From Candidatus Omnitrophota bacterium (GTDB lineage Bacteria > Omnitrophota > Gorgyraeia > 2-01-FULL-45-10), in contig JAUYOL010000035.1 of the NCBI GenBank assembly GCA_030695905.1, positions 1 to 40,527 on the forward strand: a stretch of 40,527 nt of DNA, read 5' to 3'. The position numbers and the translations under genes were made by a program. The notes under the pieces were generated by a model, which worked only from the letters and a program-made list of their open reading frames with translations, was not told the DNA's origin and made no database searches. Positions 1-40,527 of the stretch are shown piece after piece (position 1 is the first letter of the stretch; each line of letters opens with the position of its first letter).

Positions 1-92
1 AGTATGTAAGATAGTCATGTATAGGTGGCAGGAAAAATGTTCCCCCGCCTTCGCAATCAACTATGTAGTAGACCAGATGCTACGGTGAGGTC

Positions 93-198
93 GGTCTTTT
101 GTTCTGTCGAAAAACGGGGGCCTGCGGAACTCGGCCCCTAAGCGGGGCCTCAGACATCCTCGGCCCTTTTTAACCGTTTTTCGTCATCACAAAAGACC
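93..198. repeat. 106-base imperfect inverted repeat
   Basis: Outer arms at 93-117 and 174-198 are 25 bases each and match as inverted repeats at 22 of 25 positions (GGTCTTTTGT...CGAAAAACGG against its complement). An inner perfect 6-base stem, GGCCCC at 133-138 with GGGGCC at 144-149, closes a 5-base loop. The whole stretch can fold into one long hairpin. It could be a small non-autonomous mobile element, a remnant of one, or a structured transcript end for a gene to the left. It shares no obvious sequence with the REP-like family at 7.5-11.7 kb. The remaining bases of 1-333 hold no gene I can support. Confidence 0.7.
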
Positions 199-285
199 TA
201 ACATTTTTATTGTGCTTCCCATAACCGCAGGCTTAGGTTTGGATGGTTGGCGTGTGAATTAATGGCAAAATATATATATATAGGG

Positions 286-291
286 TATAAT
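286..291 (+). promoter_or_regulatory. Putative -10 box of galT
   Basis: A perfect TATAAT lies 42 bases before the GTG start of galT. The -35 is poor: ATGGCA at 262-267 with an 18-base gap matches 4 of 6 consensus bases. Its position supports the downstream GTG start over an in-frame ATG at 247, which lies upstream of this box. Confidence 0.35.
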
Positions 292-333
292 TTGTTTATA
301 ATAAGCGTATTGACAGGACGCGCGGGGGAAATT

Positions 334-1332
334 GTGTCCGAATTAAGATATAATATCATAAACAGAGAATGGGTTGTCATAGCCACAGAGAGAGCGAAGC
401 GGCCGCTCGATTTTAAGAAACCGCAAAAAGAGATAAAATCCATACCTGAACACAGACAGGATTGCCCATTCTGTCCCGGCAGCGAAGGCGATCTTTCCGA
501 CGAGACTTTCCGCATCGAAGGTAAAGATATGTGGAAGGTCCGGTCCATATACAACAAATTTCCCGCGCTTTCGCCCAAAGAAAAATTAGTGCGTAAAAAT
601 GACGGCATATATCACTCTATTTCAGGCTATGGAGTCGCTGAAGTCATTATAGAAAGTCCAAAACACAATCTTTGCATAGTCACAATGCCCGATGTGCAGG
701 TTGAAGATGTAATAAAGACGTATAAGAGCAGATATCTTGCCCTGCAGAATCGCGAAGGTATCGAGGCTATAGTAATATTCAGAAATCATGGCCCGGGCGC
801 GGGAACAAGCCTCGAGCATCCGCATTCGCAGCTTATCGCTACACCCATAGTTCCTCCGCAGATCAGGAATAGGATGGAAAGCGCCGTAAGTTTTTTTGAC
901 ACCATAGGCAAATGTATGTTCTGCGATACTCTTGAGCAGGAATTGGCCGCGAAGAAGAGAGTTGTGGCAGAGAACGAATCTTTCGTTTCATTCATCCCCT
1001 ATGCCGGCGCGGCGCCTTTTGTTACATGGATATTTCCAAAAAGGCATATGTCGTCGTTTGGCAATATTAATGATATTGAAATAAGAGACATGGCGTCTAT
1101 CCTGAAGCTGACCCTCGCAAAACTTTATTACGGTTTGAACAATCCCGATTTTAATTATACTATCCGCTCGATACCGGTTAAAGAAGATGGAAAAGATTAT
1201 TTTCACTGGTATCTTACGATAGTTCCCAGGATATCACAGCCTGCGGGTTTTGAGGTGGGCAGCGGTATATTTATTAACTCTTCCGTGCCGGAAGAGAGCG
1301 CTGAATTCTTAAGGCAAGTGAAGACGCAATAA
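334..1332 (+). CDS. galT: Galactose-1-phosphate uridylyltransferase (GalT)
   Basis: Leloir-pathway enzyme that transfers UMP between UDP-glucose and galactose-1-phosphate in the cytoplasm. The 332-residue product has the family N-terminus (SELRYNIINREWVVIATERA), a CPFC metal-binding pair, and the HIT-superfamily active site EHPHSQLIATP, whose second His is the nucleotidylated residue in the family. The open frame extends upstream to an ATG at 247, but family proteins begin near SELRY, and a purine-rich GGGGGAA precedes the GTG at 334. No galK or galE lies next to it, so it may act in general sugar-1-phosphate interconversion. The efflux operon starts 17 bases downstream and may be read with it. 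Confidence 0.9.
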   Translation: MSELRYNIINREWVVIATERAKRPLDFKKPQKEIKSIPEHRQDCPFCPGSEGDLSDETFRIEGKDMWKVRSIYNKFPALSPKEKLVRKNDGIYHSISGYGVAEVIIESPKHNLCIVTMPDVQVEDVIKTYKSRYLALQNREGIEAIVIFRNHGPGAGTSLEHPHSQLIATPIVPPQIRNRMESAVSFFDTIGKCMFCDTLEQELAAKKRVVAENESFVSFIPYAGAAPFVTWIFPKRHMSSFGNINDIEIRDMASILKLTLAKLYYGLNNPDFNYTIRSIPVKEDGKDYFHWYLTIVPRISQPAGFEVGSGIFINSSVPEESAEFLRQVKTQ

Positions 1333-1349
1333 TTTTTTTAAGAAGAGAC

Positions 1350-2768
1350 ATGATGAGAGAAATTTTCAATAAGAAGGCGTGTGTACTTTCAGCGCTATTT
1401 CTGTCTCTTATTTTTTTAACCGCTCAAGCCTCCTGCGAAGAAGATAAAACTCACGATATAATACCCGAGAATAAACATGTGCTTTCCCTGAAAGACACTA
1501 TAGGTCTCGCCTTAAAGAATAATAAAGATATACAGATCCAGGAGCAGGAGATCGCTTTTGCCCGCGCCAATATAATGTCAGCGCAGAGCAATTTCTTCCC
1601 CGCTTTAGGAATCGGCTACAGCTACACTTACTACGATGCCGCATTACCGAAGACCTCATTAAGCGTACCATCTTCAAAAAAAGATGTCGGTCTTTTCTTA
1701 GGCTATAAAAATGACAACCAAGTTAATATTACAGGCAGCCAGATGGTCTATGATGGCGGCGCGAGCATAGCCAACCTTAAAAAAGCGCGAGTTAGCCTTA
1801 AAATACAGGAAGAAACGCTGCGCTCGAGGATCCTGGAGATAGAGTTTGAGGCAAAGAGGCTCTATAATGGGCTGCTTCTCGCGTACGAGACTATGCGCAT
1901 AACAAAAGGTCTCGTAGAACAAGCCACTGCGCACTATGAAAATGTGAAGGCAAAATTTGAGCAGGGCACCGCTTCGAAATTTGACGTATTGCAATCGAAA
2001 GTTCAGGTCTCGTTATTCATGCCGCAGCTTATTAGAGCCGAGAATTCGATAGAGTTGATAGCGGCCGACATTAAAAAATTGTTATATCTGAACATGCAGG
2101 ATAAGATCGAGGCCATGGGGCAGCTCTCTTATTCATCTGTGGAGATTAGGGAATTCGCGTTCTTAAGCGAGGCATATTCGAACAATCCGCAGATGAAATT
2201 AAAAGCGCTCGGTATAGATCTTGAAAAGTGGTCTATAGAATACGCGAAGAGCGGATGGTATCCGAATATAAACGCCAATATGGACTACCTGTACAGGTCC
2301 GATAATTTAAGAAATATGTTTAATAACAGGCATATGAACTTTAGCGTCGGGGCTACCGGCACGGTCTCGATATTCGACGGCATGTCGACACTGTCAAAAG
2401 TAAAAGAGGCGCAGGCCCGTTACGCGCAGGCCGTTCTTAGCCAGGAAAATGTCATAGAGCAGATAGCGCGTGACATAAAACAGGGATGCCTTGATTTGAG
2501 AGAGTCGGCGCAGATAATTAATTCGCAAAAAGATAATATTGAAGAGGCAAAAGAGGCATTGAAGATATCCTATGTAAGTTATGACAACGGAGTCGGTATA
2601 AATCTCGATGTCATAGATTCACAGACTTCGCTGGGGCAGGTTGAGGAGAATCTCGCCTCGGGTATGTATGACTATCTTATGGCCCAGGCGTATCTTGACA
2701 GGACCATGGGCCGTGAATACTTCGCAAGCATCTCAAAGGGGGAGAAGACAAATGATAAAAAAGAGTAG
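1350..2768 (+). CDS. TolC-family outer membrane efflux protein
   Basis: Outer membrane channel of a tripartite exporter. The 472-residue product starts with a signal peptide (basic MMREIFNKK, then a hydrophobic stretch ending in AQASCEE). It has the two repeated long alpha-helical OEP halves typical of TolC, with many Ala/Gln-rich coiled segments and beta-strand blocks such as the GSQMVYDGG region. Length is normal for the family. Its last 17 bases overlap the start of the HlyD-like adaptor gene, which indicates one operon. Together with the adaptor, two ATPases and two permeases it makes a complete envelope-spanning ABC exporter. The substrate cannot be read from sequence. Confidence 0.9.
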   Translation: MMREIFNKKACVLSALFLSLIFLTAQASCEEDKTHDIIPENKHVLSLKDTIGLALKNNKDIQIQEQEIAFARANIMSAQSNFFPALGIGYSYTYYDAALPKTSLSVPSSKKDVGLFLGYKNDNQVNITGSQMVYDGGASIANLKKARVSLKIQEETLRSRILEIEFEAKRLYNGLLLAYETMRITKGLVEQATAHYENVKAKFEQGTASKFDVLQSKVQVSLFMPQLIRAENSIELIAADIKKLLYLNMQDKIEAMGQLSYSSVEIREFAFLSEAYSNNPQMKLKALGIDLEKWSIEYAKSGWYPNINANMDYLYRSDNLRNMFNNRHMNFSVGATGTVSIFDGMSTLSKVKEAQARYAQAVLSQENVIEQIARDIKQGCLDLRESAQIINSQKDNIEEAKEALKISYVSYDNGVGINLDVIDSQTSLGQVEENLASGMYDYLMAQAYLDRTMGREYFASISKGEKTNDKKE

Positions 2769-3585
2769 GATGATAATTATTGGCGCGATAATTTTGATCG
2801 CGTTGACCCTTGCCGGCATATTTATTGCCAAAGAGCTGTTTCATAACCATAAACAGATAAAAGTCTCCGGTAATATCGAGGGCAATGATGTGCGGATATC
2901 ATTCAGGGTGGCTGGACAGATCCAGGACCTGCTTGCCGATGAGGGATCAAATCTTAAAATGGGGCAGATAGTGGCCAGGCTGAATACCGACGAGTTAACG
3001 AAGATCCAGAAAGAAGCCGAAGCGCAGCTAAGGGCCGTGGAATTTCAGGCAAAATTGTCGAAAGATGATTACATAAGATTCGACAATCTGTATAAAGCCG
3101 GCGCGGTTTCGCAGCAGAGGCGCGACCAGGTAAAGACGCAGGCAGATTCCGATTGGGCCAACGTAAAGCGCTTAAACGCTTCACTTGAACTTGCCAATAC
3201 CCGGCTGGGATGGGCCGAGCTTGCTTCGCCTCTAAATGGGTACATACTCGTTAAAAGCGCCGAGCAGGGAGAGAATGTTCTGGTGGGAGCTCCTGTATTT
3301 ACTGCGGTCGATCTTAACAATGTCTGGGTCACCGCGTATATAAACGAGACAGATATCGGCAAGGTAAAATTGAATCAGCGCGCAATGATCAAGATAGATA
3401 CCTTCCCGAATAAAAGCTATAAGGGATGGGTCTCATTTATATCGCAGCAGGAAGAATTTACGCCAAAATATATCCAAACCACGACCGAGAGAGTAAAGCT
3501 TGTCTACAGGATAAAGGTGCGTGCCGATAACTCGAGCCTTGAGTTAAAGCCGGGGATGCCGGCGGACGCGTACATAACGGAATAA
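2752..3585 (+). CDS. HlyD-family periplasmic adaptor (YbhG-like)
   Basis: Membrane-fusion protein linking the inner membrane ABC transporter to the TolC channel. The 277-residue product has an N-terminal membrane anchor (MIKKSRMIIIGAIILIAL), then a lipoyl-like half (SGNIEGNDVRISFRVAGQI), a short helical hairpin, the second lipoyl half (ASPLNGYILVKSAEQGENV), and a beta-barrel domain ending GMPADAYITE. The ATG at 2752 was chosen over an in-frame upstream start at 2641. It has a strong GGGGGAG site and gives a proper anchor, while the longer frame only adds TolC-overlapping sequence. It is shorter than E. coli YbhG, consistent with a short hairpin. Confidence 0.88.
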   Translation: MIKKSRMIIIGAIILIALTLAGIFIAKELFHNHKQIKVSGNIEGNDVRISFRVAGQIQDLLADEGSNLKMGQIVARLNTDELTKIQKEAEAQLRAVEFQAKLSKDDYIRFDNLYKAGAVSQQRRDQVKTQADSDWANVKRLNASLELANTRLGWAELASPLNGYILVKSAEQGENVLVGAPVFTAVDLNNVWVTAYINETDIGKVKLNQRAMIKIDTFPNKSYKGWVSFISQQEEFTPKYIQTTTERVKLVYRIKVRADNSSLELKPGMPADAYITE

Positions 3586-3586
3586 A

Positions 3587-4321
3587 ATGCCTGCCATAAA
3601 GACCATAAATTTGACAAGAAAATTCGGCGATCTTACCGCTGTAGATAATCTCAATATAGAAATTCCGGAAGGAGAGATATTCGGGCTTGTCGGCCCTGAC
3701 GGCGCCGGCAAGACTACAACGATGCGCCTGTTGACAGGCATTTTGGATCCCACGCTCGGAGAGGCATGGGTTTATAACAAGCATACCGTAAAAGACGCGG
3801 AAACATTGAAAGACAATATAGCGTATATGTCACAGCGGTTCGGCCTCTATGAAGATCTTACCGTGATGGAGAATATAAATTTTTATGCAGATATATATTG
3901 TGTACCCCCCGGCAGTGAAAGGGACAAAAGAATAGAAAAGCTGCTCGGTTTTTCAGGACTCACTCCCTTCAAGGGCAGGCTCGCGGGAAAACTTTCCGGC
4001 GGCATGAAGCAGAAGGCAGGGTTAGCCTGCGCGCTTATCCACACTCCTAAGGTATTATTTCTTGACGAGCCCACCAACGGGGTCGATCCGGTTTCGCGCA
4101 GAGACTTTTGGCAGATACTCTACCAGTTATTGAAAGAAAAAGTGTCGATACTTTTTTCTACGTCGTATCTTGACGAGGCCGAGCGTTGTAAGAGAGTCGG
4201 CCTGATCCATAAGGGCAAATTATTGCGCTGCGATACGCCCGACGCTATCAAGGCGGAAAAGAAGGCGAAGACTTTGGAAGAGGCTTTCATAGAGATAATA
4301 AAGGAATCGGGCCATGGATGA
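3587..4321 (+). CDS. ABC transporter ATPase (YbhF N-half-like)
   Basis: Cytoplasmic ATPase of the exporter, 244 residues. It shows Walker A GPDGAGKTTT (with Asp where most ABC proteins have Asn, as in YbhF-type proteins), Q-loop MSQRFGLYEDLTV, signature LSGGMKQK, and Walker B VLFLDEPTNGVDP. It starts 2 bases after the adaptor stop and overlaps the next ATPase by 8 bases, so translation is likely coupled. In E. coli YbhF the two nucleotide-binding domains are fused; here they are two genes. The protein ends soon after the ABC domain (EEAFIEIIKESGHG), matching the first half of YbhF. Confidence 0.92.
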   Translation: MPAIKTINLTRKFGDLTAVDNLNIEIPEGEIFGLVGPDGAGKTTTMRLLTGILDPTLGEAWVYNKHTVKDAETLKDNIAYMSQRFGLYEDLTVMENINFYADIYCVPPGSERDKRIEKLLGFSGLTPFKGRLAGKLSGGMKQKAGLACALIHTPKVLFLDEPTNGVDPVSRRDFWQILYQLLKEKVSILFSTSYLDEAERCKRVGLIHKGKLLRCDTPDAIKAEKKAKTLEEAFIEIIKESGHG

Positions 4322-5255
4322 TATTGCCGTAAGCGTCCAGAATCTGGAAAAAAAGTTCGGCAATTTTACGGCCGTAAATAAGATAAATTTTGAGGTCAAA
4401 AGCGGCGAGATATTCGGATTTTTAGGGCCAAATGGCGCGGGCAAGTCCACTACGATAAGGATGCTTTGCGGTATAATAACTCCTACTTCCGGCACAGGGA
4501 AAGTGGGAGGCTTTGATATAAATAAAGAGCAGGAGAAGATAAAGCAGAATATAGGTTACATGTCGCAGAAATTTTCGCTCTACGACGATCTTACGGTGGA
4601 AGAGAATATAAATTTTTACGGTGGTATATACAAACTCTCAAAAAAAGATCTTGCCGAAAGAAAAGAGGACATAATAAAACTGGCCGATATAGCGCCGCTT
4701 CGCCATTCTCTTACAAAAACCCTGTCCGGCGGATGGAAACAGCGCCTTGCGCTGGGATGCGCCCTGATTCATAAGCCAAATTTCATATTCCTGGATGAAC
4801 CGACCTCAGGCGTTGATCCTATAACAAGAAGCAACTTTTGGGATATTATAAAAGGCCTCGCTAAAAAAGGCGTTACCGTATTTGTTACCACTCACTATAT
4901 GGACGAGGCGGAAAATTGCAACCGTATGACGCTTATCTATAAAGGCACTATTATAGCCATGGGCACGCCCGAAGAGATGAAGACGAAGTTCATGAAGAAC
5001 GACGTTATCCAGATAATAGCTCCCGGCGCCGAGGAGTGGATAGATAAGATAGCGTTGTTACAGGGTATTAAGGAGGCGGCCCTGTTCGGAAGCGCCATAC
5101 ACGCGGTTACGCCGGACGCTAAAAAAGCGGCGCCTTTAATAAAAGATATGCTTAATAAAGAAGGCTGTAAGGACTGCAAAATAAACAAGATAAAAGCGAC
5201 TTTGGAAGACGTATTCGTTTCCCTGATAGAAAACTACGACAAGGATCACGCCTAA
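4314..5255 (+). CDS. ABC transporter ATPase (YbhF C-half-like)
   Basis: Second ATPase of the exporter, 313 residues. Motifs are Walker A GPNGAGKST, Q-loop MSQKFSLYDDLTV, signature LSGGWKQR, and Walker B FIFLDEPTSGVDP with the H-loop in VTTHYMDEAE. After the ABC domain there is a roughly 90-residue C-terminal extension of the kind seen in DrrA/YbhF-type export ATPases, ending in the ATLEDVFVSLIE element. The stop codon is followed immediately, with no gap, by the ATG of the first permease. It probably forms a heterodimer with the preceding ATPase. Confidence 0.92.
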   Translation: MDDIAVSVQNLEKKFGNFTAVNKINFEVKSGEIFGFLGPNGAGKSTTIRMLCGIITPTSGTGKVGGFDINKEQEKIKQNIGYMSQKFSLYDDLTVEENINFYGGIYKLSKKDLAERKEDIIKLADIAPLRHSLTKTLSGGWKQRLALGCALIHKPNFIFLDEPTSGVDPITRSNFWDIIKGLAKKGVTVFVTTHYMDEAENCNRMTLIYKGTIIAMGTPEEMKTKFMKNDVIQIIAPGAEEWIDKIALLQGIKEAALFGSAIHAVTPDAKKAAPLIKDMLNKEGCKDCKINKIKATLEDVFVSLIENYDKDHA

Positions 5256-6386
5256 ATGAATTTCAGAAGGACGAAGGCGGTATTTAAAAAAGAGTTTATA
5301 CAGATCTGGCGCGATCCCAGATCCCTCGCGCTCGCGTTCGCCATTCCGATACTTCTTCTTGTTTTGTTCGGATACGCGCTATCTTTGGATATAGACCACA
5401 TACCGATGGCGGTCTGGAACCAGGACGGTTCTGTTACTGCCAGAGAATTCCTGCTGAACTTTAAAAACTCCAAATATTTCAAGATCATCGGATACTATGA
5501 CAACTATCCCGCCATGGAATATCTTCTTGATAGGGGCGATGCCATGATGGCGATGGTAATTCCCAAAGATTTTTCAAAATATATCCAGTCCAACGGCATA
5601 GCGCCGCTGCAGGTAATTATAGACGGCAGCGACTCGAATACAGCCCAGACAGCGCTTGGTTATGTAGGCAGCGTCGTATATAACTATAACATGGGCTACG
5701 TCAAGAACGCGCTTGCGGCCCAATCGATAGAAAATTCCGACCCCGTGGATATGCGCTCGAGAATATGGTTTAACCAGGACCTGGACTCCAAGCTCTTCAT
5801 AGTTCCCGGCCTTATAGCTATCATAATGATGATAATAGCCGCGCTTCTTACATCACTTACCATAGCCAGAGAGTGGGAACGCGGTACGATGGAGCAGCTC
5901 ATCTCTACCCCGGTAAGAGGCATAGAGCTTATCATAGGGAAATTCACGCCCTATTTTGTCATAGGACTTATCGATCTTATAATATCCGTAATAATGGGCA
6001 TATTATTGTTCAACGTTCCATTAAGAGGAAATGTAGTACTTCTCTTCGTATGCAGCGGAATATTTTTGACCGGCGCGCTGATGCTCGGTATATATATATC
6101 CGTCGTGGCCAAGAGCCAGCTTATGGCAAGTCAGATGGCGATACTTACGTCATTTCTGCCCACATTCATGCTCTCGGGCTTTACATATGAGATTTTTAAT
6201 ATGCCGGATTGGGTGCAGAATATTACGTATCTCGTCCCGGCTCGTTATTTTATAGTAATACTGCGCGGCATATATCTGAAAGGCGTAGGCATAGAAGCGC
6301 TCTGGATAAATATATTGGCGCTGAGCATATTTTCTCTAATAGCGGTGAGGCTTGCCATAATGAAGTTTAAAAAGAAAGTGGCTTAA
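5256..6386 (+). CDS. ABC-2 type permease (YbhS-like)
   Basis: Inner membrane subunit of the exporter, 376 residues. Architecture is that of ABC-2 permeases: one N-terminal membrane helix (LALAFAIPILLLVLFGYALS), a large extracytoplasmic domain (about residues 50-170) containing the DGSDSNTAQ motif, then five more hydrophobic segments. The coupling region AREWERGTMEQLISTPVR is clearly visible before them. It is paired with a similar permease directly downstream, and the two probably make a heterodimer served by the two ATPases. Confidence 0.9.
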   Translation: MNFRRTKAVFKKEFIQIWRDPRSLALAFAIPILLLVLFGYALSLDIDHIPMAVWNQDGSVTAREFLLNFKNSKYFKIIGYYDNYPAMEYLLDRGDAMMAMVIPKDFSKYIQSNGIAPLQVIIDGSDSNTAQTALGYVGSVVYNYNMGYVKNALAAQSIENSDPVDMRSRIWFNQDLDSKLFIVPGLIAIIMMIIAALLTSLTIAREWERGTMEQLISTPVRGIELIIGKFTPYFVIGLIDLIISVIMGILLFNVPLRGNVVLLFVCSGIFLTGALMLGIYISVVAKSQLMASQMAILTSFLPTFMLSGFTYEIFNMPDWVQNITYLVPARYFIVILRGIYLKGVGIEALWINILALSIFSLIAVRLAIMKFKKKVA

Positions 6387-6390
6387 GACG

Positions 6391-7521
6391 ATGTTTACGA
6401 GGATATTCTCGTTGATTGTGAAGGAATTTCTGCAGGTATTCCGCGATCCGCGCATGAAGTTTGTCATATTCGTATCTCCGGTAGTCCAGATAATGATATT
6501 TGGGTACGCGGCGACGATGGATATAACGAATGTCCCTGTCGCGATATACGATCTGGATAATACAAAACAGAGCCGTGATATCATAAGGCTCTTCAGTTAC
6601 TCGAAATATTTTGACATACAGAAATATCTTTCAAAAGAAAGCGACGTAAAATATGTTATGGACCGCGCGAGGATAAAGGCGGTCATAAGATTTAACCGCG
6701 GGTTTGCGCAGGACCTTACATCGAACCGCAGCGCGCAGATGCAGATACTTGTAGATGGCACCGACTCCAACGCGGCCCAGATAATATTGAATTACGCCGG
6801 TTCCATTATAAGTAACTACAACGGTAAGATGCTGCAGGAGAGGGCCCAGATATATTTAAAGCGCAAGGATATATACCCGGTTGTGGATTTAAGAGACAGG
6901 GAGTGGTTTAATGAAAACCTGTATTCGAAAAATTTTTATCTTCCGGGCGTTATAGCGATGATAGTGACATTGATGTCGCTTATACTAACATCTATGGCCA
7001 TAGTCAGAGAAAAAGAGATAGGCACTATGGAGCAGTTGATAGTAAGCCCTATAAGGCCTATAGAGCTGATATTGGGGAAGATAACGCCGTTTGGCATAAT
7101 AGCTATCGTGCAGATGGTCATGATAGCTACCGTCGGAGTGCTTTGGTTTAATATCCCTTTAAGGGGGAGTATCCCGCTTTTATTTGGCTGTACTCTTATA
7201 TATTTATTAACGAGTCTTGGCATAGGATTATTTATATCCACAATTTCCGCGACGCAACAGGAGGCGATGATGTCTATATTTCTCTTCTATTTTCCCGCGA
7301 TACTTCTTTCGGGATTTGCGTATCCGGTTGCAAACATGCCCCAATGGGTTCAGGTAATAACAACTTTGAATCCGCTAAAATATTACCTTGTAATATTAAG
7401 GAGCATATTCTTAAAAGGCGTCGGTGTATCTGTGCTTTGGAACGAGATGTTAGTCCTTTTAGTTATGGGAGCGGTAGTAATCGTCGCCAGCTCTTTAAGG
7501 TTCAGAAAGAACCTCGGATAG
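6391..7521 (+). CDS. ABC-2 type permease (YbhR-like)
   Basis: Second inner membrane subunit, also 376 residues and clearly paralogous to the gene before it: the same N-terminal helix (FGYAATMDI), DGTDSNAAQ motif in the outer domain, and VREKEIGTMEQLIVSPIRP coupling element before five membrane segments. It closes the exporter operon, 4 bases after the first permease. Its TAG stop provides the first base of the REP-like repeat at 7521-7579, so the repeat sits exactly at the operon end. Confidence 0.9.
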   Translation: MFTRIFSLIVKEFLQVFRDPRMKFVIFVSPVVQIMIFGYAATMDITNVPVAIYDLDNTKQSRDIIRLFSYSKYFDIQKYLSKESDVKYVMDRARIKAVIRFNRGFAQDLTSNRSAQMQILVDGTDSNAAQIILNYAGSIISNYNGKMLQERAQIYLKRKDIYPVVDLRDREWFNENLYSKNFYLPGVIAMIVTLMSLILTSMAIVREKEIGTMEQLIVSPIRPIELILGKITPFGIIAIVQMVMIATVGVLWFNIPLRGSIPLLFGCTLIYLLTSLGIGLFISTISATQQEAMMSIFLFYFPAILLSGFAYPVANMPQWVQVITTLNPLKYYLVILRSIFLKGVGVSVLWNEMLVLLVMGAVVIVASSLRFRKNLG

Positions 7522-7579
7522 AGACGCTTTCCAAATCCATCGGGAGACGTCTTCCAACCTAATCGGGAAAGTGCCCCCT
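7521..7579 (+). repeat. REP-like repeat copy A
   Basis: Two modules of the form GGAGACGYYTTCC followed by a 9-base spacer ending ATC, capped by GGGAAAGTGCCCCCT. It starts at the last base of the permease stop codon and lies in direct orientation to copy B at 8174-8233. It belongs to a family of four copies around the RAYT transposase gene at 8255-8734. Confidence 0.85.
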
Positions 7580-7639
7580 CGCAGCTTGTAAAATCCGGAT
7601 TCTGTGGTAGACTTACTTATATCAAGTCAAGGAGTGCTA

Positions 7640-8164
7640 TTGACTGATAAAAGATGGCTAATATTCCTGATAGTGTTGTTTCTTATGCAGTTCGCAATCC
7701 TCTCCGAAGTTTTATCCGATACTAACTTTCCACTGACTCAAATTAAAGTAGATTCCGTGTCCAGCGATAAATTCTTCAAAAAAATATACGAATCAGCCTG
7801 TATCGGCCTATCCATATACAAACTTGACGTTATGGAAAAATATACTAAAGAGAGACTTGCGGCCGTTTTCCACGCCGGGGGTGGAAATGGTTTAATAAAA
7901 TTCGATATGAATAATGTGGATATGGACAAGAAAGGCTGGACCAGATATTATCCATTTTCAATATATGGAAAAGATTTTATAATGAGGATCTTTTTGACCG
8001 AAGAAAAGCGGTATCAACATTCCGCTCCCATTCTTTATGAGGGAAATATTCAGAATCCGGCCGTAACTTTTCAAGTGTTGCCTTCACTAAACGAGATTTT
8101 GTCCGACTGCAAAATCAAACCACATAGGACATATTCTACCCGTTCGACCGACTCCAGTTCCTAG
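7640..8164 (+). CDS. Hypothetical exported or membrane-anchored protein
   Basis: I do not recognise this 174-residue protein. The TTG at 7640 is preferred because AAGGAG at 7629-7634 stands 5 bases before it; an in-frame GTG at 7604 has no such site. From that start it has one basic-then-hydrophobic N-terminal segment (TDKRWLIFLIVLFLMQFAIL) that could be a signal peptide or anchor. The rest is soluble and mixed alpha/beta, with no Cys pairs or known catalytic motif, and ends in a Ser/Thr-rich tail. It stands alone between REP-like copies A and B, in direct repeat, so it could be a passenger of the repeat family or a resident gene bracketed by insertions. Confidence 0.6.
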   Translation: MTDKRWLIFLIVLFLMQFAILSEVLSDTNFPLTQIKVDSVSSDKFFKKIYESACIGLSIYKLDVMEKYTKERLAAVFHAGGGNGLIKFDMNNVDMDKKGWTRYYPFSIYGKDFIMRIFLTEEKRYQHSAPILYEGNIQNPAVTFQVLPSLNEILSDCKIKPHRTYSTRSTDSSS

Positions 8165-8173
8165 CCTAAATCT

Positions 8174-8233
8174 GGAGACGCTTTCCAACTCAATCGGGAG
8201 ACGTCTTCCGGGTTAATCGGGAAGGTGCCCCCT
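8174..8233 (+). repeat. REP-like repeat copy B
   Basis: Sixty bases: two GGAGACG-type modules (the second is the quasi-palindromic GGGAGACGTCTTCC, centred on GACGTC) and the cap GGGAAGGTGCCCCCT. It lies 21 bases from the stop codon of the RAYT gene and is inverted relative to copy C on the gene's other side. Confidence 0.87.
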
Positions 8234-8254
8234 ATGTTAGGAATGCTTATAAAT

Positions 8255-8734
8255 TTATAATTCCAAACTGTCTAGAAGATCATTGTTTCCGCCTAAATTT
8301 CTTTCCCTATAACTGGACCATCTATATTCGGAAGGCATTCTAACCATTTCTGCCCGTACAGGGTTTAATTCGACATAATTCATACAGTCTATAGCATACG
8401 GATCCATAGTGATTATTTTACTATTAAACCTTCCTTGCCACAGGTGGCCGACTTTGTGATATTTTTCATTAAAATAAGATGTGTAAGACCTGTTAATCCC
8501 GTGCATAAACTTGGCCAGATTTTCTTTATCCTCGACTGCTCCAATTAAGTGTATGTGATTAGGCATGAGACAAAAACCGTAGAGTCTGAATTTGTATTTT
8601 CGCTTATAGCGTCTAACCCTATCCAGATATTCACCAAAGTCACTTTCTTCGATAAATACTTTTTGCTTTTGATTACCCCTTGTCATAATGTGGTACAATA
8701 CATTATCCAGTACTATCCTAGGTCCTTTAGGCAT
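8255..8734 (-). CDS. REP-associated tyrosine transposase (RAYT, Y1_Tnp)
   Basis: Single-strand DNA nuclease/transposase of the IS200/RAYT HUH superfamily, 159 residues. It has the RAYT N-terminus (GPRIVLDNVLYHIMTRGNQ), the HUH metal motif in LMPNHIHLI, the helix carrying the likely nucleophilic Tyr (INRSYTSYFNEKY), then the conserved GHLWQGRF, the NPVRAEMV segment and the YRWSSY motif. The ATG at 8734 is chosen because AGGAGG stands 8 bases upstream; a GTG at 8743 would overlap that site. The gene is complete and is flanked by inverted REP-like copies that are its probable substrates. Confidence 0.9.
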   Translation of the reverse strand: MPKGPRIVLDNVLYHIMTRGNQKQKVFIEESDFGEYLDRVRRYKRKYKFRLYGFCLMPNHIHLIGAVEDKENLAKFMHGINRSYTSYFNEKYHKVGHLWQGRFNSKIITMDPYAIDCMNYVELNPVRAEMVRMPSEYRWSSYRERNLGGNNDLLDSLEL

Positions 8735-8841
8735 AATAGCCACCTCCTATTATATAAGACGTAAAAAGTGCCAAAATTGTTGCAAATTATTTCAAAATAT
8801 TTTAATTCCTAACAACTCTGTATTGTTTCCCACTCGGATTA

Positions 8842-8878
8842 AGGGGGCACCTTCCCGAATAACTTGGAAAGCGTCTCC
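8842..8878 (-). repeat. REP-like repeat copy C (single-module form)
   Basis: This is the short form of the family. Read on the - strand it has one GGAGACGCTTTCC module, a spacer and the GGGAAGGTGCCCCCT cap, 37 bases against about 60 in the other copies. It is inverted relative to copies A and B and on the 5' side of the RAYT gene. Its TTGGAA (8864-8869) falls at -35 distance from a good -10 box for the ferritin-like gene. Confidence 0.85.
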
Positions 8879-8893
8879 ATCATATGGTATAAT
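8864..8893 (+). promoter_or_regulatory. Promoter of ferritin-like gene, -35 inside repeat C
   Basis: The -35 box TTGGAA (8864-8869) lies 18 bases before a perfect TATAAT (8888-8893). The latter is preceded by TG at 8885-8886, making an extended -10. The ATG of the next gene is 25 bases further on. The -35 half belongs to REP-like copy C. Confidence 0.6.
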
Positions 8894-8917
8894 TTTGTCA
8901 TAGAGGGAGATGATATC

Positions 8918-9394
8918 ATGGCGAACGTATTTACTGCGGCAGAGATAATAGATATGGGCATCGAAAAAGAGAAGAAGAGAAGGGATTTTTATGCTTATAC
9001 CGCCGATAAATTCAAAGAGAAAGACATGAAAGAGTTATTCTCGCGCCTGCGCGATTGGGAAGAAGAGCATATTAAAAAATTTACCGTCATCCGGAATTCT
9101 ACGCAGACTTACGAGGCAGGCGAATCTTATAAAGATGAACTTTTGGCATACATGAAGTATATGGTAGACGATATGTTGTATGATCAGATTACCGCCCAGT
9201 GGTTTTCTAAAAACGTAAGACAGCCGCTTGAGGCGATAAAGTACGGAATTGGGTTTGAAAAGGACGCGATACTCTTCTTTTCGGAGCTTCTGAAATATAT
9301 GATGGCCCCCGACAAGGAAAAGATAGAAGAGCTTGTAGGGGAAGAGAAAAAACATCTTATTTATTTGTCGGAATTGAGGAAGAAATACGAGTAA
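8918..9394 (+). CDS. Ferritin-like diiron protein (rubrerythrin family)
   Basis: Predicted four-helix-bundle diiron protein, 158 residues, with a likely role in peroxide or oxygen defence in an anaerobe. Metal-ligand motifs are in the expected order: a Glu in helix 1 (GIEKEKKRRDFYAYTA), EEEH closing helix 2, a Glu in helix 3 (FEKDAILFFSEL) and EEKKHL in helix 4. There is no C-terminal rubredoxin domain, so it is a sulerythrin-like or stand-alone form rather than a full rubrerythrin. The ATG at 8918 follows AGAGGGAGATG. An upstream open extension is rejected because it crosses the promoter and the repeat. Confidence 0.82.
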   Translation: MANVFTAAEIIDMGIEKEKKRRDFYAYTADKFKEKDMKELFSRLRDWEEEHIKKFTVIRNSTQTYEAGESYKDELLAYMKYMVDDMLYDQITAQWFSKNVRQPLEAIKYGIGFEKDAILFFSELLKYMMAPDKEKIEELVGEEKKHLIYLSELRKKYE

Positions 9395-9411
9395 TAACAG
9401 GATCGATATAA

Positions 9412-10179
9412 TTGGCCAGCCCTATTTCTTATAAGACGTGGGCCCATTCGTCACCCCAGTGTATCGCGTTTCTTATTCATGGATTGGGCGCGAATAGCTC
9501 ATGGTGGGAAGAGTTCGCGCAATTCCTTCTCAAAAATAACATCTCCTCATACGCTATAGATCTAAGGCGCCACACATCATTCAAAGAGTTCTTCCTCTTG
9601 ATAAATGAACTTCTTGCGATAATCAAAAAAGATAATCCCGGCAAAAAAATATTCGCGGTAGGTGAGAGCATGGGCTCGCTAATAATACTGGCCATGGCCC
9701 TCAAAGACAAAGCTGTGTTCGACGGCCTTGCGTGTATCAGTCCGGCATTTAACAGCAGGGCGCCGCTAAAACCATTTGATTATGTTAAAATTTTCCTGCC
9801 GCTTCTGTATAATCCCGAAAAAAAGTATAGATTGCCGGTTACATCGGATATGTGTACACGCGATCCGGCTTATTTAAAGATGATAGAAACGACTTATGAT
9901 AAGGACGTTCTCTCGACATCCAGAGTGCTTTTCGATATTTTTATCGCACAGATATCGATGAGAATATTCGGGATGAAAATAGGCGTCCCGATTTTATTTC
10001 TGGTCGCCGGCGACGACAAACTTGTATATAGCGACGCGAGTATAAAAGTATTTAAAAAAATCAGCGCCAAGGATAAGAACATCATAGAATATCCGGGCAT
10101 GTACCACTCGCTTTCTATAGATACGGGCAGGGAAAAAGTCTTTGCGGATATATTAAACTGGATGACGAGGAGAATTTAG
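9412..10179 (+). CDS. Alpha/beta hydrolase, monoacylglycerol lipase-like
   Basis: Probable serine hydrolase of the S33 / monoglyceride lipase group, 255 residues, no signal peptide. The oxyanion region is FLIHGLGANSSWW, the nucleophile elbow is VGESMGS, and the remaining triad members are likely Asp in VAGDDKLV and His in YPGMYHSL. A TTG start is used with AGGA about 9 bases upstream. Its stop codon directly abuts the GTG of glpK. This suggests it releases glycerol from mono- or diglycerides, with GlpK taking the product next; the substrate is inferred from this context only. Confidence 0.82.
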   Translation: MASPISYKTWAHSSPQCIAFLIHGLGANSSWWEEFAQFLLKNNISSYAIDLRRHTSFKEFFLLINELLAIIKKDNPGKKIFAVGESMGSLIILAMALKDKAVFDGLACISPAFNSRAPLKPFDYVKIFLPLLYNPEKKYRLPVTSDMCTRDPAYLKMIETTYDKDVLSTSRVLFDIFIAQISMRIFGMKIGVPILFLVAGDDKLVYSDASIKVFKKISAKDKNIIEYPGMYHSLSIDTGREKVFADILNWMTRRI

Positions 10180-11658
10180 GTGGAATATATACTGGCGATA
10201 GATCAGGGCACGACCGGCTCCAGGGTCGTAGTATATGATAGGAACGGGGCAAAGAAAGCGAGCGCTTATCGGGAATTTCCCCAGCACTTTCCGAAGCCTG
10301 GATGGGTAGAACATAATCCGCGCGACATATGGATAAGCGTTTATGACTCGATACAGAAAGTGCTTAAGAAGGTGCCGGCGAATAAAATCGCGGCCATAGG
10401 CATTACGAATCAGCGCGAAACTACCGTGTTGTGGGACAAATACACCGGAAAGCCCATATACAACGCCATAGTGTGGCAGTGCAGGCGCACCGCGGCCAGG
10501 TGCGACGAGTTAAAGGAGAAAAAAGAGGCGTCCTTTTTCAGAAAAAGGACGGGTCTGCCTATAGACGCGTATTTTTCCGCGACGAAAATAGAATGGATAT
10601 TAAAGAATGTGCCCGGCGCTTTATCCAAGGCGCGAACCGGAAAGGTTATCTTCGGCACTACAGATTCGTGGATATTATGGAAGTTGACCGGCGGACAGGT
10701 TCACGCTACCGATTACACAAACGCTTCCCGCACGATGTTATTCAATATAGAAAAGAAGAGTTGGGATAGGGCGATATTGAAAAAGTTCGGCATACCGGCA
10801 AAAATATTGCCCGAAGTAAAGATCTCTTCCGGGATCTTCGCGAAGACCGCCAAGACAGGGGCTTTACCGGCGGGGATACCAATATCCGGCATAGCGGGCG
10901 ATCAGCAGGCCGCGTTATTCGGACAGGTATGTTTTGATCCCGGCGAAGTAAAAAATACATATGGCACAGGCTCATTTATTTTACTCAACACCGGTTCGAG
11001 AAGGCCCGTTTCAAAATACGGCCTGATCACAACACTGGCCTGCGGGAGAAAAGGAGAACCTGTCTACGCGCTCGAAGGAGCGGTATTTATTTCCGGGGCG
11101 GTAATACAGTGGCTAAGGGATGGGCTAAAGATACTGAAGAAGGCGTCTGAATCTGAAAAGTTGGCCTGCTCGGTAAAAGATAACGGCGGTGTATATTTTG
11201 TCCCGGCGCTCGTCGGTCTGGGAGCGCCATATTGGGACAGTCACGCGCGCGGTCTTATATCGGGAATAACGAGAGGCACAAAGAGAGCGCATATAGTAAG
11301 GGCGGCTATAGAAGCGATATGCTACCAGGCAAAGGATGTGATGCTTGCGATGGAAAAGGACGCCGGTGTGAAGATAAAAAATCTAAAAGTGGACGGCGGT
11401 GCGATATCAAATAATTTATTATGTCAATTTCAATCGGATATATTACGCGTAAATGTTGTGAGGCCCAGCACCATAGAGATAACTTCTTTAGGCGCAGCGT
11501 ATCTGGCCGGCCTTGCGATAGGTTATTGGAAAAATTCGGACGAGATTAAGAGGTGTTGGAAGGTGGACAGAGTGTTTAAACCAAAGATGGGTAGAAAAAG
11601 TAGCGAAAAATTTTATAACGGGTGGATTAAAACGGTTGAGAGAACCCTGGAGCGGTAA
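10180..11658 (+). CDS. glpK: Glycerol kinase
   Basis: FGGY-family kinase that phosphorylates glycerol to sn-glycerol-3-phosphate with ATP, 492 residues. Family signatures include the N-terminal phosphate loop DQGTTGSRVVVYD, WVEHNPRDIW, NQRETTVLWDKYTGKP with IVWQCRRT, GIAGDQQAALFGQ, YGTGSFIL and the C-terminal VDGGAISNNLLCQFQSD. A GTG start follows GAGGAG by 8 bases and adjoins the hydrolase stop. The REP-like repeat copy D begins immediately after its TAA, separating it from the FAD dehydrogenase that would use its product. Confidence 0.95.
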   Translation: MEYILAIDQGTTGSRVVVYDRNGAKKASAYREFPQHFPKPGWVEHNPRDIWISVYDSIQKVLKKVPANKIAAIGITNQRETTVLWDKYTGKPIYNAIVWQCRRTAARCDELKEKKEASFFRKRTGLPIDAYFSATKIEWILKNVPGALSKARTGKVIFGTTDSWILWKLTGGQVHATDYTNASRTMLFNIEKKSWDRAILKKFGIPAKILPEVKISSGIFAKTAKTGALPAGIPISGIAGDQQAALFGQVCFDPGEVKNTYGTGSFILLNTGSRRPVSKYGLITTLACGRKGEPVYALEGAVFISGAVIQWLRDGLKILKKASESEKLACSVKDNGGVYFVPALVGLGAPYWDSHARGLISGITRGTKRAHIVRAAIEAICYQAKDVMLAMEKDAGVKIKNLKVDGGAISNNLLCQFQSDILRVNVVRPSTIEITSLGAAYLAGLAIGYWKNSDEIKRCWKVDRVFKPKMGRKSSEKFYNGWIKTVERTLER

Positions 11659-11716
11659 GGGGCACTTTCCCGATTGGCTCGGAAAGCGTCTCCCGATTGA
11701 GTTGGAAAGCGTCTCC
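11659..11716 (-). repeat. REP-like repeat copy D
   Basis: Two modules (both GGAGACGCTTTCC type on the - strand) and the GGGAAAGTGCCCCT cap, about 58 bases. It begins right after the glpK stop codon and ends 14 bases before the next gene, filling almost the whole intergenic gap. It lies 2.8 kb from the RAYT unit, so it probably moved in trans. Confidence 0.85.
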
Positions 11717-11730
11717 AAGATTGAGGGGAT

Positions 11731-13167
11731 ATGCAGGTGTATGATGCGGTGATTATCGGCGGAGGCGTTATCGGCACATCGATAGCGCGCGAACTGTCGA
11801 AATATAAATTAAACATTGCCCTGTTGGAAAAAGAAGAAGAGCTTGCCTTTGGCGTCTCAAAATCGAACAGCGGAATAATCCATCCCGGAACACAAAACTC
11901 GGTCAATTCGCTTAAAGGAAGGCTTTGCGTATTAGGCAATAAGCTGACCCGGAGAATGTCTAAAGAGTTAGGGATAGATTTTAAAGAAGTCGGAGAGTTG
12001 ATAGTCGCCTTTAACGAGGATGAGAGGTTAAGGCTCGTTCAATTAAAAAAAGAGGCTGAAGCCCTGGGCGTGCCAAGGCTCATGATCGTCGACAGGACCT
12101 GGCTGGATAGGCATGAACCGAATTTATCAAAGCAGGTCATAGCCGCGCTCTACGCGCCCACCGCGGGGATAATAAGTCCGTATAGATGGGTTTACGACTT
12201 AGGCGAGAACGCCCTGAATAATGGTGTTGAAATTCACACGCTTACAAAGGTCGAAAATATAAATATAGAGGGGGATAAAAATTTCGGAATTCAAACACCC
12301 AAAGGTATTTTTAAGACAAGATTTGTAATAAACGCCGCGGGTCTTTTCGCGGACGACGTCTCAAAAATGGCCGGCATAAATGATTTTACCATCCATCCGC
12401 GCAAAGGCGAAGAATTTCTCCTGGATAAGAAGAAAGAAAATATTACAAACCATCTAATATTCCCGCTGCCGTCGAAAGATTCGAAAGGCGTGCTTGTGAT
12501 AAAGACTTCCGACGGTAACCCTATGATAGGGCCGACGGCTCAAGAGGTAGAAGATAAAGACGACTTGTCAACCTCGGACGAGGGGTTTAAGAAAGTCCTG
12601 GCGAGTGTCCAAAAGCTCGTGCCATCTATAAACGGTAATGATGTGATAGCGTATTTCGCGGGTTTAAGGCCGGCCTGCGGCAGCGACTTTATAATAAGGC
12701 ACGAGGAGAGCGTGCCGGGGTTTGTAAATGTCGCCGGAATCCAGTCTCCGGGCTTAACCGCCGCTCCGGCGATAGCGTTGATGGTGAGCGATATTTTGAA
12801 AAATAACGGACTGCGGCTAAAAAGAAAGATATTTTTTCACAAACATCGCCAAAAAGAGATACATCTATTTAATATTCCTTTGAAAAAAACAAAGGCTCTT
12901 ATAAAAGAGGATCCGAGCTACGGCGATATTGTATGCAGATGTGAAATGGTTTCGGCTAAAGAGATCCAGGACGCTATCGGTAGGGGGGCTACCACGCTTG
13001 ACGGAATAAAATTCAGGACGCGCGCCCAGGCAGGAAGGTGCCATGGCAGTTTTTGCACCACAAGGCTGATGAAGATACTGGCTGAAAAAACAAATAAGAA
13101 GATGACAGAATTGACAAAGCGCGGCGCAGGCTCGGAAATGGTGAAAGAGGATAGGTCTGATGGTTAA
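11731..13167 (+). CDS. FAD-dependent glycerol-3-phosphate dehydrogenase, GlpA-like
   Basis: DAO-family flavoprotein, 478 residues, that probably oxidises sn-glycerol-3-phosphate to dihydroxyacetone phosphate. It has an FAD-binding Rossmann motif at the N-terminus (VIIGGGVIGTSIAREL), FAD-linked NAAGLFAD in the middle, GLRPACGSDF, and a C-terminal BFD-type [2Fe-2S] domain with CRC and a second Cys pair in GRCHGSFCTTRL. GAGGGG is only 2 bases before the ATG at 11731, so the GTG at 11737 is an alternative start. It overlaps the next gene by 8 bases. The trio with the following two genes resembles the anaerobic GlpA-type oxidase sets of fermenters. Confidence 0.85.
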   Translation: MQVYDAVIIGGGVIGTSIARELSKYKLNIALLEKEEELAFGVSKSNSGIIHPGTQNSVNSLKGRLCVLGNKLTRRMSKELGIDFKEVGELIVAFNEDERLRLVQLKKEAEALGVPRLMIVDRTWLDRHEPNLSKQVIAALYAPTAGIISPYRWVYDLGENALNNGVEIHTLTKVENINIEGDKNFGIQTPKGIFKTRFVINAAGLFADDVSKMAGINDFTIHPRKGEEFLLDKKKENITNHLIFPLPSKDSKGVLVIKTSDGNPMIGPTAQEVEDKDDLSTSDEGFKKVLASVQKLVPSINGNDVIAYFAGLRPACGSDFIIRHEESVPGFVNVAGIQSPGLTAAPAIALMVSDILKNNGLRLKRKIFFHKHRQKEIHLFNIPLKKTKALIKEDPSYGDIVCRCEMVSAKEIQDAIGRGATTLDGIKFRTRAQAGRCHGSFCTTRLMKILAEKTNKKMTELTKRGAGSEMVKEDRSDG

Positions 13168-14113
13168 AAGAGATCTTGTTATAGTCGGCGGCGGCCCGGC
13201 CGGTATGGCAGCGGCTATATCCGCGTATGAAAACGGCGTAAAAGATATTCTTCTTCTGGAAAGAGACCAGTATCTGGGCGGTATATTGAATCAATGTATA
13301 CACACCGGGTTTGGAATAGAGTACTTTAAAGAGGTCCTGACGGGCCCGGAATACGCGTACAGGTTCATAGAGAAAATCCGAAAAATCCCCGAAGTGGAGG
13401 TTAGCTTAAGATCTTTCGTTGTCAGATTAGAAAAAGACAAGACGCTTACATATATAAAACCCGGCCTGATGGAAGAGATAGCGGGCGGCGCGGTTATCAT
13501 GGCAACAGGATGCCGTGAAAAGACCAGAGAGATGATCCATATCGCCGGTACAAGGCCTTCAGGTATATTTTCAGCGGGGCTTGCCCAGAAACTTGTAAAT
13601 ATAGAAGGGCTATTGCCGGGTAAAGAGGTTGTGATAGTAGGTTCCGGAGACATAGGCCTGATAATGGCCAGGCGCCTTATATTGGAAGGCGCAAAAGTAA
13701 AAGCAATAATCGAAATACAGAAAAAAACGCGCGGGCTGACCCGCAACGTAGTTCAGTGCGTGGAAGATTTTGACATTCCCATTTATTTCAAGCATAAGAT
13801 ATCCAGAGTCTACGGCAAAGACAGGGTCGAGAAAGCAGAAGTAATAAAAGTCGATGACAGTTATAATGAAATAATCGGCTCAGGGTTCGAGATTGACTGC
13901 GATACGATTCTTGTTTCCGTCGGGCTGATTTCGGAGAACGAACTGATAGAGATGGCCGGAGCAAGCTTAACGGATGAAGTAAATAAGACTTCTGTGCAGG
14001 GCATATTTGCCTGTGGGAATTCTTTTAAGGTTTATGATCTCGTAGACCGGGTGTCTAAAGACAGCCATGCCGCCGGCAAAATGGCGGCGGAGTATATTAA
14101 AGGGTTAGAATGA
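13160..14113 (+). CDS. FAD/NAD(P)-dependent oxidoreductase
   Basis: Pyridine-nucleotide-disulfide-type flavoprotein without the redox disulfide region of full-length members, 317 residues. It shows an FAD Rossmann motif VIVGGGPAGMAAAISA, a second nucleotide-binding motif VVIVGSGDIGLIMARR for NAD(P), and the C-terminal FAD-contact motif GIFACGNSFKVYDLVD. It overlaps the GlpA-like gene upstream by 8 bases and the DUF1667 gene downstream by 4 bases. In known three-gene sets of this kind it passes electrons from the dehydrogenase to a carrier; the acceptor here is not known. Confidence 0.82.
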   Translation: MVKRDLVIVGGGPAGMAAAISAYENGVKDILLLERDQYLGGILNQCIHTGFGIEYFKEVLTGPEYAYRFIEKIRKIPEVEVSLRSFVVRLEKDKTLTYIKPGLMEEIAGGAVIMATGCREKTREMIHIAGTRPSGIFSAGLAQKLVNIEGLLPGKEVVIVGSGDIGLIMARRLILEGAKVKAIIEIQKKTRGLTRNVVQCVEDFDIPIYFKHKISRVYGKDRVEKAEVIKVDDSYNEIIGSGFEIDCDTILVSVGLISENELIEMAGASLTDEVNKTSVQGIFACGNSFKVYDLVDRVSKDSHAAGKMAAEYIKGLE

Positions 14114-14463
14114 TAAAGAAGCTAACATGCATTGAATGCCCCAAAGGCTGCACCTTATCGGTTGATATGGAAAATTGCCGCGTAGTAAAGGTGAGCGGCA
14201 ATGAGTGCCCTAAAGGCGAAAAATACGCCAGGTCCGAGATTGAAAATCCCGTCAGAGTATTGACCGCCAGCGTGCTTACGGAAGGACTGCCTTTAAAGAT
14301 GGTCCCTGTAAGGACGGATAAGCCTATTCCTAAGCCCAAGCTTGCCGCAGCAATGGGCGAAATCAAAAAGATTAGGTTGAAAAAACGAGTTCGTCCGGGG
14401 GATATAATTGAGGCCAATTTTCTGGGGCTTGGGGTAAATTTGGTCGCCTCAAGAGAGGCTTGA
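14110..14463 (+). CDS. DUF1667 iron-sulfur protein
   Basis: Small Cys-rich protein, 117 residues, that regularly travels with GlpA-like and FAD/NAD oxidoreductase genes. The N-terminus carries CIECPKGC and a fourth Cys in NECPKGEKYA, a spacing suited to an iron-sulfur cluster as in molybdopterin oxidoreductase N-termini. The C-terminal half resembles the rest of DUF1667 (VPVRTDKPIPK). It overlaps the previous gene by ATGA, so translation is coupled. It is a likely electron-transfer subunit. Its TGA lies inside the promoter of the next operon. Confidence 0.85.
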   Translation: MIKKLTCIECPKGCTLSVDMENCRVVKVSGNECPKGEKYARSEIENPVRVLTASVLTEGLPLKMVPVRTDKPIPKPKLAAAMGEIKKIRLKKRVRPGDIIEANFLGLGVNLVASREA

Positions 14464-14488
14464 CAGGCAGATAGCTTATAATTATACT
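14460..14488 (+). promoter_or_regulatory. Promoter of the PAS/kinase/pilus cluster
   Basis: Perfect -35 TTGACA (14460-14465), a 17-base spacer and -10 TATACT (14483-14488), 29 bases before the ATG of the PAS gene. The -35 overlaps the stop codon of the DUF1667 gene. This is the likely entry point for transcription of the sensor genes, and perhaps of the secretion genes behind them. Confidence 0.72.
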
Positions 14489-14517
14489 ATTGACATGATA
14501 TTACAAGGACAATACTG

Positions 14518-15051
14518 ATGGAAGGCAATAACAACCAATACATGGACTGGGACGTGATATTCAATTCGATAGGCGACGGCATTTTTATCGCGGATGAGAG
14601 GAACACTATTATAAAGGCAAATACGGCTTTTGCGGAATTATTGAATATGAAGGTTGAGGATATAGTAGGAAAAAAATGTTATGAGTTAGTCCATAAGACA
14701 AATACCCCATGGCCCGGATGTCCATTCGAAAAGAGCAAGAAGGATAAAAAAGTCCATGTTGAAGAAGTGAATGATCCGGGTATAGGAGTACCGCTTCTCA
14801 TCACGACCTCGCCTATTTTTAGTCCTTCAGGAGAGATGATAGGCGTGGCGCATATATCAAAAGATATATCTCTTGTCAAGAAGGTCCAAGCCCAGCGGAA
14901 AAAAATGGAAGAAGATTTGAAAAAGAAGATAGAGGATCTGGAGCGGTTCCAGAAGATTACAGTAGGCAGAGAACTTAAGATGAAAGAGCTGAAGGCGAGG
15001 ATAGCGGAGCTTGAAGCGAAGACGCTCGACAGAAGGTATCGGGAGCAGTAA
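14518..15051 (+). CDS. PAS-domain sensor protein with coiled coil
   Basis: A 177-residue cytoplasmic protein: one PAS domain (about residues 8-118, with IFNSIGDGIFIADERNT and the GVAHISKDIS end strand) followed by a charged coiled coil (about 120-177). There is no kinase, cyclase or DNA-binding output domain and no membrane segment. The PWPGCPF motif in the PAS domain is a Cys-Pro element seen in a subset of PAS sensors and might bind a ligand. It probably works by pairing with the histidine kinase 6 bases downstream; that is inference from context. Confidence 0.8.
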   Translation: MEGNNNQYMDWDVIFNSIGDGIFIADERNTIIKANTAFAELLNMKVEDIVGKKCYELVHKTNTPWPGCPFEKSKKDKKVHVEEVNDPGIGVPLLITTSPIFSPSGEMIGVAHISKDISLVKKVQAQRKKMEEDLKKKIEDLERFQKITVGRELKMKELKARIAELEAKTLDRRYREQ

Positions 15052-15057
15052 AAAATC

Positions 15058-17529
15058 ATGTTGATGACGATAAAACAAAAAATAACAACCATAATATGCT
15101 CTGCTACGTTACTGATAATTTTTATCGGAGCCGTATTGTCATATACCTTTGGCCACAATATATTGCACAATGTCATAGGACGGCAGTATACGCAGACATC
15201 CCAGTTGTTGGGAGATTATGTTGTGAAGAATCTCCTGGCGGAGATAGAGGATGCCAAAGCCTATACTACGCTGCCATTGTGGGTCGATGTTATCCAGGAC
15301 AGTAACTTAAAATATAAGAATATGGGCGCCGGAGAGATAAAATCTTATCTTGAGGACATGGACAAGAGGTGGTCCTCGGCACCAAAAGGAGATCCTATTT
15401 TTTGGGGGTATTTAGAGAATAGAGTCAGCGTAGCCATGAGAGATATAGCGGCCCTTAGAGAGACTGTGTCCGAGATTTCCATGACAGACAAACATGGCGG
15501 CCTTGTAGCGTCGTCTATGAAGACCACCAACTTTTATTACGCGGGCGAGAAATGGTGGCAGGAAGCGTACAATAATGGCAAGGGAAAGCTATATGTCGGC
15601 GATATAGAATTTGATAAATCCTCATTGCGCTGGGGCATAATCATAGCGTCTCCCGTTATTGGCGAAAAAGGCGAAGTAATAGGCATATGCAAGGACAATA
15701 TAGATATACAAAGACTATTTAGCGTCCTGGAAGTATTTAAATCGGGTAAAACCGGCCACGCGGTTTTAGTAGACGCCAAAGGTAATATTATATACCGTCA
15801 GGGTCTAAGACCCATGAGTATGAAATTTTTCAACACAGGAGAAATGAAGAAGTTATTATCCGGAAAAGAGAATTTTTTTGTTACAGATAAGGTGGCTGTG
15901 CATGACGGAAATTCATTTATCGCGTATTCTCTGGTTAAGCCGCCATTTCTTTCGGAAAGAGGCATAGAGTGGGTGGTTTTTATAGTCCAGGATCAGGCAG
16001 AAACGTTCGCCCCTTTATATAAATTCATAGGCCAGCTTGTATTGATAGCCATAATACTTATCATAATCACCATTCCCATAGGCGCGTTTTTCGGAGGAGT
16101 AATCGCCAAACCTATAAACCAATTGCATATAGCCACAGAGAAAGTCTTGTCCGGGGACTGGGATTATAAAATAGAGGTGCATACCGGAGATGAGATAGAA
16201 GGCTTCGCGAAAGTTTTCAAAAATATGATCGCGGATATAAAGGATAAGCAGACAAAGCTGGAAATTTTTTCACGAGGCCTCGAAGAAAAGGTCAAAGAGA
16301 GGACAAAGGAGCTTGCCGAAACGCAGGAAGCTACTTTGAATATATTGGAGGACCTGGAGGAGGCAAAGGCTACCCTTGAAAAATCGAATAAAGAGCTTAA
16401 GCAATTAGATCAGCTAAAATCAGACTTCGTATCCACCGTGTCTCATGAGCTTAGGACACCTCTGTCGATAATAAAAGAAGGCGTGAGTCTTGTCCTTGAC
16501 AGGGTGCCCGGCGAAGTAAATGAAAAGCAGGTAAAGATACTCGATATATCGAAGTTTAATATAGACAGGTTGGCGCGTATCATAGACAGTCTTCTGGATA
16601 TATCAAAAATAGAAGCGGGGAAAGTCGAGCTTAAGAGAAACCTGGTAAATATATCAGACATAGTAAGAGAGGTGGCGAGCTCTTTTGAGTTGAAGATAAA
16701 GGACAAGGGCCTTGAGTTTAAGCTGGACGTCGATAAGGATATCGGCAGTGTATACGCGGATCCCGACAGGATAGCGCAGGTGCTCATCAATCTGATAAAT
16801 AACGCTATAAAGTTTACATCTTCCGGATATATAGAAGTCGCCTGCAAGGATAAGGATGATGTTATCACGTGTTCTATTAAAGATACCGGCCCGGGGATAT
16901 CAAAAAGCGATATCCCAAAGTTATTCGATAAGTTTCAGCAGTTTGGCAGGCTCGCCGGCGCGGGTGAAAAAGGCACGGGCCTCGGCCTTTCGATAGCGAA
17001 GGGTATTATAGATATGCACAGCGGTGCCATTTCTGTCGAAAGCGAGCCTGGTATGGGGTCGCGTTTTATCTTTACGCTGCATAAGTATACGGAAGAGTCT
17101 CTTTTCGACGAGTATGCCGAGAAGGCCATAAAAGCCGCCGCGAAAAACAGGTCCAAAGTGTCTATAGCACTCGTCTGTGTGACATCAAAAGGTGAATCGT
17201 CCGACGCGTCATGGAAAAAAGGTTTTCACAACGCCATCAATGACTGCGCGAGGCTTATAAAAAATACATTACGCCGGCAGGGCGATGAACTTGTGAGTAA
17301 CGAAGGAGATATGATGGTGGTACTTGCCGACTGCAACAAGGAACATTCTATACTTGTCCGCCAAAGGCTGGAGCAGATTTTAGATAAGTGCCTGGGGGAA
17401 AAGAAGGTAAGAGATAAGCTGGATATAAAATATGGATGCGCCACATTTCCGGACGACGGCAAGGTGGGTAGGGACTTGATAGCTAAGGCACGTTTGGGCA
17501 ATTCCGCGGCGAAATCCGCTAAGGCATAA
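15058..17529 (+). CDS. Membrane sensor histidine kinase with degenerate GGDEF-like tail
   Basis: An 823-residue kinase. In order: membrane helix (about 12-34), large extracytoplasmic Cache-like sensor domain (about 38-320, with VSEISMTDKHGGLVASS and VDAKGNIIYRQG), second helix (about 325-352), HAMP, coiled coil, HisKA with His463 in SHELRTPLS, and HATPase (NNAIKFT, DTGPGIS, GTGLGLSIA). The last roughly 130 residues resemble a GGDEF fold (IALVCVTSKG, then GDMMVVLAD where GGDEF is expected, then YGCATFPDDG), without the active-site signature. An alternative ATG lies at 15064. The two receiver genes directly downstream are its likely partners. Confidence 0.88.
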   Translation: MLMTIKQKITTIICSATLLIIFIGAVLSYTFGHNILHNVIGRQYTQTSQLLGDYVVKNLLAEIEDAKAYTTLPLWVDVIQDSNLKYKNMGAGEIKSYLEDMDKRWSSAPKGDPIFWGYLENRVSVAMRDIAALRETVSEISMTDKHGGLVASSMKTTNFYYAGEKWWQEAYNNGKGKLYVGDIEFDKSSLRWGIIIASPVIGEKGEVIGICKDNIDIQRLFSVLEVFKSGKTGHAVLVDAKGNIIYRQGLRPMSMKFFNTGEMKKLLSGKENFFVTDKVAVHDGNSFIAYSLVKPPFLSERGIEWVVFIVQDQAETFAPLYKFIGQLVLIAIILIIITIPIGAFFGGVIAKPINQLHIATEKVLSGDWDYKIEVHTGDEIEGFAKVFKNMIADIKDKQTKLEIFSRGLEEKVKERTKELAETQEATLNILEDLEEAKATLEKSNKELKQLDQLKSDFVSTVSHELRTPLSIIKEGVSLVLDRVPGEVNEKQVKILDISKFNIDRLARIIDSLLDISKIEAGKVELKRNLVNISDIVREVASSFELKIKDKGLEFKLDVDKDIGSVYADPDRIAQVLINLINNAIKFTSSGYIEVACKDKDDVITCSIKDTGPGISKSDIPKLFDKFQQFGRLAGAGEKGTGLGLSIAKGIIDMHSGAISVESEPGMGSRFIFTLHKYTEESLFDEYAEKAIKAAAKNRSKVSIALVCVTSKGESSDASWKKGFHNAINDCARLIKNTLRRQGDELVSNEGDMMVVLADCNKEHSILVRQRLEQILDKCLGEKKVRDKLDIKYGCATFPDDGKVGRDLIAKARLGNSAAKSAKA

Positions 17530-17538
17530 GGAGGAACA

Positions 17539-17928
17539 ATGGCAAGAAAGATACTTGTTGTAGATGATGAAGTCGATTTCTTAGAAGTTATAAAAATAAG
17601 GCTGGAAGCAAACGGCTATAATGTTGTAACGGCCGGTAACGGCGAAGACGCGCTTAAAAAATTGAAGGATGAAAAACCGGACGCAGTTCTATTGGATATA
17701 CTTATGCCGGGCATAGACGGCCTCGAAGTTCTAAGAAGAATAAGGAAAATGGATGAGAACTTACCCGTTTATATAATAACGGCTTTTTCAACGGAAGAGC
17801 GTTTTAAAGTCGCTAATAAATTTGGAGCGTCAGGTTTTATTGTAAAGACCGACGATCTTGGCAAGCAGATAAAGAGCATTAACAGCGTCCTTGATATGGC
17901 CCAAAGATATCATGGGAAAAAAGAGTAA
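17539..17928 (+). CDS. Receiver-only response regulator
   Basis: A single CheY-like receiver domain, 129 residues, with acidic pair DDE in ILVVDDEVDF, phospho-acceptor Asp53 in LLDILMPGIDG, Thr in YIITAF and Lys in GFIVKTDD. The usual Lys-Pro is Lys-Thr here, so signalling at that loop may differ from typical receivers. There is no output domain. AAGGAGG stands 5 bases before the ATG, one of the strongest ribosome sites in the window. Its gene follows the kinase by 9 bases. Confidence 0.9.
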   Translation: MARKILVVDDEVDFLEVIKIRLEANGYNVVTAGNGEDALKKLKDEKPDAVLLDILMPGIDGLEVLRRIRKMDENLPVYIITAFSTEERFKVANKFGASGFIVKTDDLGKQIKSINSVLDMAQRYHGKKE

Positions 17929-17940
17929 AAGGCAAAATTT

Positions 17941-18309
17941 ATGAGCAAGAAGATTCTGGTTGTGGATGATGAGGTGCAGTTGGTGGAGATGCTTAAGATG
18001 CGCCTGGAAGCCACGGGCTATGGAGTTGTTTGCGCGTATGACGGGCAGGAGGCCCTTGAGAAGGCAAAGAAAGAGAAGCCGGATCTTATAATACTGGATC
18101 TGATGCTTCCGAAGATGGACGGATACAAAGTGTGCGGCTTGTTAAAAAATGACTCAAGATACGCCAAGATACCTATTATAATGTTTACGGCGCGGGCACA
18201 GGAAGAAGATATAGCGCTGGGTAAAGAGATGGGCGCTGAAGCATATATAACCAAGCCCTTTGATCCGAAGTTACTACTTGGCAAGATACAGGAATTAATA
18301 GGCGCTTAA
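17941..18309 (+). CDS. Receiver-only response regulator
   Basis: Second stand-alone receiver, 122 residues, with canonical residues: DDE in ILVVDDEVQL, Asp53 in ILDLMLPKMDG, Thr in IMFTARAQ, and the full KPF motif in AYITKPFDP. It resembles the PilH/DivK class that acts through protein contact rather than DNA binding. It lies 12 bases after the first receiver and just before the secretion ATPase, so the assembly motor or a kinase is a plausible partner. Confidence 0.92.
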   Translation: MSKKILVVDDEVQLVEMLKMRLEATGYGVVCAYDGQEALEKAKKEKPDLIILDLMLPKMDGYKVCGLLKNDSRYAKIPIIMFTARAQEEDIALGKEMGAEAYITKPFDPKLLLGKIQELIGA

Positions 18310-18341
18310 AGACACGCAGCGCATAGTTTAAGGAGCTATTT

Positions 18342-20033
18342 ATGGCGAGAGAAAAGAAGTCGCTTGGCGAGAGCCTTGTCGAAGAAGGCATAATAACTGC
18401 GGGACAATTAAAAAAAGCTCAGGAAGAAGAGGCCCGTAAGGGCGAGAGGCTGGTTAAAGCGCTCGTGCGCCTTGGTTTTATCGCCGAGGATGACCTCGTG
18501 ATGTTCTTAAGCAATAAATTGAACGTGCCCAGGATAGAGCTGAATAATTATTTGATAGACCCTAAGATTGTAGAGCTTGTTCCGGAAGCCCTGGCGAGAA
18601 AATATGAATTGATACCGGTGCTAAAAATAGGCAATCGTCTTACTTGTGTCATGATAGATCCATGGAACGTATTTGCGTTAGACGATATAAGGTCAAAAAC
18701 GGGTCTTATTATCGAGCCTGCCGTTTCTACTGAAGGAGAGATAAAAAAGGCGCTTAATGAATATTATGGCGCGAAGGGCAGCATGGAGGACCTGATAAAG
18801 TCGATAGATGAAGAAAAGCTCGGCGTCGCGGACGGAAAAGATATAGATGTAAAAAAACTTCAGGGTATTGTGGAAGAGCCCGTGGTGATAAAACTCGTGA
18901 ATATGATAATAATGAAGGCCATAGAAGAAAGGGCGAGCGATATACACGTGGAGCCGGAAGAAGAGACTTTAAAGACGCGCTTAAGAGTTGACGGCATGCT
19001 GCACGAAATAAGCTCTCCGCCCAAACATCTGCAGTCGGCGATAATTTCCAGGATAAAGATAATGGCGGACCTCGATATAGCCGAAAGGCGCGTTCCGCAG
19101 GATGGCCGGTTTACTATAAAGATGGGCGGCAAAGAGATAGACATGCGCGTCTCATGTGTCCCTACAATATACGGAGAAAATGTTGTGCTCCGCCTTCTTG
19201 ATTCATCAAGCGCCGTTATGAATCTCGAGGATCTGAGATTTTCAAAGGATATTCTTACTAAATTCGATAAGATTATCCGCAGGCCTCACGGGATAATACT
19301 TGTGACAGGGCCTACGGGGAGCGGCAAGACCACAACGCTTTACGCGTCCTTAAATAAGATAAACACCGAAGAGAAGAATATAATAACGATAGAGGACCCC
19401 GTCGAATATAAGCTCGAAGGGGTAAGGCAGATACAGATAAATACAAAAGTGGGTCTAACATTCGCGAATGGGTTGAGGTCTATCTTAAGACAGGACCCGA
19501 ATATAATAATGGTAGGCGAAATGAGAGACCGCGAAACTGCCGAGATAGCTATACAGGCCGCGCTTACAGGACATCTGGTATTTTCAACTCTTCATACAAA
19601 TGACGCGCCCGGAGCGGTTACAAGGATGATAGATATGGGTATGGAGCCATTTTTGGTGTCATCTTCTGTGATCGGAGTGCTCGCGCAAAGATTGGTGCGT
19701 ACCATATGTACGGAGTGTAAAGAAAAATATACGCCTACAAAAGAGGAATTAAAAGATATAGGAGTGGCGCAACCCGATAAATCAGAATTTTATCGCGGCA
19801 AAGGCTGCGCCAAATGCATGAATACCGGCTATAAGGGCAGGATCGGAATATATGAGCTTATGATTCCCGATGACCAGATACGCAACGCTATAATGGCGAA
19901 GGCCTCCACGGACGAGATAAGTAAATTGGCGCATAATGCCGGGATGATGGGTCTTAAAGATGATGGGATACAAAAGATAATGGCGGGCCTGACCACAGTA
20001 GCGGAAGTCTTAAGAGTAACTGAAGAAGGTTAA
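18342..20033 (+). CDS. gspE: GspE/PilB-type assembly ATPase
   Basis: Hexameric cytoplasmic motor that drives pseudopilus or pilus assembly, 563 residues. The N-terminal MshEN/T2SSE-N domain (about 5-150, starting SLGESLVEEGIITAGQLKKA) is of the kind that binds c-di-GMP in some relatives. The catalytic domain has Walker A GPTGSGKTTTLYA (about 323), Asp box IIMVGEMRDRETAE, HTNDAPGAVTRM and a tetra-Cys zinc site (CTEC and CAKC) near 460-490. It is complete and of usual length. No retraction ATPase (PilT) is nearby, which favours a secretion-type or non-retracting system. Confidence 0.93.
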   Translation: MAREKKSLGESLVEEGIITAGQLKKAQEEEARKGERLVKALVRLGFIAEDDLVMFLSNKLNVPRIELNNYLIDPKIVELVPEALARKYELIPVLKIGNRLTCVMIDPWNVFALDDIRSKTGLIIEPAVSTEGEIKKALNEYYGAKGSMEDLIKSIDEEKLGVADGKDIDVKKLQGIVEEPVVIKLVNMIIMKAIEERASDIHVEPEEETLKTRLRVDGMLHEISSPPKHLQSAIISRIKIMADLDIAERRVPQDGRFTIKMGGKEIDMRVSCVPTIYGENVVLRLLDSSSAVMNLEDLRFSKDILTKFDKIIRRPHGIILVTGPTGSGKTTTLYASLNKINTEEKNIITIEDPVEYKLEGVRQIQINTKVGLTFANGLRSILRQDPNIIMVGEMRDRETAEIAIQAALTGHLVFSTLHTNDAPGAVTRMIDMGMEPFLVSSSVIGVLAQRLVRTICTECKEKYTPTKEELKDIGVAQPDKSEFYRGKGCAKCMNTGYKGRIGIYELMIPDDQIRNAIMAKASTDEISKLAHNAGMMGLKDDGIQKIMAGLTTVAEVLRVTEEG

Positions 20034-20036
20034 AAG

Positions 20037-21299
20037 ATGAACAGGATCGTGGAGAATATACGCGGAAGACTTATTAATTCTCCCGTAAGGCGTTATTATA
20101 AATTAAAAGCGTCGTATTCTATAGCTGTGGAGCTTTTATCCGCGCTGGATCTCGAAGACGCTTTAAAGATATTAGTGAATAGGATAGCGTCTTATATGTC
20201 GGTAGAGATAGTTTCGATAATGCTTACCGATAATGATAAAAAACGGCTGGTTGTGAAGATAGCTAAAGGCCTCGACGAAAAGATAGTCAATGACGCGAGT
20301 ATTGAGATAGGAAAAGGTGTTTCCGGCTGGGTAGGAAAGACGGGCCAGTCGCTTTTGATAAAAGATATAACCAAGGATCCGAGATTTGCGCTCAAGGCCA
20401 GCGGGAAATATTATAATAATTCTTTACTAAGCGTGCCGCTTAAGATGCGCGGCAGGATAATCGGAGTTGTTAATGTCAATAACAAGGCGTCGAAAGATGT
20501 ATTCAGAGAATCAGACCTCGATCTACTAAACGCGATAGCGGATTTTGCCGCCATCGCGATAGAAGTCATAAAGCTGGAAGAGCAGATTTCAAAAAGCAAT
20601 AAAGACCACCGCGAACTTGTTTCAAATGTAGCCCATGATCTCAAGACCCCACTTGCCACTATAAAAGAGGCCATACTGCTGATGCTCGAAGGCGTCAGCG
20701 GACAGATCAATGAAAAGCAAAAAAAATATCTGGATATTTCCGCGGAGAATGTCGAGCGAATGGTCCATATGGTAGACGATATACTATTGTCGGATGATAC
20801 GCTATGCAGCCGGCAGAGTCTAAACAGGAATCTATTTAATGTCACAGATACCGCGAAGGGCATTATCGACTCGCTTGGGATAATCGCCAAAAAGAAGGGT
20901 ATCAAGTTAGGGGGTTATATTCCCGATAAAAGAATAGAGATATGGGGTGACCCCGACAAGCTTAATGAAGTTATAAGTAACCTTGTGGAGAATGCCATTA
21001 AATATAACAGGCCCGAAGGCCGCGTAGACGTTTCGCTGGAAGAAGATGAAAGATCCGTTACTATATCTGTGCGGGATACCGGTATGGGGATATCCAAGGA
21101 GGATATAGGAAAAATATTTGACAGATATTACCGCATTAACAGCGCAGAAAGAAAAGATGTTGCGGGCTCGGGGCTGGGCCTATCCATAGTGAAGAATATA
21201 GTAAATATGCACAAGGGGAATATTGCGGTTGAGTCCGAAAGCGATCATGGGACAAAATTTACAGTTACATTACCAAAAGACTTAAGGACATTGAGGTAA
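20037..21299 (+). CDS. Soluble GAF-domain histidine kinase
   Basis: A 420-residue cytoplasmic kinase with no membrane helix. A GAF domain (about 30-185, including GKGVSGWVGKTGQSL and SLLSVPLKMRGRIIGVVNV) is followed by HisKA with His200 in NVAHDLKTPLAT, and HATPase motifs NLVENAIKYN, DTGMGISKED and GSGLGLSIV. Its HisKA region is similar to that of the kinase at 15058, suggesting the two are related. It sits between the GspE and GspF genes with gaps of 3 and 4 bases, so it is co-produced with the secretion apparatus. It may signal to one of the receiver-only proteins. Confidence 0.9.
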   Translation: MNRIVENIRGRLINSPVRRYYKLKASYSIAVELLSALDLEDALKILVNRIASYMSVEIVSIMLTDNDKKRLVVKIAKGLDEKIVNDASIEIGKGVSGWVGKTGQSLLIKDITKDPRFALKASGKYYNNSLLSVPLKMRGRIIGVVNVNNKASKDVFRESDLDLLNAIADFAAIAIEVIKLEEQISKSNKDHRELVSNVAHDLKTPLATIKEAILLMLEGVSGQINEKQKKYLDISAENVERMVHMVDDILLSDDTLCSRQSLNRNLFNVTDTAKGIIDSLGIIAKKKGIKLGGYIPDKRIEIWGDPDKLNEVISNLVENAIKYNRPEGRVDVSLEEDERSVTISVRDTGMGISKEDIGKIFDRYYRINSAERKDVAGSGLGLSIVKNIVNMHKGNIAVESESDHGTKFTVTLPKDLRTLR

Positions 21300-21303
21300 A
21301 TAT

Positions 21304-22518
21304 ATGCCCACCTTTATTTATAAAGCGCGTGACACTACCGGAAGGGCCGTGAAGGGGAAGATGGAAGCTCCTGACAAGGCCCAGCTTATTGATAAACTCC
21401 ACAAGATGGGTTATATGCCCACTAAGGTATTTGAGATTAGACCCGGCATGGAGCTCGGCAGCATCCTGGACAGGTTTAAAAGGGCGAAGTCCGACGACAT
21501 GCTGATGTTTTATATACAGTTTTCAAATATGATAAATTCCGGGCTTACCATACTGATGTCGCTGTCAACCCTATCGAAGCAGATAGATAATAAGGCCTTG
21601 AGGGATTCTGTTGGAGAAGTGGGCAGGCAGATAGAAGGGGGTTCAACGCTTTCGGAAGCGCTCGCCGCCCACCCTAATATTTTTTCCAGATTATTTATTA
21701 ATATGGTGAAGGCCGGAGAGGCAAGCGGTACTCTCGATGCCGTATTGATGAGATACGCGATGTTTTTTGAGCACCAGGAAGATATAAAGGAAAAAGTTAA
21801 GAGCGCTCTATTTTATCCTGTGATACTTCTAACTTTTGGTATTATCGTTGTGCTTTTTATAGTAACTTTCGTAATTCCGCAGTTTGCCCAGATATATATG
21901 AAGGCAGGCGTGCGATTACCGATACCAACATTGGTGGTTTATAAGTTTGGGCTGTTTATAAAACATTACTGGTATGCAGGGTTCGCTATTGCGATAGCGG
22001 CTATACTTCTGATGAAGCTATACTCCAGGACAAGCAGGGGGGCCATTCTTATAGATACTATGAAACTGCGTCTTCCTATCGTCGGGCCGCTATACAAAAA
22101 AGTGGCAATATCCAGATTTGCAAGGACGCTCGGCACTCTTTTGGGCGCCGGCGTCCCCATACTTCAATCTCTTGATATAACCAGGGAAGTTGTAGAGAAT
22201 AAGATCCTTGAACAGGTAGTATCCGATGCCCGCCATTATGTCGAAAAAGGCGAACATCTTGCCGAACCATTAAAGGTAAGCAATGAATTTCCGACGGATG
22301 TGGTGCAGATGATCTCCGTGGGAGAGGAATCGGGCAATCTGGACGGCATGCTTAATAAAATTGCCGACTTCTATGACATGACGGTAAACTACGCGATAAA
22401 GAAGTTGACCACAGTGATAGAACCGATATTCCTGCTTATTTTAGGATGTATGGTAGGAGTTATTATGGCTTCGATGCTGATGCCTATATTTGACATGGTC
22501 AAGACGTTACGGCATTAA
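21304..22518 (+). CDS. gspF: GspF/PilC inner membrane platform protein
   Basis: Inner membrane platform of the secretion/pilus machine, 404 residues. It has the GspF N-terminus (MPTFIYKARDTTGRAVKGKMEA) and two repeated T2SSF domains, the first ending at the helix LLTFGIIVVLFIVTFVIPQF and the second starting near AISRFARTLGTLLGAGVPIL and ending in GCMVGVIMASMLMPIF. Signature sequences MVKAGEASGTLD and ISVGEESGNLDGML appear once in each repeat, as expected. Length is normal for the family. Confidence 0.94.
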   Translation: MPTFIYKARDTTGRAVKGKMEAPDKAQLIDKLHKMGYMPTKVFEIRPGMELGSILDRFKRAKSDDMLMFYIQFSNMINSGLTILMSLSTLSKQIDNKALRDSVGEVGRQIEGGSTLSEALAAHPNIFSRLFINMVKAGEASGTLDAVLMRYAMFFEHQEDIKEKVKSALFYPVILLTFGIIVVLFIVTFVIPQFAQIYMKAGVRLPIPTLVVYKFGLFIKHYWYAGFAIAIAAILLMKLYSRTSRGAILIDTMKLRLPIVGPLYKKVAISRFARTLGTLLGAGVPILQSLDITREVVENKILEQVVSDARHYVEKGEHLAEPLKVSNEFPTDVVQMISVGEESGNLDGMLNKIADFYDMTVNYAIKKLTTVIEPIFLLILGCMVGVIMASMLMPIFDMVKTLRH

Positions 22519-22557
22519 AGAAAATAATAAACAAAAAGAGAAAGGAGACAAAGAAAA

Positions 22558-22992
22558 ATGTTTTCAAGAAAAGGTTTTACAATTTTGGAGTTATTGATAG
22601 TAATAGCGGTTATAGCGATACTGGTAGGCATCGCCCTGCCGAGGTTTAGAGGAATGCAGGATGAAGGCAATATCGCGAAGGCCAAGGGCGAGTTAAGGAT
22701 GCTGCAGACAGCGGTAGAGAGCTACTACATACATAACAATAGCACTTTGCCGGCAACGACCGCGGCATTAACTACGGCAGTGCCGCAGATTGCGCCAACC
22801 GTATTGCCCACAGATCCGTTTGGCGGCGCAGCCTACGGATATAATCAAGGTACAACATTCTTTGTCCTGTATTCCGTAGGGCCCAGTCTTAACGGTGCGG
22901 CTACAATAAATGCCGCTGGAACGGTTACCGAGGTGAATGGCTCAAGCTGTGTTTACGTGACCAATGGCGGGCCAGTTGATACAACTCCGTAA
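22558..22992 (+). CDS. gspG: Major pseudopilin, GspG-like
   Basis: Prepilin-type protein, 144 residues. The leader MFSRKG is cut before FTILELLIVIAVIAILVGIA; the Glu at mature position 5 is present. The C-terminal half has the GspG pattern LPTDPFGGAAYGYN...FVLYSVGPS, which argues for a type II secretion pseudopilin rather than a major type IV pilin. A purine-rich GAAAGGAG element precedes the ATG, and the 39-base gap before it is longer than other gaps in the cluster, fitting higher expression. Two Ser/Thr-rich C-terminal segments follow the core. Confidence 0.88.
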   Translation: MFSRKGFTILELLIVIAVIAILVGIALPRFRGMQDEGNIAKAKGELRMLQTAVESYYIHNNSTLPATTAALTTAVPQIAPTVLPTDPFGGAAYGYNQGTTFFVLYSVGPSLNGAATINAAGTVTEVNGSSCVYVTNGGPVDTTP

Positions 22993-23008
22993 TTTTTCAT
23001 TTGTTTCT

Positions 23009-23371
23009 GTGCGAAATAGAAAAGGAGGATTTAGCCTGCTCGAAGTGTTGCTGGCCATCCTCCTTTTAGGCACAGGTCTTGTCGCTCTCCTGCAGGTGGT
23101 GAATGCGGGATTATTTGTGGGCGGCCAAAACGAAGATATGATAATAGCCGCGAATCTTGTCCAAGAGAAGATAGAAGAGTCAAGAAATGCTTTATTTTCT
23201 TCCGTGGTTTCCGAAGAAAAAGCCGTGGTTTCAGGATTTCCCGCATTTAATCGCCAGGTAGACGTGACGCCCCCTCAAACAGGACTTAAACAGGTTAGTG
23301 TTACGGCCTATTGGTCCGCGAGAAACGCAGAGACGAGCACAAATATGGTGACCTATGTTTCGGACATCTAA
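23009..23371 (+). CDS. Minor pseudopilin (GspI/GspH-like)
   Basis: Prepilin-type protein. The GTG at 23009 gives a short basic leader (VRNRKGG) before the cleavage motif FSLLEVLLAILLLGTGLVAL, with Glu at mature position 5. That is the usual leader length, so I prefer it to the in-frame ATG at 22964, which would add 15 residues and overlap gspG by 29 bases. Neither start has a clear ribosome site. The short mature domain contains QEKIEESRNA-like helix and beta strands (QVSVTAYWS), typical of GspI-type minor pseudopilins. It overlaps the next gene by 17 bases. Confidence 0.78.
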   Translation: MRNRKGGFSLLEVLLAILLLGTGLVALLQVVNAGLFVGGQNEDMIIAANLVQEKIEESRNALFSSVVSEEKAVVSGFPAFNRQVDVTPPQTGLKQVSVTAYWSARNAETSTNMVTYVSDI

Positions 23372-23864
23372 AGGCCTGACACTGATAGAACTGTTAATCT
23401 CTATCCTGCTTATATCTGTGATGCTGGGTGCCGTATGGCTGATATATAGCGCGGGCTTTAACGTATTCTATAGCCAGGTATCACGGTATGATATAAAGGA
23501 TCAGATGTCGCTGGCATACACAACTATGACGAGCGAGCTTCATCAGGCGACGGCTATAACAGCTGCTACGGCGACGTCGATTACGTTTACCGCGGATACT
23601 AATAGCGACGGGGTAAGCGAAACGATACAATATACTTGGGCGGGTACAGTTGGCGCGCCCTTGAATAGGGTAGTCGGCGCCACGACCACGGCTATGGTGC
23701 GCTCCGTTCAGAGTCTCGCATTTTCTTACTACAATACAAACAATGCCTTGCTTTCAATACCGGTAACTTTATCCAATGTACGCCTGGTTGCCGTGGATGG
23801 AACCGCTGTAAAGGCAGATGAAACGTTCCATCTGCGCACAAGCATTTATCTGCAGACTATATGA
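23355..23864 (+). CDS. Minor pseudopilin (GspJ-like prepilin protein)
   Basis: A 169-residue prepilin-type protein with leader MFRTSKG and cleavage motif LTLIELLISILLISVMLGAVW, where the first mature residue is Leu rather than Phe. The mature part carries the RYDIKDQMSLAYTTMTSELHQA helix and beta-rich domain found in GspJ/PilW-type minor subunits. The start overlaps the preceding gene and its stop overlaps the following GspK-like gene by 4 bases, so the three minor subunits are translationally linked. Confidence 0.82.
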   Translation: MFRTSKGLTLIELLISILLISVMLGAVWLIYSAGFNVFYSQVSRYDIKDQMSLAYTTMTSELHQATAITAATATSITFTADTNSDGVSETIQYTWAGTVGAPLNRVVGATTTAMVRSVQSLAFSYYNTNNALLSIPVTLSNVRLVAVDGTAVKADETFHLRTSIYLQTI

Positions 23865-25330
23865 AAAATATAATAACAGATAAAAGAGGTTTTATACTTC
23901 TTTTGACATTTATCTTTATGACCGTGCTCACGGTGATTACCGGCGCCCTGATATATATGACGGCCTCCGATATGAGAAATATAGCGCCGCAGTCCGACGA
24001 TGTTAATATGGAAGGCCTGGCCGATGCCGGGATAGAGAGGGCTCATCGCGCGATAAGAGATGATTATATCAATACTACATCAACCGGCGCGGCAGACTTA
24101 AGAGGTGGTGATACATCGCTATCCGTCAGTGTAGGTAATCCTAACAATATGAGATATATCGACAGCGCAACATCAGGTATAAACAGTAACTCCGACCAGG
24201 CCATTCTCAGGACCTTTGACTCAAGCTACATGAATACGAGGATAATATCGGTGCAGATACATGTCAGGGCGGACAGGGATGGAAGCGCGTCGGGCGCAGC
24301 GACGATCCAGGCCGCCTATACAACAGACGGCGTCAGCTATACGCCGGTTATTACCCGGGCCCTTACAACCACGGTTCTTGATTACTACGTGACGGTTCCC
24401 GTCCTGGCATCATGGTCGATTCTGATGGGTTCGAATTTTCGTCTTCGAACAATGCGCGTGGAAGGCAATAGCAGCGTAAATCTTGAATCTATGTTCTTGC
24501 GGGTTACTTATGGAATTGACACACCCGCGGAAGACTGGGCTACTGGAAGTTATGCGTCTTTTCCTGTCTCTTTGAGCGGTGGAACGATAGAATCCGTCAC
24601 CGTTACAGATGAGGCAAGTAAGGTCCATTTAAATTACGCTTCGCAGGCGCTTTTAAGTAACCTTTTGACTAATCTTTCCATAGCCAGTGCGCCTACAAAA
24701 GCGACAAATATTGTCAGTTATCGCGGCGTTGGGTTGACAAATCCATTCGATAGCGTCGAGGAACTGCAGCAGGTGACGGGTATCACCGCGGCGGACTACG
24801 CAGCCATAAAAGACTACGTTACAGTTTACTCATTTGTAAATTCCAATGTCTTCAGGCCTACGGGTCCGCGTGCTCCCGTGAATATAAACACAGCTTCTTT
24901 CGAGGTCCTTAAGGCTATATTCGATTCATTGAACTTGGGCGCCAGCGACCCTATAAGCCTGGCGAATGACATAATAACATTCAGAGGTTCCACGCCTTTT
25001 ACTTGTTTTTATTCTTCCAATGCGGCCGTTACAACGGATTTTTTTGATTTTGTGGATGCCCGTGCCTATCTTAGTAACGCTGAAAGGAACAGGGTAGTGG
25101 ATAATTGCGACGCCTCATCTTTAGTGCCGGTTTCCGGGTTTGGCGGACAAAATTGCCTTACTACAGAATTATGTTACGCAGGATATTCATTCATGATAGA
25201 CAGTCTGGCAAAGTATAATAATCGCAAGCTGCGCGTAAAAACATTGCGCGGAAATGACGGAGCCCATGTATTCTCCACTCATGCAGGCGACACCGTCCTT
25301 TCAGGTTGGCGTAAGGAAAATTTTGAATAG
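23861..25330 (+). CDS. GspK-like minor pseudopilin
   Basis: A 489-residue protein with a prepilin-like N-terminus (KRGFILLLTFIFMTVLTVITG, lacking Glu5, as in GspK and PilX) and a large periplasmic domain. The GspK-type features are the helix-hairpin-helix repeats SVEELQQVTGITAADYAAI and PVNINTASFEVLKAIFD. An inserted region (about 90-230) rich in Ser/Thr and beta strands makes it longer than the usual 300-330 residues. GspK caps the pseudopilus tip in type II systems. The frame starts 4 bases before the previous stop. Confidence 0.8.
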   Translation: MKNIITDKRGFILLLTFIFMTVLTVITGALIYMTASDMRNIAPQSDDVNMEGLADAGIERAHRAIRDDYINTTSTGAADLRGGDTSLSVSVGNPNNMRYIDSATSGINSNSDQAILRTFDSSYMNTRIISVQIHVRADRDGSASGAATIQAAYTTDGVSYTPVITRALTTTVLDYYVTVPVLASWSILMGSNFRLRTMRVEGNSSVNLESMFLRVTYGIDTPAEDWATGSYASFPVSLSGGTIESVTVTDEASKVHLNYASQALLSNLLTNLSIASAPTKATNIVSYRGVGLTNPFDSVEELQQVTGITAADYAAIKDYVTVYSFVNSNVFRPTGPRAPVNINTASFEVLKAIFDSLNLGASDPISLANDIITFRGSTPFTCFYSSNAAVTTDFFDFVDARAYLSNAERNRVVDNCDASSLVPVSGFGGQNCLTTELCYAGYSFMIDSLAKYNNRKLRVKTLRGNDGAHVFSTHAGDTVLSGWRKENFE

Positions 25331-25368
25331 AGTTGTAAGTTGCGGGCTTTAAGGTATAATATCAAATT

Positions 25369-26970
25369 ATGGATTTGAAAAATTTATTTAAAAAAGACTA
25401 TGTTGTTGGTATAGATATAGGCTCTTATTCGGTAAAGATAGCGCAATTTGCCGTCAGAGAGGGCGGCCTTTATCTTTTAAAGGCGGAGTTAAAAGATGTC
25501 GGTATTTCCAAAGACTCCGAATCATATGAAAAAGATCTTATTTTGGCGCTGCATTACCTTATAAGAGGCGTTGACCTAAAAAAATCAAAGGTTATTATAA
25601 ATATAAATTGCTCCTGTACCGCGATAAAAAAGATCACCTTCCCGTATATGCCGAAATCGGAGCTGCGGGAAGGTATAATGCTCGCCTCAAAGAATTATTT
25701 CCCGTTTCAGATAGATAAATCGGCGCTGGATTTTGAGATAGTGGGTGATGTGGTTGATAAAGGCATAAGGAAATACGAGGTAATGGTAGGAGTCTGCCCA
25801 TCAGACACCATAAATAAATATCTGTCTTTAGTCCAAAAGGCCGGTATAAGGCCAGCGTCATTCGTTTTGTCGTCGCATTCACTGCATAAATTGGCTTTAA
25901 ACTTATCCCGTAACGTGGAAGGGGTACAATGCTATGTTGATATAGGCAGTCTTCAGACCGAATTAGTGATATGCAAAGACGGCTTACTCGCATTTAGCCG
26001 CAAGATCCCTGTATGCGGCAATGATTTTACCAGGGCTTTGACAAGTGCGGTCGTAACCGATAAAGGTAAAATTCAATTATCGGCCGAAGAGGCCGAAAAG
26101 ATTAAAAAAGATGTAGGCATGCCCGGTGAATCGGACTCCAGAGTGATAGATAATAAGATACCCGCCGCTCAAGTCCTGGCAATGCTGCGGACTCACGCCG
26201 AGCATCTTGTGAATGAAATAGACAGGTGTTTTAACTTTTATCATGAGGAGTCGGGCTCCGGCAGGATAAATTCTGTAACTATATTTGGCGGGGGCGCTTC
26301 ATTAAGCGGGCTCACTAAATTTCTCTCTCAAGGGCTGGGGATGGAAGTAAAGCTTGGAGACGCGCTGGAGGGCCTAAAGACCGACGCAAAAACGGTAATA
26401 CATGACATGGAAAAGGTGTCACATCGCATGGATCTGGCCATAGGCGCCGCTCTTACGCAAGCCAGGGGCCTGAATATTCTTCCTTCGGAAATAAAGGATC
26501 AGATGCAAAGGACGGTTAAGCGCGGGACGATAGCGGCGATAATTACAGCCGTTATTATAGCGTCAATACTCACTTTTGTAGGTACCAGGATAAAGATAGG
26601 CAATTTTGATAAGAGGATATCAGCCGCAAAACTTCAATTGACAAGCCTTCAGCCGGAAATTAAAAAGGCGGGAGGGATGAGACTGGCAGAGATGGTGCTT
26701 AAGAATGAGCCTTATTGGGAAGATGTGTTTAGGGAGTTAGGATCTATAATTCCAGGCGAAGCGGTTATAAAGCATGTAAGAATGCAGGGGGACCATCTTT
26801 ATATGAAGGGCATAATAGCGTCTTCCGACGGACAACAGATGCTATCCGACTTTGTGATAGAGCTTGAAGATGGACTATTCAGCGATGTAAAGCTTGTGGA
26901 GAGTAGAAATTTACCTGATAAATCAGGCATTGAGTTTGAGATAGCCTGCTGGGTAGACTATGAACGTTAA
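25369..26970 (+). CDS. pilM: PilM-PilN fusion (GspL-like assembly protein)
   Basis: A 533-residue inner membrane assembly protein joining two normally separate parts. Residues 1 to about 370 are an actin-like PilM/GspL ATPase fold (GIDIGSYSVKIAQF phosphate loop, CYVDIGSLQTELVI, FGGGASLSGLTKFL). A membrane helix at about 385-405 (AAIITAVIIASILTFVG) is followed by a coiled segment and a ferredoxin-like periplasmic domain of PilN/GspL type (EDVFRELGSIIPGEAVIKHV). This order equals full-length GspL. A weak promoter-like TATAAT lies at 25354-25359. The next gene overlaps it by 11 bases. Confidence 0.85.
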   Translation: MDLKNLFKKDYVVGIDIGSYSVKIAQFAVREGGLYLLKAELKDVGISKDSESYEKDLILALHYLIRGVDLKKSKVIININCSCTAIKKITFPYMPKSELREGIMLASKNYFPFQIDKSALDFEIVGDVVDKGIRKYEVMVGVCPSDTINKYLSLVQKAGIRPASFVLSSHSLHKLALNLSRNVEGVQCYVDIGSLQTELVICKDGLLAFSRKIPVCGNDFTRALTSAVVTDKGKIQLSAEEAEKIKKDVGMPGESDSRVIDNKIPAAQVLAMLRTHAEHLVNEIDRCFNFYHEESGSGRINSVTIFGGGASLSGLTKFLSQGLGMEVKLGDALEGLKTDAKTVIHDMEKVSHRMDLAIGAALTQARGLNILPSEIKDQMQRTVKRGTIAAIITAVIIASILTFVGTRIKIGNFDKRISAAKLQLTSLQPEIKKAGGMRLAEMVLKNEPYWEDVFRELGSIIPGEAVIKHVRMQGDHLYMKGIIASSDGQQMLSDFVIELEDGLFSDVKLVESRNLPDKSGIEFEIACWVDYER

Positions 26971-27511
26971 AAATGAAGTTGTAAAATTAGTAAAGGACAA
27001 CCCTGTAGTAGCGCTGGCCGCTGTTATTGCTATCGCGGCGTTTATCATTTACGCAATTGTATTTATACCGATGATGAATGAGATGAAGATAAAATATGTG
27101 GAATGCAGGCGCCTGGAAAATGATGTAACCAACGCGCGCAAAATAATAGATTATGCCAAGACTATGGGTAAGCCATATGGCGGCAGGATATTGATATCCG
27201 AAAAAGAAGCGGCTACCGGCATAGATGAATTTACAGAGCATGCCAAAGAGCGGGGCATAGAGTTTATCGCGGTTAAACCGCAAAATACCATATCGAAAGA
27301 GGGCATGGTATATAAAATAATGCCGATAGAATTGGAATTAGAGGCCGACGATAAGCAGTTCGTGGATTTTTTAGGGTCGATAGACGAGCTTAAGAAGGCT
27401 ATAGTTACCGTAAACAGTATGGATATAACGCCCGACGAAAGCAATAATGCGCGGCTTCTTGTAAAGATGACGATATATGTTTATTTATCGGCCAGAGAAG
27501 ATCTCTCTTAA
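26960..27511 (+). CDS. PilO/GspM-like inner membrane assembly protein
   Basis: A 183-residue bitopic protein: short cytoplasmic tail, one membrane helix (about 15-36, VALAAVIAIAAFIIYAIVF), coiled coil (about 40-70), then a ferredoxin-like periplasmic domain (GIEFIAVKPQN...IELELEADDKQFVDFLGSI) of PilO type. It overlaps the PilM-PilN gene by 11 bases. PilO-type proteins dimerise with PilN and connect the platform to the periplasmic partner, here probably the next gene product. Confidence 0.82.
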   Translation: MNVKNEVVKLVKDNPVVALAAVIAIAAFIIYAIVFIPMMNEMKIKYVECRRLENDVTNARKIIDYAKTMGKPYGGRILISEKEAATGIDEFTEHAKERGIEFIAVKPQNTISKEGMVYKIMPIELELEADDKQFVDFLGSIDELKKAIVTVNSMDITPDESNNARLLVKMTIYVYLSAREDLS

Positions 27512-27529
27512 GGCGGGCATAGGTATTAT

Positions 27530-27937
27530 ATGGACAATAAAAAAGTTATAATTCTGGTGGTGCTATCAATCTTCGCGGTTATAAGCCTCATATACGGTAT
27601 AACGGCTAAGCCAAAATCGAGGATTGCCGGGCAGGGTATAACCGCAACTAAAGGACTGATGCCGCCGCAGGACGATATCTCCGTGGAAAGACGCGCCAAG
27701 AGAAGCAAATTTACCTCATGGAAGAGGAGCCCGTTTGTAGCCACCGGCACATCCACTTCCTCGAATCTCGTTTTAAGTGGTATAATATGGAACAAAGATA
27801 GGCCCAAAGCCATGATAGGTGACCGCATAGTTACCAAGGGGTCAGTGATAGAAGGCAGCACCGTAGTGGAGATAAAACCCGGCAAAGTCATATTGAACGA
27901 TGGAACGAAGGATTTTGAACTAAAGATAGAGAAGTGA
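27530..27937 (+). CDS. PilP/GspC-like periplasmic connector
   Basis: A 135-residue protein with an N-terminal membrane helix (VIILVVLSIFAVISLIYGI), a disordered linker rich in Pro, Arg and Ser, and a small beta domain (VLSGIIWNKDRPKAMIGDRIV, VVEIKPGKVILNDGTKDFEL). This matches the homology region of GspC/PilP, which binds the outer membrane secretin. No secretin gene follows: dnaX starts 10 bases later, so the secretin must be elsewhere. Recognition is by domain pattern and gene order. Confidence 0.75.
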   Translation: MDNKKVIILVVLSIFAVISLIYGITAKPKSRIAGQGITATKGLMPPQDDISVERRAKRSKFTSWKRSPFVATGTSTSSNLVLSGIIWNKDRPKAMIGDRIVTKGSVIEGSTVVEIKPGKVILNDGTKDFELKIEK

Positions 27938-27947
27938 GCAGTGCGCT

Positions 27948-29618
27948 TTGAGTTATATAGTATTTGCACGTAAATATCGCCCGCAGGCGTTTGATGAAGT
28001 AGTTGGCCAGTCCCACATAACAACCACACTTAAGAACGCGATCGCGCAAAACAGAGTTGCCCATGCTTACATATTCGCCGGACCACGCGGCGTAGGCAAG
28101 ACAACTACCGCCAGGATTCTCGCCAAGGCGCTAAACTGTGAAAAAGGCCCTACAGACAATCCGTGTAATAAGTGTGTCTCATGCAATGAGATTACGCAGG
28201 GCATAAGCCTTGATATTCTCGAGATAGACGGCGCGTCGAATAGGGGCATAGATGAGATACGCAATCTTCGCGAGAATGTAAAATTTTCTCCGTCAAAGGG
28301 AAGATTCAAGGTATATATAATAGATGAAGTCCATATGCTTACCGCGGAAGCCTTTAACGCCCTGCTTAAGACTCTCGAAGAGCCGCCCGCGCACGTAAAG
28401 TTCATATTCGCCACAACGCAGGCGCATAAAGTCCCATCTACAATACTTTCCAGGTGCCAGAGGTTCGATTTCAGGCGCATCTCAATAAAAGATATCGTCG
28501 ATAGCCTTAAAAGCATAGCCAAGAAGGAAGGCGTAAAAGTTGATGATGATGTCCTTATATTGATAGCAAAGCATTCGGACGGTAGCATGAGAGATGCCCA
28601 GGTTGTGATGGATCAGATATCGTCATTTACCGAAGGAAAAATTAATATAGAAGACGCTTCTAAGATACTTGGCGCGGTAAGCGACGACATTCTTTTTGGC
28701 CTTGCGGACTCGATAAAACAGCAGGACGTGGTTGGAGCGCTCAAGATAATAGACAGCCTGGCGAATGAGGGCAAGGATATAGTACAGGTAATATTGTATA
28801 TGATAGAGCATTTCAGAAATCTGTCTGTAATAAAGGTAAGCAAGGACCCCGCAAGCCTTATAGACGCTTCTGCCGAAAAGATAAAGCTTTATGACGAGCA
28901 AGCCCGAAAATTTACACAGGAGGAGATACTCTACATCATATATACGCTTTCCAATACAATAGACTTTGTCAGAAAATCTACAATAGCGAGAGTCCCATTC
29001 GAAGTCGCTATGATTAAACTGACGAGAAGAGGCGCGATAATACCCTCCGGCGAGATAGTGGAGAGGCTTGAAAGGCTGGAGAAGGGACTGAAGGACGGCA
29101 GCGTTAAAGGTGTGAGTGTAAGCCCGAAAGAGACCAGCTCCGAACCCCAAATCCAGAACCAAAAACCCACAACCCAGAAAAGCGCAGCGCTGGATGAGTT
29201 GATAACCGTATGGCCGGCGGTATTGAATTGCATAAAGGACCGTAAGATATCTATAGCGATGTATCTTAAAGAAGGGATGCCTTTAAACTTCGAAACGAAT
29301 ACGCTTTCCATAGAATTTCCAAAATCTTCAAAATTCCATAAAGAGATGCTCGAATCACCCGATTGCAAATCTTTAATATTGAAAGCGATAAAAGATATAT
29401 CGGGCCTGGATATTAAGATAAAACTTACAATATCCGAATCCGATGATATGAACAGTAACGCCACGAGGGATGTTTTTGAGGAATCTTTGGGCGGCGTCTC
29501 CCAAAAAGACAGGAATTCCCAGGGGGATATCGACGAGCCGATAATAAACGACGCGCTCGAAATATTCGGCGGAGAGATAGAGAATGGGAACGGTAAAAAT
29601 GGCGGGAGGCGGGTCTAG
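27948..29618 (+). CDS. dnaX: DNA polymerase III subunit tau/gamma
   Basis: Clamp-loader ATPase of the replisome, 556 residues. It begins TTG (SYIVFARKYRPQAFDEVVGQ, the standard DnaX N-terminus), then Walker A GPRGVGKTTT, a zinc-binding module CNKCVSCNEI, Walker B VYIIDEVHML, and sensor region TILSRCQRFDF. The lid and collar domains follow and a C-terminal tail contains a polymerase-binding-like segment. I saw no A6G-type slippery stretch for programmed frameshifting, so a separate gamma form is not predicted. recR starts at its stop codon with a 1-base overlap. Confidence 0.95.
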   Translation: MSYIVFARKYRPQAFDEVVGQSHITTTLKNAIAQNRVAHAYIFAGPRGVGKTTTARILAKALNCEKGPTDNPCNKCVSCNEITQGISLDILEIDGASNRGIDEIRNLRENVKFSPSKGRFKVYIIDEVHMLTAEAFNALLKTLEEPPAHVKFIFATTQAHKVPSTILSRCQRFDFRRISIKDIVDSLKSIAKKEGVKVDDDVLILIAKHSDGSMRDAQVVMDQISSFTEGKINIEDASKILGAVSDDILFGLADSIKQQDVVGALKIIDSLANEGKDIVQVILYMIEHFRNLSVIKVSKDPASLIDASAEKIKLYDEQARKFTQEEILYIIYTLSNTIDFVRKSTIARVPFEVAMIKLTRRGAIIPSGEIVERLERLEKGLKDGSVKGVSVSPKETSSEPQIQNQKPTTQKSAALDELITVWPAVLNCIKDRKISIAMYLKEGMPLNFETNTLSIEFPKSSKFHKEMLESPDCKSLILKAIKDISGLDIKIKLTISESDDMNSNATRDVFEESLGGVSQKDRNSQGDIDEPIINDALEIFGGEIENGNGKNGGRRV

Positions 29619-30226
29619 TGAGCGGATTTCCGGTTTCGATGAAAGCCCTTATAGAGGAATTTGCCAAGATGCCCGGCATAGGGCCCAAAAGCGCGCAGCG
29701 CCTGGCATTTTATATACTGCGGGCGCCGAAATCAGACGCGGACGCTCTATCCAAGGCTATCGGCAAGGTTAAGGAATCGGTGAGATTTTGCAAGGCTTGT
29801 AATAACCTAAGCGATGAGGAAGTTTGCGATATTTGTAAAAGCAAAACGCGCGATAGGTCTCTTCTTTGTGTAGTCGAAGAGCCAAATGACATAATAGCGA
29901 TAGAGCGCGCGAAGGAATATAAAGGCATTTATCATGTGCTGTTAGGATCTTTATCGCCTCTGGACGGCATTGGGCCATCGGACCTGAAGATAAAAGAGCT
30001 GTTGGAAAGAGTGAAGAAAGAGAAGTTTAACGAGATAATCATAGCCACAGATTTTAATACAGAAGGTGAGGCGACGGCGCTTTATTTAACTAAACAGCTT
30101 AAAGATTCAGGCGCCAGGCTGACAAGGGTAGCCTATGGCATACCCGTAGGCAGTGATATAGAATACGCGGACCAGGCCACTATATTAAAAGCATTCGAGG
30201 GCAGGCGGGATCTTCAAAGGGCTTGA
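29618..30226 (+). CDS. recR: Recombination mediator RecR
   Basis: Component of the RecFOR pathway loading RecA at gaps, 202 residues, full length. It has the helix-hairpin-helix start (LIEEFAKMPGIGPKSAQRLAFY), the C4 zinc finger CKACNNLSDEEVCDIC, the Toprim domain (SLLCVVEEPNDIIAIE) and the C-terminal GIPVGSDIEYADQATILKA. A GTG start is used, overlapping the dnaX stop. The common dnaX-ybaB-recR order is kept without ybaB. Its TGA stop falls inside the -35 box of the next gene. Confidence 0.96.
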   Translation: MSGFPVSMKALIEEFAKMPGIGPKSAQRLAFYILRAPKSDADALSKAIGKVKESVRFCKACNNLSDEEVCDICKSKTRDRSLLCVVEEPNDIIAIERAKEYKGIYHVLLGSLSPLDGIGPSDLKIKELLERVKKEKFNEIIIATDFNTEGEATALYLTKQLKDSGARLTRVAYGIPVGSDIEYADQATILKAFEGRRDLQRA

Positions 30227-30251
30227 CAGGCATTTAAGCATTTGATATATT
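30223..30251 (+). promoter_or_regulatory. Promoter of membrane protein gene
   Basis: TTGACA (30223-30228), a 17-base spacer and TATATT (30246-30251), 31 bases before the ATG at 30282. As in the promoter at 14460, the -35 box contains the stop codon of the preceding gene. The ribosome site AAGGAGG follows the start region. Confidence 0.72.
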
Positions 30252-30281
30252 ATAACCCTGTTCCAAAAAGGAGGATACTAT

Positions 30282-31103
30282 ATGGGCGTAGTGGATGCAA
30301 TAAAGAAGGGTTTCGGCGTTGCGAGCAAGAATTTATTGCTGATTTCGGTATTATTCGTATTCAATCTTATATGGAACATGGTTAATATAGCTCTTATGCC
30401 TGCCGGCGCTATATCTACCCCCGGCGCGGCACCTGCTGCCACAACACCTCTGGCTATTCCTCCGGAAGCCGCTATTATCAGCCTGATTGCCAGCATGGTA
30501 TTTATACTGGCCAGCATATTTATGCAGGGCGGGTCTTTGGGGTTAGTTAAGGACTATATTAAGGAAGGCAAGATGAAGCTGGGCGGTTTTGCTTCATATG
30601 GGCTTAAATATTATTTGCGTCTTCTTGGTTTAGGAATTTTGATATTATTGCTTGTGGTGATAGTGGCTTTGATAGCCACCTTAATAATTGCGGCGACGGC
30701 TCCTTTAAATAACGTTGTAGCGACAGTAGTAGCCGCTATAATAGCCATAGCTATAGGCCTGGTAGGCATATATTTTGTGATCTTATTGGTAATGGCTCCG
30801 TATTCTTTGGTATGTGACGATACCGGTGTGATAGCGGCGATGAAGAAGAGTATGTCTGTCGTACGCAAATCATTCTGGAAAGTACTTTTGTTGCTGATAT
30901 CGTTAGTATTGATAGCGATAGGCATAGGAGTTCTGATAGGTATAGTAACAGGACTTTTGACAGTGGCTATGCCCGCAAAGGCAGGCCAGGTAATTATAGG
31001 CATTGTTAACAGTTTGTTTAACGGATATTTTGGCGTAGTTATGATGGCGGCATTCATGGCTTATTATTTTGCTTTATCCGGAAAAGAAAAAGCTGCCGCA
31101 TAA
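30282..31103 (+). CDS. Integral membrane protein, about six helices
   Basis: A 273-residue hydrophobic protein of unknown function. Hydrophobic segments lie near residues 15-40, 62-85, 108-140, 143-178, 200-230 and 238-265. A conserved-looking cytoplasmic stretch VCDDTGVIAAMKKSMSVVRKSFWKV between late segments resembles the loop found in membrane domains of the DUF975/GdpP-membrane group, but I cannot assign a family firmly. It is strongly expressed by the look of its promoter and AAGGAGG site. It is followed by the por operon after 26 bases, without a visible terminator. Confidence 0.72.
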   Translation: MGVVDAIKKGFGVASKNLLLISVLFVFNLIWNMVNIALMPAGAISTPGAAPAATTPLAIPPEAAIISLIASMVFILASIFMQGGSLGLVKDYIKEGKMKLGGFASYGLKYYLRLLGLGILILLLVVIVALIATLIIAATAPLNNVVATVVAAIIAIAIGLVGIYFVILLVMAPYSLVCDDTGVIAAMKKSMSVVRKSFWKVLLLLISLVLIAIGIGVLIGIVTGLLTVAMPAKAGQVIIGIVNSLFNGYFGVVMMAAFMAYYFALSGKEKAAA

Positions 31104-31129
31104 TATATAGGGTAGATTCAGGCGAAGAG

Positions 31130-31708
31130 ATGAAAGATTTAATAGAGATTCGCTGGCATGGCAGAGGCGGCCAGGGAGCAAAGACAGCCGCCCTTTTGTT
31201 TGGCGACGCCGCTTTAGCCTCAGGCAAGTATATCCAGGCATTCCCGGAGTATGGCCCGGAGAGAATGGGCGCTCCGGTCGCTTCATTTAACCGCGTTTCC
31301 TCAAAACCTATCTTTATACATTCAGGCGTGACGAATCCAGATGTTGTTGTTGTGCTTGACCCTACACTGATAGAATCTATCGACGTTACCGAAGGTATGC
31401 CTGAAAGCGGGGTGCTGATCGTAAATACGGAGAGATCTCCTCTGGATGTAAAGAATGACTGTAAGATAAAAGGGCAGATAAAGGTATTTACGGTAGACGC
31501 TTCTAAGATATCTACCGAGACCATAGGAAGAGATATACCGAATACGCCCATGCTTGGAGCTTTGATAAAAGCAACCGGGCTGTTAGATTTTAAAGAGATG
31601 CTCACGGATACAAAGGGCAAGCTTGAAAAGAAGTTTAAGTCCAAGCCGGAAGTTATAGAAGGGAATTTAAAGGCAATAGAACGCGCCTACAACGAGGTAA
31701 GAAGTTAA
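31130..31708 (+). CDS. porC: Pyruvate:ferredoxin oxidoreductase gamma subunit
   Basis: Gamma subunit of a four-subunit 2-oxoacid:ferredoxin oxidoreductase, 192 residues. It has the family start IEIRWHGRGGQGAKTAALLFG, then FPEYGPERMGAPV and the ATGLLDFKEM helix near the end. The subunit order gamma, delta, alpha, beta matches the Thermotoga-type pyruvate synthase. Together the four genes catalyse reversible oxidative decarboxylation of pyruvate to acetyl-CoA with ferredoxin reduction, a hallmark of anaerobes. The exact 2-oxoacid is inferred from the beta subunit. Confidence 0.9.
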   Translation: MKDLIEIRWHGRGGQGAKTAALLFGDAALASGKYIQAFPEYGPERMGAPVASFNRVSSKPIFIHSGVTNPDVVVVLDPTLIESIDVTEGMPESGVLIVNTERSPLDVKNDCKIKGQIKVFTVDASKISTETIGRDIPNTPMLGALIKATGLLDFKEMLTDTKGKLEKKFKSKPEVIEGNLKAIERAYNEVRS

Positions 31709-31709
31709 T

Positions 31710-32036
31710 ATGGCTATCGAAAAGAAAAAAGGCTGGAAGGAACTCACAAAAGGCGCTGTGATAGAAGGCGGCGGCACAGCCAAGCAATTTAAGACAGGCG
31801 ACTGGAGAAGCGAAAGGCCCGTGCATATTCCGGAGAAATGCATCCATTGCATGGCCTGCTGGATATATTGTCCCGATTCCGCCGTTATAGTAAAGGACGG
31901 CAAGGTAGTCGGGTTCGATTACGATTATTGCAAAGGCTGCGGCATCTGTATGCACGAGTGCCCGGTTAAAGGCAAAGCCATAAAGATGATTTCCGAAAAA
32001 GAAGCCAAAAAAGAGCAGAAGATATGTCAAAAGTAA
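31710..32036 (+). CDS. porD: Pyruvate:ferredoxin oxidoreductase delta subunit
   Basis: Ferredoxin-like subunit, 108 residues, with two [4Fe-4S] motifs: CIHCMACWIYCP and CKGCGICMHECP. An N-terminal extension (about 45 residues, including TGDWRSERPVH) is typical of the delta subunit. It passes electrons from the thiamine site to ferredoxin. It starts 1 base after the gamma stop and its end overlaps the alpha gene by 13 bases. Confidence 0.93.
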   Translation: MAIEKKKGWKELTKGAVIEGGGTAKQFKTGDWRSERPVHIPEKCIHCMACWIYCPDSAVIVKDGKVVGFDYDYCKGCGICMHECPVKGKAIKMISEKEAKKEQKICQK

Positions 32037-33202
32037 ATATAGTAGCGAGAACCGGCAACGAGGCTATGGCAGAGGCGATGCGCCAGATAAATCCTGACGT
32101 AGTCGCGGCATATCCTATAACCCCCGCTACAGAAATAGTCCAGATATTCGCCACTTATGTTGCCGATGGCCTTGTGGATACAGAATTTGTTCCCGTAGAA
32201 AGCGAACATTCCGCTATGTCGGCCTGTATAGGCGCAAGCGTTGCGGGCGGCAGGACGATGACGGGCACATCCAGCCAGGGGCTCGCGTTGATGGCCGAAA
32301 TGCTTTATATAGCGTCGGGGTTGAGGCTGCCGATAGTGCTTGCGGATGTTAATAGAGCCTTATCGAGTCCGATAAATATACATTGCGATCATTCCGACAC
32401 CATGATGGTAAGAGACGCCGGTTGGATACAGATATTCTCCGAAAACGCGCAGGAAGCCTACGACAACATGATACAGGCTGTCAAAATAGCCGAAAAAGCG
32501 TCCTTGCCGGTAATAGTTACAACGGACGGTTTTATAATAAGCCACGGCATGGAGAGAGTTGAAATAATCGACGACAAAGAAGTGAAGAGTTTTGTCGGAA
32601 CCAGAAATCCGGAGCATTATCTGTTAAATTTAGAAAAGCCCATAACTGTCGGCGCGCTGGATCTTCAGGATTACTATTTTGAACACAGGCGTCAGCTTGC
32701 CGAGGCGATGAAAGACTCCAAAGATGTTATACTGGACGTCGCGAAGGATTTTAAAAATAAGTTTGGCCGTTCTTACGAATTATTTGAAGCTTATAAGCTC
32801 GATGACGCAGAATATGCCATTATCGCTATGGGCTCTACCGCAGGCACGACCAAAGCCGTGGTGGATAGATTGCGTGAAAAAGGCATAAAGGCAGGCCTTT
32901 TAAAGCCCAGAGTCTTCAGGCCGTTTCCAAAGAACGAGATAGCGGACGCGGTTAAAGGCGTAAAAGCGATAGCGGTTCTTGACAGGTCAGATTCTATCAA
33001 TGGAAATGAAGGGCCCCTGTGCGTTGAGGTTAAAGCGGCGCTTTTCGATAATAATATGAAGAAGATAGTTTTAAACTACATATATGGCCTTGGAGGCCGC
33101 GAGATAAAGCTTGATGATATAGAGAGCGTATATAAAGATCTTGCCGAAGCATTCAAAGGTAACGCAAAAGATATGGTTACATATCTGGGCGTGAGAGAAT
33201 AA
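32024..33202 (+). CDS. porA: Pyruvate:ferredoxin oxidoreductase alpha subunit
   Basis: Alpha subunit, 392 residues, containing the pyrimidine-binding part of the thiamine diphosphate site. Signature sequences are GNEAMAEAMRQINPDVVAAYPITPATEIVQ, where the TPAT motif binds substrate, and the VESEHSAMSACIGAS motif with its catalytic-type Glu; the C-terminal domain has a Rossmann-like transketolase fold (YAIIAMGSTAGTTKAVV). It overlaps porD by 13 bases and abuts porB with a 1-base overlap. Confidence 0.92.
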   Translation: MSKVNIVARTGNEAMAEAMRQINPDVVAAYPITPATEIVQIFATYVADGLVDTEFVPVESEHSAMSACIGASVAGGRTMTGTSSQGLALMAEMLYIASGLRLPIVLADVNRALSSPINIHCDHSDTMMVRDAGWIQIFSENAQEAYDNMIQAVKIAEKASLPVIVTTDGFIISHGMERVEIIDDKEVKSFVGTRNPEHYLLNLEKPITVGALDLQDYYFEHRRQLAEAMKDSKDVILDVAKDFKNKFGRSYELFEAYKLDDAEYAIIAMGSTAGTTKAVVDRLREKGIKAGLLKPRVFRPFPKNEIADAVKGVKAIAVLDRSDSINGNEGPLCVEVKAALFDNNMKKIVLNYIYGLGGREIKLDDIESVYKDLAEAFKGNAKDMVTYLGVRE

Positions 33203-34128
33203 TGGCTAATCTAAAAGAATTATCGAAACAGAAGGAATTGTTCACGGGCGGGCATCGCGCGTGCGCGGGCTGCGGCGCGGCGATAGTGGCAAGGCAGGTC
33301 CTTGCCGTAGCGGGCCCCAATACTGTGGTTACAAATGCCACAGGCTGCTTGGAGGTCGTATCCACGATATTTCCTTACACCGCCTGGAATGTGCCTTTTG
33401 TTCACAGCGCGTTTGAGAATGCCGCCGCCACGATAAGCGGAGTGGAGGCGTTATATAAGTCGTGGACCAGGCAGGGTAAATATAATAAGAAGCTAAACTT
33501 CATAGCGTTCGGTGGAGACGGCGGAACTTACGATATAGGGCTTCAGGCTTTGTCCGGAGCCATGGAGAGAGGCCACAATATTCTATACGTTTGCTACAAC
33601 AACGAAGCCTATATGAATACCGGCGTGCAGCGTTCAGGCGCTACGCCAAAAGGAGCGGATACCTCAACAGCTCCCGTGGGAAAAATCAAAAAAGGTAAAG
33701 AGCAATATAGAAAAAATCTTACAGAGATAATGGTCGCCCATGGTATTCCGTATGTCGCCCAGGCGGTTGTGGGGAATTGGCGCGACCTTACGGCAAAAGT
33801 CGAAAAAGCTCTTTCGATAGAAGGCCCGAAATTTATAAACGTATTTCAGCCTTGCAGGCTCGGCTGGGCGTATAAGCCGGAGCTAACCTGTGAACTTGGA
33901 CGTATGGCAGCGGATGCCTGTATGTGGCCGCTCTATGAAGTTGTAAACGGCCAATATAAGATTACCTACAAGCCCAAAGAGAAGAAGAGTATTGTGGAAT
34001 GGGTAAAGTTACAGGGCAGATTCCGGCACCTGACAAAGCCCGAGAATAAAGCGCTTCTTGATGATATACAGGCCCAGGTAGATAAGTTGTGGAATGATTT
34101 ATTGAAGAAAGAAGCCGCAACAGCTTAG
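33202..34128 (+). CDS. porB: Pyruvate:ferredoxin oxidoreductase beta subunit
   Basis: Beta subunit, 308 residues, binding thiamine diphosphate and a proximal [4Fe-4S] cluster. It shows ACAGCGAAIVAR, further Cys in NATGCLEV, the thiamine motif GGDGGTYDIG ending in CYNNEAYMNTG, and the pyruvate-type sequence RSGATPKGADT, which favours pyruvate over longer 2-oxoacids. The C-terminal region is normal in length. The 3' end overlaps the convergent - strand gene by 4 bases, leaving no space for a separate terminator. Confidence 0.93.
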   Translation: MANLKELSKQKELFTGGHRACAGCGAAIVARQVLAVAGPNTVVTNATGCLEVVSTIFPYTAWNVPFVHSAFENAAATISGVEALYKSWTRQGKYNKKLNFIAFGGDGGTYDIGLQALSGAMERGHNILYVCYNNEAYMNTGVQRSGATPKGADTSTAPVGKIKKGKEQYRKNLTEIMVAHGIPYVAQAVVGNWRDLTAKVEKALSIEGPKFINVFQPCRLGWAYKPELTCELGRMAADACMWPLYEVVNGQYKITYKPKEKKSIVEWVKLQGRFRHLTKPENKALLDDIQAQVDKLWNDLLKKEAATA

Positions 34129-35018
34129 TGATTCCTCCGAAATTCACAATCCCCTTTTTCACAGATATCGCAGCTTGAAATAAATTTTTTAAAGATACCC
34201 TCATTGGCGATAGCTACCATAGCGGATATAGATTTTTTCGGAACCATCATGCAGCCTTCGGTTAACTCCACGCCAGCTTTAGAAAAATCCAGTACTTTTG
34301 CCAGCTTAAACTGTTCTTCTGTGGGCCAATCACAGTATCCCGGCGAAAATCTGCTTGAAACACTCTTCTTTAGAAGCGAATAATTTCTGCGCAGCCTGTT
34401 TTCGAGTCTTTCCGCAAGCGATTCTACGGCGAATGATCCTATCCTGTCCAATAGATATCCTCCCAATGGGTCGCTGCCGGACGTGAATAGGCTCGCCTCT
34501 TTTTCAATACCATTTCCGATGGTCACTACAAACAGCGCCAGGCTTTCGGCGCCTTTTATAAATGGAGGGATCTTTCTCGTAGAGAACCTGACAGGGCCCT
34601 CTATCTCTATGAAATCATCACCTATTTGTAGTATCTTTTTTTCTATAAAGAAGTATTTTGCGTCGGCAAGCGATCTCGCTTTTCTTATGCAGACGCTAAG
34701 CGCGGCCCTTATATTGACCGCGCGCTCACTCTTATCCGATATATCTATGTGTTCCGACCTATGAACTTCTTTTTTGACAAAATCCCAGTCTATGCCTACA
34801 TAATGAGGAGGCAATATTATCTTATGCAGGAAGTCATTATAAAAATTGGCGAAAGGAGTGGGCGCTTTTTCATTAATAACACGGCTCATCTCCTCATGAC
34901 GCTCTCTATATAGAAGAAGAATGCCCAAGGTTATCATAAGGATGCCGGGTATTATAGGAAGGATAAGCCCGGCAATCCCTATAAGGATAATAAGAACCGC
35001 TATAAGTTTTATGAACAT
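34125..35018 (-). CDS. Membrane-anchored protein with MetH-activation-like domain
   Basis: A 297-residue protein with an unusual layout. Residues 1-40 form a Gly/Pro-containing membrane hairpin (LILPIIPGILMITLGILLLY) like those of DUF454/PGPGW proteins. Residues from about 100 onward resemble the AdoMet-binding reactivation domain of cobalamin-dependent methionine synthase, with RFSPGYCDWPTEEQ, GVELTEGCMMVPKKS and the terminal CDICEKGDCEFR cluster typical of stand-alone activation-type proteins in anaerobes. It may reactivate a corrinoid enzyme at the membrane. No corrinoid enzyme is in the window, so the partner is unknown. It is 6 bases from the aminotransferase gene. Confidence 0.7.
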   Translation of the reverse strand: MFIKLIAVLIILIGIAGLILPIIPGILMITLGILLLYRERHEEMSRVINEKAPTPFANFYNDFLHKIILPPHYVGIDWDFVKKEVHRSEHIDISDKSERAVNIRAALSVCIRKARSLADAKYFFIEKKILQIGDDFIEIEGPVRFSTRKIPPFIKGAESLALFVVTIGNGIEKEASLFTSGSDPLGGYLLDRIGSFAVESLAERLENRLRRNYSLLKKSVSSRFSPGYCDWPTEEQFKLAKVLDFSKAGVELTEGCMMVPKKSISAMVAIANEGIFKKFISSCDICEKGDCEFRRNH

Positions 35019-35024
35019 TAGTTT

Positions 35025-36173
35025 TTATCTGCCAAGGAATCTTTTTATTCTTACCAGGGCTTCTCTTATGTTCTGAAGACTGGAAGCATAAGATATGCGC
35101 ACATAGCCTTCACCCGAAGAGCCGAAAGCGGTTCCCGGCACCAAAGCCACCCGTTCTTTTTCTAAAAGCCCCTTAGCGAACTCCATGGACGACAGTCTGG
35201 AGCTTTTTATCGAAGGAAACGCGTAAAAAGCGCCCTCCGGTTTGTGGCAGGACAGCCCTATCTCATTTAAGCCAGATATGACAAGCTCACGTCTTCTTCT
35301 ATATTCGCGCTTCATTTCAAGAACGGATCTCTCGCCATTTTTGAGGGCTTCCCTGGCGGCCATCTGTGACATTATAGAAGCGCAGAGCATCGTGTACTGA
35401 TGTATCTTTGTCATGAGCGATACCATCTTTTCCGGCGCGCATACGTAGCCTATGCGCCAACCGGTCATCGCGTAGGATTTTGAAAATCCGTTCAAATATA
35501 TGGTGCGCTCTTTCATATGGGGCAATGTCGGGAATGGAGTGTGATCAAAGTCATATGTGAGGTCACCGTATATCTCATCGCTTATCATTATGAGATTACG
35601 TTTTAATATTGCCCTGGATATATCCTTTAATTCCGCCTTTGTATACGAAGCTCCCGTAGGATTATTAGGATAATTTAATATTATACCCTTGGTCTTACTA
35701 TCACAATGTTTCAATATATCTTTCGCGGTTATCTTAAACTCTTTATCCGGATCCGTCTTTATAAAAACTGGTTCTCCCCCCGCAAGGGTAACCAGCGGGC
35801 CATAGGATACATAGTAAGGCTCGGGGATGAGTATCTTATCGCCCTTATTCATGATCGCTCTCATTGCCAGATCAAATGCTTCGCTTACACCCACGGTTAT
35901 CAGTATTTCATCGGTTGGATCATACTCCAGAGAATACTTGCGTTTTAGGTAGCGCGATATATCCTGCCGGAGTTCTTGAGTTCCCTTATTCGAAGTATAA
36001 GAGGTATGTCCCTGCTCGAGAGAATATATAGCGGACTCTCTGATGTTCCATGGTGTTACAAAGTCCGGTTCCCCGACGCCAAGGGAGATAACGTCTTTCA
36101 TGCCGAGCACGAGGTCGAAGAAGACCCTTATGCCTGACGACGGTATCTGTTCTACTAATTTAGATGTCTTCAT
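35025..36173 (-). CDS. Class I/II PLP-dependent aminotransferase
   Basis: Fold type I aminotransferase of the aspartate/aromatic (subgroup I-gamma) group, 382 residues. It has the N-terminal SLGVGEPDFVTPWNI, the substrate-side Y in YTSNKGTQELR, LNYPNNPTG, DEIYGDLTY with its cofactor-binding Asp and Tyr, and the PLP Lys in NGFSKSYAMTGWRIGY. It is translated directly after the Lrp-type regulator on the same strand, with no intervening base, so the regulator probably senses its amino acid. The exact amino acid is not readable from the sequence. Confidence 0.9.
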   Translation of the reverse strand: MKTSKLVEQIPSSGIRVFFDLVLGMKDVISLGVGEPDFVTPWNIRESAIYSLEQGHTSYTSNKGTQELRQDISRYLKRKYSLEYDPTDEILITVGVSEAFDLAMRAIMNKGDKILIPEPYYVSYGPLVTLAGGEPVFIKTDPDKEFKITAKDILKHCDSKTKGIILNYPNNPTGASYTKAELKDISRAILKRNLIMISDEIYGDLTYDFDHTPFPTLPHMKERTIYLNGFSKSYAMTGWRIGYVCAPEKMVSLMTKIHQYTMLCASIMSQMAAREALKNGERSVLEMKREYRRRRELVISGLNEIGLSCHKPEGAFYAFPSIKSSRLSSMEFAKGLLEKERVALVPGTAFGSSGEGYVRISYASSLQNIREALVRIKRFLGR

Positions 36174-36659
36174 TTATAGTGATATTGCCTCTCTCTTGTC
36201 TCTTTTTGCCTGTCTTAAAATGTCCCCATCCTCTTTATATTTTTTCAGGATGAAATGAGTGACTGTGCTGCGCACATTCTCCATGCATGCCAATTTTGAC
36301 GATACAAAATCGGAAATAGTATGTATATTTTTACCTTCAACTACCACAAGAAGGTCGTAAGTCCCGGACATAAGGTAGCATGCGCTCACTTCGGGGAATT
36401 GATATATCCTTTCCGCCAGATAGTCGAATCCCAGGTCCTTCTTCGGCGCTATCTTGACCTCTATAAGGGCGCGCACATCAGAATATTCATCCCTGACGAG
36501 CTCTTTATTTATAACGGCCTTATATTTAAGTATCACGCCATCTTTCTCAAATTTCTTTATCGCACTCTTCACGGCCTGCACTTTCATGCCGGTCATCTTG
36601 GCAATCTCTTCCGGCGTGGTGCGCGCGTCTTTTTCCAGTATCTCTAATATTTCGTTCAT
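36174..36659 (-). CDS. Lrp/AsnC-family transcriptional regulator
   Basis: A 161-residue DNA-binding protein with an N-terminal winged helix (ILEKDARTTPEEIAKMTGM, recognition helix VQAVKSAIKKFEKDGVI) and a RAM-type ligand-binding domain (RALIEVKIAPKK, ACYLMSGTYDLLVVVEG, VTHFILKKYKEDG). AGGAGG precedes the ATG closely. It sits directly upstream of the aminotransferase and likely controls it and itself. A stem-loop terminator for the lipoprotein gene lies right before its ribosome site, so it probably has its own or a read-through transcript. Confidence 0.92.
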   Translation of the reverse strand: MNEILEILEKDARTTPEEIAKMTGMKVQAVKSAIKKFEKDGVILKYKAVINKELVRDEYSDVRALIEVKIAPKKDLGFDYLAERIYQFPEVSACYLMSGTYDLLVVVEGKNIHTISDFVSSKLACMENVRSTVTHFILKKYKEDGDILRQAKRDKREAISL

Positions 36660-36672
36660 TTTATCCTCCTAA

Positions 36673-36711
36673 TTAAAAGGGCTAGCCTTTGTTATGAGGC
36701 CAGCCCTTTAA
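36673..36711 (-). terminator. Terminator of lipoprotein gene
   Basis: AAAGGGCT(A)GCCT and AGGCCAGCCCTTT form a stem of about 12 base pairs with an 8-base loop, between the lipoprotein stop codon and the Lrp-type gene. Read on the - strand it ends in CCCTTTTAATT, a short U-rich tail. Because it also adjoins the ribosome site of the next gene, it might attenuate rather than fully stop transcription. Confidence 0.7.
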
Positions 36712-36736
36712 GTTGCGAATCTGTTTGTCAAAAAAC

Positions 36737-37255
36737 CTACTTAGTGGACGCCTCCTCCTCGACAGGGCTGGCGGCGGAAGACGAGCCGGATGAATATTTG
36801 CTCAAAGCTTCCCAGGTTCTGTTTCCGACCACACCGTCAGCGGCAAGGCCATTTTCCGTCTGGAATTTTCTTATGGCGGATCTGGTCTTTCTTCCTTTTA
36901 CACCGTCTACCTCGCCTTTATAAAAACCGGCGTTCTTAAGGCATGTCTGTATCTCTTTTACGCGCTCTTTGTCCTGCGCGCTTCTCTTATGCTTTATTCC
37001 AACGTTTGATCTCGAAGATGAACGAGCCATTTTCTCGGCCTTCATCTCCTCGACTTTCGCGGCCTGCTCCATCGCGATGCGTTCAGTTTCGGACTGTTTG
37101 GATTCTACGCCTTCGACCCTGGTCTCAAGCGTATCGACCTTCGTCTTTATGCCCTTTACTTCTTCGGATAGTTTTTTCTGGGCTGAACTGCATCCGGAAA
37201 CAGTCAATGAGGCACATAGTATTAGTGCAATGAGTAAAAAACCAATTTTATTCAT
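36737..37255 (-). CDS. Peptidoglycan-binding lipoprotein with coiled coil
   Basis: A 172-residue outer-envelope protein. It has a signal peptide with lipobox LTVSGC, a coiled coil (about residues 25-75), a basic linker, and a C-terminal peptidoglycan-binding domain of PF01471 type (VKEIQTCLKNAGFYKGEVDG, RKTRSAIRKFQTENGLAADG) followed by a Ser/Ala tail. It is likely an anchor between the outer membrane and the cell wall. The ATG at 37255 has AAAGGAG upstream and a proper signal peptide, so an in-frame start at 37303 is rejected. A strong promoter precedes it. Confidence 0.87.
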   Translation of the reverse strand: MNKIGFLLIALILCASLTVSGCSSAQKKLSEEVKGIKTKVDTLETRVEGVESKQSETERIAMEQAAKVEEMKAEKMARSSSRSNVGIKHKRSAQDKERVKEIQTCLKNAGFYKGEVDGVKGRKTRSAIRKFQTENGLAADGVVGNRTWEALSKYSSGSSSAASPVEEEASTK

Positions 37256-37291
37256 GATACGTGCTCCTTTCAAATTTATCTTTAAGTTAGG

Positions 37292-37320
37292 ATTATATGC
37301 CAATGCGTAAAAAAAATCAA
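37292..37320 (-). promoter_or_regulatory. Promoter of lipoprotein gene
   Basis: On the - strand TTGATT (37315-37320), a 17-base spacer and perfect TATAAT (37292-37297), 36 bases before the ATG at 37255. The spacing and boxes are the best on this strand of the window and suggest strong constitutive expression, as for abundant cell-wall lipoproteins. Confidence 0.75.
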
Positions 37321-37333
37321 TACTTATTTGTTT

Positions 37334-39103
37334 TTATCTTGTCTTGTTTTCCAGCTTTTTGAACTCTTCCCATATTTCATTGGGAAGCCGGTCGTCAAAC
37401 TGCCTTAAAAAGGTCTTTACTCCATCCAGTTCCGTTTTCCAGTCGGATAAATTTATCTCAAATAGCTTTTCCATGCGTTCTTTAGGAATATCCAAACCGC
37501 TAAGATCCATATCTTCCAATTTCGGTATAAGGCCTATTGGATTGGGTTTCGCGCCTACCCTGTTATTAACACGGTCTATCATCCATTTTAACACTCTTAT
37601 ATTTTCTCCGAACCCGGGCCATAGATATTTGCCTTCCTCATCCTGACGGAACCAGTTGACGAAGAATATCTTTGGCGGGTTATCCATCTTCTTGCCTATA
37701 TTCAGCCAATGGTTAAAATAGTCTCCCATATTGTAGCCGCAAAAAGGAAGCATGGCCATCGGATCACGTCTTAAGACACCTTCTTTTTGCGTCGTCGCGG
37801 CGGTTGTCTCCGAGCCCATGCGGGCCGCTAAGAATACGCCGTTTTGCCAATCCAAACTCTCATAGACAAGCGGTATAAGATGGGAGCGTTTTCCGCCGAA
37901 TATTATTGCCGATATCGGTACGCCTTTTGGGGTATCCACTTCCTTGGATAGCGTTGGAGCATTATACATGGATACCGTAAACCTTGAGTTAGGATGCGCC
38001 GCTTTTGTGCCTGAAGAAGCGTCCCATGGATTGCCCTGCCAATCCAGAAGATTTTTAGGCGCGTTCCCATCAATGCCTTCCCACCATGGTTCGCCTGTAT
38101 CGGTATTCAATGCCGTATTGGTAAATATGGTAGGATAAAAGTTACTGCTCTTAAGCGTCCTGATCATATTAGGATTTGTCTTCATCGAAGTCCCGGGAGC
38201 GACTCCGAAAAATCCCGCTTCCGGATTTATCGCCCAGAGCCTTCCGTCGGGCCCTACATTCATCCATGCTATATCATCACCCAGTGTCCATATTTTGTAA
38301 CCCGGCAGAGCTGATTCCATCATAGCTAAATTTGTCTTGCCACAGGCGGAGGGCAGCGCCGCCGTAACATATGTAATCTCGCCGCTTGGAGCTTGAATCC
38401 CAAGTATTACCATGTGCTCCGCCAGCCAGCCTTCCTGTAGGCCCAGCCACGAAGCTATCCTTAAAGAAAAGCACTTTTTGCCTAACAAGGCATTCCCGCC
38501 GTAGCCTGAGCCTATGCTCCATACGAAATGTTCGAGAGGGAAGTGCACAATAAGTCTTTTGTCGGGGTCGAGATTTCCTATTGAATGAAGGCCTCTGACG
38601 AAGTCGCTTTTATTTCCTATCCTCGCTATCGCAGCCTTTCCCATTCTCGTCATTATTCTCATGCTTATAGCGACATAAGAAGTGTCGGTAAGCTGTATAC
38701 ATGCCTTGGCGTAGGGTGAGTCGGGGTGGCCCATCATATATGGCAGTACATACATCGTCCTGCCCTTCATGCATCCTTCGGATAGCTTTCGCATTTTAGC
38801 CTTAGCTTCTTTAGGATCCATCCAATTATTATTTGGCCCGGCGGTGGCCCTGTCGGGGTAGCATACGAAAGTGAGATGCTCTGTGCGGGCAACGTCGGTA
38901 GGGTGGCTTCTATGCAAATAAGCGTTGGGCCAGCTTTTCTGATTCAATTCGGTGAATACGGGCTGACCGTTTATCTTTTCTTCCCGCATACCTATCTCAA
39001 TGAGTTTCCGGGCCTCAGCGTCAGAACCGTCACACCAATAAATCTTATCCGGCTTTGTCAGCTTTGCCTGTTCCTCAACCCATTTTTCGAGCGGTGTTGC
39101 CAT
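37334..39103 (-). CDS. pckG: Phosphoenolpyruvate carboxykinase (GTP)
   Basis: Catalyses interconversion of oxaloacetate and PEP with GTP/GDP, 589 residues, the normal length of the GTP-type enzyme. Motifs include YWCDGSDAEA at the N-terminus, HPTDVARTEHLTFV, the nucleotide-binding P-loop LPSACGKTNLAMM, AINPEAGFFGVAPGTS, and the RRDPMAMLPFCGYNMGDYF region. AGGAAG precedes the ATG. It stands alone, and with the por operon it allows PEP-pyruvate-acetyl-CoA carbon flow in either direction. A palindrome overlaps its likely promoter. Confidence 0.95.
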   Translation of the reverse strand: MATPLEKWVEEQAKLTKPDKIYWCDGSDAEARKLIEIGMREEKINGQPVFTELNQKSWPNAYLHRSHPTDVARTEHLTFVCYPDRATAGPNNNWMDPKEAKAKMRKLSEGCMKGRTMYVLPYMMGHPDSPYAKACIQLTDTSYVAISMRIMTRMGKAAIARIGNKSDFVRGLHSIGNLDPDKRLIVHFPLEHFVWSIGSGYGGNALLGKKCFSLRIASWLGLQEGWLAEHMVILGIQAPSGEITYVTAALPSACGKTNLAMMESALPGYKIWTLGDDIAWMNVGPDGRLWAINPEAGFFGVAPGTSMKTNPNMIRTLKSSNFYPTIFTNTALNTDTGEPWWEGIDGNAPKNLLDWQGNPWDASSGTKAAHPNSRFTVSMYNAPTLSKEVDTPKGVPISAIIFGGKRSHLIPLVYESLDWQNGVFLAARMGSETTAATTQKEGVLRRDPMAMLPFCGYNMGDYFNHWLNIGKKMDNPPKIFFVNWFRQDEEGKYLWPGFGENIRVLKWMIDRVNNRVGAKPNPIGLIPKLEDMDLSGLDIPKERMEKLFEINLSDWKTELDGVKTFLRQFDDRLPNEIWEEFKKLENKTR

Positions 39104-39141
39104 ATTCTTCCTAATGTTTTATGTGTAAGTCCGTATTTGGC

Positions 39142-39156
39142 GTGGTATTATACCAC
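39142..39156 (-). promoter_or_regulatory. Extended -10 inside palindrome, pckG control region
   Basis: GTGGTA (39142-39147) and TACCAC (39151-39156) form a perfect inverted repeat with a 3-base centre. On the - strand this includes TGGTATAAT, an extended -10 box, 44 bases before the pckG ATG. No good -35 is visible. The symmetry over the -10 suggests an operator, though a palindromic promoter by chance is possible. Confidence 0.5.
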
Positions 39157-39189
39157 AAAAGAGGGAGTTCTCTATAAAAGTTTTCTTCC

Positions 39190-39768
39190 CTATTTTACGT
39201 AAGCCTTGATTATTTTTTGCTCTGAAATAGGCTTATCCGAGGGGCCTGTAGCCGTATTTTCTATTTTTTCTACAACATCGTAGCCTGATATCACCTTGCC
39301 GAATATGGTGTGATGCATATTCAGCCATGGTGTAGCCGCCGTTGTGATAAAGAACTGGCTGCCATTGGTATTGGGGCCTGCATTTGCCATTGCCAGAATA
39401 CCGGGTGAGTCAAAACCAACATTTTTATTAAATTCATCCGCGAAAGACTTGCCCCATACCGATGATCCGCCCATGCCTGTTCCTGTGGGATCTCCGCCCT
39501 GGATCATAAATTCCTTTATGACCCTGTGAAATATTAATCCATTGTAATATCCTTTTTCGGCCAGTTTCACGAAATTTTCACACGCTTTTGGCGCTATATC
39601 AGGCATGAGTTTAATCTCTATCTCGCCCTGGTTTGTTTCTAAAACGACTATTTTTTCATCCATCGCGAATAATCCTCCGTTAATGTTTATACCAGTCAGT
39701 AAAACGATCAAACAAGCGCTTAAAATCAGTATTTTTAGGCTCATAATAGTTTTTTCCTTTTTTGCCAT
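39190..39768 (-). CDS. Exported cyclophilin-type peptidyl-prolyl isomerase
   Basis: Folding catalyst of the periplasm, up to 192 residues. It has a signal peptide ([18 protein letters not shown]) and then the cyclophilin core: [42 protein letters not shown] with the catalytic-type Arg, [15 protein letters not shown], and [12 protein letters not shown]. An alternative ATG at 39744 has a weak AGGA site, while the one at 39768 has none, so the true start is uncertain. It is monocistronic. Confidence 0.9.
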
Positions 39769-39806
39769 TGTATCTTAAACGAAACGTGTGTGCAAGATAA
39801 AACTAT

Positions 39807-39835
39807 TTGAAAAAGCCCTGTCGATATGCTATCAT
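39807..39835 (+). promoter_or_regulatory. Likely ancestral tRNA-Asn promoter
   Basis: TTGAAA (39807-39812), a 17-base spacer and TATCAT (39830-39835) with TG one base upstream of the -10. The predicted transcript start is about 30 bases before the tRNA 5' half at 39871, as expected for a tRNA promoter. The intact tRNA at 40228 has no such promoter directly before it, so it is probably transcribed from here through the GIY-YIG gene. Confidence 0.65.
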
Positions 39836-39870
39836 CTTACCTGCAATAGTCGTTCTTTAAAATTTTTCAC

Positions 39871-39965
39871 TCCCCTGTAGCTCAGCTGGCCTCCGGCCCT
39901 ACGGGCCGCCTCCGGCTCTACAGAGCCGTAGGCTCGGAGAGTAGGCCCGGAGGGTAGAGCATGTG
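39871..39965 (+). pseudogene. tRNA-Asn 5'-half remnant interrupted by palindrome
   Basis: Bases 39871-39889 and 39955-39965 together match the first 30 bases of the intact tRNA-Asn at 40228-40257 exactly: acceptor 5' strand, D arm and the first bases of the anticodon stem. The 65 bases between them are a GC-rich palindrome in the D loop. Nothing of the anticodon loop, T arm or 3' acceptor follows, so it cannot give a tRNA. Confidence 0.9.
39890..39954. repeat. 65-base GC-rich palindromic insertion in tRNA remnant
   Basis: Two related units (CCTCCGGCCCTACGGGCCG and CCTCCGGCTCTACAGAGCCG) are followed by their approximate inverted forms (GTAGGCTCGGAG, GTAGGCCCGGAGG). Outer arms pair with one mismatch, and GGCCC/GGGCC and GGCTC/GAGCC make local hairpins. 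It is absent from the intact tRNA copy, so it came in after duplication or with it. Confidence 0.85.
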
Positions 39966-39982
39966 AAAGGTTTTCTATTAGA

Positions 39983-40222
39983 ATGTATTATGTATATGTT
40001 TTAAAAAGTGAAAAAGACGGCAAGTTATATACGGGGCATACTGATAACATAGAGAGAAGGCTATCTGAGCATAACAGTGGTAGGGTAAGATCAACAGCAG
40101 CAAGAAAACCATTTATTGTGCTGCATTTTGAAACATTTCCCACGAAATCTGAGGCGCGCTGGCAAGAACGCTGCCTCAAAACCGCGTGGGGTAAGAAGAA
40201 ACTCAAGAGCTCTTTTATATAA
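39983..40222 (+). CDS. Small GIY-YIG endonuclease domain protein
   Basis: A 79-residue single-domain GIY-YIG nuclease. Motifs are YYVYVLKSEKDGKLYTGHT (the GIY and YIG elements appear as YVY and YTG), ERRLSEHNSG with its catalytic-type Arg, a Glu in QERCLKTAWG as metal ligand, and the C-terminal KKKLKSSF. Stand-alone members of this size include both repair-like (YhbQ) and mobile forms. The tRNA remnant ends 17 bases upstream and the intact tRNA starts 5 bases after the stop, so the gene sits inside a partial tRNA duplication. Possible ribosome site AAAGG is rather far from the ATG. Confidence 0.88.
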   Translation: MYYVYVLKSEKDGKLYTGHTDNIERRLSEHNSGRVRSTAARKPFIVLHFETFPTKSEARWQERCLKTAWGKKKLKSSFI

Positions 40223-40227
40223 ATCGT

Positions 40228-40303
40228 TCCCCTGTAGCTCAGCTGGTAGAGCATGTGGCTGTTAACCACAGTGTCCTAGGTTCGAGTCCTAGCGGGGGAG
40301 CCA
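40228..40303 (+). tRNA. tRNA-Asn (anticodon GTT)
   Basis: A complete cloverleaf of 76 bases with encoded CCA. The acceptor TCCCCTG pairs with CGGGGGA, the D arm is GCTC/GAGC, the anticodon stem TGTGG/CCACA has anticodon GTT at 40261-40263, the T arm is CTAGG/CCTAG with TTCGAGT loop, and the discriminator is G. It has no nearby promoter of its own. The recombinase gene on the other strand ends inside its T arm. Confidence 0.97.
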
Positions 40304-40527
40304 ATTTGTAACATAGGCAGAACTGCTGTCTCAGTGGTTCTGCCTATTTCTTTTTCTTCGAGCAATGGGGCGGTGTATTCGAGGGTTACGTCGGGCGGGG
40401 TTATGATAATTCGCTTTACGAAGGTTCTTAAGACGGCCTTTTGCTCCATGATCGTGCCGTCCTTGAGGAGTTGAGTCAAATCCGTGGCAAATTCCTTGAG
40501 GGCTTGAAGGTCAAACGGCAAACGTGC
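40276..40527 (-). CDS. Serine recombinase, C-terminal part (5' end outside window)
   Basis: Partial gene. The open frame runs to the window edge, so the catalytic domain is outside. The visible 83 codons resemble the C-terminus of large serine (resolvase-type) recombinases: a helix (LQALKEFATDLTQLLKDGTI), then EQKAVLRTFVKRIIITPPDVTLEY. The last 9 codons (GSPARTRT and the stop) are the reverse complement of the tRNA-Asn 3' end (40276-40302). That is what is seen when an integrase gene lies next to a tRNA used as attachment site. Family assignment from the tail alone is moderately firm. Confidence 0.78.
   Translation of the reverse strand, partial: ARLPFDLQALKEFATDLTQLLKDGTIMEQKAVLRTFVKRIIITPPDVTLEYTAPLLEEKEIGRTTETAVLPMLQIGSPARTRT
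40313..40357 (+). terminator. Rho-independent terminator after tRNA-Asn, inside recombinase gene
   Basis: ATAGGCAGAAC (40313-40323) and GTTCTGCCTAT (40337-40347) make a perfect 11-base-pair stem with a 13-base loop, followed by TTCTTTTTCTT. It is a textbook terminator for the + strand tRNA transcript, 10 bases after the CCA. On the - strand the same bases encode residues near the recombinase C-terminus (IGRTTETAVLP) and no U-run follows, so it acts one way only. Confidence 0.88.

Follow-up and report, generated by a model that had tools for sequence, protein, structure and literature searches.

A small nuclease gene that lies between two copies of the beginning of a tRNA gene raises the question of whether it arrived there as part of a mobile unit, one that broke the tRNA gene and at the same time supplied what was needed to rebuild it. 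The locus considered here sits near the end of the window, the whole 40,527-nucleotide stretch that we analyzed, which is the entire 40.5-kb contig C35 of an Omnitrophota MAG (genome G000; 1.82 Mb, 97.5% complete). The answer that we reach, to which we assign a probability of roughly 0.7, is that the insert represents a mobile unit of the homing-endonuclease type, about 290 bp in length and made up of a small GIY-YIG nuclease gene and a replacement 5' part of the tRNA. The features of the locus are as follows.

37334-39103, minus strand: PEPCK gene, the synteny anchor for the tRNA-Asn locus (searched for in 26 family genomes)
39190-39768, minus strand: cyclophilin-type isomerase gene (PF00160), left neighbor of the tRNA locus
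39807-39835, plus strand: sigma-70-like promoter TTGAAA-17-TATCAT of the native tRNA-Asn (10/12 consensus positions; same in the empty-site relative G015)
39871-39889, plus strand: nucleotides 1-19 of the native tRNA-Asn, left in place (same as the start of the intact copy)
39889-39953, no strand: 65-base GC-rich palindrome in the D loop of the broken half (folds nearly end to end, about -42 kcal/mol)
39953-39965, plus strand: nucleotides 18-30 of the native tRNA-Asn (exact match with the intact copy)
39966-39970, plus strand: ribosome-binding-site-like AAAGG, right behind the tRNA fragment (from the sequence)
39983-40222, plus strand: GIY-YIG nuclease of 79 amino acids, single domain (Pfam PF01541, invariant residues, PDB relatives)
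40228-40257, plus strand: replacement copy of tRNA-Asn nucleotides 1-30 (identical to the native copy from tRNA +1 on but not before it)
40258-40303, plus strand: 3' part of tRNA-Asn, probably native (matches G015; no second copy in the assembled genome)
40228-40303, plus strand: complete tRNA-Asn(GTT) (ARAGORN; Rfam RF00005, 66.9 bits)

The initial annotation had described the first 30 bases of tRNA-Asn as present twice, interrupted at 39871-39965 and intact at 40228-40257, with 17 bases, a 240-base GIY-YIG gene, and 5 bases between the copies, and all of these coordinates and spacers proved to be exact. Its estimate of a unit of roughly 290 bases also agrees with our measurements, the insert being 357 bp long and 292 bp without the 65-bp palindrome. 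It was right that the upstream fragment is interrupted but made no mention of the palindrome that constitutes the interruption. The break in the native tRNA-Asn lies in the 5' strand of the anticodon stem. The 30-nt repeat beside the nuclease gene exceeds chance: a copy of that length of the neighboring tRNA within 360 bp gave a P value of 0.003, the floor for 300 dinucleotide shuffles, versus 0.28 for the reverse-complement control.

Between the two tRNA-Asn copies, the nuclease gene is the sole gene, and no integrase of the kind that serves tRNA-targeting integrative elements is present there. No group I intron (RF00028) was found in the window unit, nor any Rfam intron in positions 39100-40527, and the region between the fragment and the intact tRNA-Asn contains no promoter-like site scoring above 8/12. 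The assembled genome, in which the right flank of the tRNA is visible for 224 bp up to the contig end, holds no second copy of tRNA-Asn nucleotides 31 to 76, which fits replacement of the 5' half with reuse of the native 3' half. On the minus strand, an open reading frame that runs off the contig end (40276-40527) has its C terminus encoded by the 3' end of tRNA-Asn. An att-site origin by way of this reading frame was set aside because it has no Pfam match, occurs once in the genome, and is cut by the contig end.

The nuclease itself matched PF01541 with an E value of 8e-17 (61.8 bits, against a cut-off of 22.6) over residues 1 to 71 of 79. Residues Y5, Y16, G18, R26, H30, and E62, which are invariant columns across 17 sequences, are intact in it, and the catalytic Tyr, Arg, and Glu of the GIY-YIG motif, by which the superfamily is recognized, are all present. 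The gene is free-standing, lying outside any intron or intein. The protein is a bare catalytic domain, lacking the separate DNA-binding domain of the Seg and I-TevI type, and this counts against the homing-unit reading; for the same reason, we describe the nuclease as working like the Seg enzymes and not as a member of the Seg family. There was no sign of a viral unit: viral contigs gave 11 weak partial matches, and phage records reached only 36 to 44% identity.

To tell the native 5' half from the new one, we used the PEPCK gene as an anchor and found tRNA-Asn near it, on the same contig, in G015, G005, G016, G013, and G008. In G015, an intact tRNA-Asn lies at the same place, ~700 bp upstream of PEPCK, with neither a nuclease gene nor a fragment, and its 76 nt are 98.7% identical to those in the window; this is the empty locus in a relative that the initial annotation had proposed to look for. 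The G015 gene has the promoter TTGAAA-17-TATCAT, followed by CGTTCTTTAAAAATTTCAC immediately before the intact tRNA-Asn. The distance from promoter to tRNA start is 64 bp for the window fragment and 66 bp for the G015 tRNA-Asn, and the leader together with the first 19 nt of the tRNA (window 39850-39889) aligns with positions 1481-1519 of G015 locus L201 at 92.5% identity. No such resemblance to the G015 leader is seen in the DNA that precedes the intact copy at 40228. Since the promoter and leader of G015 match the DNA before the fragment only, the fragment is the native 5' half and 40228-40257 is the newcomer, just as had been proposed at the outset for an old half left behind and a new half downstream.

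Within the family, the tRNA-Asn locus thus exists in three states, namely, empty, occupied by a group I intron, or occupied by a nuclease unit. The unit is present in G000 and in G009, the latter apparently with another nuclease lineage. Group I introns (Rfam RF00028) split tRNA-Asn at nucleotides 35/36 in G001, G002, G005, G006, G012, G013, G016, G021, and G023, and the intron-split genes of G005, G013, and G016 lie near PEPCK on the same contig. Introns in the anticodon loop of tRNA-Asn were recorded at L208, L209, L210, L212 to L215, L218, and L183, and in tRNA-Tyr at L077 and L101.

A second pair of empty and occupied sites, within one genus, was found at tRNA-Glu, where G014 is occupied and G018 and G021 are empty; here, as for tRNA-Asn and G015, the comparison is at the species level. 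The genes upstream of tRNA-Glu are orthologous, those of G018 and G021 being 81% and 76% identical, respectively, to those of G014. The G014 fragment occupies the native tRNA-Glu position, and an intact tRNA-Glu follows 435 bp downstream. The G014 remnants and the native tRNA-Glu of G018 have CCCCGTGGGG in common, whereas CCCCATGGGG is found in the intact G014 copy and in G021 and G022, and so, to judge from these differences, the G014 unit seems to have brought with it a whole, slightly foreign tRNA-Glu. Also in G021, an intact tRNA-Glu and an exact copy of its nucleotides 34 to 78 lie 5.3 kb apart on the same strand (C73:22153-22197 and 27500-27577), a pattern that an integrative element at a tRNA 3' end would leave.

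To see how general this anatomy is, we fetched the 100 loci with the best GIY-YIG matches from 57 genomes that belong to the family and class of the window, and found a tRNA within 700 bp of the nuclease gene in 64 of them. All 92 tRNAs within that distance are on the same strand as the nuclease, and tRNA density is 0.684 per kb within 700 bp compared with 0.031 per kb beyond 1.5 kb, a 22-fold difference. Partial tRNA copies with a score of at least 20 numbered 30 on the same strand and none on the opposite strand near the gene, versus 6 and 1, respectively, in three times as much distant sequence. For the fragment test, these loci were combined with the window and the 27 further loci described below (128 in all), of which 36 had a tRNA within 60 bp downstream. 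These 36 come mainly from one phylum, and the small sample counts against the homing-unit reading; in 26 of them (P ≤ 0.01), a 5' fragment of the same tRNA lies in the upstream 260 bp, compared with 0 of 36 for the reverse complement and 2 of 36, both long fragments, for the 3' part. The expectation that related GIY-YIG genes would be tied to tRNA fragments was therefore borne out. The isotypes involved include Asn, Glu, Pro, Arg, Tyr, Met, Ser, Ala, and Val, and several nuclease reading frames overlap the tRNA, with their stop codons within it.

In 20 of the 21 loci measured, the start of the repeated sequence is no more than 3 nt from tRNA +1, as expected if the new half arrives with the unit and not from a staggered cut; target-site duplication by a staggered cut was rejected on this ground. 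Of the tRNA-linked loci, about half have the nuclease downstream of the tRNA, an arrangement that counts against the homing-unit reading, and only 6 of the 37 loci with a tRNA upstream of the nuclease have a 3' fragment downstream, with L161 and L166 as clear cases of 3'-end replacement. The minimal unit of one nuclease gene plus half a tRNA that had been suggested at first therefore describes the unit in the window but does not extend to all relatives, since in some of them the replacement is an entire tRNA or concerns the 3' end. The opposite proposal, of a whole tRNA in every unit, was rejected, because just 6 of the 33 loci tested have a 3' remnant behind the intact tRNA.

Nuclease lineage and tRNA isotype go together: isotype required 33 changes on the nuclease tree, whose support is limited by the short protein, versus at least 43 in 200 label shuffles. 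To look across phyla, we scanned with a four-member Asn/Arg clade, to which the window protein is 38 to 43% identical and which is not its own lineage, the 17-member alignment being too diverse to serve as a query. With the protein alone, the scan returned 33 loci, or 27 after removal of those already seen (L140 and L082 of G009 are one locus, 100% identical over 5.2 kb). Twenty-four of the 27 lie near a tRNA, intact or intron split, on the same strand, and for the remaining 3 the contig ends within about 100 bp. Among the 24, L146, L149, L157, and L160 have an intron-split tRNA-Asn, and Rfam confirmed the group I intron in the last three. The clade was found in Omnitrophota, several Patescibacteria groups, Myxococcota, Elusimicrobiota, Chloroflexota, and others (GenBank titles name Omnitrophota, Nomurabacteria, Nealsonbacteria, Falkowbacteria, Deltaproteobacteria, Elusimicrobia, and Chloroflexi), with short contigs that may be misbinned and several loci on contigs of 60 to 290 kb. 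Omnitrophota do not form one clade on the Asn/Arg-clade tree (5 changes), a split that would fit transfer. Dozens of comparable insertions, found across numerous tRNA genes and bacteria, suggest that miniature selfish DNA of this sort is widespread but has attracted little notice.

Members of this nuclease family are found in other target genes as well. At L056, L066, L090, L069, and L075, sister GIY-YIG genes flanked by 15- to 20-bp inverted repeats lie in the start codon of the next gene, a dnaE-like gene, for example, and the right repeat gives a ribosome-site-like stretch and a new GTG or ATG start. At L046 and L058, two GIY-YIG genes, from two families, are inserted in the 5' end of a type IV pilin-like gene at the GFTL motif, and each gene of the pair is accompanied by a replacement N terminus.

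Related loci, too, have palindromes similar to that of the window in their tRNA remnants, where these occupy the D loop, the anticodon, or the T loop, and palindromes of the types TTCCGCC..GGCGGA, CAGCC..GGCTG, and CCTGCC..GGCAGG are 13-fold denser within 400 bp of GIY-YIG genes (L040 to L172). Both observations would suit an account in which the palindrome is the primary invader, such repeats jumping into tRNA loops, perhaps with the aid of the nuclease, and the extra tRNA copy being a rescue. This account is highly improbable: a broken single-copy tRNA would be lethal before any rescue, only 14 of the 36 loci with a tRNA within 60 bp downstream have a matching motif in the 160 bp before the nuclease, and the tRNA fragment at L043 has no large palindrome. 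The palindrome is dispensable in the minimal unit. In the genome of the window itself, a CCTCCGG-type palindrome like that of the window abuts the start of a tRNA-Ile (L036, ~1490 to 1540; C4:102489) and is possibly the scar of another unit. Ordinary duplication, in which the nuclease would be a resident of tRNA operons and the fragments leftovers of local tRNA duplications, with no mobile unit, also has little probability. The constant shared strand of nuclease and tRNA speaks for it, as does L164, the sole case that looks like a recent local duplication, where the repeat around the nuclease (2440-2760) includes 27 nt of the tRNA leader and is exact over 44 nt in all. However, the gene is absent from orthologous tRNA loci of close relatives in which the flanks are kept, the fragments belong to the adjoining tRNA and in most cases break off in the D arm or the anticodon arm, and the same anatomy is seen on many isotypes and in distant phyla.

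A further idea is that the unit is an offshoot of group I intron homing, with the nuclease as the endonuclease partner of anticodon-loop introns (collaborative homing), encoded outside the intron, and the tRNA repair as a by-product of imprecise homing. At least nine family relatives have a group I intron in tRNA-Asn between nucleotides 35 and 36, nuclease genes lie directly upstream of intron-split tRNAs in L053, L149, L157, and L160, and the breaks in the window, L082, L076, L044, and L092 are near the intron site. We nevertheless consider this origin unlikely, since the window unit has no intron, the order of fragment, nuclease, and whole tRNA is impossible by a splicing-type insertion, and units are also present in tRNAs Glu, Pro, and Arg, where no intron was seen in most such loci.

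Several known systems resemble the homing-endonuclease-type unit in part. Integrative elements that target tRNA genes span kilobases, depend on an integrase, and in most cases restore the tRNA at its 3' end. Like the unit, such elements (ICEs, prophages, and islands) enter a tRNA gene and restore its function with sequence of their own while a fragment stays behind as a repeat, but the unit has no integrase or any other gene. Bacterial tRNA group I introns with homing endonucleases share with it the target genes, a neighboring site, and, in relatives, the same tRNA-Asn, but the intron splices itself out, whereas the unit rebuilds the gene and has no ribozyme. In sequence, the closest solved relatives of the window nuclease are UPF0213/COG2827-type proteins (1zg2 and 1ywl) and SLX1, with the catalytic domain of I-TevI also among its PDB relatives; to our knowledge, none of the UPF0213/COG2827-type proteins or SLX1 is a tRNA-gene-resident unit.

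In principle of action, the nearest parallels are found in phages and mitochondria. According to the available excerpts of two reports (PMC13096335, PMC2988022), SegB of T-even phages is a free-standing GIY-YIG homing endonuclease that cleaves within tRNA sequences and is preferentially inherited, with donor alleles usually being cut poorly (PMC13096335). As these excerpts describe them, Seg nucleases, like that of the unit, are encoded outside introns, beside tRNA genes, and are enriched near tRNAs; they differ in being larger proteins with DNA-binding modules in phage genomes, compared with 79 amino acids in bacterial chromosomes, and the excerpts describe no replacement tRNA part or native remnant. 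The mORFs of fungal mitochondria consist of an endonuclease open reading frame and a replacement gene end, with the native end left as a remnant, as in atp6 of Allomyces and atp6, atp9, cox2, and nad3 of Glomus, the atp9 case using a GIY-YIG enzyme (PMC3630166). The same three components are found in the window, where the promoter and leader match with G015 identifies the displaced native end, but mORFs affect the 3' ends of protein genes in mitochondria, whereas the unit affects tRNA genes, mostly at their 5' ends, in bacteria. In a bacterial chromosome, the unit joins the SegB principle and the mORF principle, using a single-domain enzyme and 5' halves of tRNAs. In freely accessible journal articles, we found no account of GIY-YIG units that carry tRNA halves in bacteria.

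We propose that the nuclease would cut in the anticodon or D arm of tRNA genes that belong to a particular isotype and are uninterrupted, and that repair from an occupied allele would copy the unit into the cut gene. The native promoter and 5' half would remain upstream, the promoter now driving the nuclease, and the new 5' half would join the native 3' half, restoring a whole tRNA at the end of the nuclease transcript, from which ordinary tRNA processing would free it. Loss of the unit would put an essential tRNA at risk unless removal were precise, and the host would thus retain it, while the abandoned native half would decay and then be colonized by palindromic repeats. Such a mechanism, with nuclease and tRNA made from one transcript that starts at the old promoter, would explain why the unit persists, why nuclease and tRNA share a strand, and why no good promoter precedes the new copy (best score, 8/12). 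This scheme draws on the anatomy of the locus, the distinction between native and new halves, the empty sites, the recurrence, the strand bias, and the tracking of isotype; from the same sequence comparisons, we infer that the nuclease cuts DNA and that the unit is mobile. The interpretation put forward in the initial annotation is largely supported.

Tentatively, the window unit could represent a general class of miniature bacterial mobile elements that consist of a small GIY-YIG nuclease gene and a replacement end of the target gene, with tRNA genes as their main niche and with sister lineages in start codons, where a ribosome site and start codon are restored, and in pilin 5' ends, where a new N terminus is supplied. 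If so, they would rank with the smallest known autonomous mobile elements, would be present in several phyla, and would be the source of many tRNA fragments and tRNA-adjacent palindromes. The unit offers a simple laboratory test case for how a single-domain GIY-YIG enzyme recognizes its target and spares its own copy. If our reading is correct, one short nuclease gene inhabits essential tRNA genes without splicing by bringing the missing gene end along, a strategy that would be common in Omnitrophota and present in Patescibacteria and that would provide both a concrete source of bacterial tRNA fragments and a route by which foreign versions of tRNA genes could replace native ones.
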